DNA from: a virus
Length of the DNA: 60,124 nt
Direction: 5' to 3' (one strand)
IMG/VR virus record: IMGVR_UViG_3300033388_004729
Coordinates: 1-60,124 of that record
In this document: positions 1 to 60,124 of the stretch, one piece after another
How the letters are laid out: every line of letters begins with the position of its first letter
Numbering within the stretch: position 1 is the stretch's first letter
Notes under the pieces: model-generated
What the model was told of the DNA's origin: nothing
What the model saw: only the letters and a program-made list of their open reading frames with translations
Database searches by the model: none
Position numbers and translations under genes: made by a program

Positions 1-193
1 CGATGCTCAATGTAGGGCGATATATGGTAGATGGTCGTTGCATTTCGTAAGTTACATTTAGGGCCTCTTCTTGTATCTGTTGCGCATAAACTGAAAAATC
101 GAACTGATAAGCAACTCGATCAATTAGTGCTTGTCCATCAAATCCAGATATTCTACTCCTAACTGCATCGTATATCGCTTGATATGAATCCAT
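1..193 (-). CDS. Conserved phage-type hypothetical protein, 3' end outside window
   Basis: The leftward frame starts at an ATG at 193 behind a GAGGAGG Shine-Dalgarno and stays open to the window edge, so only the first 64 residues are visible. It opens MDSYQAIYDAVRSRIS. From memory, similar short proteins with a Y-x-A-(I/V)-x-x-A-V-R-S-R-I opening and a later F-D-F/S plus EM-x-RPS occur in many tailed phages without known function; no motif is visible here. It is the last visible member of the leftward small-gene operon. Confidence 0.75.
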   Translation of the reverse strand, partial: MDSYQAIYDAVRSRISGFDGQALIDRVAYQFDFSVYAQQIQEEALNVTYEMQRPSTIYRPTLSI

Positions 194-224
194 ATTTATT
201 CCTCCTCATTTATTATATAGTAAT

Positions 225-524
225 TTAGCATGTGCATCGTACTCCAGCCCTCGGCTCAAAGTCATCATTATCTTCTGCCTCTACCTCTGCCTCATAACAC
301 GGATAGCACAACATCCCCTCCAACACCTCATGAATCATATCAGTTGTCTGGTGTATTTCATAGCAGAACCAGCCGATGTGCTTCGCACAGCTGTACTTTA
401 CCTTATAGATTTTATTTGCAGAGTCCCAAAAAACATCAAACTCGGATAAGTCTATGTGGTCCTCCCTGGGGGTGCCCCGCCCATCCCACCGTTTCAGTCT
501 GACAAGCCCGTCTGCGCCCATCAT
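225..524 (-). CDS. Small cysteine-rich hypothetical protein
   Basis: The start is placed at the ATGATG at 524, because a GGGGGG ribosome site lies just upstream and the codon overlaps the TGA of the upstream 26-residue gene (ATGA coupling). An earlier ATG at 566 lacks a ribosome site. The product is about 99 residues, with CYPC and a terminal CTC, suggesting a metal-binding knuckle, and an acidic stretch EAEVEAEDNDD. No family is recognised. Confidence 0.65.
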   Translation of the reverse strand: MMGADGLVRLKRWDGRGTPREDHIDLSEFDVFWDSANKIYKVKYSCAKHIGWFCYEIHQTTDMIHEVLEGMLCYPCYEAEVEAEDNDDFEPRAGVRCTC

Positions 525-601
525 GTCGCCCCCCAGTCCACAACCGACACATGGCAGTCGAACCATTCTCTGATTATCTGCTGCCCATCTTCGAATGTCA
601 T
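521..601 (-). CDS. Tiny hypothetical protein (26 aa)
   Basis: A GGGAGGA ribosome site precedes an ATG at 601. The frame MTFEDGQQIIREWFDCH runs to a TGA that overlaps the next start. It is chained to its neighbours by overlaps on both sides, which is the main reason to accept it despite its length. No function can be assigned. Confidence 0.5.
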   Translation of the reverse strand: MTFEDGQQIIREWFDCHVSVVDWGAT

Positions 602-717
602 TTATCTTCCTCCCATTTGTTCAGTCCCCTGCTTGGAAAACAGTAAAAACAAGGATTTTCAGTAACGCTTTTACGTAGATGTTTACAGTTGCTACAGTTT
701 TCTATAGTATCGGCCAT
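598..717 (-). CDS. Small zinc-knuckle protein (39 aa)
   Basis: Starts at ATG 717 behind GGAGGA. Two Cys pairs are visible, CSNC near residue 8 and CFYC near residue 23, spaced as in a minimal zinc ribbon. The 3' end encodes the ribosome site of the next gene (GGGAGGA), so it is tightly packed into the operon. Function unknown; one of many such knuckle proteins in this region. Confidence 0.65.
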   Translation of the reverse strand: MADTIENCSNCKHLRKSVTENPCFYCFPSRGLNKWEEDK

Positions 718-842
718 TCGTCTTCCTCCAGCGGTGTCGCTGCATATATGCAATTGTCAATATCACTATTGGATTCATAACATACATATCCATGTTCACA
801 ATCAATACACACTATCCCCCTATATTCATCGTAGTCAGTCAT
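702..842 (-). CDS. Small cysteine-containing hypothetical protein (46 aa)
   Basis: ATG at 842 overlaps the TGA of the upstream gene (ATGA). The protein has C-x2-C (CIDC) and two further Cys residues, and an acidic C-terminus PLEEDEWPIL. Its 3' end overlaps the next gene by 16 bases and supplies its GGAGGA ribosome site. Stop is TAG. No family recognised. Confidence 0.6.
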   Translation of the reverse strand: MTDYDEYRGIVCIDCEHGYVCYESNSDIDNCIYAATPLEEDEWPIL

Positions 843-979
843 TTGTCTGCGCCCCCGTGGTGTTCATACCAGAAATCCAAAACCATATCCAATGCTGCAG
901 GAAGTGGATTATATCCGTCCTTGGTTTTGTATAGTCTGTCCCTGCCTCTTTCGTTAACTCTGATTGATACGGTTGCCAT
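839..979 (-). CDS. Small ribbon-helix-helix-like protein (46 aa)
   Basis: Starts at ATG 979. The N-terminus ATVSIRVNERGRDRL alternates like the DNA-contacting beta strand of RHH repressors and is followed by a helical segment (AALDMVLDFWYEHH). It overlaps the downstream gene by ATGA. RHH assignment is inference from pattern only; it could be an unrelated small helical protein. Confidence 0.55.
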   Translation of the reverse strand: MATVSIRVNERGRDRLYKTKDGYNPLPAALDMVLDFWYEHHGGADK

Positions 980-982
980 TAA

Positions 983-1174
983 CTATTCCTCCTCGTTGTT
1001 TTGTTTACATGTTTCATATCCACCATTATGATGGTCTCTATGGCAATTAGTACACAGGCTTACGATTCCACCACATCTATAACACTGGTGTTGATTTTCC
1101 CTTGTTTCATATACATTCATTACAATTTGTGGGTTAAAATTATCGCATGGTTGCTTTCCACTTTTAAAATCCAT
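983..1174 (-). CDS. Small zinc-binding protein (63 aa)
   Basis: The ATG at 1174 directly follows the TAA of the upstream gene and has GAGGAGA upstream. Cys/His ligands are clustered: CYRCG, CTNCHRDHH and a later C, resembling an HNH-like or zinc-ribbon knuckle without a visible catalytic helix. The highly acidic tail ends NNEEE. Function unknown. Confidence 0.65.
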   Translation of the reverse strand: MDFKSGKQPCDNFNPQIVMNVYETRENQHQCYRCGGIVSLCTNCHRDHHNGGYETCKQNNEEE

Positions 1175-1432
1175 TTATATCTCCTCACCACACCACCAAC
1201 ATGGACTGTTCAATTCACTGTGCTTTCCACATCCACACAATACAACATCAACTTCTGTCGTTTTTGTAAACCACAATTCATATCCCATTGATGCGTAATT
1301 GGCTTTTTTATCTTGAAGTACCTTGTCAATATCACTCTTTGTTTTATATATTTCTGGCCTTCCTATATCCCTGCTTGTGATGCTGTGCTCATAATTCCAT
1401 ATTCCATATGCTAATTTATATCCTTTTACCAT
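1175..1432 (-). CDS. Hypothetical protein with C-terminal zinc knuckle (85 aa)
   Basis: ATG at 1432 sits immediately after the TAG of the preceding gene, whose GGAGGG codons (coding for EG) double as this gene's ribosome site. The C-terminal third carries CGCG and CWWCGEE, a four-Cys metal site. N-terminal part YKLAYGIWNYEHSITS is unrecognised. Confidence 0.7.
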   Translation of the reverse strand: MVKGYKLAYGIWNYEHSITSRDIGRPEIYKTKSDIDKVLQDKKANYASMGYELWFTKTTEVDVVLCGCGKHSELNSPCWWCGEEI

Positions 1433-1567
1433 CTACAATCCCTCCATTGTCTGATCCGCTGGTATCCAGTATGTATCCGCACATCCGCCCTCGCCCAGCG
1501 CATCATAGCTGTTCGTCGGTGTCATTGATTCATCGATGTACAGCCAGACAAGTTTACCGTTTTTCAT
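1433..1567 (-). CDS. Small protein with PADxxMEGL C-terminus (44 aa)
   Basis: Start ATG 1567 follows a GGGGGAG ribosome site; the longer open frame upstream lacks one. It begins MKNGKLVWLYIDE and ends WIPADQTMEGL. A second gene at 5483-5635 shares KLV(W/Y)L near the start and the same P-A-D-x2-MEGL ending, so the two are paralogs. The MEGL codons supply the Shine-Dalgarno of the next gene in both copies. Function unknown. Confidence 0.65.
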   Translation of the reverse strand: MKNGKLVWLYIDESMTPTNSYDALGEGGCADTYWIPADQTMEGL

Positions 1568-1589
1568 TATACTCCCCCTAATCATTGAT

Positions 1590-1787
1590 TTACTGGTATC
1601 TAGTATGACTATGCACAGCCACCCGCGACCAAGTTGTCGTTTCAATGTTTTCCAAATCAGGGCTTTCAGACCCACACCCGGGACATTCATAATGACCTGT
1701 ATCTGCATTATAGAACTCATCAATCATTCCCATTCCACACTCACAGAGATACTCCCATTCACCATTAGAGATATATTTAGTCCACAT
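1590..1787 (-). CDS. Small zinc-ribbon protein (65 aa)
   Basis: Begins at ATG 1787 with GGAGATG upstream. CECG near residue 15 and CPGCG near residue 35 form a classical zinc ribbon. Separated by a short gap from the paralog of the MEGL family downstream. Role unknown; such ribbons in viruses are often nucleic-acid binding or accessory transcription proteins. Confidence 0.7.
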   Translation of the reverse strand: MWTKYISNGEWEYLCECGMGMIDEFYNADTGHYECPGCGSESPDLENIETTTWSRVAVHSHTRYQ

Positions 1788-1789
1788 AA

Positions 1790-2005
1790 TTATTTCATCT
1801 CCTGCGCTTTGAGTTCGTTCAAAATCTCAATGATGGTGGGCTGAATACTCAACATATATTCTTTTGAGACTTCCTGCTCATTCCAGCGCCCTTGAGTTCC
1901 AACACCAGTCATGAACAATGCAGTATCCCGGAGTCCATGGACTTCATTTTTCTCAAGTTGTGTAATAATCTCTTTTTTTGTTTCAGGTAATTTTTCACAA
2001 ATCAT
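1790..2005 (-). CDS. Hypothetical protein, first gene of leftward operon (71 aa)
   Basis: ATG at 2005 behind AGGAGAGG. The sequence is charged and helical, opening MICEKLPETKKEIITQLE. It lies directly downstream of the TATA-containing gap at 2006-2141 and so appears to be the first gene of the leftward operon that runs off the window at base 1. No domain recognised. Confidence 0.65.
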   Translation of the reverse strand: MICEKLPETKKEIITQLEKNEVHGLRDTALFMTGVGTQGRWNEQEVSKEYMLSIQPTIIEILNELKAQEMK

Positions 2006-2061
2006 TTTATTCCTCTCCTTTCCATTTGTAGTATCTTACTACACTTGCTACAATGTGGTAT

Positions 2062-2075
2062 AACTATATATACTT
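2062..2075 (-). promoter_or_regulatory. Archaeal TATA-like promoter for the 1-2005 operon
   Basis: The reverse strand reads AGTATATATAGTTA here, about 60 bases upstream of the ATG at 2005, with a strong AGGAGAGG ribosome site between. The 2006-2141 gap holds no reading frame that I can support. Placement is inference from base pattern. Confidence 0.45.
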
Positions 2076-2141
2076 ACCTACGACTACTGTATGCGATTCT
2101 CACAATATAACCAATAATCGCACATTATCCTGCCCTAGACA

Positions 2142-2543
2142 CTATGACAATCTATCAGCGATGATATGCAATTCGATAGCGGCAACCATCCCGGCGAGAA
2201 TTACAGCAATCTCATAGGTGGTGACTGCATCCCAGGGGATGAAAAATACAACCAACATGCTAAAATAGCCAATAAGGGATACTGGACCCCACAGCAGATG
2301 GTGGCTGGCTTTTCGGTGCTTAAAGATATCGCGATAAGGACGCCATAATAACCGTATTATTCCCCACCTCTTATATATTTTTGAATTTATATCTAAATCT
2401 GGAGTAACGAAAAAAGTGGAAAATAGAAAAGATAATATAAAAATGAAAATAATTGTATAATCCAAGTTGATATATAATAACATAATAATTATTATAACTA
2501 GAACAGAAAGGTTTATTTTCTCGTGTTTTTTGTGGTTGGGCAT
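2142..2543 (-). CDS. DUF2227-type membrane protein
   Basis: 133 residues opening MPNHKKHEKINL, then hydrophobic segments at about residues 13-45, the conserved-looking TPDLDINS and RWG, WRPYRD and KHRKASHH motifs, and a further membrane span. This pattern of N-terminal NHxxH, a D-L-D site and H-R-x3-H-H matches the DUF2227 'putative metal-binding' family (YdjM-like membrane proteins). Biochemical role is not known. It is the last gene of a short leftward run after the HNH endonuclease, and a degenerate copy of its N-terminus lies at 3703-3792. Confidence 0.75.
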   Translation of the reverse strand: MPNHKKHEKINLSVLVIIIIMLLYINLDYTIIFIFILSFLFSTFFVTPDLDINSKIYKRWGIIRLLWRPYRDIFKHRKASHHLLWGPVSLIGYFSMLVVFFIPWDAVTTYEIAVILAGMVAAIELHIIADRLS

Positions 2544-2562
2544 TTATTTACACACATTTTTT

Positions 2563-3414
2563 TTAGTTTTCGTGAGACGCCAGAATGTTAGTAAGGTGTA
2601 ATTCCCAATATTCTCGGCGATGATTGGTTTTCATATGACAGCTTTGACAAAGAGGAACTAGTTTCCATGTTTCACCTTTACAACCTTGTGTTTTAGAATA
2701 ATCAATATGATGAATTGATAATTTCTTGCCATTCTCTTCAGCACCACACATAACACATTTCCTATTGAATTTATTACGAACACGTTCTTTTAATTCATTG
2801 TTGAATTTTATACAGTATGGTTCAAACGACAAACCACCTTTCCAAGCAGGATTGTTTTTACCAATATATTTACCTTTATGTGATTCAGACATCTTTCGTT
2901 TAGATTCTTCTGTGTGGTTGCGCCCAAACATTGGATTGTTTTCACCTTTGGTAGCATTAGATACTTTCGTTTTAGATTCGTCTGAAAGTGTTTTACCAGT
3001 ATTAGATTCTGATAATTTTCGTTTATGTTCCTCTGAAAACACTCTGCCTTTCATAGATTTGGACATGTTTAATTTGTGTTCATCTGAAAATTTTTTACCT
3101 TTGTTAGATTCAGATATTTTTTGTGACCTATTGTGTTTTTTTTCATCTGACATATTTTTCAGTGATGTGGATATCTTGTGTTTGTGTTCATCTGAATGTT
3201 TTATACCTTTTCGAACGTTTGACAGATTTAATTTATGTGTATCTGAAAACTTTTTACCGATGTTTTGATGACCATGGATATATTTTGGAATGCCATGTGA
3301 TGGAGTATGGTGACATTTTAGTATTGTTATTTCTCCACCGCAGCCACAACGACAAAAATGCTTGCCTTGCTCTTGTATTATCCAATCATCAACAGTCATA
3401 TAAATCAATATCAT
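2563..3414 (-). CDS. NUMOD3-repeat HNH homing-type endonuclease
   Basis: 283 residues. A zinc-like N-terminal CRCGCGG is followed by at least six NUMOD3-like DNA-binding repeats with the pattern G-K-x-(F/L/H)-S-(D/E)-E-x-K-x-K-(I/L/M)-S (about residues 52-185), then NNPAWKGG and a C-terminal HNH nuclease: CVMCG, IHHIDY and CQSCH-x-KTN. Free-standing homing endonucleases of this design are common in phages, where they spread by cutting DNA and directing repair. The ATG at 3414 lies 3 bases after the stop of the tiny membrane protein upstream. No intron is apparent. Confidence 0.9.
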   Translation of the reverse strand: MILIYMTVDDWIIQEQGKHFCRCGCGGEITILKCHHTPSHGIPKYIHGHQNIGKKFSDTHKLNLSNVRKGIKHSDEHKHKISTSLKNMSDEKKHNRSQKISESNKGKKFSDEHKLNMSKSMKGRVFSEEHKRKLSESNTGKTLSDESKTKVSNATKGENNPMFGRNHTEESKRKMSESHKGKYIGKNNPAWKGGLSFEPYCIKFNNELKERVRNKFNRKCVMCGAEENGKKLSIHHIDYSKTQGCKGETWKLVPLCQSCHMKTNHRREYWELHLTNILASHEN

Positions 3415-3417
3415 ATT

Positions 3418-3525
3418 TCACTGATATTTAATATGCATTCCAATACACATCAATATCCCCATGACAAATGCAAACAACAAAAATCCCCCACATACAAACC
3501 AGACAATTTTATCAGCTAAATCCAT
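3418..3525 (-). CDS. Tiny single-span membrane protein, copy 1 (35 aa)
   Basis: ATG at 3525, opening MDLADKIVWF, followed by a hydrophobic span and CIGMHIKYQ. A second gene at 4217-4315 encodes MDLSDKIVWF and the same FAF-x2-GILMCIG core, so these are paralogs. Each stands directly in front of a DNA-acting enzyme (HNH endonuclease here, methyltransferase there). Function unknown. Confidence 0.65.
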   Translation of the reverse strand: MDLADKIVWFVCGGFLLFAFVMGILMCIGMHIKYQ

Positions 3526-3529
3526 TAGA

Positions 3530-3655
3530 TTACACCATATCATATTCTCTTATTGCATGAAGTACAATATCATGCCAATTCATATTATGGTTTTCTTTGA
3601 TCGTTTTCATTTCTGTAAATTCTTCATTGGTGAATTTTTCGTTTATACTTTGCAT
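3530..3655 (-). CDS. Small ribbon-helix-helix-like protein (41 aa)
   Basis: Opens MQSINEKFTNEEF and continues with MKTIKENHNMNWHDIVLHAI, a two-helix pattern typical of short RHH or antitoxin-like proteins. It is the first gene behind the promoter at 3687-3697 and ends 5 bases before the tiny membrane gene. RHH assignment is inference. Confidence 0.6.
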   Translation of the reverse strand: MQSINEKFTNEEFTEMKTIKENHNMNWHDIVLHAIREYDMV

Positions 3656-3686
3656 TATAACACCTTACTCACTTAGTTAGTCAGCA

Positions 3687-3697
3687 TATTATAAATA
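3687..3697 (-). promoter_or_regulatory. TATA-like promoter before 3655
   Basis: Reverse strand TATTTATAATA lies about 32-42 bases upstream of the ATG at 3655, with GGTG near the start. It sits at the junction with the degenerate DUF2227 fragment. Confidence 0.45.
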
Positions 3698-3702
3698 CTT
3701 AT

Positions 3703-3792
3703 CCGATTGAGATCGAGCCATCGGAATACCAGTACTATCCCGATGATCAGGGCGGCCAGGTTGATCCGCTCGTGGGTGCGGTGGTTTGGGAT
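3703..3792 (-). pseudogene. DUF2227 N-terminal fragment
   Basis: The reverse strand encodes IPNHRTHERINLAAL and continues to about 30 residues, clearly matching the N-terminus MPNHKKHEKINLSVL of the intact gene at 2142-2543. The start codon position reads ATC, and similarity ends where the downstream promoter begins. The fragment is GC-rich, whereas the intact gene is very AT-rich, so they diverged or came from different sources before being placed together. Confidence 0.75.
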
Positions 3793-3797
3793 TCAGA

Positions 3798-4220
3798 TCA
3801 CCTTTTGGAATCCTGTTTAAAAATAACAATCATGCTGTCATGCATTCCACATTTGTTAGATACTCTTTCTCCAAATGTATTGATTCCCTCAAATTTCACT
3901 CTCCCTTTCAAGAATCGTATTTCCGCATTATGATATATTACCTCATGAAATATCTTTGTAGACGTGGAAACGGGCAATAGCATCACACAAAGCTTGCCTT
4001 TTTTACTTTCATCAAATGCTTTTCTGATAAATGCCTCTTTTAATTTCCTTGAATATGGTGGATTGATGAAATTCCTATCTTTCCATTCAATTTGAAGACC
4101 GTCGAAGTCCGAATGTAAAGGACACGGATCAAAATCAAAGTTAAATTCTCTATTTAGTTTATCATATAACCATTTTGGTGTTTTCCAATCATCCTTATGG
4201 TTTAGATTTCTATTTTTCAT
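3798..4220 (-). CDS. Phage-type DNA N6-adenine methyltransferase (Dam-like)
   Basis: 140 residues from ATG 4220, which overlaps the TGA of the tiny membrane gene (ATGA); the longer upstream frame has no ribosome site. Motifs: WKTPKWLYDKL near the N-terminus, FDFDPCPL (SAM-binding part), NPPYS (catalytic motif IV) and KGRVKFEG. These match the phage N-6-adenine-methyltransferase family (Dam, PF05869). It would methylate adenine in viral or host DNA, perhaps against restriction. The DUF2227 fragment follows directly. Confidence 0.88.
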   Translation of the reverse strand: MKNRNLNHKDDWKTPKWLYDKLNREFNFDFDPCPLHSDFDGLQIEWKDRNFINPPYSRKLKEAFIRKAFDESKKGKLCVMLLPVSTSTKIFHEVIYHNAEIRFLKGRVKFEGINTFGERVSNKCGMHDSMIVIFKQDSKR

Positions 4221-4315
4221 GATGATACTCCAATACACATCAATATTCCGATACCAAATGCAAACAATAAATAACACGCGCAAATAAACCAGACAATTTT
4301 ATCACTTAAATCCAT
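4217..4315 (-). CDS. Tiny single-span membrane protein, copy 2 (32 aa)
   Basis: ATG 4315, MDLSDKIVWF then a hydrophobic stretch ending GILMCIGVSS. Paralog of 3418-3525. Its TGA overlaps the methyltransferase start. A GGAGGTG site lies upstream. Function unknown. Confidence 0.65.
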   Translation of the reverse strand: MDLSDKIVWFICACYLLFAFGIGILMCIGVSS

Positions 4316-4333
4316 TATATCACACCTCCTGTT

Positions 4334-4405
4334 TTATGATTCGTCTTTGTGATCCCCTACACACATCCTGCCGTTATAGTTTCCACAATTTCTGCATTCT
4401 TTCAT
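4334..4405 (-). CDS. Tiny zinc-knuckle peptide (23 aa)
   Basis: Opens MKECRNCGNYNG and has a third Cys; ends before the AGGAGGTG site of the membrane gene. Accepted because it fits between two well-supported genes without gaps. Only one CxxC is present, so a full metal site would need a partner or dimer. Confidence 0.4.
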   Translation of the reverse strand: MKECRNCGNYNGRMCVGDHKDES

Positions 4406-4409
4406 GATA

Positions 4410-4544
4410 TTACACCCGCCTGAGATTATAATGTTTCCACATTGAACAGTTTTTTGACTTTAGGTAATCCACACATTTCATTTTAGTTTCGGTTGCTACC
4501 ACACATGTATCCCAATATTCACACTTTTCAGGATAATAATTCAT
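4410..4544 (-). CDS. Small cysteine-containing hypothetical protein (44 aa)
   Basis: ATG 4544 behind AGAAGGTGG. Contains four Cys (CEYWDTC, then two single Cys) and a basic end NLRRV. Adjacent genes abut closely. The spacing suggests a possible metal site; function unknown. Confidence 0.55.
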   Translation of the reverse strand: MNYYPEKCEYWDTCVVATETKMKCVDYLKSKNCSMWKHYNLRRV

Positions 4545-4546
4545 GT

Positions 4547-4675
4547 TCATTCCACCTTCTCGATCCAGACGTTTACTCGGTCGCCCGGCTCGATGTCGTT
4601 GTATTTACAGTGTTTAAGGATTGCAAGTCGGTACCCTTTTTGTATTTTGCATTCACCGCAGTTTATTATTGGCAT
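4547..4675 (-). CDS. Small hypothetical protein (42 aa)
   Basis: ATG 4675 behind GGAGATA. CGEC near residue 6 and a later Cys, then EPGDRVNVWIEKVE, which resembles a small beta-barrel turn. Its C-terminal codons hold the ribosome site of the next gene. No family recognised. Confidence 0.55.
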   Translation of the reverse strand: MPIINCGECKIQKGYRLAILKHCKYNDIEPGDRVNVWIEKVE

Positions 4676-4677
4676 TA

Positions 4678-4836
4678 TTATTTATCTCCATATAGTCTTT
4701 CTGCAAATTCAGTTACATATTTATAAGCATTTTCGCTTGGTGGTTTATCTATGAATTGCCTGTTTTTTATCAATGCATGTAGGAAATTAGATACCCATGC
4801 TAGTTCTAATGTATTTAGTTTATTAAGTTGTATCAT
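4678..4836 (-). CDS. Small hypothetical protein (52 aa)
   Basis: ATG 4836; helical sequence with LELAWVSNFLHALI and EFAERLYGDK. Overlaps the upstream gene by 14 bases and provides the GGAGATA site for the next. No recognisable domain. Confidence 0.55.
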   Translation of the reverse strand: MIQLNKLNTLELAWVSNFLHALIKNRQFIDKPPSENAYKYVTEFAERLYGDK

Positions 4837-4948
4837 GATTCATCAGCAACCCCGTCCTCTCTTGACATTCAAATGCTTCAGATGCCAAGCAGTATCCATT
4901 TTGATTATATTTACATTCCCGTACATCACATATTATTAGAGAATTCAT
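4823..4948 (-). CDS. Small cysteine-rich protein, DUF1540-like spacing (41 aa)
   Basis: Cys pattern C-x4-C-x3-N-x4-C-x7-C (CDVREC then NQNGYC) recalls the DUF1540 cysteine module found in phage and bacterial small proteins. Match is from memory of the pattern and is tentative. ATG 4948 follows GGTGATAAG. Confidence 0.55.
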   Translation of the reverse strand: MNSLIICDVRECKYNQNGYCLASEAFECQERTGLLMNHDTT

Positions 4949-4955
4949 GCTCTTA

Positions 4956-5141
4956 TCACCGCCTATCCTTCACTCTTCTAACATCAAACATTGCAGATTC
5001 AATCGCTTCAGTAATCGCATCATAATGATCTATTCTCATGCTGCCATAAACTTGCCAGAATAGCGTAGATAATTGTTCTCGATTTAATTTCACAATTTCA
5101 TTTCTAAGTATATCATCCATATTAGGTATAGTATCTTTCAT
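4956..5141 (-). CDS. Hypothetical protein (61 aa)
   Basis: ATG 5141 overlaps the TGA of the upstream gene and has GAGGTG upstream. All-helical, charged sequence opening MKDTIPNMDDILRNEIV and ending RRVKDRR. No family recognised. Confidence 0.6.
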   Translation of the reverse strand: MKDTIPNMDDILRNEIVKLNREQLSTLFWQVYGSMRIDHYDAITEAIESAMFDVRRVKDRR

Positions 5142-5287
5142 AATTTCACCTCGTCTCTTATATTACCTGGCACACAGACATAATCTGGACAGCATCTGTA
5201 TCCAACGCAGCACCCATTATAAAAAATGGAATTTTTATTTTCACAGTATATTATTTGTTTATAGATATGGTCATATCGGCACTTCAC
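5138..5287 (-). CDS. Small cysteine-rich protein, GTG start (49 aa)
   Basis: A GTG at 5287 preceded by GGTGGTGAAATAAC gives a frame with seven Cys residues, including CC, CC and C-x4-C spacing (NGCCVGYRCCPDYVC). An internal ATG frame is shorter and in another phase. The number of Cys suggests a metal cluster or disulfide knot. Ends with ATGA coupling. Confidence 0.55.
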   Translation of the reverse strand: MKCRYDHIYKQIIYCENKNSIFYNGCCVGYRCCPDYVCVPGNIRDEVKL

Positions 5288-5288
5288 G

Positions 5289-5483
5289 TTATTTCACCAC
5301 CACACCAGATTTATCTCGGACTGCCGGCAGGTCACTTGATCCGAACAACAGCACACACATCTGGTCAAGCTTTACCTGGAGTTGTGCATAGTCGGGGGGC
5401 GCCTCTGTCTTCCCTACGCCCTTCGCGGATTCAAGCGCAGATACCCGGGTGTTAATCTCCTCGATTTTAGTAGCCATGCACAT
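5289..5483 (-). CDS. Small coiled-coil protein (64 aa)
   Basis: ATG 5483 overlaps the TAA of the MEGL-family gene (TAATG) and uses its GGAGGGG as ribosome site. Heptads in KIEEINTRVSALESA suggest a short coiled coil. Unknown role. Confidence 0.6.
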   Translation of the reverse strand: MCMATKIEEINTRVSALESAKGVGKTEAPPDYAQLQVKLDQMCVLLFGSSDLPAVRDKSGVVVK

Positions 5484-5635
5484 TATAGCCCCTCCATTTT
5501 CGCATCAGCTGGGATTATAGGAACCCCTCCACGGAACTTACCATTTCTGACACCAGCCAAATATTCTGACAGTGACATAATTCCTGGTGTAAATGTATAT
5601 TTTTTATTCAAATATACAAGTTTCCAATTTCTCAT
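5483..5635 (-). CDS. Small protein with PADxxMEGL C-terminus, paralog (50 aa)
   Basis: Start ATG 5635 with GGAGTGAG upstream; the longer frame to 5671 lacks a ribosome site. MRNWKLVYLNKKYTFTP at the front and IIPADAKMEGL at the end align with the gene at 1433-1567. Both are followed at once by a gene whose Shine-Dalgarno is the ATGGAGGG of the MEGL codons. Confidence 0.65.
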   Translation of the reverse strand: MRNWKLVYLNKKYTFTPGIMSLSEYLAGVRNGKFRGGVPIIPADAKMEGL

Positions 5636-5643
5636 AATATTAC

Positions 5644-5748
5644 TCACTCCACATACATCTCTTGCTCGCATTCGGGGCAGTTCACATCACGACCAGGTTC
5701 ATCGAAGTAATCCATTTCAAAACCACATTCAAGGCAAATATATATCAT
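5644..5748 (-). CDS. Tiny zinc-ribbon protein (34 aa)
   Basis: MIYICLECGFEM, then CPECEQEM: two CxxC knuckles 19 residues apart, a complete minimal zinc ribbon. ATG 5748 overlaps the stop of the upstream gene by four bases. Its end supplies GGAGTGAG for the next gene. Confidence 0.65.
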   Translation of the reverse strand: MIYICLECGFEMDYFDEPGRDVNCPECEQEMYVE

Positions 5749-6083
5749 GTTTCGTGCCCTTCTTTTATGATATCATATATTTTATGCACCTGTTCTGATG
5801 TTAAAGTCCTTGCGTCGATTGCGTTAATTGAATGTGCAAGTTTATTGAAATGTGCTTTTGCCACCATTTTGTCTTCAAGTTCTTGCGTCCACTTTTGAAG
5901 ATGTTTACTGGTCCACGAATCAATCTTGCAGCATCCATCTCGATACAGCGAACCACCAGTTGTTCTAACGTGTCCTTTTGGTGTGATTTTCTTCACTGTT
6001 GTTAGTTGTAATCCACCACTGAAGCCGGTAGATATATACACTTTATCGCCAGCACGAAGTTGTTTTATCCATTCATCCATCAT
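5745..6083 (-). CDS. Hypothetical protein (112 aa), first gene of operon
   Basis: The ATGATGG at 6083 has GGTGA upstream and is preferred over the GTG at 6095. The N-terminal half (GDKVYIST, LTTVKKITPKGHVRTTGG, LYRDG) looks like a small beta-barrel; the C-terminal half is helical (KHLQKWTQELEDKMVAKA). It follows an operator and TATA box at 6103-6153. Function unknown. Confidence 0.65.
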   Translation of the reverse strand: MMDEWIKQLRAGDKVYISTGFSGGLQLTTVKKITPKGHVRTTGGSLYRDGCCKIDSWTSKHLQKWTQELEDKMVAKAHFNKLAHSINAIDARTLTSEQVHKIYDIIKEGHET

Positions 6084-6102
6084 TATTTTCACCACTATTT
6101 TT

Positions 6103-6153
6103 CAAGGCATATTATGCCTTGTTAATACTTAGTATGCCTTGTGTATATATATA
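6103..6153 (-). promoter_or_regulatory. TATA box with three-half-site operator
   Basis: A perfect 19-base palindrome with arms CAAGGCATA/TATGCCTTG lies at 6103-6121. A third half-site TATGCCTTG lies at 6133-6141, exactly 20 bases from its equivalent. Next to it is TATATATATAG at 6143-6153. On the leftward strand the TATA box comes first and the half-sites overlap the expected transcription start, a layout expected for repression of the 5745-6083 operon. Confidence 0.65.
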
Positions 6154-6567
6154 GTTTGCTATTTGAACCAGGCACCGATATAAAGAAAGAACACGACCAG
6201 CAAATGTGCAGAAGATTCCGACAGTGGAATAAAGGTGATCTCTTAGTGAAGATTCCGACTGCGCAAAAATAAACTATTAGTGGTGAATAAAATGATCAGT
6301 GCGCAGTCAGTATTATATTCACCGCAGAACTATTTATATTTTTCTAATAATGCTGTGATTTGTATTGTGTCCATTGTATTACATCTTGTTCGCTCTCACA
6401 CGAACATTTCATCACCGGCACGCGCCACCCCACGCCCGGAGTGGCCTTATACTCGGATGATTTTATTAGGATATTTATGACTAAATAATATCATTCGTGT
6501 AGTGCCGAACAAACCGGAGTCGATTTTACTCTTCTTTTGATATTTAACAATGTTAAACCATATTAGA
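6154..6567. other. Non-coding gap with direct and inverted repeats
   Basis: No supported gene. It contains the 12-base direct repeat GAAGATTCCGAC at 6211 and 6248, an inverted pair GACTGCGC (6257-6264) and GCGCAGTC (6301-6308), a hairpin GTTCG/CGAAC near 6388-6405 and a GC-rich stretch near 6418-6445. These could be regulator sites or the 3' end of the secretion operon. A rightward frame of 66 codons here lacks coding character. Confidence 0.4.
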
Positions 6568-9012
6568 TTATTTGCTTCCTCGGTTTGCTTCATAGAGAAT
6601 ATTATCCAACCTGTCCAACAGCATAGAACCACGCGAGACGGTCTGGTTTTGCCCGATACATCGCTCTGATGAGATTAATTTATAGTTCGTAGATGTACAA
6701 ACAAAAAGCACCTCATCATATTGCTTTAGTAATCTCTGGTTTTTATCAATGAGTTGATCAACTGTGTGAATCCCGGGTCTTTCATATTCGATCGCTAACT
6801 TATGCCCGTTGATTTCTGCGACCACGTCAGCATCCTCATAGTGGTTTACTTGGACTGACGCCCCTCTATGGAGCAAGTATGCGGCGATTTGTAGGACAGT
6901 TCCGTAGTGGTCGACGGTCTGGTTCAATATTTTGCCATCTTTAACCTCAGACGTCTGTATCCAGATTCCAGTTGTGCCGCCCCGGAGTGCTCGCACAACA
7001 GCGAATCTATCCCGCCCGGGTGCTAGTAGTTTTGAATCACCGTCAATCCAATCTTCGATATATGCGTGATTCTCTTCAGCGAGTTTTGTATATCTTTTAT
7101 CGATGACCTTGAAACCAACATCAGCACCTGCTTTTATACCTGGTTTTGTAGTACCCAATATGACCTCCGATTCCAGGTCAGTAAGTGAGAATTTCACATC
7201 TGTTACGGTGTTGTTCACCTGGACTAATCCCTGCCCAATTCCACACCCACGAAGCGCAGCAATATCTTCATCTGACATATTAAAGAATGCTTTAATTGAA
7301 TCATATGAGTTCGGTTGAACATTCCCCATGATGATATTTACAAATGAGTTATTTTTAAGCAGTTCTTTAACGTCTTCGTCTTTCGCGTCAGATGGCTGTT
7401 GTGTTGTGAACCATGCATTGAGTCCGTAGCTTCGGCCCTGGGTATATATCTTCAGGATGAACTCTGCCAGTTTCTTGTCGTTTAAGAATACCCGGCCTTC
7501 GTCTATGATCACATTGGTTTTTTTGGTCAATTCAGTATTGAATCTCATCCCAACCATTCCGGTAACAAACACATTCATGGCGTCCTGGAGTGTCCCTGGT
7601 ACACTTGAAATATCAATGATTATAATATCTTTGTCAAAGTTTACATCCGTGGGTCGATTGATATATTCCCAAGATGTTTCTAATCTACTGGTTCGATTGA
7701 GCATTGCTTCAGCAGATGGATTTTTATTTTTCGAATCTTCTTTCCATACTTCTCGCAGGTCCAGCAAGACTGGCCACCTATCTCCTGCCAAATCTTTCCA
7801 GGTGTCGGGATCCTTTCGGATAATACCTTTCCTACGATATATCTCTATTAGGGATTCGTTGACATAGTTATCCATGTTGTCAGATGTGTTCAGGACCCGG
7901 AAGAAAGCTGTTACTAACTCCAAATGATTATTAAATATCTCAATATAATCATCATCTGTTTGATATACGGCATTGGTATCTAAGATTACCTGCAACGGAT
8001 TGATGTTATTATATCCTTTCTTACTTCCAATGTTAATGACCATTGCTTTATCTTTGTAATAATCTGCTACTGCAATATAGTTGGTTCTATTGTCAGGCTT
8101 TGGAGTAATATATACAAACCTATGACCTAATAGATCATAGCACCCCATCATCAATTTCATTAAAAGTACGGTCTTTCCTGATCCAGTTGATCCTACTATC
8201 AGATGATGTCCTGCGGCTAGCTTATCCAAATTGATTATGAATGGTGCATTATCCGCCTTACGCTCGCCATAGATTAAACCTATATCTGACAGCGCAACCA
8301 ACGGGTCTCGCAGAGGTACCAATGTTCCGCAGTCATGGCTCAACTGCTGAATCTCTGCTATATCAGTTGAAATAGGATATGGCTGCGCGGCCATGAAAGT
8401 ATCTAATATTGTGTAGTAAGGAACTTCAGCTCGGACTATATTAGAAGACATTACACCCTTTATTCTCGATATGCCATTCTGCAATCCTTCAAATGAATCT
8501 GACCACAATGTGATTATGTATTGACTGTCGAATAATCTTTGCTCGTTATTATAGAGCACATCGTATAATTTTACAAAGTCATGCGCCTCTTTGTCAAATC
8601 TCAATGAGTGTGCAGAGGCTCCGGATGACTTCTTGGTATCTCGGTCAATCTGCTCACTTGATATCTTATTTTTATACAGTGCATCATCAATTAGTTGCTG
8701 TGCAATTTCGTGAGGGATTGGTTCGCAACTATACGAAATACCTATTAGGCAATCACTGGTGGCCTCTAGTGCCATAATCTGATCAGTGAAGTCCGGTGAT
8801 AGATTACGGGGGAATCCCCTGCCTGTCTGTGACGGCGGCACACCCACAATCATACAGGTTGCATATATCTCACGATCTATGAGTATGTGGTCTAGGTGTT
8901 CTTCGATTAGTGTAGGTGTGATTTTCCGTACTTGCTCATCATAGTATCGCTGACTGTCTAATACTGCGCCCGCTGCTTCGTTTTTGTTTCTGAATTGTGA
9001 TAGTATGTTCAT
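6568..9012 (-). CDS. VirB4/HerA-family secretion ATPase with nuclease-like C-terminal domain
   Basis: 814 residues; the start overlaps the upstream stop (ATGA). The central RecA-like domain has Walker A GSTGSGKT (about residue 276) followed by the VirB4-style RFVYITPKPDN. Walker B is NVIIDEGRVF, and the sensor region TTQQPSD is typical of VirB4/TraC conjugation ATPases. After about residue 640 a separate domain contains ADVVAEINGHKLAIEYERPG, resembling the D-x(n)-E-x-E/K core of PD-(D/E)XK nucleases. It would power DNA or protein transfer at the membrane with the neighbouring VirB6-like and VirB3-like proteins. ATPase identity is firm; the nuclease-like domain is inference. Confidence 0.9.
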   Translation of the reverse strand: MNILSQFRNKNEAAGAVLDSQRYYDEQVRKITPTLIEEHLDHILIDREIYATCMIVGVPPSQTGRGFPRNLSPDFTDQIMALEATSDCLIGISYSCEPIPHEIAQQLIDDALYKNKISSEQIDRDTKKSSGASAHSLRFDKEAHDFVKLYDVLYNNEQRLFDSQYIITLWSDSFEGLQNGISRIKGVMSSNIVRAEVPYYTILDTFMAAQPYPISTDIAEIQQLSHDCGTLVPLRDPLVALSDIGLIYGERKADNAPFIINLDKLAAGHHLIVGSTGSGKTVLLMKLMMGCYDLLGHRFVYITPKPDNRTNYIAVADYYKDKAMVINIGSKKGYNNINPLQVILDTNAVYQTDDDYIEIFNNHLELVTAFFRVLNTSDNMDNYVNESLIEIYRRKGIIRKDPDTWKDLAGDRWPVLLDLREVWKEDSKNKNPSAEAMLNRTSRLETSWEYINRPTDVNFDKDIIIIDISSVPGTLQDAMNVFVTGMVGMRFNTELTKKTNVIIDEGRVFLNDKKLAEFILKIYTQGRSYGLNAWFTTQQPSDAKDEDVKELLKNNSFVNIIMGNVQPNSYDSIKAFFNMSDEDIAALRGCGIGQGLVQVNNTVTDVKFSLTDLESEVILGTTKPGIKAGADVGFKVIDKRYTKLAEENHAYIEDWIDGDSKLLAPGRDRFAVVRALRGGTTGIWIQTSEVKDGKILNQTVDHYGTVLQIAAYLLHRGASVQVNHYEDADVVAEINGHKLAIEYERPGIHTVDQLIDKNQRLLKQYDEVLFVCTSTNYKLISSERCIGQNQTVSRGSMLLDRLDNILYEANRGSK

Positions 9013-9212
9013 TTAAAATCACCACCATCATTAAAATATTTAATAAGAGAGTTCATATCTTCTAGCATCCCTTCAGCCACACCATACCACATTTCTTTTA
9101 TATGATCTGGTAACAATTCAAACCCATCTCCATAATATCTTTTGAAATGTGCTTTGGCTATTCTATCTATTGAATACTTCGTAATTGAAATTTGTTCTAT
9201 CATTTGATACAC
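9009..9212 (-). CDS. Small hypothetical protein in secretion operon (67 aa)
   Basis: ATG 9212 lies inside the 3' end of the upstream gene; TGA overlaps the ATPase start. Sequence is helical (SIDRIAKAHFKRYYGDGFELLP) with an acidic end. No domain recognised. Tight overlaps on both sides tie it to the transfer module. Confidence 0.65.
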   Translation of the reverse strand: MYQMIEQISITKYSIDRIAKAHFKRYYGDGFELLPDHIKEMWYGVAEGMLEDMNSLIKYFNDGGDFK

Positions 9213-10012
9213 CTCCTCAATGCTCGCCCAATAACAGATTCTGTAATTAGCATCTCGTATCCTATCCCGCCAAGTTCAAATCCATCTTCTAAACTCGGGA
9301 TAAGATTCTCACGTTCTGCATCCGCTTCTTCAATCGTATTGAATCGACCTATGATTATTGAAGCGTAGATATACCGTTTCGTGGGAACCTCAGTATTAGA
9401 TACCAGCATTTGATACATTGAATTCAAGTGTTCGCGCTGTTCTGTGGTCTTTGATTCATCGTTCATAGCTTCAGCGACTTTGTTTTTGATTGTAGTATCC
9501 TGTGTGTATCGTTGAAACTCCACTACTTTGAGCACTTGACCATCATGTATTCTATCAATTATATTCTTAGTTACTAAGTGTATAAACGCATCCAGGTTAT
9601 CACCTGTTCGGTTGGGTACGAACAACATGTATATTACTCCGAACCGATTATTGGTGAATTCTATTAGCCCATTGGGGTGTGCTTTCTCAAGTGGGACAAG
9701 TCCCTTCAAGAATTGCAACGATACTGTATGCTTAGGGATGATATGCTCACCCTTCAATACTCTAATCCGATACTTTACTTCAAGTGTGGATCTTATGAGT
9801 ATGGCGGGTGTGCGCATTTTAGTATAGAATATTACCGCTGCGACTATACAGATTAGAATCATCAATGCTTTTAAGATTATTGATGAGAGTAATATGAATA
9901 GCATGAATGGGATAAACATAGCTACTAATCCGTAGATGCCAGCGGGAATTATCCAATTCCAAGGTACACCGTTCTGCTCTTCAGTTACTTTTCTTAATCT
10001 TAATGAAAACAT
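9200..10012 (-). CDS. Two-span membrane protein, VirB3/PrgI-like with cytosolic domain
   Basis: 270 residues. Two adjacent membrane spans at about residues 22-60 follow a short charged N-terminus. A cytosolic region (residues 65-270) contains RFGVIYMLFVPNRTGDNLDAF. PrgI/VirB3-type proteins have this short-tail, two-span form and precede VirB4; here the cytosolic part is long and may be the piece usually at the VirB4 N-terminus. Position directly upstream of the ATPase supports a role as inner-membrane partner. Assignment by topology and context. Confidence 0.65.
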   Translation of the reverse strand: MFSLRLRKVTEEQNGVPWNWIIPAGIYGLVAMFIPFMLFILLSSIILKALMILICIVAAVIFYTKMRTPAILIRSTLEVKYRIRVLKGEHIIPKHTVSLQFLKGLVPLEKAHPNGLIEFTNNRFGVIYMLFVPNRTGDNLDAFIHLVTKNIIDRIHDGQVLKVVEFQRYTQDTTIKNKVAEAMNDESKTTEQREHLNSMYQMLVSNTEVPTKRYIYASIIIGRFNTIEEADAERENLIPSLEDGFELGGIGYEMLITESVIGRALRRCIK

Positions 10013-10013
10013 A

Positions 10014-10874
10014 TTACATCACCAATTTTATTTTATTCTTTGCACTGCCTAATAATTTCATGATTGTAAATGGCCCCATGATAAATATTAAAGATACCAC
10101 TAATAATAATAATCCGAATACCATGAAACAGAAAAACTGCCATGACTGATTGTAGGGTGCGATGAATTGAATAACTCCAACGCCTACACATGTAACCGCT
10201 AGAATTACCGGCTGCATGAACACCATTACTATATAATAGATAAATAATCCGGTGCCTATCTTTCGAGTGTATGGGAGGGCAATTAAGATAATTATTACAA
10301 GACAGTATCCCATACTAATTCCTATGATCAATGACCTCCAGACAAACGACATGGATAATAATGCATAGATAAACCCCATGGCGACGTATAGTGTAACATT
10401 ATCCGGTGTGATTATTATGCTCGGTAATATCCCCGTCATTATCATAGAACAAATCACGTAGTTTAGCACTAATGCTAGCCACATTATAAACGGGATCATC
10501 GGCGCACATACTATTAATAGAAAAGCAGGACCAAAAAACTCTTTCATGGTTGATGTGTGTTTTACATCCATCCCCAAAAACTGTCTGCTTGTGCGCAGGC
10601 GGGACATCTGCACCCATGCGCCCCCAACAAATAGGAACATAATAAGAAATATAACATAGATTAATGCGCTTTCTTTTAGTGAGTTAAGGACTGTGGGGTC
10701 TTGCAGGGGGTTGTATGTGAACGTGGCAATGTCTACTAATAACTTCCCCTGATATGATGCATTGGCCACGCCCTGTGAGCTCATGTTGAATAAGTCATCA
10801 CCAACGCCTACAGCAAACAGTCCTATGCCTTTGTCCACACCCTCTGCTAGGGCGTCTACTGGATTTAATGCCAT
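10014..10874 (-). CDS. VirB6/TrbL/CedA-like polytopic membrane protein
   Basis: 286 residues with about six to seven hydrophobic segments between residues 65 and 280, preceded by a soluble N-terminal stretch with amphipathic GVDKGIGLFAVGVGDDLF. Conserved Trp/Pro in loops (FIMWLAL, GPFTIMKLL). Such proteins form the inner-membrane channel of type IV secretion and archaeal Ced DNA-import systems. It lies between the exported protein and the VirB3/VirB4 pair, as expected in a transfer operon. Confidence 0.7.
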   Translation of the reverse strand: MALNPVDALAEGVDKGIGLFAVGVGDDLFNMSSQGVANASYQGKLLVDIATFTYNPLQDPTVLNSLKESALIYVIFLIMFLFVGGAWVQMSRLRTSRQFLGMDVKHTSTMKEFFGPAFLLIVCAPMIPFIMWLALVLNYVICSMIMTGILPSIIITPDNVTLYVAMGFIYALLSMSFVWRSLIIGISMGYCLVIIILIALPYTRKIGTGLFIYYIVMVFMQPVILAVTCVGVGVIQFIAPYNQSWQFFCFMVFGLLLLVVSLIFIMGPFTIMKLLGSAKNKIKLVM

Positions 10875-11831
10875 TTAGAACCTCCTAATCTGTACAATAG
10901 ATGCAAACACAAATAATCCTACCAAGCTTATGAACGGCCAGAACAGTGATGAGAATACGTCGCCTGGGTCGTTACATTCCAGTTCATACACGGTGATGTT
11001 ATCCACTGCATAAGACTCATACGGACTATTCAACGTAACTGTAAGGTTACTACTCGAAAAGTTCATTGTTGGTATAATTACAAACTCACCGAAGCGGGAT
11101 AGATTACCGTCCATCTCCCATATGTTCGATGAATTTATCAACATATATGGACAGTTCTTATCAGTGTATTCTTGTGTCGCTGTGCTCCGATGATGTATTA
11201 TCGACTCATTATTATATGTGTAGTTAATTGAGATTGCATCAAGAGGGACATTCTCAATCAATATGCTGGTCTTTGGTGAGATTGAATTATTATAAATTAC
11301 CACTTCAATAGACACATTAGTATTATCTAACGACTGTAATGTCTGGGGTACAATATCAGTATCGTAGAAAATGGCTTCCTCAGTATAATATGTCTTCTTA
11401 AGATGTTTGAATGGATACAGTTTCAATGTTACCTTATACCATTTTAGGTATATATCCATTGAAGCTGTGATTGTATTGCCATCTGAGGTCACTGTTATCT
11501 CATCTGTGAATTCCTTAACACCGGTATTCCAACCATCGGCAGATTCCCATTTATCCGATTGGACTATAACATAATCCAACGGGTCGTCCGGAATGTAATA
11601 CTCACCATCTATGCAAATCATATCATTATATCCTACAATATCAATCCAGGCGTGTATATGCTCGTAATTCTGCTGTAGTTTATCTGGCGCATACACCCCT
11701 GAATAATCTAGACCATGTGCAAAATCTAAATATTTTTTTTCAAGAATTTCACTAATTGTATCTCCAGATGCAGCAGGAACTAAAAATAGAATGATGCAGA
11801 TAAACGCCACTCTAACTGAAATAGATTGCAA
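10875..11831 (-). CDS. Exported, C-terminally anchored protein of the transfer module
   Basis: About 311-318 residues. The open frame begins at TTG 11831, but GTG at 11810, just after the TAG of the upstream gene, is an equally good start. The N-terminus is a signal peptide (FICIILFLVPAASG), then a large extracellular region rich in beta strands with many N-glycosylation-type N-x-S/T sites. A final span SLVGLFVFASIV with RRF anchors it. It could be a pilus-associated surface protein contacting recipient cells; no family recognised. Confidence 0.65.
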   Translation of the reverse strand: MQSISVRVAFICIILFLVPAASGDTISEILEKKYLDFAHGLDYSGVYAPDKLQQNYEHIHAWIDIVGYNDMICIDGEYYIPDDPLDYVIVQSDKWESADGWNTGVKEFTDEITVTSDGNTITASMDIYLKWYKVTLKLYPFKHLKKTYYTEEAIFYDTDIVPQTLQSLDNTNVSIEVVIYNNSISPKTSILIENVPLDAISINYTYNNESIIHHRSTATQEYTDKNCPYMLINSSNIWEMDGNLSRFGEFVIIPTMNFSSSNLTVTLNSPYESYAVDNITVYELECNDPGDVFSSLFWPFISLVGLFVFASIVQIRRF

Positions 11832-12120
11832 ATAGCATTCCTAACATGAGCAGTAGCAATACTACTGTAATGATTCCGTAGAACATACCCATGATATGTT
11901 TGCTTCTTCCTGCGCTGTCCCGCTGGATGCTCGATACATTTGACCCGATGCCGTGCCCAAATTGACATATAATAGTCACTATCAAAAACCCTAGTGCTGC
12001 AATCCCCGTAATAAATGCAATCCATCCCTGTACTTCAGGACCAAGAGAATTAAAAACCACAATCGGGTTCCCTATCAATCCGTGTGTGTCACCTATATTT
12101 AATGCTGAATCGTTTGCCAT
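11812..12120 (-). CDS. VirB2/CedA1-like small two-span protein (pilin candidate)
   Basis: 102 residues from ATG 12120 behind GAGGTG. Two hydrophobic segments (GWIAFITGIAALGFLIVTII and MFYGIITVVLLLLMLGMLFA) flank a short hydrophilic loop with GHGIGSN and SIQRD. That architecture, and position as first gene of an operon with VirB6- and VirB4-like proteins, fits the pilin subunit of an archaeal transfer system. No sequence motif proves it. Confidence 0.6.
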   Translation of the reverse strand: MANDSALNIGDTHGLIGNPIVVFNSLGPEVQGWIAFITGIAALGFLIVTIICQFGHGIGSNVSSIQRDSAGRSKHIMGMFYGIITVVLLLLMLGMLFAIYFS

Positions 12121-12219
12121 TATTTCACCTCAAATATATTTATAACTATATAACATATTTAACTTATATAATATATATAACCTAAAAGTATATAAGTATA
12201 TAGGATATATACTGTATAT
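12121..12219. promoter_or_regulatory. Divergent promoter between transfer operon and rightward cluster
   Basis: An almost pure A/T stretch with several TATATA runs. Rightward, AGTATATAAGTATATAGG (12188-12205) lies about 20-30 bases before the ATG at 12220, which has no ribosome site, indicating leaderless transcription. Leftward, ATATAGTTATAAATATA precedes the GAGGTG of the pilin-like gene. The RHH protein encoded at 12220 is a natural candidate to bind here. Confidence 0.55.
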
Positions 12220-12393
12220 ATGAGAATAACAAAATGTGTATCTATAAAATCAGAGCATCAAGCACATATAGAAAAACATCACTTGAATTTATCAGGAATT
12301 ATACAGGAAAAAATAGATGAACTTATCGAGGTGGCAAAACATGATAAAGTACTCATTAGCGATTGTAATGTTACTTATGGCGACGGGGATTAG
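12220..12393 (+). CDS. Ribbon-helix-helix transcription regulator (57 aa)
   Basis: Opens MRITKCVSIKSEHQAHIEK, with a basic beta strand and two helices (LNLSGIIQEKIDELIEV) as in archaeal virus RHH repressors. Starts with no ribosome site close behind a TATA box. Its final 53 bases overlap the lipoprotein gene and contain that gene's GAGGTG site, so the two are co-transcribed. Probably autoregulatory at the divergent promoter. Confidence 0.75.
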   Translation: MRITKCVSIKSEHQAHIEKHHLNLSGIIQEKIDELIEVAKHDKVLISDCNVTYGDGD

Positions 12394-12634
12394 CGGCTGT
12401 ATTACCTCAGCAGATAGTATCGAAGGTAGGTACCAGTCCGAAGTAAACCCCCATGATTATTTAGAACTCCGAAATGACGGATCGTATGTGGTCGTACAGG
12501 ACAATGCATTTGGCGGACTCTACACAGTTGCAGACAATACTATAATACTTACACATACCTTCGGTTCTTTTGTATTGGTGTTTGATGGTGCCGATCTCAT
12601 TGACCTTGACGGCGAGCGATGGGTAAAGGTATAA
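12341..12634 (+). CDS. Small lipoprotein
   Basis: 97 residues from ATG 12341, chosen over 12317 because GAGGTG stands 6-7 bases before it. The N-terminus MIKYSLAIVMLLMATGISGC is a lipoprotein signal with lipobox ISGC. The mature part (EGRYQSEVNPHDYLELRNDG, YTVADNTIILTHTFG) is beta-rich like small YxxG-type secreted lipoproteins. Likely anchored outside the cell, possibly a superinfection or surface factor. Its last 120 bases are duplicated at 13502. Confidence 0.75.
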   Translation: MIKYSLAIVMLLMATGISGCITSADSIEGRYQSEVNPHDYLELRNDGSYVVVQDNAFGGLYTVADNTIILTHTFGSFVLVFDGADLIDLDGERWVKV

Positions 12635-12704
12635 GTCTTACTTTTTACGAATAAATAATATTATATACTATTAAGTGGTATTGTATATTCGGTGAATTGA
12701 ATGG
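12512..12704 (+). repeat. 190-bp direct repeat, copy 1
   Basis: Contains the 3' end of the lipoprotein gene, the following AT-rich promoter and the GGTGAATTGAATG start of the next gene. It matches 13502-13694 with only about six differences at a constant 990-base offset. The repeat carries a TATA-like ATTATATACTATTAAG, so both copies may drive the gene that follows. Confidence 0.9.
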
Positions 12705-12883
12705 ATACTACAAAACTTCGCACATGTGAAAATAAACTAAGAACTGATATTAAAGATTTGATAAAGGAGTTCGAGAATAAAACATTGTTGCGGGTTAAAC
12801 GTGTATCGGTGACACATACAGACGAATGGCCAGCCGAACAACCACCATACAGTATTATTATTGAAACAAACGTGGTGTTATAA
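12701..12883 (+). CDS. Hypothetical protein (60 aa)
   Basis: ATG 12701 behind GGTGAAT within the direct repeat. Charged helical N-terminus (KLRTCENKLRTDIKDLIKEF) then RVKRVSVTHTDE and a beta end IIIETNVVL. The final NVVL recurs in the fragment at 12884-12940. No family recognised. Confidence 0.6.
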   Translation: MDTTKLRTCENKLRTDIKDLIKEFENKTLLRVKRVSVTHTDEWPAEQPPYSIIIETNVVL

Positions 12884-12940
12884 ATGAAACCAAAAGAATC
12901 AATCGCAGACACAAAAGAACATACCAACGTGGTTTTGTGA
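12884..12940 (+). pseudogene. Short remnant of the ESIAD gene family
   Basis: Encodes MKPKESIADTKEHTNVVL. ESIAD is the N-terminal signature of the AbrB-like gene at 13867 and of the truncated copy at 13431, and the NVVL ending repeats the gene just upstream. It looks like a recombination scar rather than a functional gene. Confidence 0.5.
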
Positions 12941-13065
12941 TGGGTTATGATAAACTACGAAAAAAACTAAAGAGCTTACCAAGATTTGATATAGTTGGGG
13001 GATATGACCCCTATATGAAATGTGTAAAAACGGGGATTACTAATTGGACAGCTGGAATGGGATGA
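12940..13065 (+). CDS. Small hypothetical protein (41 aa)
   Basis: ATG 12940 overlaps the preceding TGA. Basic N-terminus MGYDKLRKKLKSLPRF, then DPYMKCVKTGITNW. No family recognised; accepted on overlap and composition. Confidence 0.45.
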   Translation: MGYDKLRKKLKSLPRFDIVGGYDPYMKCVKTGITNWTAGMG

Positions 13066-13089
13066 AATTAATGAAGAATAGGGAGAGAC

Positions 13090-13434
13090 ATGAGGGAAAT
13101 CAAATTCAGAGCATACGACCCAACAAATGAACGAATGGTATATGATGGTTTTTACATCAATGAAGATGGTTCCATTGAGATATTTATGGATATATTCTAT
13201 GAAAATTATATGAAAACCGTAGACTGGATTCTTATGGAGTACACCGGTTTAACAGATCGAAATAGTGTGGACATCTATGAAGGAGACATAGTAAAAACCA
13301 AACGCGGACTTGAAATAGTATTCATGCGTTTTGGCTGTTGGTTTGTAGAACACCAGAAAGAACTTGGATATTTTAAGAAATGTGATATTGAAGTTGTTGG
13401 CAACATCCACGAAGCACAAGAGGAAGACAAATGA
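13090..13434 (+). CDS. YopX family protein
   Basis: 114 residues. Hallmarks of the phage YopX family are present in order: REIKFRAYD at the start, ERMVYDG, MEYTGLTDRNSVDIYEGDIV (YopX 'QYTGLKDKNGKEIYEGDIV' core) and VVGNIHE near the end. Function of YopX proteins is unknown though they are widespread in temperate phages. ATG 13090 follows GGGAGAGAC; TGA overlaps the next start. Confidence 0.88.
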   Translation: MREIKFRAYDPTNERMVYDGFYINEDGSIEIFMDIFYENYMKTVDWILMEYTGLTDRNSVDIYEGDIVKTKRGLEIVFMRFGCWFVEHQKELGYFKKCDIEVVGNIHEAQEEDK

Positions 13435-13535
13435 CACACGAATCAATCGCAGATGAATCCGAACTTGCAGAACGAATAAGTAACCTGATACACGTCCAGC
13501 AGGTGGACTCTACACAGTCGCAGACAATACTGTAA
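13431..13535 (+). pseudogene. Truncated ESIAD gene fused to the duplicated block
   Basis: Starts MTHESIADESELAERISNL and is nearly identical to the first 24 residues of the gene at 13867. After LIHVQQ the sequence jumps into the 190-bp repeat, adding VDSTQSQTIL and a stop. The AbrB-like domain is lost. The junction lies at about 13502. Confidence 0.75.
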
Positions 13536-13694
13536 TACTTACACATACCTTCGGTTCTTTTGTATTGGTGTTTGATGGTGCCGATCTCATTGACCTTGAC
13601 GGCGAGCGATGGGTTAAAGTATAAGTCTTACTTTTTACGAATAAATAATATTATATACTATTAAGTGGTATTGTATATTTGGTGAATTGAATGA
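13502..13694 (+). repeat. 190-bp direct repeat, copy 2
   Basis: Second copy of 12512-12704, carrying an out-of-context 3' end of the lipoprotein gene and the promoter before 13691. The inserted lipoprotein end is not in frame with the upstream ESIAD fragment. Near identity implies a recent event. Confidence 0.9.
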
Positions 13695-13870
13695 AAGCAA
13701 ATCGATTAATGAAGATATTACTCATCGGAATAATACTAAATGTTGCATACTATCTATATTGCGTATGCACCGGACACATATCTGGATATGTATTTTTTGT
13801 ACTGTTGATTATATGTCTGGTGATGGTACTCATCCTTGAGTTAGTATACCGCCTGGAGGAAAGCACATGA
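13691..13870 (+). CDS. Small two-span membrane protein (59 aa)
   Basis: ATG 13691 at the end of repeat copy 2. Hydrophobic segments LLIGIILNVAYYLYCV and VFFVLLIICLVMVLILELVY separated by CTGHISG. TGA overlaps the start of the AbrB-like gene. Unknown function; small holin-like or accessory membrane peptide. Confidence 0.6.
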   Translation: MKANRLMKILLIGIILNVAYYLYCVCTGHISGYVFFVLLIICLVMVLILELVYRLEEST

Positions 13871-14076
13871 CCAATGAATCAATCGCAGATGCTGCAGAAT
13901 TAGTCGAACGGATCAGTAACCTGATACACGTCCAGCAGCCGCTCTTCGAAGCGGAAGTCAATGATAAAGGCCAAATCGTTATTGTGAAGTGGGTAAGAGA
14001 GCGATATAAGCTCAACAGGGGTGACAAAGTTGCTATATATCGAATGGAGAAGGTGTGGAACAATGGCATTCATTAA
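13867..14076 (+). CDS. SpoVT-AbrB-like regulator (69 aa)
   Basis: After a helical ESIAD leader (residues 1-25), the segment FEAEVNDKGQIVIVKWVRER and LNRGDKVAIYRMEKV match the swapped-hairpin AbrB fold (D-x-K-G-Q-I-V-I-x-K-x-V-R-E-x-x-x-L-x-x-G-D-K-V). It may bind DNA as a dimer, like archaeal AbrB regulators. Two broken copies of its N-terminus lie upstream. Confidence 0.7.
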   Translation: MTNESIADAAELVERISNLIHVQQPLFEAEVNDKGQIVIVKWVRERYKLNRGDKVAIYRMEKVWNNGIH

Positions 14077-14296
14077 AACAACGAATATTATACGTGAGGA
14101 AGAAACAAAAGGCACAATCAGAATGGTAGAATGTCCGTATTGTCGCTCGGGGCTGAAACACGTTCCTGCATACATCACTGCTATGAAATGTTGGCACTGT
14201 GGCAAGGAGTTCAGAATACAGCAAGACTCTGAAAAAACAGAATCCATCGGTAAAAAGCCACTTGGTCGTACAGTATTAAGAGGTGTTATCGAATAA
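14063..14296 (+). CDS. Small zinc-ribbon protein (77 aa)
   Basis: ATG 14063 after AAGGTGTGG, inside the 3' end of the AbrB-like gene. CPYC near residue 24 and CWHCG near residue 43 form a zinc ribbon, with basic flanks (SIGKKPLGRTVLRG). TAATG overlap with the next gene. Function unknown. Confidence 0.65.
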   Translation: MAFIKTTNIIREEETKGTIRMVECPYCRSGLKHVPAYITAMKCWHCGKEFRIQQDSEKTESIGKKPLGRTVLRGVIE

Positions 14297-14697
14297 TGGC
14301 AACTAAAACAATAACCAAAAACATAGAAGTAAAATCCTGCGACATCTGTGGGCTTGAATCTGAACACATCTCAACATGCCGGGTATGTGGGCTTGACATG
14401 TGCAATAGTTGTAAAGCATGGAATATGTGTACTAACTGCTGGAATACAAATCATTGTTTTGCTACAGTGGAAGTTCATACTACCACAGATTATGGATATG
14501 AAAGCAGAACACACACCAGCGTCAGCCTAAAACACGACAGTCCAAATAAATGGTATGTTTTAATGGATAGATTTGCTGGCAAGCGGATTAAGATTTCAAT
14601 TGAAGAGGTTCTATCCGATGAAGAAATGCTGGCAGAACGTCGTAAAAAACAAATGAGCGGTGATGGCCCTACCAACTGGCTGGAGCGATGTGGCTGA
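14296..14697 (+). CDS. Multi-zinc-finger protein (133 aa)
   Basis: N-terminal third holds four Cys pairs, CDIC, CRVC, CNSC and CTNC, in a cross-brace-like order with GLDMCNSC, resembling RING/B-box or FYVE-type double zinc sites. The C-terminal two-thirds is beta/helical with no motif. Such double-zinc domains are mostly protein-interaction modules. Start overlaps the upstream stop. Confidence 0.65.
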   Translation: MATKTITKNIEVKSCDICGLESEHISTCRVCGLDMCNSCKAWNMCTNCWNTNHCFATVEVHTTTDYGYESRTHTSVSLKHDSPNKWYVLMDRFAGKRIKISIEEVLSDEEMLAERRKKQMSGDGPTNWLERCG

Positions 14698-14725
14698 TTA
14701 TATTGATTCAAATAGGTGAAATGAT

Positions 14726-14923
14726 ATGAATATAATAGATGGAATTAACGAAGAGCTTATACGAGCAAATGAACTGTTGAATGCATATCGATCAATACCA
14801 GCGGGTGCTTTTGGTGTAATTATGATAGAACAGGTAATCGAGCAGGCAGAAGATAGTCTGCATAATGGCGATGCTGTTGAAATGGTGGAAGCATATGCGG
14901 CGTTGCAGGCGTTGGGGCGATAG
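14726..14923 (+). CDS. Small helical hypothetical protein (65 aa)
   Basis: ATG 14726 behind AGGTGAAATGAT. Two or three helices (NEELIRANELLNAYRS, MIEQVIEQAEDSLHNG, VEAYAALQALGR). No family recognised; typical of phage accessory proteins. Confidence 0.6.
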   Translation: MNIIDGINEELIRANELLNAYRSIPAGAFGVIMIEQVIEQAEDSLHNGDAVEMVEAYAALQALGR

Positions 14924-14924
14924 A

Positions 14925-15134
14925 ATGAGCGCAGATAGCAAGTCAATATGTCCAATCTGTCATGTAGGGGTGGATGACGAAATAGATGAGAATTATACAG
15001 TCAGAGAATATTATGAATTTCTACTTAATGATGATGCTACATTAAGTATAGAATACATTGCAAAATGTGATGACTGTGGTGCCGAATGGGAATATACAAA
15101 TAACCACACATTATGCAGAAAGGTGATAAAATGA
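14925..15134 (+). CDS. Small zinc-ribbon protein (69 aa)
   Basis: ATG 14925 directly after the previous stop with GGGGCGA upstream. CPICH near residue 9 and CDDCGAEWEY near residue 47, joined by an acidic linker. The C-DC-x-A-x-W ending resembles zinc-ribbon ends in phage primase-like or RNA-binding proteins. Function unknown. Confidence 0.65.
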   Translation: MSADSKSICPICHVGVDDEIDENYTVREYYEFLLNDDATLSIEYIAKCDDCGAEWEYTNNHTLCRKVIK

Positions 15135-15319
15135 TAGAACCAATAGAACTGAATTATGAATTGTGTGTATCAATACTTTTTATATCTTGGTTATTGTCAG
15201 CATCATTAAAGATGATTTATGGGATAATCAAAGCTGAAAAGTTAAAGGAGTATGGTAATATAGATATAGTAATTGGATTTATAATGTGGATTTTGGGAAC
15301 GTGGGTGATGTTCGGATGA
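15131..15319 (+). CDS. Two-span membrane protein, tandem paralog 1 (62 aa)
   Basis: ATG 15131 behind GGTGAT. Shares NYEL, a first hydrophobic segment, G-(I/L) near the centre, YG-x-I and the ending WVM-x-G with the following gene. Ends in ATGA coupling. Tandem duplication of a tiny membrane protein; role unknown. Confidence 0.65.
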   Translation: MIEPIELNYELCVSILFISWLLSASLKMIYGIIKAEKLKEYGNIDIVIGFIMWILGTWVMFG

Positions 15320-15510
15320 TATTAACAATTGAACCGAACTATGAATTATTTATACAAATAATATTTATATTATATATTATTAGAACGATTCTAGAAATTA
15401 TATGTGGACTATCCAATGTAAAAAAATATAATCCTGCGAACTATGGTATCATAAATGTAGTGTCAGGAGTCATAGGAATAATATTCATAGTGTGGGTGAT
15501 GTTGGGATGA
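15316..15510 (+). CDS. Two-span membrane protein, tandem paralog 2 (64 aa)
   Basis: MILTIEPNYELFIQIIF then GLSNVKKYNPANYG and a second span ending WVMLG, aligned with its upstream neighbour. Start and stop both overlap neighbours by ATGA, so the three genes are translated as a chain. Confidence 0.65.
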   Translation: MILTIEPNYELFIQIIFILYIIRTILEIICGLSNVKKYNPANYGIINVVSGVIGIIFIVWVMLG

Positions 15511-15869
15511 TTATCACAATAGACCCTAAACTATGCGAAGGTTGCCAGCGGTGTTGTCACGGCACTCATGGTAATCGCATCCCCGCCAAACCATCACACG
15601 GCAAAATACCGCGATATAACAAACAACACAACTGCGACCAGCTCAATAAACGCCAGCATTGCAATAGAGGTATAGGCCGCCCAGTCGAATGCGCCATATA
15701 TCCGATAGTGATATTCGATGATGGTATTTATGTTGATATGTCTTGTCCCGGGTGGCAGTCAGCAGTTGATCAGTGGACGAAACGGTTCGGTGCGCAGGTG
15801 GATGACTACCAAGACGGACGACAGCATGAATTTGTTAATCTGTGGATTGCACAGGCAAGGAATGAGTGA
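15507..15869 (+). CDS. YkgJ-type cysteine-cluster protein
   Basis: 120 residues. CEGCQRCCHG near residue 9 and later CNRGIGRPVECAIYPIVI and MSCPGW give the C-x2-C-x2-CC ... C-x3-Y-P signature of the YkgJ/Fe-S or zinc-chelating cluster family. Proteins of this family probably bind Fe or Zn and are linked to protein modification or metal handling. No partner gene is obvious. Confidence 0.8.
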   Translation: MIITIDPKLCEGCQRCCHGTHGNRIPAKPSHGKIPRYNKQHNCDQLNKRQHCNRGIGRPVECAIYPIVIFDDGIYVDMSCPGWQSAVDQWTKRFGAQVDDYQDGRQHEFVNLWIAQARNE

Positions 15870-16114
15870 ATACGATGATACGAGTGCCCGACAAAGACAT
15901 TTTAGAAGCAGAAGAAATGTTAATCACAAATCTCAGTATAGCATATTGTCAAGACCCCGGTGGTTTCGAGAATGATATACAGTGTGAAGATAAATATAAT
16001 AGTGGAATTCTGCGAGATATAATTCACAAAACCTTAAAAAAATGGGGACAATCAGAAGAATATATCCGGCGAAGGAGTAGGTATCACGACGTTGATGAAT
16101 ATTATAAGGAGTGA
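15866..16114 (+). CDS. Hypothetical protein, GTG start (82 aa)
   Basis: A GTG at 15866 overlaps the preceding TGA and stands 5 bases after AAGGA, so it is preferred over ATG 15875. Charged helical protein (DKDILEAEEMLITNLSIAYC, EEYIRRRSRYHDVDEYYKE). Its end contains the AAGGAG site for the ATP-grasp gene. Confidence 0.6.
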   Translation: MNTMIRVPDKDILEAEEMLITNLSIAYCQDPGGFENDIQCEDKYNSGILRDIIHKTLKKWGQSEEYIRRRSRYHDVDEYYKE

Positions 16115-16119
16115 ACAAC

Positions 16120-17406
16120 ATGAATATATTAATTACAAGTGCATCACAAAAAGTCATTTTGATAGAATCATTCAAAAAAGCAATTCGTGAATTAAAAATT
16201 GAATGTGGTGTGATTGCTGCTGATATATCTCGAAATTCATCCGCTTTGTATTTTGCTGATGATTATGTCATTGTACCAAGGAGTGATGATGATGAATTCA
16301 TAAATTTTATATTGTTATTATGCAAAGAAAAAAAGATTAAACTAATCATCCCCACACGAGACGAAGAGCTATTAACATTTTCAATAAACAAAAAACGGTT
16401 TAATAACATTGGCACAGAAATAATGGTATGTAATCCCGATACAATACGAACCTGTCAAAACAAAAAAATGTTTGTACAGTTTTGTATTGATAATAATATT
16501 CCAGTTCCAGAAACATATAATATTGCTGATGTTGTTAATTTTCCATTGTTTAGCAAACCAGTTACCGGAAGCGGTGGTAAAAACATTTTAAAAATTAATA
16601 ACATTCATGAATTAGAGGCAATAACAAAACAGCATTTAGATATAATAATTCAAGAGTATATTGAGTGGGATGAGTACACGGTAGATTTGTATGCAGATTT
16701 TAATAATAATATTAAATCTGTTGTCCCGCGCCGGCGTGTTGTTGTTAATGGTGGTGAATCAGTCATAACTACAACACACAATGACCTGAAAATTATTAAT
16801 GCAAGTATCGATCTTGCTAAAAAATTAAACCTTATTGGTCATAATACAATTCAATGTTTTTACAATGGTGATGATATAAAATTTATAGAGGTAAACCCTC
16901 GTTTTGGTGGAGCAGCACATTGCTCATTTGAAGCAGGAGCATTTACACCAAAATATATAATACAATTAATTATGGGACTGCCAATATCAGATAACATCGT
17001 GAAATTTAGAGACAATCTTACGATGTTAAGATATTCTAATGATTATTTCTTAAATCGGGAACCTAAAAATATAGATGAAGGAGAAGAAGTTGTTTGTATA
17101 GATTTTGATGGTGTAATACATAGATATTCAAAAGGATGGTATGACGGCAGTATATATGATATTCCGAACACTGGAACAGAACAAGCTTTAAGAAATATAA
17201 TATCAAATGGATATAAAATAATAATCTGCACTGCCAGAACCAATTTGTTAGGCGTTCGGAACTGGATGAATAAACATTTTCCTGGTATCTCTGTTGAAAT
17301 AACAAATATTAAACCAGCCGCTAAAATATATATTGATGACAAGGGATTCAAATTTCTGTCGTGGAGTAAAACTGATATAAAGTCGACAGCGCATGAGGTA
17401 GATTGA
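16120..17406 (+). CDS. ATP-grasp ligase fused to a HAD-like phosphatase domain
   Basis: 428 residues from ATG 16120 (AAGGAG site; GTG 16111 is less likely). Residues 1-100 form a Rossmann-like preATP domain opening MNILITSASQKV. Residues about 105-310 are an ATP-grasp fold: KPVTGSGGKNI (ATP loop), IIQEYI and FIEVNPRFGGA (metal-binding E/N). Residues about 325-428 carry HAD motifs CIDFDGVIH (DxD-like), IICTARTN and KIYIDDKG. The family, related to carbamoyl-phosphate synthase-like ligases, joins a carboxylate to an amine or thiol. HAD fusions are seen in surface-polysaccharide loci. Very AT-rich, unlike some neighbours, so possibly acquired cargo. Confidence 0.85.
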   Translation: MNILITSASQKVILIESFKKAIRELKIECGVIAADISRNSSALYFADDYVIVPRSDDDEFINFILLLCKEKKIKLIIPTRDEELLTFSINKKRFNNIGTEIMVCNPDTIRTCQNKKMFVQFCIDNNIPVPETYNIADVVNFPLFSKPVTGSGGKNILKINNIHELEAITKQHLDIIIQEYIEWDEYTVDLYADFNNNIKSVVPRRRVVVNGGESVITTTHNDLKIINASIDLAKKLNLIGHNTIQCFYNGDDIKFIEVNPRFGGAAHCSFEAGAFTPKYIIQLIMGLPISDNIVKFRDNLTMLRYSNDYFLNREPKNIDEGEEVVCIDFDGVIHRYSKGWYDGSIYDIPNTGTEQALRNIISNGYKIIICTARTNLLGVRNWMNKHFPGISVEITNIKPAAKIYIDDKGFKFLSWSKTDIKSTAHEVD

Positions 17407-17407
17407 A

Positions 17408-17539
17408 ATGCTCCCACAAGTAGTATTATACTCTAACAATTGTCTGCCAAAGTGTCTTAGTCATGCCTGGGTCATGTTTTGCATACATACAGAATACCTA
17501 AAACGAACCGGCCACACTGCAAATATATATGAATTATAG
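17408..17539 (+). CDS. Small hypothetical protein (43 aa)
   Basis: ATG two bases after the ATP-grasp stop; MLPQVVLYSNNCLPKCLSH. Three Cys. Ends TAG and overlaps the next open frame. No ribosome site of its own, so translation would depend on coupling; moderate support only. Confidence 0.4.
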   Translation: MLPQVVLYSNNCLPKCLSHAWVMFCIHTEYLKRTGHTANIYEL

Positions 17540-17582
17540 GGTGTACTTGGATGAAATGGCGGCTCGGTGCGCAGGTGGTAGT

Positions 17583-17723
17583 ATGACTAATGAAAAAAGT
17601 TGTTTTGGAAAGTATGGTCTACAAGGTGCATGTTGCGACGGTTGTGCTGTAGCCGTCGAGTGCTATGATACAACGACTAACAACACCCTTCAACGAACCA
17701 GTCAGGAGCACACAGCGCACTAA
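17583..17723 (+). CDS. Small cysteine-rich protein (46 aa)
   Basis: ATG 17583 after AGGTGGTAGT is preferred; an in-frame ATG at 17529 would add 18 residues. The core CFGKYGLQGACCDGCAVAVE has a CC-x2-C-x5-C cluster that recalls small phage metal-binding proteins. Last gene of the rightward cluster. Confidence 0.55.
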   Translation: MTNEKSCFGKYGLQGACCDGCAVAVECYDTTTNNTLQRTSQEHTAH

Positions 17724-17978
17724 TATCAAACACAGGCATCACAGACACATCAACCACTGAAACCCAGTGGTGTGGCTCTGGGTGCCTCGCCTGCCATCGT
17801 CCTTCTATGTATCGTTTGCCAATTACTGTGCGCATACAGTTATAATCGCCTCCGGTTTGTTAATTCTGTTTGAAATATTTATTATAGATGTATACACTTC
17901 AAATCTAAGGGTAACTGACTCCTTCTTGAAATCGAAAACCTGCTTAAGCACTTGATTTAGATAATCCGAATATGCATT
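17724..17978. other. Convergent gene gap with hairpin
   Basis: No supported gene. A hairpin CCACTG/CAGTGG lies at about 17754-17770, shortly after the last rightward stop and could end transcription. The rest is moderately AT-rich without repeats. A 62-codon rightward frame starting from a GTG lacks a ribosome site and is not accepted. Confidence 0.45.
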
Positions 17979-18401
17979 TTACCCTGCTTTTTGAAGTGGA
18001 TACTTATAGATCTTGATATCGAGTGCACATGCAGTTATAACTGCTTCCAACTCTTTAATATCAGCTTTATCCGGATAGACTACTGTGGACCCATCCAAAT
18101 GTTTCATTGCATCTTCTTCATATGAAACTTCATAGTGTGCAGTGACTGCTCCGTCATCGAACAGCCGGACATGGACCTGCATAATCGTACCATTGAAGAT
18201 TTTAAGTTTTCTTAGATTAGATATCTGTCCTTGTTCATCGTATGAAAAATAGTTATATTGATATCCAGCTTCGATAAGTGCACGCTCAAATTGGTCTGCG
18301 GTGATCTTCGTCCGGAACATGAAGAATCGTGAAACTGGTACTTGTATCCATGGGACGAATGATTTTAGTTTGCGCCAGAGATAGTGAAATTTTAGATTCA
18401 T
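17979..18401 (-). CDS. Hypothetical protein at end of virion operon (140 aa)
   Basis: ATG 18401 overlaps the TGA of the XhlA-like gene and is chosen over an upstream GTG. Basic N-terminus (MNLKFHYLWRKLKSFVPW) then an alpha/beta domain (ITADQFERALIEAGY, TIMQVHVRLFDDGAVTAHYE). Last gene of the leftward structural operon. Unknown; might associate with membrane through its N-terminus. Confidence 0.65.
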   Translation of the reverse strand: MNLKFHYLWRKLKSFVPWIQVPVSRFFMFRTKITADQFERALIEAGYQYNYFSYDEQGQISNLRKLKIFNGTIMQVHVRLFDDGAVTAHYEVSYEEDAMKHLDGSTVVYPDKADIKELEAVITACALDIKIYKYPLQKAG

Positions 18402-18598
18402 ATTTTTAACCACGTCCACACTTTATTTGCGAAGAGTGCAAGCAATGTCACAACAGGTAAAAACAAATTCTCAATTCTGCGGATGCGAGTATCCAGTTTT
18501 TTGAATTGTTCCTTTCCGTTTTCGAGATCGTTTATAATGTGGGCAACATTCGTATGTGTCTCAATGATTTTATCTCGGGTCTCCTGGTCAAGATCCAT
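18398..18598 (-). CDS. XhlA-like small membrane protein (possible lysis accessory)
   Basis: 66 residues: helical N-terminus (DQETRDKIIETHTNVAHII), coiled coil (KLDTRIRRIENLF) and a C-terminal membrane span ending WTWLKI. That order matches haemolysin XhlA proteins coded near phage holins. In an archaeal host a lysis role would be by analogy only. Confidence 0.65.
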   Translation of the reverse strand: MDLDQETRDKIIETHTNVAHIINDLENGKEQFKKLDTRIRRIENLFLPVVTLLALFANKVWTWLKI

Positions 18599-18891
18599 TA
18601 TACCGCAACCTCAACATTAAACTTTGATCGTTTTATTGTTACTCTTCCAGCCGAACCCGTGGCAGTCACATTGTACCGCCATAATCCAGTATCTCCATCT
18701 GACGGTATATCATAATCATAATAATAAGACCCGGTGTCTTCATTTTCCATTGCTACATCATCCACCTTTGTAGTTCCACCAGAATCAATGATTTTAATAG
18801 TAGTTGTTGTGGGGTTTGCTGATGCATCATCAGAATCAGTAATAGTTGCCTCTAATCGTGGTGTTTCACCAAGTTGGTATGTGGTTGTCAT
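18598..18891 (-). CDS. Small Ig-like virion protein (97 aa)
   Basis: All-beta sequence rich in Thr/Ser/Asp (GETPRLEATITDSDDASANP, YDIPSDGDTGLWRYNVTATG) with the YNVTATG end strand typical of immunoglobulin-like phage baseplate or fibre domains. TAATG-type coupling with neighbours. Probably part of the tail tip. Confidence 0.65.
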   Translation of the reverse strand: MTTTYQLGETPRLEATITDSDDASANPTTTTIKIIDSGGTTKVDDVAMENEDTGSYYYDYDIPSDGDTGLWRYNVTATGSAGRVTIKRSKFNVEVAV

Positions 18892-19161
18892 TTAACCGCC
18901 TCCTGCTTCATGTTGTATAATTGAAAATTCTACTGAATCTGATGGTGAAATATTATATTCACTTGAATTTGTTAATGAGATTGTATATTCCAAATCGCTG
19001 GATAATGAAATATTATATTCTGATGTGCTGGTCAGTGAGATATCGTATTCACTTGAATCAGATAATGTGATTTTAAATTCAGGTGATACTATTAATTTAC
19101 TTGACCAATCTATTACATTGTATAATCCTAATATATGATAATCATCATATGTAATAATCAT
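18892..19161 (-). CDS. Small repeat protein of the SEYxISL family (89 aa)
   Basis: From residue 30 on, a unit of about 11 residues, S-(E/L)-(Y/F)-x-I-(S/T)-(L/P), repeats five times (SEYDISL, SEYNISL, LEYTISL, SEYNISP, VEFSI). The N-terminus MIITYDDYH resembles that of the shorter paralog at 22023-22217. Beta-strand repeats between tail-fibre genes suggest a fibre component or chaperone. Start overlaps the fibre gene stop. Confidence 0.65.
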   Translation of the reverse strand: MIITYDDYHILGLYNVIDWSSKLIVSPEFKITLSDSSEYDISLTSTSEYNISLSSDLEYTISLTNSSEYNISPSDSVEFSIIQHEAGGG

Positions 19162-21770
19162 GTTGTATAAACCCCTATAATTCTTTCATTACATCCAGAG
19201 GCTGTGAATTTCAGTGTGAATACATCGGCGTTGGTTTCAGCCTGTGTCAACCCATCTAAGAGTATATACATTCCATCGCTAACTTCAGTAATTGAATTTG
19301 TAAGGGATACAAACGCTGCACCGTCTTTTGATATTTTACCCGACACTGTTTTACCAGTTGCACCAGTTTTATTGTCCGACGACAAAACCATTAGAAACTC
19401 AAATTTCGGCAATGCAACATTTTTGGCAATTCCAGAAGGGAGATTATCAGTCTTTGCTTTAATTGTTGTGACGTCGGATTGTAGGGATGTAACGTCCGCA
19501 CTTAACCAGGACCCCGAACCATGCGCAGAATTCAGTTCTGTTGCGGTGGGGACATCGGATAAGTTTGCAGGGATGTAAGCCATTTCAGTATCGTACTCAT
19601 TAGTAGGTGCCCGGCCAGATATTGCAGCGTCAATATAATCTTTGAATAGCTTTCCAAAACTCGCAGTTCCATCCACGTCTGCAGTTAGCGTATTCCAGAA
19701 CTCGACCGCAGTGATACTTCCAGTGTCCATAAACACATCAGCGATGTGACCATTGGCCCAAAAGTCCCCTTCAATGGTGTTGAGCACACCGGATAAGATG
19801 TCTGTTTTTTTAAAGTCCATCCAAGCAGAAGCACCAGAATTTACTAGATATGTTGAGATTGTAAGTTTAGCTAATCCTGTTCTGGTTGGTGTGCCCGAAA
19901 CAGTGACTCGTTCCCAGGTATCAGTTACATTGCTCATCTGGTCGCTGTCTTCGGTGATGCCCTGTCCCGATATAGTAATCTTCGGTCTGTTGGCATCGGT
20001 GTAGCTAGCATTCTTACGAAGCCATGCAGAAGCCACAATTTGCTCCCCGTCTTTGACAGGAATATAAATATCATAGTCTAGCCATTCTGCATTGTTTGCT
20101 TGGTAGTCAAATCTTGTAGCATATGAGCCATATTTATATATGCTACTATCTCTTACTACAATTCCGTTTACGTACCATGCTTTGTCGGCATATTCAACTT
20201 GCCCCAAATCTTCACATTGGACGTAAGAACCAGTTAGAGCGTTGTGTATATTGCTTACTGGTGATGATGAGCTAAGTTTAGAATTTATAAAAACTATTGA
20301 TGAAAAAGCACCGTTAATAAATCGAATGTCTCCAGATGTATGTGTTGTTAAAATTCCCGATGCTGTACCCAATTCAGATTCTGTAATTGAACCAATGTTA
20401 CAAATATAATATAGTATTAATCCATAAGTTGTAGAATATGTTGTATCACCGTTTATTTTCCAATTATCGCCTGACGGTATTGAAGCACCACTCAAATAGA
20501 TGTTAGTTGTTGTATTTCCAAATAGGTTAATATTATTAAAAGCACATGAACATCTTGATAAGTATATTCCATAGTTATTATTTCTCCAGGATGTAAAACC
20601 AGAAATTGTACTTGAATAAACATTCGATAAATATATGCCGTAGGAATTGTTTGAATGAACTGTATTATCTGAAAAGTTCAAAATGATATTTGTATCAGAA
20701 AAATATACACCATACCCGTTGTTTGATGTAAAAGTATTTCCGGTTATAATTTGATTTACATTCATGGATCTAAAACCATAGTCATTAATACCGATTATAA
20801 TATTATTTGAAATGGTATTATTGGACCCATAGTATACATAAAAACGGTTATCTGTATTGTATATTACGCAATTATTTATAAAAACATTTTGAGAGTAATA
20901 TAAATAAAATGGATAGTTACTTGTTGCTAAGCCCCATATTGAACAATAAGAAAAATTAGTGGCATCGGATGCGGTTGTTCGAATCTCAATTCCATGTTTA
21001 TATGTTGCGTTATATCCAATCATATAAAATTCAACATAATCTACATTGGAAGTTGAACCAACGGGACAATAGACATATCCTCTATATGTAGTATTGTAAG
21101 AAGTAACAACAACGTTTCTGGTGAGATTAATTACTTCTGCTTGTGTTGGTGATGTGCCTGAATGAGCATAGGTTACTCCTGCCACACAGGTTATTTGGGT
21201 GCCACTATCAACTGTTTGAATTACTTCTTGCTCATGTTGTGAGTATGTTCTTGTTGTTGATGCAATGGCTACTTTATCGCCTACTTCCCAGTTCGTAGTA
21301 TCTCCAACTGTCCAAACGGTTCCTGTGGCTGATAAATCTGATGTAAGTAAGGTGTGTGGTGTTTTTGAAGCACCCTGCATAACCATATCACCATTGTTGA
21401 TGAATCCATACTTCCCTTCAGCCAGTGCCGCAGAGTAGTTTAATTTTATAGTGAATATCCTAGCTGCAGGAATTGGATTAGCAACGGTACCAAATTCAAT
21501 CGTACCACCTGAACTGGTTTGGAGATTGCCTTTACAAGTTAAAGTATAATCTGCAGCAACTGTATGAAGTACTTCTAACTTACCACCAGATGCAACGTCA
21601 ATGGCCGCTGTGGCTGAGTCAGCACCAACGGTGATATTTTGGTCAATAGTAATCGTATCGCCGGTTTGAATGATCACTGTGTCGCCTTCACTAGGAACTG
21701 CTGCCCCGGTCCAGGAAGCACCAGCTGACCAGTTGCCCCCACCAGTTCCATTTGAAGTTATTGCAGCCAT
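19158..21770 (-). CDS. Tail fibre/adhesin with right-handed beta-helix
   Basis: 870 residues. The N-terminus GGNWSAGASWTGAAVPSEGD and DTVIIQTGDTITIDQNI is G8-like. A long right-handed parallel beta-helix (about residues 230-460) shows repeated N-N-x-(I/Y)-Y-(G/N)-(I/V) turns. A carbohydrate-binding-like region follows (about 530-650). The C-terminal domain (about 760-870: AKTDNLP, FEFLMV, TGKTVSG, ITEVSDGMY, LKFTASG) is shared with the fibre at 22214-23965. Likely host-surface glycan binding. Beta-helix folds are typical of phage receptor-binding or depolymerising fibres. Confidence 0.8.
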   Translation of the reverse strand: MAAITSNGTGGGNWSAGASWTGAAVPSEGDTVIIQTGDTITIDQNITVGADSATAAIDVASGGKLEVLHTVAADYTLTCKGNLQTSSGGTIEFGTVANPIPAARIFTIKLNYSAALAEGKYGFINNGDMVMQGASKTPHTLLTSDLSATGTVWTVGDTTNWEVGDKVAIASTTRTYSQHEQEVIQTVDSGTQITCVAGVTYAHSGTSPTQAEVINLTRNVVVTSYNTTYRGYVYCPVGSTSNVDYVEFYMIGYNATYKHGIEIRTTASDATNFSYCSIWGLATSNYPFYLYYSQNVFINNCVIYNTDNRFYVYYGSNNTISNNIIIGINDYGFRSMNVNQIITGNTFTSNNGYGVYFSDTNIILNFSDNTVHSNNSYGIYLSNVYSSTISGFTSWRNNNYGIYLSRCSCAFNNINLFGNTTTNIYLSGASIPSGDNWKINGDTTYSTTYGLILYYICNIGSITESELGTASGILTTHTSGDIRFINGAFSSIVFINSKLSSSSPVSNIHNALTGSYVQCEDLGQVEYADKAWYVNGIVVRDSSIYKYGSYATRFDYQANNAEWLDYDIYIPVKDGEQIVASAWLRKNASYTDANRPKITISGQGITEDSDQMSNVTDTWERVTVSGTPTRTGLAKLTISTYLVNSGASAWMDFKKTDILSGVLNTIEGDFWANGHIADVFMDTGSITAVEFWNTLTADVDGTASFGKLFKDYIDAAISGRAPTNEYDTEMAYIPANLSDVPTATELNSAHGSGSWLSADVTSLQSDVTTIKAKTDNLPSGIAKNVALPKFEFLMVLSSDNKTGATGKTVSGKISKDGAAFVSLTNSITEVSDGMYILLDGLTQAETNADVFTLKFTASGCNERIIGVYTT

Positions 21771-22018
21771 TATGGTTGTGCTTGTTGTGGTTTAATTGCG
21801 GTTCCAATCATATCATTTAATTCTGCACCTAATGATTCTGCTTCTTCTTTTGATTTAATCATATTTCTCATTTCATTGGTTACATAATCTATATTTCTTG
21901 TATTTTCAATATACATCATTTCTTCGCTTGTTTCCACATTGTTTTTTTTCATCATCACTACACAGTTATATGTTGGAGATTGATATTCCACGCTAGTTAT
22001 TGTTGCCGTCCATGCCAT
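21770..22018 (-). CDS. Small fibre-associated hypothetical protein (82 aa)
   Basis: TAATG overlap with the long fibre gene. A beta N-terminus (ATITSVEYQSPTYNCVVMMK) is followed by helices (MRNMIKSKEEAESLGAELNDMI). Could be a fibre chaperone or baseplate attachment piece; no family recognised. Confidence 0.6.
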   Translation of the reverse strand: MAWTATITSVEYQSPTYNCVVMMKKNNVETSEEMMYIENTRNIDYVTNEMRNMIKSKEEAESLGAELNDMIGTAIKPQQAQP

Positions 22019-22022
22019 TGTG

Positions 22023-22217
22023 TTATCCTCCTGCGGTTTCTGATAATGTGATTATATATTCAACGGGCTGTTCTGATAATGTGATTCCATATTCGATTGA
22101 ATCCAATAATGTGATTGTCAGCGGAAATGGTGTTTCAACAAACTGCATAAAGTAATCGGAAATACCACTGAATTCAATTTGCTTATACTGATCCAAATAT
22201 GAATATGTAGTTATCAT
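22023..22217 (-). CDS. Small repeat protein, EYxITLSE paralog (64 aa)
   Basis: MITTYSYLDQY then IEYGITLSE and VEYIITLSETAGG: two units of the repeat found five times in the 18892-19161 protein, with a similar N-terminus and a Gly-rich end. The two paralogs each precede, in transcription, or follow a long fibre gene. Confidence 0.6.
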   Translation of the reverse strand: MITTYSYLDQYKQIEFSGISDYFMQFVETPFPLTITLLDSIEYGITLSEQPVEYIITLSETAGG

Positions 22218-23965
22218 GTGCTTGTGTGGATTGTGATTATTCTTGCATCTGCATCAGATGCCGTAAATATCAATGTTACATTACTATAATTAAGTTCTCC
22301 GGCGGTCAAGTCAATTTCATATAATCCGTTAGATATCTCAGTGATTGCGCCGGTATTTGTCAAAGATGCCACCGCCCCCCCATCACCGGAATAACTCCCT
22401 GCGACAGTTCGGCCGGTCTTACCCGTAACATGGTCGGTTGAGTCTACCATTAAGAAGGTGAATGCTGTTATGGCGGTGTTCTTCTTTATGCCATCTGGCA
22501 GGTTATCAGTCTTCGCTTTGATTGCTGTAGTGTCCGTGACTACTGTGTTGAAGGACGTATCCATCTCTGATTTAGTAGGACCATCGTAGTCTGTTAATGC
22601 AGTATCACATTCTGTATTAATCTGTGCGAGTGCATCAGATGCTAATTCCACCACATGGGATAATCCCCCTGGTACCATGACGTAAACTGATGTGGCGTCT
22701 GGGTTTGTGGTCCATGTGCCATGTATTGTTGCTACTTTTGTTGAACCAACATAGCTATCAATCAATCTAAATTGTCCCCGCCCAGTCCCAGCCATGATTT
22801 GAATAATTTGGTCTTCATACGTTGAATCAATTGCAGAAGCAGAATCTCTTAAAGTGATTGTTGTGTTTTCGCCTGCCTGAGCTAGTCCGTGATCAGTAAC
22901 CAGCGGTGTATCATCTGCCATGACAAAATACTGAGAAGTGCTATCAGGATTCACCCACCAATTACGGTCCACAACAGCAACTTTAGAAGTGCCGTTATAA
23001 TCTACAATTGTTCTAGTTTGGCCAACTCCGGTACCATCGAGAATCGCAATAAGGTTCCGATTATAGATATGATCCGTTGCACTTTCGCCCGCTGCAAGAG
23101 TTATTCCATATGCAGAACCTGCCTGTGCTGTTCCGTCTGTGATGTTGAAAGCTCCAATTTCACGCAGCCGCCTACCCGCAGAGGTAGCTGTATTATGTGC
23201 CGCTCCTGTGAGTACTTCATCCCATACGTCATCGATTAATTGTGCGGATGTTGCTGTGGCTGCCAGTAGTACCCCATTAGTTCCGGTATCAAGCAAGATG
23301 TCATCAATAGTCCCATTAACAGTATTGAAGGATGTATCCATTTCAGCTTTGGTCGGTCCATCATAATCAGATAGAGCCGAATCAGCTTCAGTGTTCACAC
23401 TTGTTTTCATCGTGGCCGTCAAATCTCCATTTGTTGGTGCATTAGTTAAATTCGTGGCCGTAGTTGTGGTTGTAACCGTTGGAACTGTACAATTAGTAAA
23501 TCCATACCCTGTACCATCAAATGCCAGTTCGGCATTATCTGCCGCGGTAGAATCCCCTGAGATTTCCACTGTGTCAACTTGTAGTTTATCGGTGCCTTTT
23601 ACTAATGAATCATATATAGCACCTGAAACAATATCATAAGAAACACTACCGAATGGAAGTACACCTGTGCAATATACTAATACAGTAAGAATCCCTTCTT
23701 CGGTATTGTTAAATGTTGCGCCGCCCGATGCAGGCAACTCTAATTCATAAGCACCCTGGTCAGTGTGTGCCCAATCGTAGTCACCACCAGTGGTTGGAGT
23801 GATTGCAGTCGTTACTACAGTTCCATCATGCTTTTCAAGAATGGCTGTAACTTCTATACCTGCTTGATCATAGGTCAAGCCTTCTTCTCTGGTTTTGAAG
23901 TCTGTATCATCTATGGCTGGTTTTACAATTATTTTTATAGCTGAGTCCACTGGTTTAGTTGGCAT
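22214..23965 (-). CDS. Modular tail fibre / baseplate protein
   Basis: 583 residues. The N-terminal 110 residues look like an Ig-like upper-baseplate domain (VKPAIDDTDFKTREEGLTYD). Two copies of a YDGPTK-x-EMDTSFNTV linker and two copies of a beta repeat (GIT/TIT..GTG-x-GQ-x-R, NPD-x-TS-x-Y-x-VM) lie between. The C-terminal 100 residues are homologous to the end of the neighbouring fibre. BppU-like fibres of Gram-positive phages have this plan. Probably tail tip. Confidence 0.75.
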   Translation of the reverse strand: MPTKPVDSAIKIIVKPAIDDTDFKTREEGLTYDQAGIEVTAILEKHDGTVVTTAITPTTGGDYDWAHTDQGAYELELPASGGATFNNTEEGILTVLVYCTGVLPFGSVSYDIVSGAIYDSLVKGTDKLQVDTVEISGDSTAADNAELAFDGTGYGFTNCTVPTVTTTTTATNLTNAPTNGDLTATMKTSVNTEADSALSDYDGPTKAEMDTSFNTVNGTIDDILLDTGTNGVLLAATATSAQLIDDVWDEVLTGAAHNTATSAGRRLREIGAFNITDGTAQAGSAYGITLAAGESATDHIYNRNLIAILDGTGVGQTRTIVDYNGTSKVAVVDRNWWVNPDSTSQYFVMADDTPLVTDHGLAQAGENTTITLRDSASAIDSTYEDQIIQIMAGTGRGQFRLIDSYVGSTKVATIHGTWTTNPDATSVYVMVPGGLSHVVELASDALAQINTECDTALTDYDGPTKSEMDTSFNTVVTDTTAIKAKTDNLPDGIKKNTAITAFTFLMVDSTDHVTGKTGRTVAGSYSGDGGAVASLTNTGAITEISNGLYEIDLTAGELNYSNVTLIFTASDADARIITIHTST

Positions 23966-25081
23966 TTATTGATTCCTCCGGTAAAACCAAGGATGGCCTG
24001 AAATTATTGTTGAATAAGTACAATATATAGAAAATCTGTATGATGCATATCTAGATAATGCTGTTGGATCAGGCCAGCCGTCATATATTATAACATTTGC
24101 ATAAAAATCATCCGCTGCAACTGTAGAATCATAAAAAGCATTATTAATTCCAGTTCCTGCGACACTCCACACAACTAATCTATAATACGTTCCTGAAATA
24201 AATGATGGTGAAGAATTAAAATCAAATGTTATTAGTTGATCTGCACCTATACCCACTTCAATCTCTTCTGTTTCTCCATTTGTGAATGGGGATACTGATG
24301 TGTCATATGCACCACCCCCATCATCATACACATTACATTTATTATTTTTAGCAGCAGCATCTACCGAGAGCCAGGTACTAATACTTGTACCCGACCCATC
24401 TTCACTAATTTGAAAACGACCCATTAGAATCTTATCTTCTGTTGACATTCCAGTACCACCTTGTGAACCCCAACCAAAAGTGGGATCAATTATTATCGGG
24501 TACACTGCATTGTCGATGAAATCTAGGGGCACAGTAATGGATAGAATGTGTGAATTTTCATTAATATGCATATCACACCATGTCCTTGTGCCTATTGAAT
24601 CAATAACATGCGGTCTGAAGATGTGGAATGCTTTACCAGTTTGATAGTTCGTTTCACCGATCTTGTGGTTGGATTTGGTCTTGTGATACACAGCATAGGA
24701 ATTAACAACATTTTCAGGTCGAATATGACCATCTTTAATTTCTTGTTGTGTTAATTCTGGTTGAAAATAGAAGTTCAGTCCTTTGGATTGAATAGATAGA
24801 TCAATTGTGTTTGAAATAGGTTTCGATTCTAGTTCGATTTCAAATTCAAAATTAGTATCATCTATTTCATAGAATCTAGTTGAAATATTATCATCATCAG
24901 TCCATTCAATTACATTATTTAAATTTGTGTGATGTCCTGTATATGGAGATATAATCCCAACACTAAAATTAACTTCGTTTCCCCATCGTTTAACCTTTAT
25001 TCTTGGCTTGAATATTGGTTGATTTTCATCACCAATTATGATTTCAAAACCGTTGGGTGCATTAAATGAATAGTGTGTCAT
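23966..25081 (-). CDS. Virion structural protein, probable baseplate/fibre
   Basis: 371 residues, all-beta, with an N-terminal part (FNAPNGFEIIIGDENQP, INENSHILSITVPLDFIDN), the phage-typical PIIIDPTFGW, and a C-terminal jelly-roll-like domain (about 205-350). First gene after a small intergenic AT-rich gap (25082-25153) that may hold its promoter (TTTATTATTAT on the leftward strand). Precise role unknown. Confidence 0.65.
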   Translation of the reverse strand: MTHYSFNAPNGFEIIIGDENQPIFKPRIKVKRWGNEVNFSVGIISPYTGHHTNLNNVIEWTDDDNISTRFYEIDDTNFEFEIELESKPISNTIDLSIQSKGLNFYFQPELTQQEIKDGHIRPENVVNSYAVYHKTKSNHKIGETNYQTGKAFHIFRPHVIDSIGTRTWCDMHINENSHILSITVPLDFIDNAVYPIIIDPTFGWGSQGGTGMSTEDKILMGRFQISEDGSGTSISTWLSVDAAAKNNKCNVYDDGGGAYDTSVSPFTNGETEEIEVGIGADQLITFDFNSSPSFISGTYYRLVVWSVAGTGINNAFYDSTVAADDFYANVIIYDGWPDPTALSRYASYRFSIYCTYSTIISGHPWFYRRNQ

Positions 25082-25153
25082 GTTGGTGGTTAGTTTTTAG
25101 TTTCCATTTCATAGATAATAATAAACAGTTAGTAATATAGGATGCTATTATTA

Positions 25154-25393
25154 TTATTCATCCAAATCTTTTAATACCCAAGTCCGTTTATATTCCATCA
25201 AAACTTTATCAACAATCTCAGTGAGTACAGATTTCTCTATGCGTTTATCGATTTCTTTATCGCGTTCGACTAATAATTCAATAGCGCCATTCATACCACA
25301 TTCATGCGCCTCTGCGATTGCACGAATATATTTCAGTGCAGACGAATTAATCGTGGTATGAAATGGTTGTCTATTGACTGTCTGTTTAGACAT
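25154..25393 (-). CDS. Small Arc/RHH-like protein (79 aa)
   Basis: QPFHTTINSSALKYIRAIAE begins with a short strand followed by a helix; a second charged helix runs to the end (ERDKEIDKRIEKSVLTEIV). Pattern suggests an RHH or coiled-coil regulator. It lies between structural genes, so it might instead be a small virion protein. Confidence 0.55.
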   Translation of the reverse strand: MSKQTVNRQPFHTTINSSALKYIRAIAEAHECGMNGAIELLVERDKEIDKRIEKSVLTEIVDKVLMEYKRTWVLKDLDE

Positions 25394-25912
25394 TCACACG
25401 GATGTCCTTCCAGGACCTACTCTTCCCTCTTCAGGTGACGCCTTCGGCCAGTCGTTCGGTGTCCGGATACTGATATATTCGTCGATCAGTTTTGACATAT
25501 TCTCCATGTAGGTTATGCCTCTGTCGTAGTCGTGTACCTGGATTCCTGTCTGTAACCTTGCACTCTGACTTACTCCAAACTCGAAATGCATCATTGATAT
25601 CATGTTGACAATGAGCTGTACATCTTTGTTCTCTGGAACGGGTAAGTCATCAAGCCCGGGGTATGCATATACAAGACATCCGTGTGTCTCAGGTGTATCC
25701 AGCAATGGAAGTGATGCCAAAAATTCCCACTGGACATGTAAGTCTGCAATTCGATCCTTCAGTCGAATCATATCCGCTTCGATGACGAAACCATCACCTT
25801 GATCTGCCGACTGTGATTTTATTACCGAAAAATGAAAATCTCTTAGATATGCTGCTATGTAACACAGCTGCATATTAGGAATTTCATCAGGTAAATCGCA
25901 TGTTGTTGCCAT
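25394..25912 (-). CDS. Hypothetical protein in structural cluster (172 aa)
   Basis: ATG 25912 with CGGAGGAATTAAA upstream is chosen over 25978. Mostly helical protein (MQLCYIAAYLRDFHFSVIK, LKDRIADLHVQWEFLASL) and a Pro/Gly-rich C-terminus. Follows the holin-like gene. No family recognised. Confidence 0.6.
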   Translation of the reverse strand: MATTCDLPDEIPNMQLCYIAAYLRDFHFSVIKSQSADQGDGFVIEADMIRLKDRIADLHVQWEFLASLPLLDTPETHGCLVYAYPGLDDLPVPENKDVQLIVNMISMMHFEFGVSQSARLQTGIQVHDYDRGITYMENMSKLIDEYISIRTPNDWPKASPEEGRVGPGRTSV

Positions 25913-26029
25913 TTTAATTCCTCCGATATATTTTCTGTACTGCTTTTTTTTCTTAAACAGTGACAATAAATTTAACATTTATTCATCTATTCATATCTAT
26001 CTTATTGAATTTAAATATGTCCCTTTCAA

Positions 26030-26329
26030 CTAGATATTCAATAGTGCCGTTTTTGGGGTTGCCTTATTAATTATTGTTTGTGTCGCCCCAGATACAAACA
26101 TCAACGCAAATACAGAATCAAACGATAACGGCATTGCCTGTACTGTTGCAGACTGCACAGATATTACTGCCATCAGGACGAATCCTAATAATAGAGTATA
26201 CACATAATTCATATCAAATTTGCGTCCGTCCTGGATTCTCTTATTGCGATATGGGATGTAGACTAATATTACCTGCCCGATTACGATTGCTAATAAGAAT
26301 ATCAGCGGCTTGAATGCTTCTAATTCCAT
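26030..26329 (-). CDS. Holin-like small membrane protein (99 aa)
   Basis: Three hydrophobic segments: about residues 6-27, 43-62 and 68-85, with a basic loop RNKRIQDGRKFD in between. Length, number of spans and place between capsid and tail-fibre genes fit a phage holin. No endolysin was found near it. Confidence 0.6.
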   Translation of the reverse strand: MELEAFKPLIFLLAIVIGQVILVYIPYRNKRIQDGRKFDMNYVYTLLLGFVLMAVISVQSATVQAMPLSFDSVFALMFVSGATQTIINKATPKTALLNI

Positions 26330-26344
26330 TAATATATCCTCCTA

Positions 26345-26491
26345 TTATGAAGATTTAACTACACAAATCTTCTGAAGTGCACCTTCTTTAAATCCAAATA
26401 CATGAAGTGTTATTGCCGTGGAATCCAGTGCCTCCACAGCTGTTTCAGCGGCTGCAATTGAATCGTATGTTGTCCATACCCAGTTTCCCAT
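26345..26491 (-). CDS. Small hypothetical protein (48 aa)
   Basis: MGNWVWTTYDSIAAAETAVE, then HVFGFKEGALQKICVV. Ends just before the GGAGGATA site of the holin-like gene. Compact alpha/beta sequence; probably a small virion or accessory protein. Confidence 0.6.
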   Translation of the reverse strand: MGNWVWTTYDSIAAAETAVEALDSTAITLHVFGFKEGALQKICVVKSS

Positions 26492-26495
26492 AGTA

Positions 26496-26591
26496 TCATC
26501 CTCTTACAATTTTTCTTGTTTCTAAAGTAATCTCTGTATCAACGGGAAACTGTAACGCCCCCCGTAACTCAGCTAATTTAAATCATTTCAT
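26496..26591 (-). pseudogene. Small frame interrupted by an in-frame TGA
   Basis: Reads MK, then a TGA, then FKLAELRGALQFPVDTEI and ETRKIVRG to a stop that abuts the next gene. The second part has clear protein character but no ATG, GTG or TTG start. It fills the gap between two real genes, so it is probably a small gene broken by one change, or one initiated at an unusual codon. Confidence 0.4.
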
Positions 26592-26592
26592 C

Positions 26593-27216
26593 CTAGCATT
26601 GTAATTCCACTTTAGGCATGTTAGCATTTGATGGATGATTAACCACTGGCTGCATTGTGAATTGATTAACAACCTCCACGCCATTAGTAAATGTCTCTAT
26701 ATTCTCTAATTCTTGTTGAGTCAATATAAAATATGGGAGGTTGTTGCATAATGCAAATATTCTTGGCCTCCAATATATATCTTCTTTCAACATGAATAGT
26801 AATATATCCGCCCCCTTATGCATTATATCGAGTTTACGGTCTTGGTGGTCAAATAGTGTATTAATACCCTTAGTTACGCTGTCATCAAGCACCTGTAGGC
26901 GTGGGTCGTCATAGACAAAGGCATTTCTGTCCCACTCTCCTACAATCCATTTATGAATTTTATTTACTGTTTTAATTATTGCTGGTTTTACAGTGCGCTG
27001 AAATATTGCACCTTTCACAGAGTCTAGATGCCAAGTGAAACCCACCCTACTGTTATTATTTCCTTCTGAATATATTGGGTTTCGTTGAGTAGATGGATTA
27101 TATGGTGCAATGTTTACGTCCATATCTTTACCCTGTTGAACCATCTCATCAAAAGAAATAACACCGTGTATAAACGAATCGTACACGGGCTTAAACTCTG
27201 CTGGAAGCATTGGCAT
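26593..27216 (-). CDS. Capsid-cluster protein, paralog of 41016-41675
   Basis: 207 residues from ATG 27216, five bases after the upstream stop. Shares with the rightward gene at 41016 the ordered blocks GFT...KG-x-F-Q-x-T-(V/I)-K, DRNAFVYDD/DKDAYVYDD, KLDIMH/KLEIMH, MLKEDIYW/MIKEDPYY and L-T-x-(Q/E)-E. Two copies of an unknown protein, one next to capsid genes, suggest a head-associated or DNA-binding function. Confidence 0.65.
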   Translation of the reverse strand: MPMLPAEFKPVYDSFIHGVISFDEMVQQGKDMDVNIAPYNPSTQRNPIYSEGNNNSRVGFTWHLDSVKGAIFQRTVKPAIIKTVNKIHKWIVGEWDRNAFVYDDPRLQVLDDSVTKGINTLFDHQDRKLDIMHKGADILLFMLKEDIYWRPRIFALCNNLPYFILTQQELENIETFTNGVEVVNQFTMQPVVNHPSNANMPKVELQC

Positions 27217-27220
27217 GATT

Positions 27221-27685
27221 TTACGCCTTCGGAGTATATGTGATTGTATAAAATGTTTCTCCTGCTGATGGATCTCCATCTGCTGCTATAGATATTGATG
27301 CACCTGCTGCAACTTCATTGTATGCCGATGGTGTCACTGAAGCAACGGCCCCCACTAACGATGCAGTTGTATCTGCCCCAATTGTCAAAGCCCCGCTGGT
27401 CATAGCTACAGAGTTAGCCACCACACTGGCAGTGATGACACTAGAAGCATCCAATGCCACAGTTACACACGAATCAAGGCCTACTACATCACATTTACAT
27501 GGCATATTGACGTACCATGTGGATGCTGCAGTTGCTAATAGTGGTCCAACGATCATGGCTTGATTCTGCATACCAATATCAAGTTCTGCATCAATCAATG
27601 CCAATTCTGTTGTTATTTTCTTTGCAAGTGAACCGGTCTCGGTTCTAAATTCTTTGGTTGTTTTAGCTGTATATCCTGATCCCAT
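27221..27685 (-). CDS. Virion protein with Ala/Thr-rich beta domain (154 aa)
   Basis: After a helical N-terminus (TKEFRTETGSLAKKITTEL) the protein is a low-complexity beta region rich in Ala, Val, Thr and Gly (LTIGADTTASLVGAVASVTP). Follows the major capsid gene at once. Likely a capsid decoration or head fibre protein; assignment by context. Confidence 0.6.
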   Translation of the reverse strand: MGSGYTAKTTKEFRTETGSLAKKITTELALIDAELDIGMQNQAMIVGPLLATAASTWYVNMPCKCDVVGLDSCVTVALDASSVITASVVANSVAMTSGALTIGADTTASLVGAVASVTPSAYNEVAAGASISIAADGDPSAGETFYTITYTPKA

Positions 27686-27747
27686 AATTATTATCCTCCT
27701 GATATAATTATTGTACTAGAGTTAGTCCAAAAAATATGAAACCGGTA

Positions 27748-28698
27748 TTAAATACCAGAATCATATAATGCAGCGTATGGTTCTTTGACAACAGTCACCT
27801 GATCAACCCAGAACTGCATGACTGTGTCGTGTGTGTCATCTTCAACATATGAATTATAGTTGAATCCGATATTCGGCACAGTCTTAGAATTTCCATCGCC
27901 TGTCTGATATGTGATGTTTGCAGTTGAGTACTTTGGATTGTTGTTATAGAACAATGTTCCGGCAGGATTTCTCTTGTCCATTCCAAGTGCATAACCCTCT
28001 GAAATACCACTGTCTAGCCCGTGGATTGTTGCGCCGACTACTGGTATATCTATATCCATAGATGACATAGTAGGTACACCGTACAGATTCTTCTGCTTGT
28101 CACCGTCAATATCCATTGCAGTAAGATATTGTAACAGTTCGAAGTAGTTATCACTGTGCACATATACATCAGTTAGCCCATATGGATAACCTTCACGATG
28201 CATTTGTGCCGCCAATTTCAATAAATCATCCACAGGAGTTGCTGTTGCGCCATCCCATGTAGTTGTTGGCGTCCATGATGGTGTAGTTGCTCCACCAGTC
28301 AAAGAAGTTCCAGTGATTGTATTCACATGCTGTGCAAGCTGATACGCGACCCGGGTATATGCCCGGTTAATCTGATCAATCCCCTCAGTGAACTGAATGG
28401 CGTCTTCATCGATCTTAATCGCGAAACCTTCCTGGTTCAATAATGCAGATTCAATCGAGATTGTGGTAATGTCCACAAATGGGAACCTTGCACTTGGTGT
28501 GTGTATCACCGGGGTCTTTTTCTTTGTATCTGACGATGCACTAACAGATTCTTGTTTGTATCGTACAGCCCGGGCATCCGTTTTCACTTTTGGAAGCAAA
28601 TCTATAAATGATAGATAGGGCTCCATGATCTTGAAAACTGTTGGCACTACAAATTCTTTCTGTAAGAATTTCTCATTTGGTAATGATACTTGTGTCAT
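27748..28698 (-). CDS. Major capsid protein (HK97 fold)
   Basis: 316 residues. N-terminal helix with KFLQKEFVVPTVFKIM, an E-loop-like stretch (YKQESVSASSDTKKKTP), then P-domain helix features (EGIDQINRAYTRVAYQLAQHVN) and A-domain segments (YPYGLTDVYVHSDNYFELLQYL, NIGFNYNSYVEDDTHDTVMQF). Length, composition and position between a protease-scaffold and head proteins identify the major capsid. No delta domain is visible because the scaffold is fused to the protease. Confidence 0.8.
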   Translation of the reverse strand: MTQVSLPNEKFLQKEFVVPTVFKIMEPYLSFIDLLPKVKTDARAVRYKQESVSASSDTKKKTPVIHTPSARFPFVDITTISIESALLNQEGFAIKIDEDAIQFTEGIDQINRAYTRVAYQLAQHVNTITGTSLTGGATTPSWTPTTTWDGATATPVDDLLKLAAQMHREGYPYGLTDVYVHSDNYFELLQYLTAMDIDGDKQKNLYGVPTMSSMDIDIPVVGATIHGLDSGISEGYALGMDKRNPAGTLFYNNNPKYSTANITYQTGDGNSKTVPNIGFNYNSYVEDDTHDTVMQFWVDQVTVVKEPYAALYDSGI

Positions 28699-28711
28699 GA
28701 TTATTACCTCC

Positions 28712-29317
28712 TTATGTGGTTGCTGTTCCCAATGTGGCTATACCAACCAGACAAGAATAGCTAGTACCCGAATCATTCGGTACATAATGGAATGGGATAA
28801 AACCAGTTCCTGCGGTGTCATTCAATACAAGGTCATGATCGGTTGTACTTTCAGACACATCCACATCTAATTCAGTTGTAGACCCTGGAGTAATTGCAGA
28901 TGTTCCAGTGCAAAGAACTCTAGCGTGACGAATTGCTGTGATGCCACCCCAAATCTCTACTGTTGCAACACGATAGTATTTACCAGCCAATCTCTCTGCA
29001 AGTGTGTCAGCTGCAGCAGATGTTCCTGGTGTTACAACAAGCCGTGGTTCACTGACTATCATACCAATGACTTTATCATCAGTGGTGCTGACTGTCTCTA
29101 CACAAGGCAAGCCGTTACATGCTGCATAGGTGCAGTTTGTACTTGCATCTATCGAAACAACATCGCCTTTTCTCAGTTCTGATGCCCAAGTGTGACCGGT
29201 TTCGTATGTCCCGCCAGGACCATATGTTCGTGCGGTTACAGTTGGTGCTCCTTCATCAAGAATACAAGGTATTTGAAGAACACCGCCATATTCACCCGCA
29301 TATGTACTTTCTGCCAT
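28712..29317 (-). CDS. Head decoration-like protein (201 aa)
   Basis: Beta-rich, Gly/Thr-rich protein (GPGGTYETGHTW, GKYYRVATVEIWGGITAIRH, TTELDVDVSESTTDHDL). Proteins of this kind between protease and capsid genes usually decorate the capsid surface (gpD role). Assignment by context and composition. Confidence 0.6.
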   Translation of the reverse strand: MAESTYAGEYGGVLQIPCILDEGAPTVTARTYGPGGTYETGHTWASELRKGDVVSIDASTNCTYAACNGLPCVETVSTTDDKVIGMIVSEPRLVVTPGTSAAADTLAERLAGKYYRVATVEIWGGITAIRHARVLCTGTSAITPGSTTELDVDVSESTTDHDLVLNDTAGTGFIPFHYVPNDSGTSYSCLVGIATLGTATT

Positions 29318-30460
29318 TTAGCTCATCCCCATTTTACCTTTAAATTCTGTTTCAACCGCGGCAAAATCATATGATGTGCCCGGTGCTGTGCTTTTAACGG
29401 CAGCTGCATCAAACATAGACTGTCCTGCGGGTAATGCCGCGACCATGAGTTTTGCTTCATCGATCATATCAGTAATTGCTGATGCGGTCAGTTGCTTAAC
29501 ATGCTCAATTTTGGCGATGAGTTTAGTATCGTCTATTTTACCGTCAACCATCATCGGTGCGCTTAATATACTTGATGCAGTGACTAAGCCTATATATTCA
29601 GCTGCCAACTTTTCACGTTTGATCTGGTCAAGTGTTGTCTCGACAGCCTCGGTCTTAGCCGCAGCAAACATCGGCTCTAACTCACTAGTCGGAGTCATCT
29701 GCGCCATTTGCGTATCGTATTCGATTTTCTGTGTTTCTAAGGCATCGGCAATCTTCTGATCCACCGCCTCTTGGTCGTACATTTGAACAGTGTCCTCCTG
29801 CTTAGTTTTGGGTGGTTTCTGCTCTATCTTTTCCTTTGTGTCTTCAGTCCCCTCAGATTTAACCTCTGGAGGTTTCTGGTCGACATCTTCTTTTTTATCT
29901 GTCATAGTTTCCTCTATTGTATTATTGGTTGATTGTAATTTTTCAGAAATGGCCGCGACTACCACATCATATCCGCTTTCACCATACGCCGGTGATGCCG
30001 GTGGAATTATTAAAGAAATAGCAGTGGGTATGATATTATCAATCATCCCGTTATCATCCATTGTGCCATTTGGACTTGCAGCCACACTCCAATTTCCTTT
30101 ATTGAATGGCAGCCATGTACCGTCTCGAATCTGGTCGGCAGCTTCCTTTTTGGTAATGATTGCACTCGCTTTTATCCAGCCATCTTCTGTATAGGTTTTC
30201 GATACATACCCAATATTTGAATAATTATCTGGTGTAAAGTCACAAGCATGTGGATCAAGACTGTTACACATCCTGATAGGTATTCCTACACTTCTTGATA
30301 TAAAATCAGATTCCCCGCCGGCGGACAATCCCCAACCGTTCTTGTTTTGAACGCCAATCTCAAGCAGGCGGCCATCTATTTGAACAGCGTGCTCGGGTAT
30401 ATATTCGACTGAATCACCCGCAACTACATATTCATTACATTGACAATTTATTGTACCCAT
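29318..30460 (-). CDS. Prohead protease fused to scaffold
   Basis: 380 residues. The first about 170 residues look like a prohead protease domain: PFNKGNWSVAASP and ISLIIPPASPAYGES are placed like the substrate-binding and C-terminal strands of U35/S78-type proteases. Residues about 185-270 are charged coiled coil (TDKKEDVDQKPPEV, KEKIEQKPPKTKQ), followed by helical scaffold to the end. Fusion of protease and scaffold is common in siphoviruses. No catalytic triad can be fixed by eye. Confidence 0.7.
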   Translation of the reverse strand: MGTINCQCNEYVVAGDSVEYIPEHAVQIDGRLLEIGVQNKNGWGLSAGGESDFISRSVGIPIRMCNSLDPHACDFTPDNYSNIGYVSKTYTEDGWIKASAIITKKEAADQIRDGTWLPFNKGNWSVAASPNGTMDDNGMIDNIIPTAISLIIPPASPAYGESGYDVVVAAISEKLQSTNNTIEETMTDKKEDVDQKPPEVKSEGTEDTKEKIEQKPPKTKQEDTVQMYDQEAVDQKIADALETQKIEYDTQMAQMTPTSELEPMFAAAKTEAVETTLDQIKREKLAAEYIGLVTASSILSAPMMVDGKIDDTKLIAKIEHVKQLTASAITDMIDEAKLMVAALPAGQSMFDAAAVKSTAPGTSYDFAAVETEFKGKMGMS

Positions 30461-30481
30461 TACTTAATTACATACTCTCTA

Positions 30482-30495
30482 ATATATATATAAAA
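30482..30495 (-). promoter_or_regulatory. TATA box of the head gene operon
   Basis: Leftward strand TTTTATATATATATT about 22-35 bases before the ATG at 30460, which has no Shine-Dalgarno site. Fits a leaderless transcript that starts the protease, decoration and capsid genes. Confidence 0.6.
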
Positions 30496-30521
30496 GAGTA
30501 TATCGATATGGTATTAATATT

Positions 30522-31331
30522 CTACCAGTCTACCTTCTTCAAAACTTCAAATCTGCCATATACTCTAAGGTTACGAACATATGTGGTTTCTGTCGGGCCG
30601 TCATCATTTTTGATCCACAGTTCTATGGTATCGCCATCTGACCACCCCGATATGTCTTCAGATTTTGTAGCATATGCTACCAATGATGATGTTTGTTCGG
30701 TTCCATGTGCTACTCCGTTTTTATAGATTCTACCCACCGCACCTGAATTAGCAAAATCATTTCTCAAATCAAATTTTATTCGTAATTCTGATAAAGAACC
30801 GATTAGATTTCCAACCAGCCCAGTAAAATCTTTGATTTTTACGTATGATGTACTGTTGCTTGATTCTATTGAATCATCTGATTTCAAAAGTTCATCCGTT
30901 GGGATTAATATGTGTTCAAATTCAGGAACATATATTATTTTATCGATGATATCCGCAGAATAAATTACTGATGCATTTGCCGATACGTCCACCAATGCTA
31001 AAAGAATATCATCTGCGGTGATATCTGGGGGGATTGGTGGTGTCGCAGGCGTCCCGTCGATTACAATAGGATTGGTTGTTGCAGTATCATATATAATCAA
31101 ATCTTTCCTTGCATGTGTAGCATCTGCTGCAGTGATAGCAACATTAACTGTACTACCTTCTGTATATTTTGAACTATTTATCAAACAACTTCCTGCAGCC
31201 ACATTAACGCTCATATTCGAACTTGCATCAACACCAAGACCGGATATAACCCCCCATCCTTTAGCAGCCAATAACATATTATTCATATCAACATGCTCTA
31301 ATACATCATTATAAGAATATTCCATAACCAT
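30522..31331 (-). CDS. Baseplate/tail protein (269 aa)
   Basis: N-terminal part (MLLAAKGWGVISGLGVDASS, VNVAAGSCLINSSKYTEG) resembles phage baseplate or 'minor structural' proteins that begin with a spiral beta module, and the C-terminal 110 residues form a beta-sandwich (DFANSGAVGRIYKNGVAHGT, SGWSDGDTIELWIKNDD). TAATG overlap with its upstream gene. Role by context. Confidence 0.65.
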   Translation of the reverse strand: MVMEYSYNDVLEHVDMNNMLLAAKGWGVISGLGVDASSNMSVNVAAGSCLINSSKYTEGSTVNVAITAADATHARKDLIIYDTATTNPIVIDGTPATPPIPPDITADDILLALVDVSANASVIYSADIIDKIIYVPEFEHILIPTDELLKSDDSIESSNSTSYVKIKDFTGLVGNLIGSLSELRIKFDLRNDFANSGAVGRIYKNGVAHGTEQTSSLVAYATKSEDISGWSDGDTIELWIKNDDGPTETTYVRNLRVYGRFEVLKKVDW

Positions 31332-31708
31332 TATGATACCTCCGATATAGTACCTTTAATAAGATATTTCAATTCAAACGAAGAATCTTTATTGATTTGT
31401 GTGTGTACAATTCGATTCATTAATGTTCCACCACTAGCGGCGTTAATTGCACCAAATTCTGTTAATATGTGGCCATTACCATCCCCCGTACCAATAAACA
31501 TTTGAAATTGGAATGCTTTGTTTTCTGGTTTGGTTTTTGAATCTATTGCGCTGCGGTTTGCCCCGTCTGGTTGAATTTCTGTTTCAAGTGCTGTATCATT
31601 GGCGTTTGCCGCGGTTGTTCCCGTACCCACAGCAATGTGCGATGGCATGGTGATTGAATCGCCATATATGACATTTCGTACAGCATTAAGGAACGCATCA
31701 ACTATCAT
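31331..31708 (-). CDS. Small tail/baseplate protein (125 aa)
   Basis: PSHIAVGTGTTAANANDTALETEI is a motif commonly seen in phage tail proteins. The remainder is beta-rich (FQFQMFIGTGDGNGH, LTEFGAINAASGGTL). Four-base overlap with the portal gene. Probable baseplate or fibre-attachment protein. Confidence 0.65.
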   Translation of the reverse strand: MIVDAFLNAVRNVIYGDSITMPSHIAVGTGTTAANANDTALETEIQPDGANRSAIDSKTKPENKAFQFQMFIGTGDGNGHILTEFGAINAASGGTLMNRIVHTQINKDSSFELKYLIKGTISEVS

Positions 31709-33120
31709 GCGACATCCCCCGGGATAACTTCGGGGAATCCTGTTTTCAATCTCAGTTCTGACTTTGCAATGGCTCCAATCTCTTGCATCTCAATAAGGTC
31801 ACGGTGAATAACTTGAATTTCAGATAATGGTTCTGCATAAATTGAAATATCATTCGTGGATACGTTTAGATTTTCAAGATGTGGAATCACAATTTCATTT
31901 AAAAGTGTACCATAAAACGAATCTCTAAGCGATTGCAAGGATAATAATTCTTGGTCTGATACTTGACTCCCCGAACTTGTCCATGCGCTGCCAACAGATC
32001 CAGACGCCACATCAGACTGTAATAATGCTCTATCAATCTGCTTTTCTCTAAACTCGAAGAATGTTGTAATATCAAAAGCATTCTGGACATCAATCATTTT
32101 CACGTCTTCCCCTATAGTGATAATATCTTCATTGGCCTTTATTTCCTGGAATGCTGCCGCCTCTGCTTCCTGTGCGTCATCTGCTAAATCTTTTGATATC
32201 TTATCATCTTTGTATAGTTCTGATAATAATTTCATATCGATATGAAGTCGTCCCATCCCATATCGTTTTATGAACTCATCATAATAATAAGAAGCATTCA
32301 TTAATGATTTTAATGGTGTTTCTATTTCAGGCACCATGCTGGCACCCCATATACCGAATGTATTCCGCCCTTTGATATCTGTGAAATAATTTGCTCCGTC
32401 CCATATTCTAAACAGGGCAACGTCATCCCGCTCATAGATTATCTGCCCGGTCTCTTCTTCATTGTGAACTATTTTATCGACTATACCGTGGATTAAAAGG
32501 TTATTATCCACACTTCCAACAACTTCTTTTTCTGTCAGGAGAGTAATATAATTTAAAGGATGGATTCGTGGTATTGTTAGTTTGCCGTTAACGTCTTTAA
32601 GTGACACAATAACTGTTCCCATCTCGCACTGTGACCTGGCAATATCCTGCGCCAGAGACGTAAACTTAATACTTTCCATTGCTTCGTCGATGGAATCCTG
32701 CGCCCGCTCTTCACCCACGACCCGGATGCCATTTGTCATTTTCAGTGCTAGATTCACAAATGCCCGTGTGACTTGGCCGTTGACTCCACCTCTGGCAATA
32801 GAATAATACTTGTCAAAAATATTAGTCGTGTTTATCTCAAATCTGCCATAGTACTCTACTCCGTCTGTATGGGTGTCTCTTTTGTCAGGCATACCCTGAA
32901 TTGCTGCAACCAATAAATCTATCTGTTTTTCTCTGCGGCTAGATGTGATTGTTGTGGTATTGTTTTTCTGAATGTACCGGTGTACCTGCTGTTTACTGAT
33001 ATCAAAATCACTATTTGCTGTTAATTGTGATGAGATTTGAGCCGCAGATAATCCTTTTTGAGACAGATTCACAACCGCCGCTCCTAATTGATTCCTATCA
33101 ATCTCTGAATTTCGTGGCAT
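31705..33120 (-). CDS. Portal protein with N-terminal HTH-like extension
   Basis: 471 residues. Residues about 85-471 read as a DUF1073/HK97-like portal: VEYYGRFEINTTNIFDKYY, QVTRAFVNLALKMTNGIRV, PLKSLMNASYYYDEFIKRYG, and the C-terminal stem-like helices ending VIHRDLIEMQEIGAIAKSEL. The first 55 residues (QLGAAVVNLSQKGLSAAQIS, SKQQVHRYIQKN) resemble a helix-turn-helix as in small terminases, an odd fusion. Portal forms the DNA entry ring of the head. Found after tail genes rather than next to terminase. Confidence 0.75.
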   Translation of the reverse strand: MPRNSEIDRNQLGAAVVNLSQKGLSAAQISSQLTANSDFDISKQQVHRYIQKNNTTTITSSRREKQIDLLVAAIQGMPDKRDTHTDGVEYYGRFEINTTNIFDKYYSIARGGVNGQVTRAFVNLALKMTNGIRVVGEERAQDSIDEAMESIKFTSLAQDIARSQCEMGTVIVSLKDVNGKLTIPRIHPLNYITLLTEKEVVGSVDNNLLIHGIVDKIVHNEEETGQIIYERDDVALFRIWDGANYFTDIKGRNTFGIWGASMVPEIETPLKSLMNASYYYDEFIKRYGMGRLHIDMKLLSELYKDDKISKDLADDAQEAEAAAFQEIKANEDIITIGEDVKMIDVQNAFDITTFFEFREKQIDRALLQSDVASGSVGSAWTSSGSQVSDQELLSLQSLRDSFYGTLLNEIVIPHLENLNVSTNDISIYAEPLSEIQVIHRDLIEMQEIGAIAKSELRLKTGFPEVIPGDVA

Positions 33121-33539
33121 TAGTAGTTTGTCTCCTCGGAACTTGACATTGTTTCATATGATCCTACTCTTCGCCCAGGTCTCCCCACGACTGCCGCACC
33201 AGGGGGTGCACTCATATTATTTGATACGTAATCAGCAACAATCGACAGACCTTCATATTTCAATTCATCTAATTGTGATAATGACCCGTCCTTTCGTGAA
33301 TATGCATCAGCCTGGAAATTTGACCGTGGATTGACAGCACCAGGCTTTGTAGCAACCATTACTGCGGCAAAGTATTCAACAGCAGTATCCAACATAACAT
33401 CAGATGACGGCGTGGCAATACCCTTCCGTGACAGCATGCTCGACACAGTCGCCCGGGCTTTTATCAGCTGTCTACCTATCAATTCTGAATCCGTCGAACC
33501 CGTCAAATCCGTTACACCTTGTTCTGTGCCTAGTGCCAT
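33120..33539 (-). CDS. Head-tail connector-like protein (139 aa)
   Basis: Helical first half (ELIGRQLIKARATVSSMLSR, LDTAVEYFAAVMVATKPGA) as in gp6/gp15-type adaptor proteins that bind the portal ring; Gly/Ser-rich tail (PPGAAVVGRPGRRVG). It directly precedes the portal gene with a shared base. Assignment by position and helix pattern. Confidence 0.6.
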   Translation of the reverse strand: MALGTEQGVTDLTGSTDSELIGRQLIKARATVSSMLSRKGIATPSSDVMLDTAVEYFAAVMVATKPGAVNPRSNFQADAYSRKDGSLSQLDELKYEGLSIVADYVSNNMSAPPGAAVVGRPGRRVGSYETMSSSEETNY

Positions 33540-33570
33540 ACTATATCAAATCCTTTTAATATTATTTATA

Positions 33571-33819
33571 TTATCCACTGGCCAATAATTCTTCTGGTGA
33601 CCGCTTGTCGCCCATTGGGGTAATCCCAATTCTGCCAGTTCCAAGTATAAACGAATCATTCATATCGCGTTTATAAATATAATATGAATCAATTAAGCCA
33701 AGTTCTTCCTCTACAGACATGAAATTTAATAAAGAGTCTGACATTGAGCCGATATTATCCTCCAATCTTTTAAGCCTGGTCTGGATATCCCCTATAATTA
33801 ACGATACTGGATTTATCAT
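33571..33819 (-). CDS. Small coiled-coil structural-cluster protein (82 aa)
   Basis: ATGA overlap with the tail hub gene. Short coiled coil (QTRLKRLEDNIGSMSDSL) followed by YYIYKRDMNDSFILGTGRIG, possibly a small beta domain. No family recognised. Confidence 0.55.
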   Translation of the reverse strand: MINPVSLIIGDIQTRLKRLEDNIGSMSDSLLNFMSVEEELGLIDSYYIYKRDMNDSFILGTGRIGITPMGDKRSPEELLASG

Positions 33820-35852
33820 ATTTCCACCAGCGACAGATTATTTAGTATAAACGCCTTTGTCATACTATGGGATGAACTTAAAACTTTCATATTTTTATCA
33901 ATTGCAACACCGGGTTCTGTAATCGTTAATCTGATTACATCGCCTGCAATTATATCATTACCGTGAATAGTTATTTCAGCCGTTTTTTTATGAGTTTTTA
34001 CAATCATCTGATTTGCTTTTAGTTCTGCTAATTCGGATGATTCTATTTTCTCATCTCTAAAAACTTCAACATACATTCCATATTGGTCTTGTGATGCTAT
34101 ATCATTGTTCATGACTGCGACCCGGGCGGGAGACCTGGTATTAAAATCTAAATCGTCACTGCCATCCACACCCACTTTAACACCGTCTGCGGTGGTACCC
34201 TCTAATACCATCCAATATGTATCCCCGGGGGTCACGGTGACTGGATTTGTAAATTTTAATTCTGTTTTACCCTCGTCAGTGATATTATCAAGTAATACAA
34301 TTGCTGCGGATTCTGGCAAAATCACACCCGATGGTGAGCCCGTTGAATCTTCTTGAATCGATATTGTAATGTTTGATGAACTACCCGAAACAAATTCAGT
34401 ATGCACGAAAACACTAGATAAATATTCTTCAGTCGGTACAAATGATTCATTTTTCGGTGTTGAATCTGTGATGGTTGTTGTGGTCGTCTCAGTAGCACCA
34501 GTTTGATCAATACTCTGCTCATATCCCCCTATTACTATTGCCCGATTAACTATTTTCAAAGTGTCAGATATAGTGGGTGACCCATCTAGGTCATCATCGG
34601 TGATTGTATCGGTGATTACATATGCCGCCGGATCATAGAAATGTAATCTCTTGTCTGTGTCAATGTGCCACTCATACCCAACCTCATTTGCGAGATCATT
34701 TATTGCAGATGATACGGATACCCAGTTGAATGTCGCTGAATCAATTGTAAATGCTGTAGTTTCAACATTATCATAATTTGAACTTACATCCATCAATTCT
34801 CTATATTTCTGACCCGTTGTGTAATCTGTTTTTTCTAATATCCCTGTTGCAATTGCAGAGACTTCAGTATCATAGAATCGCGCAGGGAAAAACATATGAT
34901 TTAATTTATAGCCCCAGTCTTCGCCAGACACTTCCATTATGGGTAATACCTGCGAACCCTCGAGTGTTTTGTTTACATTCGTAATAATACCAACAAGTTT
35001 AACAGTGTCTACACCACCAACCCCCATATAAATTGCAATTTCACAACCCTGCTCAATATACGAATATGCATCTGATTCATTCGTAAGAACAAATGAGAAT
35101 CTATCGGCGGCCTGCGAACCAGATAAATCAAGATTGAGCCGTTGAATATTATCAGTTATTGCATATCCTTCATCATCGAGATCAGTTATCAGTACCCGGG
35201 ACGTTGGGATGTGCTCATGTGTGCCACCCGGATGATTATAAAGAAATGTTCGTTCACCTTCATTTAGACCGCGGGTATAAAGCCGCATTTCGTCCATTGT
35301 ACCGTCGAAATATTCAGTGCCCCCGTGTGATCCCAACAGCAACGGATGTGAATTAGCAGGACCTAACCCAAGTGCATGAGTTGAATCTAATTCATTATTA
35401 ATATATATTTTAGTTTCATTTCCAATTACTGTGATAAGTATGTGTGTCCATTTGCCCACATCTATTACATCCGTGGAAGTTACCCCAGTAGTTCCATTAT
35501 AAAATCCTATCTTCTCATCATTATATACATAGAAATTATAATTTACATTTGCCGAACCTGTGCCCTGGCGCTTTGCTAATATTCCGCCGATGTGCGAAGA
35601 ATCTAATTTGATCCATCCGCTGAATGTAATATCGGTTGTTATGTTGAGACTACTATTTATGCCACATGTGACATATTCAGAATTGCTACTATCGAAAATC
35701 AGTGCACCACCGGATATTCCATTTGTAGTCCATGTTGGGGGTCCTGTAAGATCCCCAGTATTCCCTTTACCAGATAGGTCGGCAGATGTAGACCCTGCGC
35801 CCTCATTAAACGACCAATATCCTACCAGCCCATTATCAAGATTAATGCTCAT
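33816..35852 (-). CDS. LamG-domain tail hub/baseplate protein
   Basis: 678 residues from ATG 35852, which overlaps the radical SAM stop (ATGA); the frame extends to a GTG at 35867. Residues about 1-210 are a concanavalin/LamG domain (LVGYWSFNEGAGSTSADLSG, FSGWIKLDS, YFDGTMDEMRLYTR). Residues about 215-430 resemble tail-hub proteins of the gpD/gp27 type (VEISGEDW-like MEVSGEDWGYKLNH, YEWHIDTDKRLHFYDP). The C-terminal part has another beta-sandwich and a final hub segment. LamG at a tail tip may bind host sugars. Confidence 0.75.
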   Translation of the reverse strand: MSINLDNGLVGYWSFNEGAGSTSADLSGKGNTGDLTGPPTWTTNGISGGALIFDSSNSEYVTCGINSSLNITTDITFSGWIKLDSSHIGGILAKRQGTGSANVNYNFYVYNDEKIGFYNGTTGVTSTDVIDVGKWTHILITVIGNETKIYINNELDSTHALGLGPANSHPLLLGSHGGTEYFDGTMDEMRLYTRGLNEGERTFLYNHPGGTHEHIPTSRVLITDLDDEGYAITDNIQRLNLDLSGSQAADRFSFVLTNESDAYSYIEQGCEIAIYMGVGGVDTVKLVGIITNVNKTLEGSQVLPIMEVSGEDWGYKLNHMFFPARFYDTEVSAIATGILEKTDYTTGQKYRELMDVSSNYDNVETTAFTIDSATFNWVSVSSAINDLANEVGYEWHIDTDKRLHFYDPAAYVITDTITDDDLDGSPTISDTLKIVNRAIVIGGYEQSIDQTGATETTTTTITDSTPKNESFVPTEEYLSSVFVHTEFVSGSSSNITISIQEDSTGSPSGVILPESAAIVLLDNITDEGKTELKFTNPVTVTPGDTYWMVLEGTTADGVKVGVDGSDDLDFNTRSPARVAVMNNDIASQDQYGMYVEVFRDEKIESSELAELKANQMIVKTHKKTAEITIHGNDIIAGDVIRLTITEPGVAIDKNMKVLSSSHSMTKAFILNNLSLVEI

Positions 35853-36874
35853 AAGTCCTTCAACCACCCTATTTTAGCATTAATATGATCCATCAGTGGC
35901 TTTGTAATCCCACAGGACGACGCTTTCTTAATCTCAGTATTGCCTATAGCAATTGAATCAGCCGCACAACCACCTGCGCAGAAGTCAACATAATCACATT
36001 CCTGGCATTCATCATCAAGATTATATACAAATGATAGGAACTTCGCCCGGGCATCACCATACCATATTTCATCAAATGTGTTTTTGTTTACGTTTCCTAA
36101 CACATAATCATCATTAGCATTATTCAAAACAAAACATTCACAGGGATATACATCACCGAATGTATCGATACAAACTACATGTTCATTACACGTAGGATAA
36201 CATTTGAGATGTGTTTTCCCTAATAATATAAACTGGATCATAATATTGAACGGATCTATCCTAATATACGATTTATTATCATACCACTCATCAAATAGTT
36301 TTATTGCAGCGATCGCAGATTTCTCTTGAAAATTATTAGGAGTCTGGAAGTTTAGCTTAATCCCTTGATTCATGTGATGAAAAAAAGGATAGAATTCGTC
36401 GATATGATCACAGGCATATTCAGACAATACAGCAATACACCCGAAGGGTATCTTGCGTCGATTCATCTCAATCATTGATTTTATGATTGTATCGAATGCA
36501 CCCGAACCCATGTTTTTATCATTAATAAATATGTCACCATCTAATGACGTAGAGACACCATAATCATATTTCTGTATAAAATCATACCATTCTGGCGTTG
36601 CTAATGTCATATTTGAGCAAATTACCCGGTCAATGTTACATCCAATTTCAGTAAATCGCCGCTCTGCATCCTCATAAAACTCTAACGGCATCATCATAGG
36701 CTCTGCAGCATGCCATTCGATGTGACCATTCTCACAATTCAACTCGTGTGCCTTTGCACAGAAATCAATTGTATTATATAGTGTAGTTCGATTCATCCTA
36801 TTATGCCCTTTTCGAGCATTGCAGTATGTACAAGACAGATTACATTCATCAGTCGGAAGGATTGAGGTTATCAT
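35849..36874 (-). CDS. Radical SAM/SPASM protein-modifying enzyme
   Basis: 341 residues. The radical SAM cluster motif CNLSCTYC is at about residues 11-18, with partial-barrel features GHIEWHAAEPMM and YGVSTSLDGDIF. A SPASM-type second region carries CYPTC, PCECF, CQECDYVDFCAGGC and a late Cys, enough ligands for two more Fe-S clusters. Family members (anaerobic sulfatase-maturating type, RiPP maturases) modify protein side chains. The gene overlaps the tape measure stop and the LamG hub start by ATGA on both sides, so it is translated as part of the tail module. The likely substrate is a virion or neighbouring peptide, which is inference. Confidence 0.88.
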   Translation of the reverse strand: MITSILPTDECNLSCTYCNARKGHNRMNRTTLYNTIDFCAKAHELNCENGHIEWHAAEPMMMPLEFYEDAERRFTEIGCNIDRVICSNMTLATPEWYDFIQKYDYGVSTSLDGDIFINDKNMGSGAFDTIIKSMIEMNRRKIPFGCIAVLSEYACDHIDEFYPFFHHMNQGIKLNFQTPNNFQEKSAIAAIKLFDEWYDNKSYIRIDPFNIMIQFILLGKTHLKCYPTCNEHVVCIDTFGDVYPCECFVLNNANDDYVLGNVNKNTFDEIWYGDARAKFLSFVYNLDDECQECDYVDFCAGGCAADSIAIGNTEIKKASSCGITKPLMDHINAKIGWLKDL

Positions 36875-39411
36875 ACCAATGACACCAGCCGCCGGTATAA
36901 TTCCCTGTCGTGTTTGTCAAGTAATGATTCTAGGTGATCAACTCCCAGGACCGTCCCAATATTATAAGTCATCTGCATGTGCGCAGGCTTGCCGCCACCT
37001 TCCATGACCAGGGCGCCAGCCTTTGGCACTACGTACTCACCTTCGTGGATTCTAGCGTCCGAATCCTCAGTAACGGGGCCACCCTTCGCCATGGATATCT
37101 GCTCCCATTTTGTATGCCCTGCCTGGTCATGCTGACTCCATACATCATATTGACTATGTGGTGATGATTTATCATGAAGACTGTGGGATGGAATTACAAT
37201 CTTTGGCATGGTCAGTGAAGGCCATTTTACTGTTATACTTGAGAAATCAAATAGTTTTACTATTGAATTATACCAACTTTGTAAAGTGCTTAATACACTA
37301 GATGTAAATGAAGTGAATGCAGATTTAACATCTTCCACCCACCCGGTAATAGTAGAATATGTATTCAAAACCCATTTTAGTATTATTCCCAGCGCATCGA
37401 TTGACCAATATACTATAATTGACAATATGCCGCCTGACCAGTCATCGATTTTCTGTAATATATCAGATACCCAGTCTGCAAAACCCTGTTTAGTAGATTC
37501 TATCCAGTTAGATATTTGTGTTTTTGTATTTTCTGCCCAATCCGCAACACCTTGTTTAATAGCTTCCCATAATAATGAAAACAATGTTTTGATTAATTCA
37601 GTCCATGTTTCAGTCATCCCTTTCATTTTATCAAATGTAGTACCAAGATGTTCTTTTATTGTTTCCCAGGCACCTTTCCAATCCCCTTCAATAAGAGCTA
37701 ATATGACATTAATTGTGACCATGATGTTATTCATGATAATATCGACTGTTGTTTTGATGGTTTCCCACACTACATCTACAATCATCATGATGGTGTCGCC
37801 GTGTGCATTCCAAAACTTTTCAATTGAATCTAAACCAGCGCTTATAATATCCACTATTATATCTACAATTTTAAGTGTGGTATCCTTGATTCCATACCAA
37901 TTCTGGTCCCATGCCACGGCCAAAACACCCATTACAGCCACAACCGCCAAAATTGGAGACATTATCAGTGCAATGGCGGCAGCAATGGCAATAGCGAACT
38001 TTGTGGCGGTGGGATGTTCTGCGAAAAATCCTAAAACTGCTGAAACCGCTTCTGCTAATGTATTGAATACTCCAATTGTAACGTCTAATACTGAGGACAA
38101 TGATGTCATTGCAGTTTCGTTATTGCCAAATTCAGTGCTTAAATCTGATATAATTGTCGTGATGCTTTCTGCAGATGATTTAAATGCATCAAGTCCTGGC
38201 TGTAGTTTGTCTATAAGCGCAGATGCTGAAGATATAATCCCATTAATGAAATCACCAGACAGTGTTGCAGCAAATGAATCTATATTAGGCAGCATTTCTG
38301 AAATCGTATCAGATACTGCTTTTATATGTGGTGCAAACTTTTCTCCTATTGTAATCGCAACCGCATTAAAATTGTTTTTAAGTAGTTGGATGGCTGCTTT
38401 TAGTGTGTTGGTTTTTGCTGCAAATTCATCTGCCAATGATGTGTTTTCCTCAAAACCTTTCGCCGATCCTTCAAGGTTGATCAACAATCCTTCTAAATCT
38501 CCACCAAGCCCGGTGATTGATTTTGCTCCAACAATCCCAAACATCTCTGATGCTGCTGTAGCTCTCTCCAGCGGGTCTTCAATTGTAGACAATTTCTCTA
38601 CAATCTTAATAATCATAGCCATTGGGTCCTCGCCAAAAGCCGACCTGAATGCATCTTCAGAAATACCTAAAAATTCTGATACTTTATCGATGTTTGCCGC
38701 CATCTTTGTGAATGCAGAGTTTAATCTCGTTCCTGCATCTGATGCATCCATACCCATTGAAATTAATGTGGCACCCAATGACATTGATTCGGTCGCAGAA
38801 AAACCCATGTTTACTGCCGCTGCGCCGAGTGACATACCAAACGCAGCGATTTGTGTTTCTGAAGCTGCTGTAGTATTCCCTAGTATATTAATAGCAGATG
38901 CAAAATTTGATGTCTGTTCGATCGGGATATCATAAATCTTCCCCAGCTTTGCCATGGCCGTTGCTGCGGATTCGGCCGACATGTCAAAAGCCACAGAAAT
39001 CTGCGCAACAGTCTCAGTAAACGAAATTATATTTTCGGTGCCCTGAATGCCCAGTTGTCCAGCTATTGCAGCAATGTCCGCCAATTCAACTGCAGCAATC
39101 GGTATGTTTGTAGAAAGTGTTTTGATTTCTGATGATAAACCAGCAAGTGCATCACCTGACAACCCCGTGGTTTTCGCCACACTGGCCATCGCATCTTCAA
39201 ACTCAATGAATGCAGAAATAGATTTTTTAAGGGCAATTACCATACCGCCGATAGCTGCAGCACCGGCCAATGCAGCAAACGCAACCCCCAACTTAGCTAC
39301 GCTTTTTGTGATATTACCTGCAGTATCCTTGAAAGAATTATTCACTTTCTTCAGACTGGCAGTCGCTTTGTCTTTTAATTCGACAAGGATTTCCATCTCT
39401 GCTGCTGCCAT
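36871..39411 (-). CDS. Tail tape measure protein
   Basis: 846 residues. The TP901-type tape-measure core is visible at residues 60-330 (FIEFEDAMASVAKTTGLSGD, AVELADIAAIAGQLGIQG, MSLGATLISMGMDASDAGTRL, ATAASEMFGIVGAKSI), followed by hydrophobic segments (ATKFAIAIAAAIALIMSPIL) and Trp-rich helical repeats (IETTK..., WGGILS-like WIESTKQGFADWVSD). It sets tail length and reaches the membrane during DNA entry. A large rightward frame inside it is a shadow. Confidence 0.93.
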   Translation of the reverse strand: MAAAEMEILVELKDKATASLKKVNNSFKDTAGNITKSVAKLGVAFAALAGAAAIGGMVIALKKSISAFIEFEDAMASVAKTTGLSGDALAGLSSEIKTLSTNIPIAAVELADIAAIAGQLGIQGTENIISFTETVAQISVAFDMSAESAATAMAKLGKIYDIPIEQTSNFASAINILGNTTAASETQIAAFGMSLGAAAVNMGFSATESMSLGATLISMGMDASDAGTRLNSAFTKMAANIDKVSEFLGISEDAFRSAFGEDPMAMIIKIVEKLSTIEDPLERATAASEMFGIVGAKSITGLGGDLEGLLINLEGSAKGFEENTSLADEFAAKTNTLKAAIQLLKNNFNAVAITIGEKFAPHIKAVSDTISEMLPNIDSFAATLSGDFINGIISSASALIDKLQPGLDAFKSSAESITTIISDLSTEFGNNETAMTSLSSVLDVTIGVFNTLAEAVSAVLGFFAEHPTATKFAIAIAAAIALIMSPILAVVAVMGVLAVAWDQNWYGIKDTTLKIVDIIVDIISAGLDSIEKFWNAHGDTIMMIVDVVWETIKTTVDIIMNNIMVTINVILALIEGDWKGAWETIKEHLGTTFDKMKGMTETWTELIKTLFSLLWEAIKQGVADWAENTKTQISNWIESTKQGFADWVSDILQKIDDWSGGILSIIVYWSIDALGIILKWVLNTYSTITGWVEDVKSAFTSFTSSVLSTLQSWYNSIVKLFDFSSITVKWPSLTMPKIVIPSHSLHDKSSPHSQYDVWSQHDQAGHTKWEQISMAKGGPVTEDSDARIHEGEYVVPKAGALVMEGGGKPAHMQMTYNIGTVLGVDHLESLLDKHDRELYRRLVSLV

Positions 39412-39644
39412 TATCCACCCGTCCTAAGTTTATTCATCAATTCAAGTTTTCGTTCTAAGTCATCGCCTGTTGGTTTTTTCTGTGGTTTATCACTTGATTG
39501 TTTAGAGATATAGCGACCCAACATTTTTATATCGCTAATATCTAGACTATCAATATAGTCTAATCTATAATGATAATGGAATGCCAGCGCGGCGGTTAAT
39601 TCTTCGTGCTGGTCGGGGTGGTAAAATCCATATGATTCATACCC
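39411..39644 (-). CDS. Downstream part of tail assembly chaperone, probable -1 frameshift product
   Basis: In the -1 frame relative to the preceding chaperone gene, a reading frame is open from 39644 through the upstream stop to a TAA that overlaps the tape measure ATG. It encodes YHPDQHEELTAALAFHYHYR, then DSLDISDIKMLGRY and a basic Lys-rich end. It has no good start codon in its first half. This layout matches the G/GT-type chaperone pair that precedes tape measures. A standard slippery heptamer is not obvious within 39594-39644. Confidence 0.6.
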   Translation of the reverse strand, partial: GYESYGFYHPDQHEELTAALAFHYHYRLDYIDSLDISDIKMLGRYISKQSSDKPQKKPTGDDLERKLELMNKLRTGG

Positions 39645-39928
39645 TCATTGGCTGAATTAACTATTTTCAACAGTTCGATGAAATCAAGCAGTTCTATATT
39701 ATCAACCTCCGACATTTCAACATTTGGGAATGCTCGTTTTAGAGTTTCAAAAAGCATTGCTGTAATCACTTCTTCAGTCCCCACCTTCTGTGCTCGCAGT
39801 ACAGATTTAAAACCGCCATAATTAAAGGAACGGACGGTAAAATTTATACCGTCCCGGAACGAAGGCAGTGAAACATCATAATTAATTATATCATGTGCAT
39901 CGCTGTTACTCGCTTTCTTTGCTGCCAT
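39596..39928 (-). CDS. Tail assembly chaperone (gpG-like)
   Basis: 110 residues. Acidic, helical middle (VEMSEVDNIELLDFIELLKI) and the SF-x-DG-x-x-FTVRSF segment are typical of small proteins between tail tube and tape measure. It would coat the tape measure during tail assembly. The C-terminal codons overlap the frameshift partner. Confidence 0.7.
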   Translation of the reverse strand: MAAKKASNSDAHDIINYDVSLPSFRDGINFTVRSFNYGGFKSVLRAQKVGTEEVITAMLFETLKRAFPNVEMSEVDNIELLDFIELLKIVNSANEGMNHMDFTTPTSTKN

Positions 39929-39940
39929 TATATATCACCC

Positions 39941-40732
39941 TTATGTTGCAGTCCATGCCAATGTAAAGTCTGTGTCGGCATCTTTCATCACGAATGGCAA
40001 GTCACAACGTACAAGGGTATCTGAATCACCAACCGGAAAATTACCACCTGTGAAAAAACAGTTGTTTATAGTCACCGTTGCGTGGTTGCTATCTGCATCT
40101 TCAACTTTGCCTATGATATTAAACACTGTTGCATCGCCTGGTGTCATGGACTTTGTGCCAGTTATACCCTCTATTTTCAGTGTATTATATGTTGATGACC
40201 CCATTTGCAGGTTTGCGGATACATCAACATATTCAGTTGTGGTGAATTGTACCGAACCGTAAACAACCTGAGACGCATCACCGACCGTCATTGCAGCAAA
40301 GTCAATCACTTCAGTAATCCAGTCATCGGATCCATTCGTTCCTTGAAGCACGATACTTCCTGATGTGCTGTCTGCATCTCCAACGGTCAAAGTACATTTC
40401 ACAGATGTCGCAACAGTAGGATTTGTTGAAACGTCATATTCTGCCCGAGTATTACCAGACACATCTTCTGCAGCCATAAGTGTTTCGAGTGTGCTTGTAG
40501 TTAATGTACTGCTATCACCCAGTACATATGAAAGTAACTCCGGTGTTATCAATACTTGTGTGATACTTCCCGAAATATCTAATTTTCCAGGATATTTTTT
40601 ATCACTAACCTTTCCAATTTCACCCGATGCAATCACTGATCGTGTTATATCCAATGAGAAATCAGCAACGGTTATCACATCGCTGCCTATTTTTATTTCA
40701 CCGTCTGCCCCTGTAAAATGTTCAGCTGTCAT
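39941..40732 (-). CDS. Major tail tube protein
   Basis: 263 residues, all-beta, Thr/Ser/Asp-rich. Opens TGADGEIKIGSDVITVADFS with the ITRSVIASGEIG that is common in tail tube proteins, then SGSITQVLIT and a long inserted beta domain (about 100-200), ending NIIGKVEDADSN...TLAWTAT. First in a tail run of tube, chaperones and tape measure, as in long-tailed viruses. Confidence 0.8.
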   Translation of the reverse strand: MTAEHFTGADGEIKIGSDVITVADFSLDITRSVIASGEIGKVSDKKYPGKLDISGSITQVLITPELLSYVLGDSSTLTTSTLETLMAAEDVSGNTRAEYDVSTNPTVATSVKCTLTVGDADSTSGSIVLQGTNGSDDWITEVIDFAAMTVGDASQVVYGSVQFTTTEYVDVSANLQMGSSTYNTLKIEGITGTKSMTPGDATVFNIIGKVEDADSNHATVTINNCFFTGGNFPVGDSDTLVRCDLPFVMKDADTDFTLAWTAT

Positions 40733-40864
40733 GGTAATTACCTATTTATACTCTGTGTAATAGTTTATTGTTGTAACCATTATTTTAATGTGTGTGTGCA
40801 GAATTGCATACTGTTGTATGCATATACGACAACTATATACATACAAAAAACATATAATGTTAGC
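40733..40864. promoter_or_regulatory. Divergent promoter region between tail operon and rightward island
   Basis: A rightward TATA-like CTATATAC at 40833-40840 lies 25-32 bases before the ATG at 40865, which has no ribosome site (leaderless). A dyad GTTGT...ACAAC with TATGCATATAC between lies at about 40813-40833 and may be an operator for the RHH protein at 40865. A leftward TATAAATAGG at 40741-40750 is too close to the tail tube start to be a normal promoter. Confidence 0.5.
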
Positions 40865-41026
40865 ATGTCACGATCAAATTGTCAGATTCGAGTAGATTGT
40901 AATACCGCAAAACGGATTAAAAACGCTAGCATCACACACGACAGCGATGGTAAATCAACTGAAAGCTACGATTCTATCATTCGTAGAGCGATTAAGTGCC
41001 TAGGTGGTGCCACACATGAAAGATAA
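40865..41026 (+). CDS. Small RHH-like regulator (53 aa)
   Basis: MSRSNCQIRVDCNTAKRIKN starts with a beta-strand typical of RHH proteins, then a helix pair (STESYDSIIRRAIKCL). Leaderless start behind a TATA box. It overlaps the next gene by 11 bases. Probably controls the rightward island. Confidence 0.65.
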   Translation: MSRSNCQIRVDCNTAKRIKNASITHDSDGKSTESYDSIIRRAIKCLGGATHER

Positions 41027-41675
41027 ATCCGCCCGGGATCGGAAGAAATGTGCTGATAAAATACGCAAATCCATTGTTAAATATGAAAATGATAAGATTC
41101 CACTCACAAAAATGGTGAAAGTAATTGAAGATTGTGGAATTGATTCTGAAAACTGGACACTCGATGAACAGCATAAACTAATGAAGTTTATTGACCAAAA
41201 CAAAATGTTTGTACATAGGAGATATGACGATGGTGACAATTCTACTCGATTCAAAGGTTTTACACATAATCCGACCCACACAGCAAAAGGGCGGTTTTTC
41301 CAGAATACAATTAAAAATACTATCCGTAAAGCACTACATCTTGCCGACTGGTATATTGTGAATAAGTATGATAAGGATGCATACGTTTATGATGACCTCC
41401 GGCTCAAAGGCATTGATGATTTTATGAATCAATATATTGATGATAAATTTCAACATGCAGAATATAAACTAGAGATCATGCACCAGGTCAGGCACATATT
41501 CTGTTTTATGATTAAAGAAGATCCATATTATACTTCGGTTGCATATGATTTCTTTAATCAGTTTATTAAGAAATATCCTACTGGTTTCACACTCACTAAA
41601 GAGGAGCAGTATAATTTTGACATGTGGCATACTGGAACATTTGAAGAGATTCAAGAGAAATATAAAAATCGATGA
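41016..41675 (+). CDS. Paralog of the capsid-cluster protein at 26593
   Basis: 219 residues; ATG 41016 after GGTGGTG is preferred to 41004. Blocks KGRFFQNTIKNTIRKALHL, KDAYVYDDLRL, EYKLEIMHQ, MIKEDPYYTS and FTLTKEEQYNF align in order with the gene at 26593. It has an added basic N-terminal domain (KDKSARDRKKCADKIRKSI). Unknown function; duplication and position on the opposite strand are notable. Confidence 0.7.
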   Translation: MKDKSARDRKKCADKIRKSIVKYENDKIPLTKMVKVIEDCGIDSENWTLDEQHKLMKFIDQNKMFVHRRYDDGDNSTRFKGFTHNPTHTAKGRFFQNTIKNTIRKALHLADWYIVNKYDKDAYVYDDLRLKGIDDFMNQYIDDKFQHAEYKLEIMHQVRHIFCFMIKEDPYYTSVAYDFFNQFIKKYPTGFTLTKEEQYNFDMWHTGTFEEIQEKYKNR

Positions 41676-41685
41676 GGTATATTTA

Positions 41686-42168
41686 ATGACAACAGACACA
41701 GAATATGATAATGGAATGTCACACGAAGTATTATCTGTGCGACATTATAAAGCAGGATATGAAGTGCGAACTGAAATATGTACAATTGAATCCGACCCAA
41801 GTATGCCAGTGACTATGAAATCTGCTTATAATAAGAATGGAGATTACATCGGCAATTCAAAAGCTGCATATCAAATCTGCCAAACACGCGGTATAATGCC
41901 CGAACCAATGAATGACAAAAGCCATATATGTTCAATTGGATTCTGTGAGAATGAACATAAATGGTACGGCTGGTCACATCGTGCAATGTATGGTTTTGGA
42001 ATTGGAGATATAGTAAAAGAAGGTGATTGCACAAATTCGTCAGGGTATATTGAGGAATATATTGATCAACATCCAGAATGTGATTTGAGTTTGCCTATAG
42101 GGTTTGAAGCGAAAACACTTAATGATGCAAAAAGAATGGCAATTGCGTTTGCCGATTCGGTAGGGTAA
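41686..42168 (+). CDS. Conserved phage-type hypothetical protein (160 aa)
   Basis: ATG 41686 behind GAGGTA. The segment GFCENEHKWYGWSHRAMYGF with GDIVKEGDC and later KTLNDAKRMAIAFADS is, from memory, a conserved block of a widespread phage hypothetical protein. Function unknown. The Cys and Trp-rich core suggests a small metal-bound fold. Confidence 0.65.
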   Translation: MTTDTEYDNGMSHEVLSVRHYKAGYEVRTEICTIESDPSMPVTMKSAYNKNGDYIGNSKAAYQICQTRGIMPEPMNDKSHICSIGFCENEHKWYGWSHRAMYGFGIGDIVKEGDCTNSSGYIEEYIDQHPECDLSLPIGFEAKTLNDAKRMAIAFADSVG

Positions 42169-42169
42169 A

Positions 42170-42370
42170 ATGGCCACAACTGAAGATGTCCGCGATTGTG
42201 GTGTGCCGTTTTATGGGCACTCTGTTGATACCAATGGGCTGGTTTCAGGATATGCATTACAATCGGGTGAGCCGCACACATCCAGTTGGATGCGCATGTG
42301 GATTGAAAATGAAACGGGTAAATTTGAAGTTATAATAGACACTGTAGGCATTGGTACAGCTGGTTTATGA
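42170..42370 (+). CDS. Hypothetical protein (66 aa)
   Basis: ATG directly behind the previous TAA. Beta-rich, Gly/Ser-rich sequence (VPFYGHSVDTNGLVSGYALQ, ETGKFEVIIDTVGIGTAG). No family recognised; overlap-free tight spacing within the rightward operon supports it. Confidence 0.55.
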   Translation: MATTEDVRDCGVPFYGHSVDTNGLVSGYALQSGEPHTSSWMRMWIENETGKFEVIIDTVGIGTAGL

Positions 42371-42389
42371 TAACAGGAGATGAAAGTTT

Positions 42390-42644
42390 ATGTTATTTGT
42401 TATAAGAAGAGCAAGTGAAAAACATGTTAATCCGTGTGCATATGCTATACAAAAATCATTCACATTAAAAAACAGATTTACAAATACAAGTCGCGTTCAT
42501 AAAGTATTGGATTGGGCTGTGATATTACATGACTTAGATGATTTAATGCAGTTGCGATATAGATGTGGTGCATTAATCATAACAGAATCACCATACGTTG
42601 AGGCACTGGGAGTTATCACAATAGATGATGTTTTCAAAGAATAA
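42390..42644 (+). CDS. Hypothetical protein (84 aa)
   Basis: ATG 42390 behind AGGAGATGAAAG. Alpha/beta protein (NPCAYAIQKSFTLKNRF, ALIITESPYVEALGVITIDD). No known motif. Confidence 0.55.
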   Translation: MLFVIRRASEKHVNPCAYAIQKSFTLKNRFTNTSRVHKVLDWAVILHDLDDLMQLRYRCGALIITESPYVEALGVITIDDVFKE

Positions 42645-42677
42645 AATGGCCACCAACGACTTACAAAATTATTTAAA

Positions 42678-43439
42678 ATGACCACAATTGAAAAACTCGA
42701 AACTCAGAATACCCGGGCAATCCGGCGGATATTACGCCGGTTTATGGGTGGAGTGGACGCATTATATTTTTCACCATCCTTTGACAGACTGCTCAAGAAG
42801 TTCTCTAAAAAATACACACCTGATGCCAAAAAAATAGTCCTGAAATCATATAAAGAAGGACACGTTGATGGCGGCAGGCAGATTAGACGGCACCTCGTGG
42901 CTGCAGCTAACCCGCATGAGGGCGTTGAAGACCCGCTCATATCAAAGTACACCGTAGCACTCATCAAATCATTGTCGATGATATTGGCCTCACAGAAGGA
43001 AGCAATGATTGTAGATTTGCAGTCATGGTATGCGGCCGGCTGGACATATGATCATATCAGTGCGGGACTCACATCATATTTCGATGATAATCCAGTTTCT
43101 GCAAATAAAATGGCGCGGACTATTACCAACGATGTTTTCAATCGAGCGACAGAACAGAGATATAAAGATTCTGGGGTTGTTGACGGTATAGAATTTGCCG
43201 CACATATCGATGCACGAACAAGTCAGATATGTCAGATGTTGGATGGGACTATATGGGCGCTGGACGACCCAGGGATTCGTAGACCGCCACAGCATTTCAA
43301 CTGCCGATCAAGATTAAAACCGTACTTCGGCACAGTCCCAGGTGCCCGAGATTATACGAAAGATTTCCCACCCGCGTTCATCGAAGAGGCAGAAGAAACA
43401 GCCACGGTTTTCAAAACCAAATACTGGGATGTAGATTAA
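42678..43439 (+). CDS. Phage head morphogenesis protein (Mu F / SPP1 gp7 family)
   Basis: 253 residues. The MuF-type C-terminal core is clear: GVVDGIEFAAHIDARTSQIC, MLDGTIWALDD, RPPQHFNCRSRLKPYF (A-x-x-D-x-R-T-x-x-C ... PP-x-H-x-N-C-R-S). The N-terminal 150 residues are helical. MuF proteins are carried in the head and needed for proper assembly or DNA ejection. Here the gene is on the opposite strand from other head genes and lacks the toxin extensions seen in some MuF proteins. Confidence 0.88.
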   Translation: MTTIEKLETQNTRAIRRILRRFMGGVDALYFSPSFDRLLKKFSKKYTPDAKKIVLKSYKEGHVDGGRQIRRHLVAAANPHEGVEDPLISKYTVALIKSLSMILASQKEAMIVDLQSWYAAGWTYDHISAGLTSYFDDNPVSANKMARTITNDVFNRATEQRYKDSGVVDGIEFAAHIDARTSQICQMLDGTIWALDDPGIRRPPQHFNCRSRLKPYFGTVPGARDYTKDFPPAFIEEAEETATVFKTKYWDVD

Positions 43440-43440
43440 T

Positions 43441-43683
43441 ATGAGTGAAAATATAAATACGGTGATTTGTACAGTTTCAACAAACAATTGGTTTACGGAA
43501 CCCACCGGATTTATGACCCCAGAAGAAATAGTGCAAGACTTAAAAAAGTTTGAAATTAAATATAATATGAGTTCATCGGCTTTTTATGAAAGATGGAAGA
43601 AACGAGATGCAAATGACATATCTGATAGTATAGAATGGACAATACTTTATACAACTTTATTAAATTATTTTAATGAGGATTAA
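43441..43683 (+). CDS. Hypothetical protein (80 aa)
   Basis: ATG just behind the MuF stop. Contains VICTVSTNNWFTEPTGFMTP and a helical end with FYERWKKRDANDISDSIEW. Follows phage small-protein composition. No family recognised. Confidence 0.55.
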   Translation: MSENINTVICTVSTNNWFTEPTGFMTPEEIVQDLKKFEIKYNMSSSAFYERWKKRDANDISDSIEWTILYTTLLNYFNED

Positions 43684-43684
43684 T

Positions 43685-43876
43685 ATGACCAAACGAAAAT
43701 ATTGTATAAACTGTGAGCAGTATGTTACAAAGACGAGGGGAATGCAACTGAGTATTTTAGTACTATTCTTATTATTCTTTATAGTACCTGGAATATTCTA
43801 TTTCTTTTTTATGTTGGGGAAAGGTGGAATGTGCCCGCTATGTGGTAGTAAAAATTGGGGCAAACCGGACAAATAA
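43685..43876 (+). CDS. Membrane-anchored zinc-ribbon protein (63 aa)
   Basis: ATG 43685 after GAGGATTAAT. CINC near residue 7, a single membrane span (ILVLFLLFFIVPGIFYFFFM) and CPLCGSKNWG near residue 52: the two halves of a zinc ribbon split by a membrane hairpin. Last gene of the rightward island, converging on a leftward gene. Confidence 0.6.
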   Translation: MTKRKYCINCEQYVTKTRGMQLSILVLFLLFFIVPGIFYFFFMLGKGGMCPLCGSKNWGKPDK

Positions 43877-43894
43877 TAGAATAGTAAACTATAT

Positions 43895-44332
43895 TTAATC
43901 CTTTACATCTCTAAAATCGGTAATCCACTTTGTACCATCCCATATTTGGCCAACATTCATCAACTCTACCAACTCATCGACGGTATAATTCCATTTTGTT
44001 GCAAATTGTCCTAAACCCCGATAATACCAGTCACTGTCTATGGACACCTCAACGAGAATATATCCAGATTTTGAAATTGACAGTTTATATTCAAGACCAT
44101 TGAGAGGGGACACATATATTTTTGAATCTCCAAATGTAAGCTCACCATCCAGCTTCTCTGTACGTTTTATGTCTCGCACTTTGTAAAAATGATATGCAAT
44201 TATCAAGCTTGCCATTTCACCCTCGGTGGGACATTCTAGTTTTTTTGCATCAACTGGCTCTCCCGATTCTGCTCCCATCTTTTGAGCTACGTATTCGCTC
44301 ATTTCTTTGTATGATATTTTTTTGTTATCCAT
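43895..44332 (-). CDS. Hypothetical protein (145 aa)
   Basis: ATG 44332 behind GGTGGTAG. Helical N-terminus (ISYKEMSEYVAQKMGAES) and beta core (LTFGDSKIYVSPLNGLEYKL, GYILVEVSIDSDWYYRG). The gene lies downstream of tail-completion genes. No family recognised. Confidence 0.6.
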   Translation of the reverse strand: MDNKKISYKEMSEYVAQKMGAESGEPVDAKKLECPTEGEMASLIIAYHFYKVRDIKRTEKLDGELTFGDSKIYVSPLNGLEYKLSISKSGYILVEVSIDSDWYYRGLGQFATKWNYTVDELVELMNVGQIWDGTKWITDFRDVKD

Positions 44333-44384
44333 TTCTACCACCTAATTTAATATAAACGCAAAACTAATAGCTGTTGCGATTAAT

Positions 44385-44421
44385 ATCGCAGACCAACATC
44401 CACTAAAACAAGGATTGAAAC
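44385..44421 (+). CRISPR. Solitary CRISPR repeat unit, Methanosarcina-type
   Basis: A 37-base segment ends ATCCACTAAAACAAGGATTG followed by AAAC, the 3' half that I recall as characteristic of Methanosarcina CRISPR repeats, including the ATTGAAAC crRNA handle. Its 5' half (TCGCAGACCAACATC) is similar in outline but less matching. Only one copy is found, so this is not an array; no cas gene is present. A spacer-length stretch (44422-44456) follows and overlaps the 3' end of the RHH gene at 44438. It is antisense to the surrounding genes. Identity of the repeat is from memory and needs a database check. Confidence 0.72.
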
Positions 44422-44437
44422 TTCATAATACCCATAT

Positions 44438-44551
44438 TCATGTCTCCCTTTCCAACTTCTCTTCAATCGCTTCCTTAATAAATTTTTGTTTGTCGTTACC
44501 AGTTGAAATGACCTTCGCTATTACTTCATCAGGGACATAGATTGTTGCCAT
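44438..44551 (-). CDS. Small RHH-type regulator (37 aa)
   Basis: MATIYVPDEVIAKVISTGND then KFIKEAIEEKLERE: a short beta strand and two helices of an RHH repressor or antitoxin. Starts with no ribosome site just below an operator-like palindrome and TATA box (44558-44584). Probably autoregulated. Its stop overlaps a short frame that ends within the CRISPR repeat. Confidence 0.65.
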   Translation of the reverse strand: MATIYVPDEVIAKVISTGNDKQKFIKEAIEEKLERET

Positions 44552-44557
44552 AATAAT

Positions 44558-44584
44558 ATTAATATTAGTATTAATATTATATAT
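44558..44584 (-). promoter_or_regulatory. TATA box and palindromic operator of the RHH gene
   Basis: An 18-base near-palindrome ATTAATATTAGTATTAAT at 44558-44575 lies between a TATA-like run (44574-44584) and the ATG at 44551. The core TTAGTATTAAT recurs upstream of the RHH gene at 57287, suggesting related repressors share a site. Confidence 0.5.
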
Positions 44585-44612
44585 GTGTTGTGGTTACTAA
44601 AAGGGATAATCG

Positions 44613-44819
44613 TTACTCAGTAAAATAATTATATCCTTTGTGCTCTTCGGTAGTGTCATCATCGTCTAGAAGTTCAAATGGTAAGAAATATAACTCCGGT
44701 ACACCACTACAATCTATCTGACTCAGATATGGGTTCTTAAATTTATATGCTTCTTCGATATTCTCCCAAAAATAATCTACAAATTCCAAATACCATTTTT
44801 TTATTGTATCAAACATCAT
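44613..44819 (-). CDS. Hypothetical protein (68 aa)
   Basis: Start ATGATG overlaps the stop of the tail-completion-like gene. Aromatic, acidic sequence (KWYLEFVDYFWENIEEAY, LLDDDDTTEEHKG). Last gene of the neck operon before an AT-rich gap. No family recognised. Confidence 0.55.
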   Translation of the reverse strand: MMFDTIKKWYLEFVDYFWENIEEAYKFKNPYLSQIDCSGVPELYFLPFELLDDDDTTEEHKGYNYFTE

Positions 44820-45256
44820 ATCAACTTATATAATATATGTACTTCAAACCGCATCCGGGATATTTTCTCTTCCAGGTCTGATAAATTTATTGCCTGTTTC
44901 GTAGATAATACTTTCAGTCCGTTATCAATTAATGCCGCATCAAACGACTGCTTAAACCAAACCAGCAGTTCCCGGGCAATATGTTTTGCAATCCTAATAC
45001 CCTGGATTCCATTGACATGATCCATATATGAATATATATCAACAGATAATACGGCATAGTCTCTTTCTTCCCGCACACCGACAGAACTTTCCATTAAAAC
45101 AGGGTCGATAATATAATTGAGTGTAATCACCGGACTAGCAATCACACCATCCCAGCTGTCAGAATCTGTTACAAATGCAGTATAACTATTTCCACCGATT
45201 GTATATGATTTCTCAATATTTGTGAATACTGCTAAAGTTTGTGTTTCTGTTAGCAT
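44816..45256 (-). CDS. Tail completion/terminator-like protein (146 aa)
   Basis: Alpha/beta protein with RDYAVLSVDIYSYMDHVNG and helix HIARELLVWFKQSF followed by strands, the layout of gpU/gp17-type tail terminator proteins that sit between head-tail joining proteins and tail tube. Assignment by gene order only. Confidence 0.55.
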   Translation of the reverse strand: MLTETQTLAVFTNIEKSYTIGGNSYTAFVTDSDSWDGVIASPVITLNYIIDPVLMESSVGVREERDYAVLSVDIYSYMDHVNGIQGIRIAKHIARELLVWFKQSFDAALIDNGLKVLSTKQAINLSDLEEKISRMRFEVHILYKLI

Positions 45257-45709
45257 TCAATCCAACCCCTTGAATTTATTATCAATCATAAATACCTTAA
45301 ACTCATCATAAGTATATGGTGTGCCTATTTCACTGTGGAGATAATGCCGCATGTGAGCTATCAGTCTGTTAATATTCCAAAATGCATCTGGATACTCGAT
45401 ATCGACGGCATCAACAAGATCAACCAGTATAATATCCGGATCACCACGAACCGTAATAACCATAAAGTGAAGAATCGGCTGGACATCCTCGCCATCAAGT
45501 TCGTAATAATTCATGGGATTAGTTGAAAATATAATATCTTCTTTCATGGATTCGATTTTCAAGTCAATCGAAGCCTCGCTTGGAAGTGTGCCATCTACGA
45601 TAAATGATTTAGTATATTGTACATTTGTGGATGTATCTTCAAACCGCGCTTGAATTCTCACACCTGGTAATAACTCTTCACGTGATAGTTCAAAATATTC
45701 AACAGTCAT
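45257..45709 (-). CDS. Neck/tail protein of unknown role (150 aa)
   Basis: Beta N-terminal half (LPGVRIQARFEDTSTNVQYT) and helical C-terminus (WNINRLIAHMRHYLHSEIGT). Overlaps the gp10-like gene by ATGA. Part of the connector run; no family recognised. Confidence 0.55.
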   Translation of the reverse strand: MTVEYFELSREELLPGVRIQARFEDTSTNVQYTKSFIVDGTLPSEASIDLKIESMKEDIIFSTNPMNYYELDGEDVQPILHFMVITVRGDPDIILVDLVDAVDIEYPDAFWNINRLIAHMRHYLHSEIGTPYTYDEFKVFMIDNKFKGLD

Positions 45710-46137
45710 ATCTTACCTTTTTTGACAGCATCCTTAATCCAATCAATCGCATCTTTACGAACATCATCTTTATTCTCTTCGAACACTGGTCGAAGTAACG
45801 GGCGCGCTGGTATTTTAGATGTGCCATATTCAAGCCGCATCGCCCGATCAGCTAATTCCCCTCCATCCACCCAGCCAGAGCGCACATGGTCCCCCTCTAC
45901 TTTAAATTTAATTGCACCCTCTGTTGCAGCTGTGTGATACCACTGCTTACCATGACCTTTAAATTCAGCCCATTCCTGGGATAGTGGCGCCCATTCACCG
46001 CGACCATGTTGTATCCCCTCAACCAGTTTACCCTCGAACCGAACACCAATTGAATTTAATAGTTTTTTCTGTTGTGATGTAGATAATCCATCGATGACCT
46101 TCGGAATATTATTCTTTATAGAAACTGTCTTAGTCAC
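45706..46137 (-). CDS. HK97 gp10-like tail/neck protein
   Basis: 143 residues from a GTG start overlapping the upstream TGA (GTGA). VRFEGKLVEGIQHGRGEWAP and ADRAMRLEYGTSKIPARPLL, with the Y-G-T-x-K-x-x-A-R-P-x-L signature, are diagnostic of HK97 gp10 family (PF04883) neck proteins. Confirms the head-tail joining module. Confidence 0.85.
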   Translation of the reverse strand: MTKTVSIKNNIPKVIDGLSTSQQKKLLNSIGVRFEGKLVEGIQHGRGEWAPLSQEWAEFKGHGKQWYHTAATEGAIKFKVEGDHVRSGWVDGGELADRAMRLEYGTSKIPARPLLRPVFEENKDDVRKDAIDWIKDAVKKGKI

Positions 46138-46547
46138 CGCTCTTCCCTCCGAACTAAGAAATAATTACGTCCCCATGGTGTAAGTTTCTTAGCTTCGGTC
46201 AGCATCTTATTCCATGCAACTATGCGCCAGTAAGATTTAGTGTCTCCATCGGTATCATCGTAAACTTCTAAAATATCTTCAACTGCAATATCACAATCAC
46301 AATGACATGCAAAATATAAATCCCCCGTCTGGAACTTACCACCCATCATATTTTCAATAGTCTCAATTGTCATCCGAAGTTTTAAGTCGCCGATGCCGAG
46401 ATATCCGACGACTGCGACTGAGGAAGTAGTTTCAGCGGTCCATTCCCCTGTGGACTGGTTAGTTGCGCCTCCTGCTGTAACTCTTATTCGATTCACAGTA
46501 TATGGATAATTAGAGATTGTGAACGGTGTCCAGTCGTCGCAGGCCAT
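46134..46547 (-). CDS. Head closure/stopper-like protein (137 aa)
   Basis: Beta-barrel-like sequence (RIRVTAGGATNQSTGEW, VVGYLGIGDLKLRMTIE, EVYDDTDGDTKSYWRIVAWN) in the slot normally held by head closure proteins just before gp10. Cys pair CHCDC is odd. Assignment from position. Confidence 0.6.
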   Translation of the reverse strand: MACDDWTPFTISNYPYTVNRIRVTAGGATNQSTGEWTAETTSSVAVVGYLGIGDLKLRMTIETIENMMGGKFQTGDLYFACHCDCDIAVEDILEVYDDTDGDTKSYWRIVAWNKMLTEAKKLTPWGRNYFLVRREER

Positions 46548-46587
46548 GGATAGTAATTATCCCCACCGTTTAAATGTTTTTGTATTA

Positions 46588-46773
46588 TCATACCATTCTG
46601 TATATGAAATTGTGTGGTGTCTTATTATTGCATGCCGTGCTGTAAAAGTTATCCATTACTTTATCGGCAGCCACAGATAGTATTTTTAGCTTATTTTGAT
46701 TATGGTTTATTTCTGCTATGGTGGGGCGATAGACCGATTTCGTTTTCCAAATATATAATCTAATATTTGACAC
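46588..46773 (-). CDS. Doubtful small ORF after the CCA-adding enzyme (61 aa)
   Basis: A GTG-initiated frame (MSNIRLYIWKTKSVYRPTI) that begins a few bases past the enzyme's stop. No ribosome site and no other support; an alternative 19-codon ATG frame overlaps it. Retained at low weight because the 230-base gap otherwise has nothing. Confidence 0.25.
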   Translation of the reverse strand: MSNIRLYIWKTKSVYRPTIAEINHNQNKLKILSVAADKVMDNFYSTACNNKTPHNFIYRMV

Positions 46774-46779
46774 ATAATC

Positions 46780-48078
46780 TTATCCACAATTCATGGTTTT
46801 TATATATTCAATTGCTTCTGTTCTTGATGTTATTATCCTATCAAGTTGAAGATTTTCTACTTTGGTTATGATTTTAGATATTATTGGACCGGGCGGAATC
46901 CCCAATGCCATAACATCGTGCCCTGTTATCAATCGCTCGTTTGTTCCTTTTATTTCGGCGTGTGTGCAAGAGTTTATATATTCTAATATTTTAGTTGGCA
47001 ATGTAGTTTTTACCATACTGTCCGCTTTCAACAATTCTAATAATTCATAGAACAACGGCTCCTGAATCAAACGTATCTTTTTTGCATTTCTTAATTCATC
47101 AAATCTATGGATTATCATGTGGTTTGCTACCAACCACGAAACATTACTTACAACACTTTTCTGGAATTTCAGTCTTTTTAATATTTCATTGGCCATTTTG
47201 CACCCCACTACTTCATGTCCACTAAAATGATAATTGTCCCATGTGGGTGGCTTGCCAACATCATGAAGCAAGGTTGCTAATCTAAGCTCCAATGACGCTT
47301 CTTTAGGCAATGATGATAAAGCAATCAATGTGTGTTCATATATGTCCTTTTCTGGATGATATTTGTGCGAACCCGCTTTAAGATTCTTCATTGCTTCTAT
47401 TTCAGGAATTATTTTATATAACAATCCTGTTTTATCAAGAAGTTCAAAACCACGAATATTATACTCGGACATTAATATTTTTACAAACTCGTTGCGTATC
47501 CTTTCATTAGATATTCTAGCAAGGTTTTGTGTTTGTATTTCATCCAATACACGTTTTTTTATCTTGAAATCAAGAACAGTTGCAAGGCGTACTGCCCTAA
47601 CGATTCTTAATTTATCCTCATCAAATCGCAACTTTGGATCCCCTACGGTATCGATCCAACCATATTTAATATCCTCTTCACCACCAAACATATCAATTAA
47701 TATCATTTTAGAATTCATTGCCATTGCATTAATTTTAAAGTCGCGTCTTGACAAATCTTCTTTTATATTATCTGAAAATACTACATCACAATGCCTGCCA
47801 TCACAATTTATATCCCTTCTATATGTCGTTATTTCAAAACACTTATTTTCAATCACAACTGTAACAGTTCCATGCGATACCCCTGTAGGAATGACTTTAT
47901 CAAACAATTTCATAACCATTCCAGGTCGTGCGTTTGTTGCAAAATCAAAATCGGTTGGTGGTTTATTTAGCAATAAATCCCGAACTGCTCCACCAACCAA
48001 AAAACATTCAAATCCTGCATGTTCAAGTGTTGTAAATATATGCTTTATATTCCTATCTACAAGACACATACAAATCAT
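46780..48078 (-). CDS. Class II (bacterial-type) CCA-adding enzyme / poly(A) polymerase family with HD domain
   Basis: 432 residues. N-terminal nucleotidyltransferase: FLVGGAVRDLLLNKPPTDFD (motif with catalytic Asp pair DFD), THGTVTVV-like HGTVTVVIEN, RRDFKINAMA and RFDEDKLRIVRAVR. C-terminal HD: LATLLHDVGKPPTW. This is the bacterial/eukaryotic class II enzyme that adds CCA to tRNA 3' ends. Archaea normally use the unrelated class I enzyme. Lateral origin is therefore likely. No tRNA gene was seen in the window. It could repair tRNAs in infected cells or have another RNA-tailing job. Confidence 0.9.
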   Translation of the reverse strand: MICMCLVDRNIKHIFTTLEHAGFECFLVGGAVRDLLLNKPPTDFDFATNARPGMVMKLFDKVIPTGVSHGTVTVVIENKCFEITTYRRDINCDGRHCDVVFSDNIKEDLSRRDFKINAMAMNSKMILIDMFGGEEDIKYGWIDTVGDPKLRFDEDKLRIVRAVRLATVLDFKIKKRVLDEIQTQNLARISNERIRNEFVKILMSEYNIRGFELLDKTGLLYKIIPEIEAMKNLKAGSHKYHPEKDIYEHTLIALSSLPKEASLELRLATLLHDVGKPPTWDNYHFSGHEVVGCKMANEILKRLKFQKSVVSNVSWLVANHMIIHRFDELRNAKKIRLIQEPLFYELLELLKADSMVKTTLPTKILEYINSCTHAEIKGTNERLITGHDVMALGIPPGPIISKIITKVENLQLDRIITSRTEAIEYIKTMNCG

Positions 48079-48093
48079 AAAATCCCTCCATAT

Positions 48094-48513
48094 TTAACAT
48101 TTATAACCCTCTTTGTAATATTTTTCCTTTTTATTCAAATATACCTTTAAGTACACTTTATTTAACATGAATTTATATATTTTCCAATGAATGAATCGTA
48201 GGTTTTTATTCCAGAAAGTTTTACAGTTTGTTACAATTATATCATTTCCATCTTCGTGTAGTGGAATTTTTGTTATAAATGATTTCTGTTTTGCAAAATA
48301 ACCTCCATCAATTTTAGAATTATATCTTTTATCACAAAACAAATATTTATTTGAAATACCGATAACTCGCCCCAATCTTTCTTGATAAAATGCAACTTCA
48401 ACCCTAGAATTATCTTTTAAAAATTTTCCTGCCACGTTCCCACATTTACAGTGTTTGAACTGTCCCCGGAGTTGTATAACATCTTTGCATACTTTACAAT
48501 ATATTAATTTCAT
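48094..48513 (-). CDS. Hypothetical protein with N-terminal zinc ribbon (139 aa)
   Basis: CKVC near residue 6 and HCKC near residue 22 form a zinc ribbon, followed by a beta domain (RVEVAFYQERLGRVIGISN) and a basic, aromatic C-terminus (FIHWKIYKFMLNKVYLKVYLNKK). Immediately upstream of the CCA-enzyme gene in the same operon. No family recognised. Confidence 0.6.
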   Translation of the reverse strand: MKLIYCKVCKDVIQLRGQFKHCKCGNVAGKFLKDNSRVEVAFYQERLGRVIGISNKYLFCDKRYNSKIDGGYFAKQKSFITKIPLHEDGNDIIVTNCKTFWNKNLRFIHWKIYKFMLNKVYLKVYLNKKEKYYKEGYKC

Positions 48514-48538
48514 TATATAATCACCTGATAATAATCAT

Positions 48539-48793
48539 TTATTTGCTCATTCCCCGCCGTAACAATTTCAAATGCAATCTAATTATATCTTGCTCATTGG
48601 TTTGTTTATATCGATATCTATATTCTGAATATATATCACATGCCTTACTATTCAATAACCATGAACGAAGACTATCTGCACTTACTTTGTATTTCTCAGT
48701 AAGATTATCCATGTTTCTTTCGATTAGCCCGCCATGCATATAAATATCATATATTATCGTTTCAAGTGTGGCATTGTCTACTGATTTGCTCAT
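48539..48793 (-). CDS. Small helical HTH-like protein (84 aa)
   Basis: The stretch NLTEKYKVSADSLRSWLLNS has helix-turn-helix spacing and the protein is basic at its end (LKLLRRGMSK). ATG 48793 sits behind GGTGAT. Could be a regulator; unassigned. Confidence 0.55.
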   Translation of the reverse strand: MSKSVDNATLETIIYDIYMHGGLIERNMDNLTEKYKVSADSLRSWLLNSKACDIYSEYRYRYKQTNEQDIIRLHLKLLRRGMSK

Positions 48794-48796
48794 AAA

Positions 48797-49018
48797 TCAC
48801 CAATTCACGTTGTCCACCCAGCGCCCCCGGATTATCAAATAATCAATCTTTGTGGGCATATCATGTTCGATAGTAATTTTCTGAATGTATCGATTTAATT
48901 TATTCTATGAATTTAACATTTCTGTTATCTGTGCGCCTATGTCCTCAAAGCTATCGTGCCAGATTGGCTTAGCCACTTCAATTGATTTATATATACAATG
49001 TTCTGTGTTTTTCATCAT
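48797..49018 (-). CDS. Small gene with in-frame TAG (possible readthrough, 73 codons)
   Basis: ATG 49018 behind GGAGGTTTCC. The frame reads 37 codons (MMKNTEHCIYKSIEV to ITEMLNS), a TAG at 48905-48907, then 35 more codons (NKLNRYIQKITIEHDMPTKI) to a TGA just before the next gene. The downstream part has normal protein composition and no separate good start. In Methanosarcinales TAG can encode pyrrolysine, so readthrough is possible. A single nonsense mutation or two short genes are alternatives. Confidence 0.5.
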
Positions 49019-49152
49019 GGAAACCTCCAGCAATTCGGACTGATATATCCTTTTAATCTTTTCTTAGGACACGAAGCACCCAAATCGGCCCTTTTATCAT
49101 AAACACTACATGACACATTCCCAGGTTCGATATATAAATATATACACACCAT
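49015..49152 (-). CDS. Small cysteine-containing protein (45 aa)
   Basis: ATG 49152 lies about 25-30 bases after a TATA-like AATATATATG and has no ribosome site (leaderless). CSVYDKRADLGASCPKKR and a final C-W give four Cys. Its end holds the GGAGGT site of the next gene. First gene of the operon after the terminase. Confidence 0.5.
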   Translation of the reverse strand: MVCIYLYIEPGNVSCSVYDKRADLGASCPKKRLKGYISPNCWRFP

Positions 49153-49202
49153 GTGCTTTAATACGCTTTAAACATATATATTACTATCGACCAAGTGTAT
49201 TA

Positions 49203-50591
49203 TTACATCTTTAGTATCCGGCTGCGCCCCCGGGATGTGGGGATACTATTTATTTGAACTGGTGCCGTGGTCAATATATTGAATGCTCCAGATGTGGCGT
49301 CAACAATATCATCATGTGCGCCCATCGGGAATTGTTCGAATTCATCCAGCGCAACAGTATTCCACTCACCTTCAATCATGTGGACATTACCATTGAGAAC
49401 CGCGGCAGATAACGGGGTAGCACGAACCGGCTTAGACCCTGTGCTGGATATCCCTTCAAAATAATATCCTTTTAGAATGTTGCGAGCATAATATGATATC
49501 AATGATTTACCCGATGCACCACCTTCCTGCTCCATGTATATCTTTGTTTTTACACCGTCTACTTTTGCAGTTTGTTTAATTATCCGTTCTACTTCCGCAG
49601 CTTCTTCCCTCACACGAATAATATTTTTAATCCAGAATCGTCCCTTCTCTTCTGATAATAAAACCCCAGATGTCCAATCAGGATTTTTACTTTCGCTTAT
49701 ATCCGTTGCGGCTAAGTCCCAAAATCTTACATTGTTGCTACCACCACCGCCCGACACAACCTCAAAATCAGACCGTTTAAACATACCGCCGGTCCTAGAA
49801 TATGGGGTCTGTTGATACATAGCCGCCCACCAGTACGCCCCCACGGTGTCCCGGATTGCCTCTAATGATTCAATGGGATATCTATCACCCCAGAGCGGAT
49901 CACCAACATTTCGACCAAGGATATCATTCTCTTCTGCAATGGCAGGGAATTTGAGAACATCCCACTGCTCACCACCAGCATCCATTTCTTTTAATAGTAA
50001 TCCGCCCAAATCTTCAGGGTGCCAGCGGGTCATAATCAAGATAATTGCTGCGTTGGGTTCCAGCCGAGTGTATGCTGTGGATTGATACCAATCCCACGCT
50101 TTATCACGTTTTAGCTCGCTGTTTGCATCTTCAGCGTTTTTAACTGGATCGTCTATCAATAGCAAATCCGCGCCCTTTCCTGTGATGGCACCACCCACAC
50201 CTGCAGTATTCATACCGCCGGTATGATTAACTATATCCCATCGGTTTCTTGCTGATGAATCAGATCGTACAGACAATCCAAATATTTCAGACCCATATTC
50301 TTCAAAAACATTCCGGGCTTTCCACCCCCATGATGCAGCGAAATCTGCCTCGTAGCTGGTGAGTATTACCCGCTTGTCGGGGCCGTGACCTAAAAACCAA
50401 GGAGGAAAATACTGAGAAATGAATTGTGATTTACCGCTCCTTGGTGGCATTAATACCATTAATCGTTTTATATCCCCTGTCGCAACCTGAACTAATTTAT
50501 CAGATAATAATAACAAATGTTTAGCAGGTAGCCACCTGCCGCGGCTGGCAGTTATTGAAAATAGTGCAGGAGTTACAAATTCATAGATAAT
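49203..50591 (-). CDS. Terminase large subunit
   Basis: ATPase: Walker A MPPRSGKSQF, Walker B LLLIDDPVKNAED and coupling motif MTRWHPEDL. Nuclease: RFWDLAATDIS and GAHDDIVDATSG with metal-binding Asp residues. It packages DNA into the prohead through the portal. No ATG lies near the N-terminus: a TTG at 50516 exists, but the frame is open and family-like (VTPALFSITASRGRWLPAKH) to 50591, where ATT or ATA follows the AGAGGA at the end of the small subunit gene. I place the start there; it is uncertain. Confidence 0.9.
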   Translation of the reverse strand: MIYEFVTPALFSITASRGRWLPAKHLLLLSDKLVQVATGDIKRLMVLMPPRSGKSQFISQYFPPWFLGHGPDKRVILTSYEADFAASWGWKARNVFEEYGSEIFGLSVRSDSSARNRWDIVNHTGGMNTAGVGGAITGKGADLLLIDDPVKNAEDANSELKRDKAWDWYQSTAYTRLEPNAAIILIMTRWHPEDLGGLLLKEMDAGGEQWDVLKFPAIAEENDILGRNVGDPLWGDRYPIESLEAIRDTVGAYWWAAMYQQTPYSRTGGMFKRSDFEVVSGGGGSNNVRFWDLAATDISESKNPDWTSGVLLSEEKGRFWIKNIIRVREEAAEVERIIKQTAKVDGVKTKIYMEQEGGASGKSLISYYARNILKGYYFEGISSTGSKPVRATPLSAAVLNGNVHMIEGEWNTVALDEFEQFPMGAHDDIVDATSGAFNILTTAPVQINSIPTSRGRSRILKM

Positions 50592-51016
50592 TATTCCTCT
50601 TTGATTTCGGATAATTTCTTTGCAAGGTCATTTGCTTTTTTCAGTACACCCGGGTCTGAGGAGATGGCCAATACAATGGGTTTAGTTACTTCAAGTTCGA
50701 CGGGATGTTTGTCTAGTCCTTGTAATTTGGCTTTGAACTCCTCAATTTTCAGCCATTCATTTTTTCCAATAGAAGTAAAACTCTGCTGTTCATCTAAGCG
50801 CCTGAGCATACCGGCCAGTGAATGTCGCTCGAGCGATAACGTCATATCATCGATTCTCTGCAAAAATTCGGGTTCGTGTTTCCAGCGTGAAATGGTAGAT
50901 TCTTGAATGTTGAATCTAGTTGCTATGTCTCGCTGTGTGCCGTCGCCTTCTGCTATTGCTTGTGCAACGGCAAGTTTATTCTCAGACCATCCGCCCTTTT
51001 TAGCATTAATTGGCAT
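50591..51016 (-). CDS. Terminase small subunit
   Basis: 141 residues. N-terminal helix-turn-helix (AIAEGDGTQRDIATRFNIQE, STISRWKHEPEF) for DNA recognition, a helical oligomerisation region and a Lys/Glu-rich end (KKANDLAKKLSEIKEE). Directly upstream of and overlapping the large subunit. Confidence 0.85.
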   Translation of the reverse strand: MPINAKKGGWSENKLAVAQAIAEGDGTQRDIATRFNIQESTISRWKHEPEFLQRIDDMTLSLERHSLAGMLRRLDEQQSFTSIGKNEWLKIEEFKAKLQGLDKHPVELEVTKPIVLAISSDPGVLKKANDLAKKLSEIKEE

Positions 51017-51022
51017 TGTTAA

Positions 51023-51148
51023 TCAGTTACTTTTACCTTTATACCGATAGGACTTCCTGTGCTTTGATTTAGTAGTCTTCTCTTGGTCTTTGGTGGTGTC
51101 GGTCGGAATATTTTCTACTCGCTTAGGTTTGATTGTATCGTTCTTCAT
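51023..51148 (-). CDS. Small basic peptide (41 aa)
   Basis: MKNDTIKPKRVENIPTDTTK then a Lys/Arg/Ser-rich tail (KSKHRKSYRYKGKSN). Ends seven bases before the small terminase start. Might bind nucleic acid; no family. Confidence 0.5.
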   Translation of the reverse strand: MKNDTIKPKRVENIPTDTTKDQEKTTKSKHRKSYRYKGKSN

Positions 51149-51149
51149 A

Positions 51150-51281
51150 TTATAGTCCATTGTTATATCGCCGTTCAACCATTACAAACGGCGTCCATTT
51201 CCAACCATTTTTATATACACGATGTTGTGAAAACATTGACCCATGTGTTGATGTCCATTTTCCAAAGTTTATCCAAATCAT
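51150..51281 (-). CDS. Small aromatic hypothetical protein (43 aa)
   Basis: ATG 51281 behind GGAGGC. MIWINFGKWTSTHGSMF and NGWKWTPFVMVERRYN: Trp-rich and basic. No family recognised. Confidence 0.5.
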   Translation of the reverse strand: MIWINFGKWTSTHGSMFSQHRVYKNGWKWTPFVMVERRYNNGL

Positions 51282-51313
51282 TTATTTGCCTCCATCATAA
51301 TGATAAGATATTA

Positions 51314-51445
51314 TTATTTGATATTAGTTATAGTTTTTCTATACAAATCAGCATACTCATAGATGCCAGTATGCTGCACACAGATATCTTGGCATTCTTT
51401 GCATAGACATATACTTCGCTGTTTATTGTGCGGACAGATTAACAT
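51314..51445 (-). CDS. Small Cys/His protein resembling EsV-1-7-type repeat (43 aa)
   Basis: CPHNKQRSICLCKECQDICV with C-x7-C-x-C-x2-C-x3-C and a following H recalls the EsV-1-7 Cys/His repeat known in large viruses and algae. This is a pattern match by eye. First gene of the terminase-side operon; a weak TATA region lies upstream at 51446-51480. Confidence 0.5.
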   Translation of the reverse strand: MLICPHNKQRSICLCKECQDICVQHTGIYEYADLYRKTITNIK

Positions 51446-51549
51446 ATAATAACCACACGCCGTATAAGTTCAAAGTAACACTTCCCCTACTATATTTCAA
51501 ATTCTAGATACCCTGCGCCGGGTGCCTGTCGTGTGGGCAGATTCTTATA
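51446..51549. other. Intergenic gap
   Basis: About 100 bases without a gene between the Cys/His gene start and the end of the 51550 gene. It contains AT-rich ACTATATTTCAAATTC and a GC-rich GCGCCGGGTGC. Possible promoter plus upstream terminator; nothing firmer. Confidence 0.3.
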
Positions 51550-51834
51550 TTAATCAACTCTTATAATCTCTGCAATGTACATCCCGGTTGGCCAATTCGA
51601 GCCGTAGCCTTGAACATGATATAATGCAAGCACATCGATATCTTCGTTGTGTACACCATAATCCAACACGCGATAATAATGTTCAGTTAGTCGCATAACT
51701 CCATTATTTGAAATCCGATGATATACACAATAATATAATATATCATCTAATATTTCTGTTAGCATATATCGATTATTTGGATAACCACGTTTGTATAGCA
51801 GTTTTTGCAGTTTCCTTGCCTCGTAGATGTTCAT
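51550..51834 (-). CDS. Hypothetical protein (94 aa)
   Basis: Helical, aromatic-rich (MNIYEARKLQKLLYKRGYPN, YYCVYHRISNNGVMRLTEHY) with a glycine-containing end VQGYGSNWPTGMYIAEI. ATGA overlap with the upstream gene. Unknown. Confidence 0.6.
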   Translation of the reverse strand: MNIYEARKLQKLLYKRGYPNNRYMLTEILDDILYYCVYHRISNNGVMRLTEHYYRVLDYGVHNEDIDVLALYHVQGYGSNWPTGMYIAEIIRVD

Positions 51835-52037
51835 GGTTGGTCATCTCCTGTCAACTTCCAATCCTTAGATTCAATCTCGTCTAAAACCCTGCGCAGGTCG
51901 TTATACTCAGACTTATAACACAGGTTAGTATCGACCAAATCCACAGAGATAATTTCATCATTGCATTCTGTGACCTTTGCTATAACGAATCCGTCGTCGT
52001 CTTGGTATTCTGTTAGGTCATATTTAATTTGTTTCAT
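51831..52037 (-). CDS. Small protein with shared KYD-TEYQD leader, copy A (68 aa)
   Basis: Opens MKQIKYDLTEYQDDDGF. The next gene upstream opens MKTKKYDMTEYQDEEF, so the two share the first 15 residues and then diverge: here a beta/alpha body (VIAKVTECNDEIISVDLVD). Overlaps neighbours by ATGA. Unknown function. Confidence 0.6.
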   Translation of the reverse strand: MKQIKYDLTEYQDDDGFVIAKVTECNDEIISVDLVDTNLCYKSEYNDLRRVLDEIESKDWKLTGDDQP

Positions 52038-52315
52038 GGTGGTTTGCCTCTTATTTCATCTATTATCATATTCGTACATACAGCAATTGTGAATAATGTT
52101 TGTTGTGTACCTAAATATTGCATTGGATATATGTAAGCAAATTTCACAGACGAATTGTTACAAACACTACACATCATCTCCCGTGTAGTCCGTTTTGAGT
52201 TTTCACTCGTATTAACACATTGAAATCTACTTTTATCATTTGATGTATATCCACATGCCACACATTCAAATTCTTCATCCTGGTATTCAGTCATGTCGTA
52301 TTTCTTGGTTTTCAT
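52034..52315 (-). CDS. Small protein with shared KYD-TEYQD leader and zinc ribbon, copy B (93 aa)
   Basis: After the shared leader comes CVACGYTSNDKSRFQC and MCSVCNNSSV, a zinc ribbon with long insert, then a hydrophobic tail. The common leader joined to unrelated bodies suggests a recent duplication with domain replacement or a binding tag. Confidence 0.6.
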   Translation of the reverse strand: MKTKKYDMTEYQDEEFECVACGYTSNDKSRFQCVNTSENSKRTTREMMCSVCNNSSVKFAYIYPMQYLGTQQTLFTIAVCTNMIIDEIRGKPP

Positions 52316-52431
52316 GGTTTTCTCCTCAGTTTATCCATCAACCAATAAACCTTCAATTCGGTTGCTATAACCTTTATTGATTCATTGATTGCTTCATTCA
52401 AACATTCAATTTCTTCAATGGTGGTTTTCAT
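52312..52431 (-). CDS. Small helical protein (39 aa)
   Basis: MKTTIEEIECLNEAINESIK then VYWLMDKLRRKP: one amphipathic helix, coiled-coil-like. Overlaps both neighbours by ATGA. Unknown. Confidence 0.5.
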   Translation of the reverse strand: MKTTIEEIECLNEAINESIKVIATELKVYWLMDKLRRKP

Positions 52432-52676
52432 TCGACCGCCTCATATGTCTCAAGGAATATATCATTCTTGATTGGATATAATTCACCGTGGACTCCTTTG
52501 ATTACCCAATCGGTTACATTCGCTTTCATATTCCCTTCATGTGTGGGGATATTCAAGTGTACATAACATGTATTGGTTAATATTGTCCGTCCAGAGAAAT
52601 CTATTATTTCTTTCTTGTTGTCTCCGGTGTACTGCACCGCTTCAATTACTACCGGTTTCTTTCTATATTTGTTCAT
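52428..52676 (-). CDS. Conserved phage protein (PGDW-IIKG type, 82 aa)
   Basis: ATG 52676 after GGTGAA is preferred to 52688. MNKYRKKPVVIEAVQYTG, THEGNMKANVTDWVIKGVHG and ELYPIKNDIFLETYE match a very common phage hypothetical protein whose hallmark is YRKKPV(V/I)IEA...T-x-EG...DW(I/V)IKGV-x-GE-x-YP-(C/I)-K-x-DIF-x-x-TYE. Function unknown. Confidence 0.8.
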   Translation of the reverse strand: MNKYRKKPVVIEAVQYTGDNKKEIIDFSGRTILTNTCYVHLNIPTHEGNMKANVTDWVIKGVHGELYPIKNDIFLETYEAVE

Positions 52677-52677
52677 T

Positions 52678-52971
52678 TTATTCACCATTCTTTATCTGAG
52701 CCGATTCTAAGCCAATATTAGTATAATTGGTATATGCACCTACCTTATGCACCGTTCGCGGCGTGAGCCAGGCCTGCACCATCACAGCGACGCATTCAGA
52801 GCGCAGTTTGCTATACTCTCCGACAGATGATTTGGTAGCAGGAGTAAATGTAATCGCATTGTTGATTGTGCATCCAGGGTGATCCTGATAATATCCGTGA
52901 ATATCTAACAGGCGCCGCATGTGTTCAAGCCCCTCTGTGGTGTGGGTTCGTGATGTGGGTTTTGTTCTCAT
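52678..52971 (-). CDS. Hypothetical protein (97 aa)
   Basis: Start placed at ATG 52971 (GGTGAGGTG upstream), which falls just beyond the stop of the zinc-ribbon gene; an ATG at 53034 would overlap that gene entirely. Contains HTTEGLEHMRRLLDIHGYYQ and a Ser/Thr-rich centre. Unknown. Confidence 0.5.
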   Translation of the reverse strand: MRTKPTSRTHTTEGLEHMRRLLDIHGYYQDHPGCTINNAITFTPATKSSVGEYSKLRSECVAVMVQAWLTPRTVHKVGAYTNYTNIGLESAQIKNGE

Positions 52972-52981
52972 AACATACACC

Positions 52982-53107
52982 TCACCATGCATCGTAATTC
53001 TTCGCACACCTTGCGCAGACCCAGTGATCCCCATGCACTAATGTTTTATACGATTTAATCTCGCGGCCACAGTCCGAGCAAGTTTCTATTTCTTTTTGTT
53101 TTGTCAT
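52982..53107 (-). CDS. Tiny zinc-ribbon protein (41 aa)
   Basis: MTKQKEIETCSDCGREIKSY then HGDHWVCARCAKNYDAW: two CxxC knuckles 22 residues apart, as in LIM or DksA-like minimal zinc ribbons. ATG 53107 directly follows the upstream gene. Confidence 0.65.
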   Translation of the reverse strand: MTKQKEIETCSDCGREIKSYKTLVHGDHWVCARCAKNYDAW

Positions 53108-53111
53108 ATCA

Positions 53112-53285
53112 TTACCTAATTATCTTCCATTCTGGTACTCTAGTACCGGCTGGACATCCTTTCGGTGCTTTGTCATACTGAACAAAACACGGTCCAAACC
53201 AACAACCATCAATTACACATCCCCAATTAAACGTGTTTGTTGCTGTGATTTCAGGTAGTTCTTCTTTAGTTTTGTATATTTTCAT
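53112..53285 (-). CDS. Small cysteine-containing protein (57 aa)
   Basis: MKIYKTKEELPEITATNTFN, then WGCVIDGCWFGPCFVQYD and KGCPAG. Four Cys near the centre; basic end VPEWKIIR. Follows the membrane gene by eight bases with GGGGTG upstream. Unknown. Confidence 0.55.
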   Translation of the reverse strand: MKIYKTKEELPEITATNTFNWGCVIDGCWFGPCFVQYDKAPKGCPAGTRVPEWKIIR

Positions 53286-53292
53286 GATTCAT

Positions 53293-53502
53293 TCACCCCT
53301 TATGTTTCCATTTTATTATACCTGTAATGCAAATATACCACAATGCAATATTCAATGGTATTAGCCCCCACGCTTCATTATAATAAATGAATAGTACCCA
53401 TAGAACTTGTGCCACAACCCCAATATACAACCCCTCTAATATTTGCCGTGATAACAAATACATGTACAATATTGTTATAATTGATATTAATATGTCTAAC
53501 AT
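53293..53502 (-). CDS. Small multi-span membrane protein (69 aa)
   Basis: Three hydrophobic stretches (LISIITILYMYLLS, IGVVAQVLWVLFIYY, IPLNIALWYICITGIIKW). ATG 53502 behind AGGATGG. Unknown function. Confidence 0.55.
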   Translation of the reverse strand: MLDILISIITILYMYLLSRQILEGLYIGVVAQVLWVLFIYYNEAWGLIPLNIALWYICITGIIKWKHKG

Positions 53503-53523
53503 TTTATTTCCATCCTGTCGAGT

Positions 53524-53955
53524 TCAAGTGCTCGACGTGTGATTTGAATCGATATGATTAGCTAACCACTCATCAACTTCAGATTTGTTATTAAATCCAA
53601 GTGTTGCCTGTAGTAATTGATAGCCTTTAAGACCAATGGATTTATCACGATACATCTTTAAAATATTAGGATTTGATTTTAGATATATCTGCCTGCCAAC
53701 ATCAATGTCAATTTCTGCTTGTTGATTGGACTCTTTCGTTTCAATATCTTGAATCAAGTGATTTAACAAATTTATCTGGCCGGTTAATCCTTCTATTTCT
53801 TTTTGGATTTGCTCTTTTTGAAGTGAGTCATTTATCCCTAACCAACCGGTGATTATATCCCTGACAAATGGAGCCACAGGATTGCCATTTGCACGTCGTT
53901 CTAATTCAGTGATTTGCCACTCTTCTAATCGTATAGGATATAATTTAAGTGCCAT
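53524..53955 (-). CDS. RHH-like protein with coiled coil (143 aa)
   Basis: ATG 53955 (MALKLYPIRLEEWQITELER) inside the 3' end of the upstream RHH gene. An N-terminal strand-helix pattern resembles RHH DNA-binding, and residues about 50-85 are coiled coil (EQIQKEIEGLTGQINLLNHL). Might regulate replication genes. Tentative. Confidence 0.55.
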   Translation of the reverse strand: MALKLYPIRLEEWQITELERRANGNPVAPFVRDIITGWLGINDSLQKEQIQKEIEGLTGQINLLNHLIQDIETKESNQQAEIDIDVGRQIYLKSNPNILKMYRDKSIGLKGYQLLQATLGFNNKSEVDEWLANHIDSNHTSST

Positions 53956-54085
53956 TATCAATTCCATCCATATATTGATCCAGTAATCTCCTAAGCAACG
54001 GCCCTAATTGTGCATGTGGTGCAAGGTGATTAAGTCGATCGAGTTGTTCAGTGTGTATATTAATTCCTTTTTGTGTTAAAACCAT
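53945..54085 (-). CDS. Small RHH regulator (46 aa)
   Basis: MVLTQKGINIHTEQLDRLNH is a beta strand and helix of an RHH protein, followed by GPLLRRLLDQYMDG. Starts behind GGTGAAATCAA with a palindromic operator 23-37 bases upstream. Likely autoregulated. Confidence 0.6.
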   Translation of the reverse strand: MVLTQKGINIHTEQLDRLNHLAPHAQLGPLLRRLLDQYMDGIDNGT

Positions 54086-54107
54086 TTGATTTCACCATGT
54101 ATATAAG

Positions 54108-54122
54108 TATACCAATGGTATA
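54108..54122 (-). promoter_or_regulatory. Perfect palindromic operator near the RHH gene
   Basis: TATACCA-A-TGGTATA, arms of seven bases around one centre base, embedded in a TATA-rich promoter before 54085. A fitting site for the RHH dimer encoded downstream. Confidence 0.55.
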
Positions 54123-54488
54123 TATATATGCCTATTCTGTTCTGCGGTTGTCTAGTTATACTACTTTATTATACTATATAACTATATATAACGATAACTC
54201 TAATTATAAATAAGTATATAGTGGCCCGTGAAAAAAATCATATTTAGATATATATATATAACTATTAGTCAAATACGTTGTCTGGTGGATGGTAGTATAT
54301 TTTATCATTTAATCTACCGGTGTATATATATAATTATACATTTGCTATAATTTAAAATAAAATAGATAAAGACATATAAAATATTACATCAAAGCAAAAC
54401 ATTATTTGATAAACAGCATATAAAAACACAGCACAAAATCTTAAAAAATATTAAATGTCGCTGCAGATATAATTATATATATGATAAC
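54123..54488. other. AT-rich region, possible replication origin
   Basis: A 365-base, extremely AT-rich stretch directly beyond the MCM gene with no supported reading frame. It includes many TATATA runs, AT tracts suited to unwinding, and few G/C islands (GTGGCCCGTG near 54221). Position next to the helicase gene suggests an origin, but no ORB or repeated iteron was recognised. A promoter for the 54085 gene is at its left edge. Confidence 0.4.
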
Positions 54489-56477
54489 TTAAACACATCT
54501 CAGACATCCACCACTTGGCTCAAAAATTGCACCTTCTTTCTTCATATGTTTAATAGTATGCTCTAATTCTTCTGCTGTCATACCTTGATCATCCACTCGA
54601 ATTGCTATGTCAGCATATTTAACCGGGCCATCTTTTTGTAATTCTTTAATAATATCCCTTATAAGTTTTGCTTTATCACGCTGACTTTTTGAAATGCCAG
54701 TTTCTACTATTGATGAATCTAACTCCCCGGATTCGTCTAAACTGGTTTCTCGCATAGATGCATCAATTAGTTTAATGGCTCGTTCTGCATCAACTACATC
54801 AGCAGTATTAGATAATCTTAGTTTAGCCTCAGATCGGGTCAATCGGATAAGTGCCTCTAAATTTCTCGTGGTTATGCTGACCACGTCATCAGACGGATTA
54901 TACCCCCCCCTTAAACCAAGATAGTAAGATTTGATTTTATCTAATGCTCTAGGTAATAACTCAACATCCTTAATTTGTCGTGCGATTGAAATATACTTAC
55001 GAATGATATCTATTTGGTTAATATCAACAGTATGATTATTACTCCAGGCACCAACAAGAATATCGGTTATTTTCTCATCAATTTTAGGTGTTGGAGTATC
55101 AAACATTGTAAATATCAAATCAAATCGACTTAATGTATCAGGCCGAATATTTACCTGTTCTGAGATTGATTCAAATCTATCAAATCGCCCGGCCTTTGGA
55201 TTCATGGCACATAATACCGGACATCTCGCCCATAATGTACAATTTATCCCCGCTTTGTTGATATGAATTGTTGAAGATGATAATACCGTGTTTAGTTTTG
55301 GGACGTCTTCATCACGCATTTTATCAAGTTCGTCTATGATGGCTACGGACCGGTCTGATAATACTAATGACCCGGCTTCTAAGGACCACTTAGAACCATA
55401 GAAATCATCCCGTATCACAGCGGCTGTAAGGCCTGCCCGGGTTGACCCGTCGCCTGTGGCCAATTGTGACCGTGGGATTAATTGTTTTACATTTGCTAAA
55501 AGTGTAGACTTTGCAGTGGAAGGATCACCACAGATTAATACATGAGCATAGCCCCGCTGGATTGTCCCATCGGGGCGCAGTATATTTCCTCCTGATACCG
55601 CTGCAGCAAGAAGAGACTCCTTAATTATTTCATATCCATAAATTGATGATGCAAAGCCTTTAACTAATTCATCCACTACATTGTTTTTTTTAGACATTTC
55701 TATAATATGTCGATGGTCTTCATCGGTGATTTCAATGTCTGTTTCAGTATCATTAATATTTACATATCCACCCTCTAACATCATTTCAAATTGTGTGGTT
55801 TTCTGATTGTTATTTGTCTTTTGAAATGCTCTAAGTATGCCGGTGATAGTTACCCGATTACCTGGTAGGACCACACCTGTTATATCTCCATCGATTTGTA
55901 CGTCAATAGTCTGCGGCTGTTCGCCGCCATTAAGATCTTCGGGCGATTCCTGTAGTCGTAGTTTCTGAGTATCAACCATTTTAGAGGTACTCAGTAATAA
56001 TTTGAATGGCCCTTTTCGACCACACATTTCATTTTCACATTCCAAGGGTTCGGTGAATTTATAACCAACTTGGTGTATCTCAGTTACATAACTACATCGC
56101 TGGCATTCAAATTGTGCAATAGTTATCCGGGGCCACACCTCAGATATTTTTTGAACTAACCCAGATACTGTAATAAGTTTATTTATCTTTTCAGTTCTTA
56201 TATCTCGGACCCTCATTGGTTTTTCAATGCCTGAAATGCGAACCGTTGGATTCCAATTATCATCAATAGGCACCGGAATTGACATGTTTTTAAGTCCTTC
56301 ATCCAATTCAGATAATACTTTGTCTGGATCATCAAATAACAAATCCCACATTTCAATATTAAATTTACTGAATACCGTAGAATCTATATTCAGGCTCTTT
56401 TGTTCTGGCCACATCCTGGCCAAATCCAGGACATCATCCCAGTAATATATTTTGAAAAAGTCTTCAGCCCATTGCAT
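54489..56477 (-). CDS. mcm: MCM replicative DNA helicase
   Basis: 662 residues. The N-terminal domain has a four-Cys zinc site (CQRC about residue 118, CENEMC about 142). The ATPase has Walker A GDPSTAKSTL (about residue 320), Walker B AIIDELDKM, sensor 1 AMNPKAG and arginine finger LSRFDLIF. A C-terminal winged-helix end follows (VKYADIAIRV). MCM is the archaeal replicative helicase; presence here means the element directs its own replication. Follows the PD-(D/E)XK nuclease by ten bases. Confidence 0.95.
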   Translation of the reverse strand: MQWAEDFFKIYYWDDVLDLARMWPEQKSLNIDSTVFSKFNIEMWDLLFDDPDKVLSELDEGLKNMSIPVPIDDNWNPTVRISGIEKPMRVRDIRTEKINKLITVSGLVQKISEVWPRITIAQFECQRCSYVTEIHQVGYKFTEPLECENEMCGRKGPFKLLLSTSKMVDTQKLRLQESPEDLNGGEQPQTIDVQIDGDITGVVLPGNRVTITGILRAFQKTNNNQKTTQFEMMLEGGYVNINDTETDIEITDEDHRHIIEMSKKNNVVDELVKGFASSIYGYEIIKESLLAAAVSGGNILRPDGTIQRGYAHVLICGDPSTAKSTLLANVKQLIPRSQLATGDGSTRAGLTAAVIRDDFYGSKWSLEAGSLVLSDRSVAIIDELDKMRDEDVPKLNTVLSSSTIHINKAGINCTLWARCPVLCAMNPKAGRFDRFESISEQVNIRPDTLSRFDLIFTMFDTPTPKIDEKITDILVGAWSNNHTVDINQIDIIRKYISIARQIKDVELLPRALDKIKSYYLGLRGGYNPSDDVVSITTRNLEALIRLTRSEAKLRLSNTADVVDAERAIKLIDASMRETSLDESGELDSSIVETGISKSQRDKAKLIRDIIKELQKDGPVKYADIAIRVDDQGMTAEELEHTIKHMKKEGAIFEPSGGCLRCV

Positions 56478-56487
56478 ATCAATAACC

Positions 56488-57156
56488 TCATTTGTCAGGA
56501 TATGTCAGAACCGTTATACCCTGTGATTCAAACGCTTCTTTAAATCGCAGGTCGGTTGTGAATAGATATAATTGTTCAGTGTGTAAATAATGTTTATATG
56601 TATTAAGTTGTCTAAGTGTTTCACCGAAGCTTTTTATTACAGGCTTAACTTCTATGTATGTTTTAGGGAACGGGTGATAATTGCTTAACTGAATATATTC
56701 CAAGTGTTCTAACCCATCTATCCAATTTATTTCAATGTCAGTATATCCAACTAAAAACCCATTCTTAGCAGTAATTGGGACTTCGGATTTAATTATTCCA
56801 ATTTCACCAATAAGCTTAGTAGCCGGGAGTAATAAATGAGCAATTGAGTCATACTCCAACTTTATTAATTTCCAATCATCATTTGACAGTAACCAATTAT
56901 ATCCTTCTGGCAGGGTCTTATAATTAATTAAATCGGCTTGTAAATTTGGGGCAGAAATAGAAGTTTGTCCCTTTTTAAAACAATCCACACTAATTGGTTC
57001 TATATATATTTTGCTGGGCTTTGGCAGTATATTAAGAACATTATCTTTATTCAACAACCACAAAACCATTTCATCGTGTTTTGGTGTAGATAATGTTTGA
57101 TCATCTAATTTCCACAACTTCTCAGTGGTAGTATATCGATCCTTTTGACCAGTCAT
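56488..57156 (-). CDS. PD-(D/E)XK nuclease-like protein
   Basis: 222 residues. The C-terminal half has GYTDIEINWIDG, then KTYIEVKPVIKS and the helix FGETLRQLNTYKHYL, matching D-x(n)-E-x-K plus the QxxxY helix of Cas4/RecB-type nucleases. No Cys cluster for an Fe-S site is seen. Next to MCM, it probably acts in replication, recombination or host DNA breakdown. Confidence 0.75.
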   Translation of the reverse strand: MTGQKDRYTTTEKLWKLDDQTLSTPKHDEMVLWLLNKDNVLNILPKPSKIYIEPISVDCFKKGQTSISAPNLQADLINYKTLPEGYNWLLSNDDWKLIKLEYDSIAHLLLPATKLIGEIGIIKSEVPITAKNGFLVGYTDIEINWIDGLEHLEYIQLSNYHPFPKTYIEVKPVIKSFGETLRQLNTYKHYLHTEQLYLFTTDLRFKEAFESQGITVLTYPDK

Positions 57157-57287
57157 TCTACCACAACCACGGTATTAAGTAGCAAGTCTTCGATTACATC
57201 ACTGACTGAATTTAACCCGTGTTGTGATTTATAGATTTTAATTTTCAAGTTAGACTTTTCACTAATATCTATCAAATGTTTAACCAT
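57153..57287 (-). CDS. Small RHH-like regulator (44 aa)
   Basis: MVKHLIDISEKSNLKIKIYK, then SVSDVIEDLLLNTVVVVE: strand-helix-helix as in RHH repressors. ATG 57287 behind GGAGTTATT. Overlaps the nuclease gene by ATGA, so it is the first gene of the replication operon and may control it through the operator upstream. Confidence 0.6.
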   Translation of the reverse strand: MVKHLIDISEKSNLKIKIYKSQHGLNSVSDVIEDLLLNTVVVVE

Positions 57288-57311
57288 ATAATAACTCCTT
57301 ATATTCGATAG

Positions 57312-57337
57312 TATATATTAGTATTAATAGTATATAT
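57312..57337 (-). promoter_or_regulatory. TATA/operator before the replication operon
   Basis: A dyad of TATATA arms around TTAGTATTAATAG at 57312-57337. The core TTAGTATTAAT also occurs in the operator at 44558-44575. Contains overlapping TATA boxes about 25-50 bases before the ATG at 57287. Confidence 0.5.
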
Positions 57338-57491
57338 AACCACCCCCTACTATAATCACCGGGATTGCACCCATGCCATTTTGGCGACAGTCCACACCGA
57401 AGCCCATCGCCTATGTATTCGATATTGGTTTAGGAGGCGATGATAGAATCGGATTAATCTCATGTGTGATACCAATATATAAAAATTGAAA
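57338..57491. other. Gap between replication operon and cassette run
   Basis: No gene. It has a stem of CATCGCCT (about 57402-57409) with AGGCGATG (about 57435-57442), enclosing a 25-base loop, and CCCACTCC-free GC-rich sequence near 57352-57398. May mark the boundary of the array or end transcription. Confidence 0.4.
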
Positions 57492-57543
57492 TGCGCCGCC
57501 ATTTATGGCGGTGATGGTTACTTCGTATAGCACCCATGCATCG
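57492..57543 (-). repeat. Cassette-type repeated element, copy A (terminal)
   Basis: On the leftward strand: GATGCATGGGTGCTATACGA then AGTAAC and the hairpin CCGCCAT/ATGGCGG. First (downstream-most) of seven related copies. It follows the stop of the 57546 gene. ACTTCGTATAGCACC is shared with copy B. Confidence 0.8.
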
Positions 57544-57545
57544 TT

Positions 57546-57734
57546 TTAATTCATACTATTAATTTGTGTTTGGGTGTTTTGTAGGTTTACATCACATTCA
57601 CAAACATATTGTATTTTATCTGTTATTTTAGAACTTCCACTCATACATTTTATATTTAGATTACAGACAAAAGGGCATGTGTTAAACCCGTTTGGTCCAA
57701 CGTCTGTATTTCTCATATCAATTTTAGATACCAT
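57546..57734 (-). CDS. Small cysteine-rich cassette protein (62 aa)
   Basis: ATG 57734 behind GAGGTAATTAG. Six Cys (CPFVC, later CMSG, CEC) in a short protein with an Asn-rich end; possible metal site. Last gene of the cassette run. Stop TAA lies three bases before copy A. Unknown function. Confidence 0.55.
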   Translation of the reverse strand: MVSKIDMRNTDVGPNGFNTCPFVCNLNIKCMSGSSKITDKIQYVCECDVNLQNTQTQINSMN

Positions 57735-57767
57735 TTCTAATTACCTCATTTTTATGCATCATCTTCG

Positions 57768-57833
57768 TCATGCACCCCCTTTCTAAAGGGGTGTTGGGCT
57801 GGCGTCCGTGACTTCGTATAGCACCGTGCGTAC
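57768..57833 (-). repeat. Cassette-type repeated element, copy B
   Basis: Leftward strand: diverged left end CGCACGGTGCTATACGAAG, then TCACGGACGCCAGC and the hairpin CACCCC(C)/GGGGTG ending TGCATGACG. Short subtype. Confidence 0.8.
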
Positions 57834-57837
57834 ACTA

Positions 57838-57951
57838 TTATTCATCATCGAAACCATCACCATTATCAAGAGTAATCTGAACTTCTATCAATGCTCTTTC
57901 AACAGCCATTCTCTGTTTAACATTCAATCGACTACTACTTATTAACGTCAT
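57838..57951 (-). CDS. Tiny cassette protein (37 aa)
   Basis: The ATG at 57951 is the ATG within the conserved GCATGACG end of copy C, so the element supplies the start codon. MTLISSSRLNVKQRMAVERA then QITLDNGDGFDDE. No other gene fits this cassette. Support is moderate. Confidence 0.45.
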   Translation of the reverse strand: MTLISSSRLNVKQRMAVERALIEVQITLDNGDGFDDE

Positions 57952-58023
57952 GCTTCCGGCTTTTAACCTGGCGTTGGGTGGTCCGCTGCTGGCGCCCGTG
58001 ACTGAGCCAACACCTATGCATCC
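57949..58023 (-). repeat. Cassette-type repeated element, copy C
   Basis: Leftward strand: GGATGCATAGGTGTTGGCTC, AGTCACGGGCGCCAGC and ending GAAGCATGACG. Shares the GTCACGG-x-CGCCAGC block with copy B. The TAG of the upstream gene lies inside GATGCATAGG. Confidence 0.85.
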
Positions 58024-58364
58024 TTTTTAAGTGCTTTCTTGACCGCAACATTAAAATCATCTATCGATTCAACAGCAGGAGCAACCATAAACGCACAATC
58101 ATCATATTCAATAAATAATGGGAGGTCTTTCCCAAAAAAATACGCTTTTGGTGTACTTAATTTCAAAACCATTTTTAATTTCAAGAAGTGTGGATAGTTT
58201 ACATCTAAAATATCATATTCAATTTCAGTACACTTTTCACACGACTTCAAGGCTATCTTGTGCCCCAAATCTTCAATTGACAGTGCCTTAATTATTGTAT
58301 TCATTTCATTAACAAAAACACCATGTTTCCGTTCATATTTTGGTATATATTCATCCATTCCCAT
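58014..58364 (-). CDS. Cassette protein of unknown function (116 aa)
   Basis: ATG 58364. Ends KKDA followed by TAG, where AAGGATGCATAG is the element's conserved left end. CEKC occurs near residue 42. The C-terminal LPLFIEYDDCAFMVAPAVES faintly resembles the closing strands of PCNA-like clamps, but the protein is half the usual length, so this is only a lead. Confidence 0.6.
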   Translation of the reverse strand: MGMDEYIPKYERKHGVFVNEMNTIIKALSIEDLGHKIALKSCEKCTEIEYDILDVNYPHFLKLKMVLKLSTPKAYFFGKDLPLFIEYDDCAFMVAPAVESIDDFNVAVKKALKKDA

Positions 58365-58404
58365 TCTTAATCACATCTTTTAGTTATTTTTGTATCATCT
58401 CATT

Positions 58405-58502
58405 CATGCTCTCGGATTGATCCAGGAGTTTTTGCTCGCCCTGGCCGTCCTATGGACGAGTCAGGGACGCGCAAGTGACTTAGAGATAGCACCTATGCAT
58501 CG
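58405..58502 (-). repeat. Cassette-type repeated element, copy D
   Basis: Leftward strand: GATGCATAGGTGCTATCTCT, AAGTCACTTGC, then a two-tier hairpin with CCCTG/CAGGG and CGTCC/GGACG, then GCAAAAAC and a small second hairpin. Long subtype shared with E and F. Confidence 0.88.
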
Positions 58503-58744
58503 TTAATCGCATCATTCCAACATTCCAATGCCATTCGTACATTATCTTCATGAACACCACCATAGACATCTTCATAACGCATTCCGATTTTTTCAGTAGT
58601 TGGATCATATCCACATTCACATTCTACCCACACCTCACAACAATCTTCTGATACTTGTTGTGAATGTGCCTTAAATTTAGTATTATTTCCACACATGGGA
58701 CATTTAACAAACAAATCGTTATCTTTTAAATGATATTCTAACAT
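58493..58744 (-). CDS. Lar-like zinc-ribbon cassette protein (83 aa)
   Basis: CPMCGNNTKF at residue 15, CCEVWVECECGYDPT in the middle and an ending MALECWNDAINDA resemble the restriction-alleviation (Lar) family layout CPFCG...C-x-C...A-x-x-x-WN. Lar-type proteins modulate type I restriction. Ends AACGATGCATAG inside copy D. Confidence 0.65.
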   Translation of the reverse strand: MLEYHLKDNDLFVKCPMCGNNTKFKAHSQQVSEDCCEVWVECECGYDPTTEKIGMRYEDVYGGVHEDNVRMALECWNDAINDA

Positions 58745-58766
58745 TTTTATACCTCTTATATTTCGT

Positions 58767-58866
58767 CATGCATCGTGGCTTTAGCCCGGTGTTTTTGCTG
58801 CACCTAGCCGCTTCGCAAAGCGTGTTAGGTTGCCGCAAGTGACTTAGAGCTAGCACCTATGCATCC
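58767..58866 (-). repeat. Cassette-type repeated element, copy E
   Basis: Leftward strand: GGATGCATAGGTGCTAGCTC, AAGTCACTTGC, hairpin with AACCTA/TAGGTG and CGCTT/AAGCG, GCAAAAACACC, GGCTAAAGCC, ending GATGCATGACG. Same tiers as D with different, compensating bases. Confidence 0.88.
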
Positions 58867-59336
58867 TTAAAGATTATATCACCACGATATCCTTTTTGAA
58901 ATACTAATACACATGTTTGCACCCGTGATCCAGGAAAAGCACTTCGTGGTAAATGTATTATTTTTTTCAGCCCCTTTGATATATATTTTTTTGTTCGCTT
59001 TTCTGAGTTAATCAAAGCCAGCCAAGGCAATAGTATAATAATATCGTCTGCAATGTTAAAGAATTCGTCTAACATCTTATATCCTTGTGTCATTGGAGTA
59101 AAGGGGGGATTTGCGACAATATAGTGATATCTTCCATGATAATATTTAATAAAATTATAAAAATCATCTGGTGCATCTATTATTGAATCTGGAAACTTAA
59201 GTTTAAGTGCCTTTACTAAATTACCAGCCCCTGGGGTTGGCTCTAATATAAACACCGGCTCATGCTCTATAAGGTCCATCATTAACTTACACACCCATTC
59301 AGGGGTTTGAAAATCTATATTATTTATATGCATCAT
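58857..59336 (-). CDS. N6-adenine-type DNA methyltransferase cassette (159 aa)
   Basis: QTPEWVCKLMM, EPTPGAGNLVKAL (SAM-binding motif I) and VANPPFTPM (catalytic NPPF motif IV), then IILLPWLAL. Compact amino-methyltransferase without a recognition domain, like phage-borne orphan enzymes. ATGATG start behind CGGAG. Ends AAGGATGCATAG in copy E. Confidence 0.85.
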   Translation of the reverse strand: MMHINNIDFQTPEWVCKLMMDLIEHEPVFILEPTPGAGNLVKALKLKFPDSIIDAPDDFYNFIKYYHGRYHYIVANPPFTPMTQGYKMLDEFFNIADDIIILLPWLALINSEKRTKKYISKGLKKIIHLPRSAFPGSRVQTCVLVFQKGYRGDIIFKDA

Positions 59337-59343
59337 CTCCGTT

Positions 59344-59441
59344 CATGCACCCCGATTTTATCGGGGTGTTTTTGCTCACGCTGGCCAGCTCTGCCGTGTC
59401 AGTGTTGTGCAAGTGACTTTATACGGCTCTATGATACCGAC
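59344..59441 (-). repeat. Cassette-type repeated element, copy F
   Basis: Leftward strand: diverged left end GGTATCATAGAGCC, then AAAGTCACTTGCAC, hairpin with ACACTG/CAGCGTG and CAG/CTG, GCAAAAACACC, and the long hairpin CACCCCGAT/ATCGGGGTG ending GCATGAACGG. Long subtype. Confidence 0.85.
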
Positions 59442-59447
59442 CCCTCA

Positions 59448-59588
59448 TTAATGAACACGTTCAATTTTTATTTTTAAATTAACACCATTCCAACATGATA
59501 TTTCTTCTTCAATTTCTTTAATAATACCATCCGGTGTAGCTTTTACCTCATGAATAGTATATCTTCTACCTTTGCTTATAAGTACCAC
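59448..59588 (-). CDS. Small cassette protein, GTG start (46 aa)
   Basis: GTG 59588 behind GGAGGATTAAAAC. VVLISKGRRYTIHEVKATPD, then IIKEIEEEISCWNGVNLKIK: small alpha/beta protein. Overlaps the tiny zinc gene upstream by 23 bases. Ends TAA just before copy F. Confidence 0.5.
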   Translation of the reverse strand: MVLISKGRRYTIHEVKATPDGIIKEIEEEISCWNGVNLKIKIERVH

Positions 59589-59676
59589 GTTTTAATCCTC
59601 CTTCACTTAATAGTGTCTCCAAGGTTAGCAAATCCTTTCTCCCACACCTGTTACACATTCCTGGTTTGTTTATCAT
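59566..59676 (-). CDS. Tiny zinc-knuckle cassette protein (36 aa)
   Basis: ATG 59676, MINKPGMCNRCGRKDLLTLE and a basic end. One CxxCG knuckle. Its 3' part carries the GGAGGA site of the next gene, indicating co-translation in the same cassette. Confidence 0.5.
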   Translation of the reverse strand: MINKPGMCNRCGRKDLLTLETLLSEGGLKRGTYKQR

Positions 59677-59693
59677 TTATATCACTTCCATTT

Positions 59694-59766
59694 CATGCAT
59701 CATTTCGCATGCCTCCGCTTTGTAAGCGGGGCCGCGGTTGACTTCCGTACCAACACCTATGCATCG
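59694..59766 (-). repeat. Cassette-type repeated element, copy G
   Basis: Leftward strand: CGATGCATAGGTGTTGGTAC, GGAAGTCAACCGCGG, hairpin CCGCTT/AAGCGG and ending GATGCATGAAATGG. Short subtype. Confidence 0.83.
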
Positions 59767-59906
59767 TTAATGATAAAAGTACATGATTCATGCCATTCTC
59801 CCGCATAATCTACATCATCATCAACTTCAACTACCAATGGACATCTAAATATTATTTGTCGATTATCAATTGATTCTACAAAATCGGAATATTTTTCACC
59901 ATTTAT
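59757..59906 (-). CDS. Cassette protein without a standard start (49 codons)
   Basis: The frame runs from about 59906 (ATA following GAGGTGAG) through INGEKYSDFVESIDNRQIIF and DDDVDYAGEWHESCTFIIND to GCATAG inside copy G. No ATG, GTG or TTG is present in frame. It could start at ATA or be joined to the upstream frame (59903-60052) by a shift. Protein character is good. Confidence 0.5.
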   Translation of the reverse strand: MNGEKYSDFVESIDNRQIIFRCPLVVEVDDDVDYAGEWHESCTFIINDA

Positions 59907-60052
59907 CTCACCTCTGTTTTATACTCCCTTTTTGCTTGGTTCGTATCGTTGATGTACACATATGTATCAATGAAGTTCCCCGCCGTCCTGCGCAGTATGA
60001 TTTGTGTGGGCGCTGGCCTCCTTGGCTCGATTGTTATGTGCATATCAGTCAT
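59903..60052 (-). CDS. Small cassette-side protein (49 aa)
   Basis: ATG 60052 overlaps the TGA upstream (ATGA). MTDMHITIEPRRPAPTQIIL, then FIDTYVYINDTNQAKREYKT. Stop TAA overlaps the ATA-start frame that follows. Unknown. Confidence 0.5.
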   Translation of the reverse strand: MTDMHITIEPRRPAPTQIILRRTAGNFIDTYVYINDTNQAKREYKTEVR

Positions 60053-60124
60053 GGTTCTATCCGATCATAACAGTGTATCCTGTCACCACATGTGTTGCAG
60101 TTATATTTGCTTCTGTCCTGGCAA
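60049..60124 (-). CDS. Partial zinc-knuckle protein, start outside window
   Basis: Open from the window edge: CQDRSKYNCNTCGDRIHCYD and IEP before a TGA. Four Cys in view; a zinc-binding end of a longer protein. ATGA coupling to the next gene. Confidence 0.5.
   Translation of the reverse strand, partial: CQDRSKYNCNTCGDRIHCYDRIEP

What the first reader, a model, noticed from the sequence alone, without database searches (positions are those of the whole stretch)
44385..44456. Solitary Methanosarcina-type CRISPR repeat in a viral genome
A single 37-base unit ends in ATCCACTAAAACAAGGATTG plus AAAC, which I recognise as the 3' half of Methanosarcina CRISPR repeats with the crRNA handle ATTGAAAC. 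No second copy or cas gene is present. Viral solitary repeats can act as RNA anti-CRISPRs that occupy Cas proteins, or as mini-arrays for excluding rival viruses. The following 35 bases would be the spacer and overlap the RHH gene at 44438. It also ties the element to a Methanosarcinales host.
Basis: partly seen in the sequence, partly recalled or inferred. Interest (0 to 1): 0.88.

Follow-up and report, generated by a model that had tools for sequence, protein, structure and literature searches.

The report
Viral copy of host CRISPR repeat
A virus of methane-cycling archaea carries one lone copy of its probable host's CRISPR repeat, identical over all 37 bases, most likely made as a small decoy RNA that jams the host's antiviral CRISPR machinery; this is a known viral trick, seen here in an archaeal group where it seems never to have been tested.

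Summary
Window 44385-44421 (+) is a full-length CRISPR repeat: Rfam CRISPR-DR7, positions 1-37 of 37. It is the only copy in the record. All 37 bases match the leader-proximal repeat beside cas6b-cas1b-cas4b in one ANME-2-like Methanosarcinales genome. Only 5 of 186 genomes of that order match within 3 mismatches.

The host link has independent support. The viral MCM is closest to the MCMs of that clade, and the virus carries a 115-bp mobile element shared with those genomes.

The repeat is intergenic. A TATA-like box lies 38 bases upstream, and a 5' hairpin uses the repeat's first bases. No leader, second repeat, cas gene or spacer match was found.

Best reading: a solitary repeat unit acting as an RNA anti-CRISPR (Racr), as in Camara-Wilpert 2023. 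The match and solitariness are shown; transcription, Cas6b binding and inhibition are inferred.

'Methanosarcina-type' needs correcting. The 24-base 3' half also occurs in bacterial arrays, and the full unit is ANME-2-like. The host effector (I-B or III) is unresolved. New member of a known kind.

The parts
44385..44421 (+). Solitary CRISPR repeat unit (37 nt), DR7 class
   Evidence: Rfam RF01320, 45.5 bits; 37/37 identical to host repeat in G008 C169:4270-4306 and C99:1-37; single copy
44414..44421 (+). ATTGAAAC, the predicted 8-nt crRNA 5' handle after Cas6 cleavage
   Evidence: sequence; handle position inferred from known Cas6 processing of this repeat class, not tested here
44374..44391 (+). 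5' hairpin (TTGCGAT-TAAT-ATCGCAG) made of virus-specific upstream sequence and repeat bases 1-7
   Evidence: fold z -2.66, 2 of 200 shuffles as stable; six-base arm match in 0.04% of shuffles (post hoc)
44347..44354 (+). TATA-like box TTAATATA (1 mismatch to TTTAWATA), placing a start near 44374-44378
   Evidence: only such site in 44300-44460; 3.4% chance for an 11-nt placement window; inference
44422..44456 (+). Sequence in the position of a spacer; no known target
   Evidence: first 22 nt have no exact match in viral contigs; 3' part overlaps the RHH-like ORF antisense
44462..44468 (+). TTCAATC, complementary to GATTGAA of the repeat handle region; predicted to pair with it
   Evidence: fold of 44372-44495, z -2.56; position; weak, post hoc
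44483..44492 (+). T-rich stretch, possible archaeal terminator
   Evidence: sequence only; inference
44438..44551 (-). Small RHH-like ORF, 37 aa, convergent with the repeat unit
   Evidence: RHH_1 E 0.015, below cut-off
43895..44341 (-). Neighbouring ORF, 148 aa, no family match; other border of the intergenic region

Best explanation
The element is a virus-borne solitary CRISPR repeat unit that works as an RNA anti-CRISPR (Racr). Shown: a complete 37-nt repeat, single and intergenic, identical to the repeat of a CRISPR locus with cas6b, cas1b and cas4b in an ANME-2-like Methanosarcinales archaeon of the clade the virus most likely infects. Inferred: a short RNA starts near 44374 from the TATA-like box, folds a 5' hairpin over the first repeat bases, and presents the repeat to host Cas6b. 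Cas6b binds it, and probably cuts it to leave ATTGAAAC on an RNA without a useful guide. That RNA occupies Cas6b and the backbone proteins, so fewer working surveillance complexes form. Because the same repeat may feed both an I-B and a type III effector in this host group, one decoy could blunt both (inference).
For: Rfam DR7 full-length hit above the gathering score. Exact 37/37 match to G008, at the leader-repeat junction of a contig with Cas6b (E 3e-79 to PADLOC Cas6b), Cas1b (1e-145) and Cas4b (2e-81). Only 5 of 186 genomes of the order are within 3 mismatches, so the 5' 13 bases are lineage-specific. Host clade supported by MCM and a shared MITE. The repeat matches this locus and not the host's I-D repeat GTTTGACGTCCACCCCTTGTGG. 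Intergenic, solitary, downstream of a promoter-like site with a stable 5' hairpin, as described for SRUs in PMC10651486. A scan of viral contigs for the same 3' end gave 23 stretches, most with one exact copy, so this is a recurrent viral pattern.
Against: No transcript, binding or inhibition data. The promoter, hairpin and terminator are post hoc predictions. No close relative of the virus carrying this region was found, so conservation of the unit could not be tested. No acr/aca gene was recognised next to it. The I-B effector genes were not found in the G008 genome with two Cas7 models. No Racr against I-B or III, or in an archaeon, appears as experimentally tested in the papers read.
Confidence: 0.62

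Rival explanations
1. Fossil or hitch-hiking piece: a repeat picked up from a host array by recombination, with no function in the virus.
For: Host chromosomes also carry lone repeats. In G011 one is fused into a truncated cas1, a deletion scar. Another lies upstream of a MutS-like gene in G011 and G009. Exact identity would also fit recent capture.
Against: No leader, second repeat or spacer remnant beside it. Boundaries fall at the repeat unit, it is intergenic, and virus-specific upstream bases form a hairpin with it. Lone repeats recur in many viral contigs.
Confidence: 0.18
2. Guide RNA: the single repeat gives a working crRNA with the following ~35 bases as guide, used by host Cas complexes against a rival virus or to tune the viral RHH-like gene.
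For: The handle is intact. Type III crRNAs do not need a downstream repeat (established knowledge), and G008 has a type III effector. The would-be guide is antisense to the 3' end of the RHH-like ORF.
Against: No exact 22-nt match to the guide in viral contigs. Proven viral mini-arrays have spacers flanked by repeats (PMC6858448, abstract only). Against its own locus, handle complementarity would mark the target as self.
Confidence: 0.1
3. DNA-level role: the repeat is a landing or recombination site for entry into, or exchange with, the host CRISPR array, or a decoy for Cas1-Cas2.
For: 37 bp of identity with a multi-copy host array would serve homologous recombination; such roles have been suggested for SRUs (PMC10651486).
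Against: No integrase was recognised among the proteins scanned, no leader is next to the repeat for Cas1-Cas2, and the upstream hairpin and TATA-like site point to RNA.
Confidence: 0.06

Closest known systems
Solitary repeat units / RNA anti-CRISPRs (Racr), Camara-Wilpert et al. 2023, PMC10651486
   Same: Single full-length repeat in a viral intergenic region, promoter-like site upstream, no cas genes, repeat equal to a host CRISPR repeat.
   Different: Racrs shown by experiment in the text read act on I-F, I-E, I-C and V-A systems of bacteria. Here the host is an uncultured archaeon, the class is DR7 (Cas6b-type), and inhibition is untested. Virus-specific hairpin at the 5' edge.
Virus-borne mini-CRISPR arrays (SPV1/SPV2), PMC6858448
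   Same: Archaeal virus carrying host-type repeats without cas genes.
   Different: Mini-arrays have at least two repeats and spacers against related viruses; here one repeat, no matched spacer.
Rfam RF01320 CRISPR-DR7 / Methanosarcina I-B and III-C repeats
   Same: Same repeat class over all 37 positions.
   Different: Those are array repeats. The 5' 13 bases match ANME-2-like Methanosarcinales and differ by 6 of the first 14 bases from the common Methanosarcina repeat ATTCGCGAGCAAG.
CreR-type repeat-like regulatory RNAs
   Same: Repeat-like RNA away from an array.
   Different: No creT-like target, second pseudo-repeat or effector-dependent promoter target identified; considered from knowledge only.

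Membership tests
Viral solitary repeat unit (SRU) | Full-length match to a known CRISPR repeat (>=90% identity and coverage) | tested here: met
   37/37 to G008 repeat; Rfam DR7 1-37
Viral solitary repeat unit (SRU) | No second or partial repeat (>70% identity) within 100 bp | tested here: met
   best flank identity 21/37 = 57%; simple ungapped test, not the published program
Viral solitary repeat unit (SRU) | Lies in an intergenic region of a virus | tested here: met
   no ORF of 60 aa or more over it; between 43895-44341 and 44438-44551, both minus strand; G000 is a virus record
Viral solitary repeat unit (SRU) | Host has a CRISPR-Cas system of the matching subtype | tested here: inconclusive
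   cas6b-cas1b-cas4b and the same repeat in G008; I-B effector not found in the MAG; host assignment indirect
RNA anti-CRISPR (Racr) | Transcribed as a small RNA from its own promoter | not testable with these tools
   only a TATA-like site and hairpin predicted
RNA anti-CRISPR (Racr) | Binds Cas6/Cas7 and inhibits interference | not testable with these tools
   needs experiment
RNA anti-CRISPR (Racr) | Co-located acr/aca genes (frequent, not required) | tested here: inconclusive
   no named acr/aca; a small RHH-like ORF is adjacent, and RHH domains occur among predicted archaeal anti-defence genes (PMC11065993)
Mini-CRISPR array | At least two repeats with a spacer between | tested here: not met
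   single copy

The most novel reading that the evidence does not exclude
An archaeal Racr that hits a shared crRNA-processing step (Cas6b), so that one decoy RNA disables both an I-B and a type III effector of an anaerobic methanotroph, with a virus-made 5' hairpin that stabilises or times the decoy and a convergent RHH-like gene whose antisense transcript switches it off.
Probability: 0.12. Interest if true: 0.68.

Novelty: new member of a known kind. Interest (0 to 1): 0.47.

Why it matters
If true, it carries RNA anti-CRISPRs into viruses of uncultured methane-cycling archaea and to a Cas6b-type repeat class not seen tested in the papers read. It also shows that a viral lone repeat, read over its lineage-specific 5' part, can name the host clade of an unassigned archaeal virus, here backed by two independent genetic links.

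Tried and rejected
Relatives of the virus around the repeat: three proteins gave no relative in viral contigs; terminase gave 42 loci, the closest (L180, 75% identity) sharing little beyond terminase and having no DR7 match. Host spacers against the virus: about 1,670 spacers from fetched arrays gave nothing convincing (best 22/24), and whole-window comparisons with 186 genomes gave no hit in a CRISPR-like array among the 11 short-hit loci checked. Exact 22-mer of the would-be spacer in viral contigs: none. A strict genome contigs pattern missed the host array by one base, recovered with a looser one. Enclosing stem as in L006/L012: not present in the window (that script placed the repeat start one base late, corrected for the window). 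I-B Cas7 in G008 by PF01905 and PF05107: not found. Genus Methanosarcina as host rejected on the 5' half.

Full report
What is there. The window is an IMG/VR virus record of 60,124 bases. It encodes a terminase large subunit, an HK97-like major head protein, tail and neck proteins, a tape-measure protein and an archaeal MCM helicase, so it is a tailed archaeal virus. At 44385-44421 (+) lies ATCGCAGACCAACATCCACTAAAACAAGGATTGAAAC. Rfam places it in CRISPR-DR7, full length, above the curated score. No second copy exists anywhere in the record. The unit sits in the 96-base gap between two minus-strand ORFs: a 148-aa ORF (43895-44341) and a 37-aa RHH-like ORF (44438-44551).

Not chance and not coding. 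The 24-base 3' part gave no match in 100 shuffles. No ORF of 60 aa or more covers the repeat. The flanking 100 bases reach at most 21 of 37 identities, so it is solitary by the published criterion of less than 70%.

Whose repeat it is. The 3' 24 bases are shared by arrays in Methanosarcina, Methanolobus, Methanoperedens, GoM-Arc1, Deltaproteobacteria, Cloacimonadota and others, so the 3' half alone does not identify a host. The 5' 13 bases do. Among 186 genomes of the order of isolate CSMAG_508, five have a match within 3 mismatches. One of them (G008) matches all 37 bases, twice. One copy ends a contig that reads cas6b, an AbiE pair, cas1b, cas4b, an upstream (leader) stretch, then the repeat; the other begins a second contig. 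They look like the two ends of one unassembled array. The CSMAG_508 array (11 repeats) differs by one base. G009, a further relative (3 mismatches), is the MAG named ANME-2 cluster archaeon S7142MS1.

Independent host links. The viral MCM scores best against G001, G012, G009, G010, G016 and their neighbours (44-45% identity, 555-566 bits) in the same order; G008 itself gave no MCM match, probably because the genome is incomplete. A 115-bp element with inverted ends (GTATCCACTTCAAA...TTTGAAGTGGATAC) at about 17889-18004 is 82-95% identical to copies in G017, G185, G183, G016, G011, G009, G012, G008 and others. These agree with the repeat on an ANME-2-like host clade.

Which CRISPR system. G008 has three modules: the cas6b-cas1b-cas4b locus with the matching repeat; an I-D locus with a different repeat; and a type III-D-like effector with no array on its contig. 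Two Cas7 models did not find a I-B effector in this incomplete genome. So the repeat belongs to a Cas6b-type processing and adaptation module, while the effector it serves (I-B, III, or both) is open. M. mazei has both I-B and III-C systems (PMC7465815).

How it probably works. A TATA-like TTAATATA at 44347-44354 would start an RNA near 44374-44378, about where a hairpin begins whose 3' arm is the first seven bases of the repeat. The hairpin uses virus-specific upstream bases and is rare in shuffles (0.04%, post hoc). The repeat ends in ATTGAAAC, the expected handle. I infer a decoy RNA that occupies Cas6b and the proteins that follow. RacrIF1 acts this way on Cas6f and Cas7f (PMC10651486). 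Downstream TTCAATC can pair with the handle region, which is suggestive only.

Rivals. A fossil repeat is the main one, because these host genomes do leave lone repeats behind: G011 has one fused into a broken cas1, and G011 and G009 share one upstream of a MutS-like gene. The precise unit, the absence of array remnants and the virus-made hairpin argue against it but do not exclude it. A single-repeat guide RNA and a DNA recombination site are possible but unsupported.

Known or new. SRUs and Racrs are described, with 2,103 viral SRUs predicted, archaeal hosts included (PMC10651486). This is a new member of that kind; whether this very record was in that list could not be checked. New here are the exact host repeat, the ANME-2-like clade and the 5' hairpin. 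Membership as an SRU rests on tested features; membership as a Racr needs experiment.

Noticed in passing
window 17889-18004: A 115-bp element with terminal inverted repeats GTATCCACTTCAAA...TTTGAAGTGGATAC (MITE-like), 82-95% identical to copies in many ANME-2-like genomes, often two per genome. It overlaps the 3' end of the minus-strand ORF 17979-18419.
   Followed up: partly
L006 1705-1800, L016, L012 2690-2800 (-), weaker L011: In some other viral solitary repeats the 5' part of the repeat pairs with an arm 40-60 bases downstream (12 bp in L006/L016, 10 bp in L012; 0 of 300 shuffles), enclosing the handle and pseudo-spacer in one stem.
   Followed up: partly
L177 8630-8666 (G011 C164): A CRISPR repeat is fused into the middle of cas1, which breaks off after ...DAVKFAVEN: a deletion that removed the rest of the cas1-to-array segment and left one repeat; the AbiE pair next to it is intact.
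   Followed up: partly
L178 1969-2005 (G011) and L179 2259-2295 (G009): A lone chromosomal repeat with conserved flanks lies between a polymer-forming-protein-like gene and a MutS-like helix-hairpin-helix gene in two genomes.
   Followed up: partly
window 46780-48078 (-): The virus encodes a CCA-adding enzyme-like tRNA nucleotidyltransferase with an HD domain, though no tRNA gene was found.
   Followed up: no
window 16111-17406 (+): A PylC-like/ATP-grasp protein with a C-terminal part resembling an HAD or phosphoheptose-type domain.
   Followed up: no
window 35849-36874 (-): A radical SAM/SPASM protein directly follows the tape-measure gene in the tail module.
   Followed up: no
window 6679-11659: 66-71% DNA identity and synteny with G023 C63:2653-7479, probably a related virus or plasmid.
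   Followed up: no
L176 719-2271 (G008 C169): An AbiE toxin-antitoxin pair sits between cas6b and cas1b in the CRISPR locus of the likely host.
   Followed up: no
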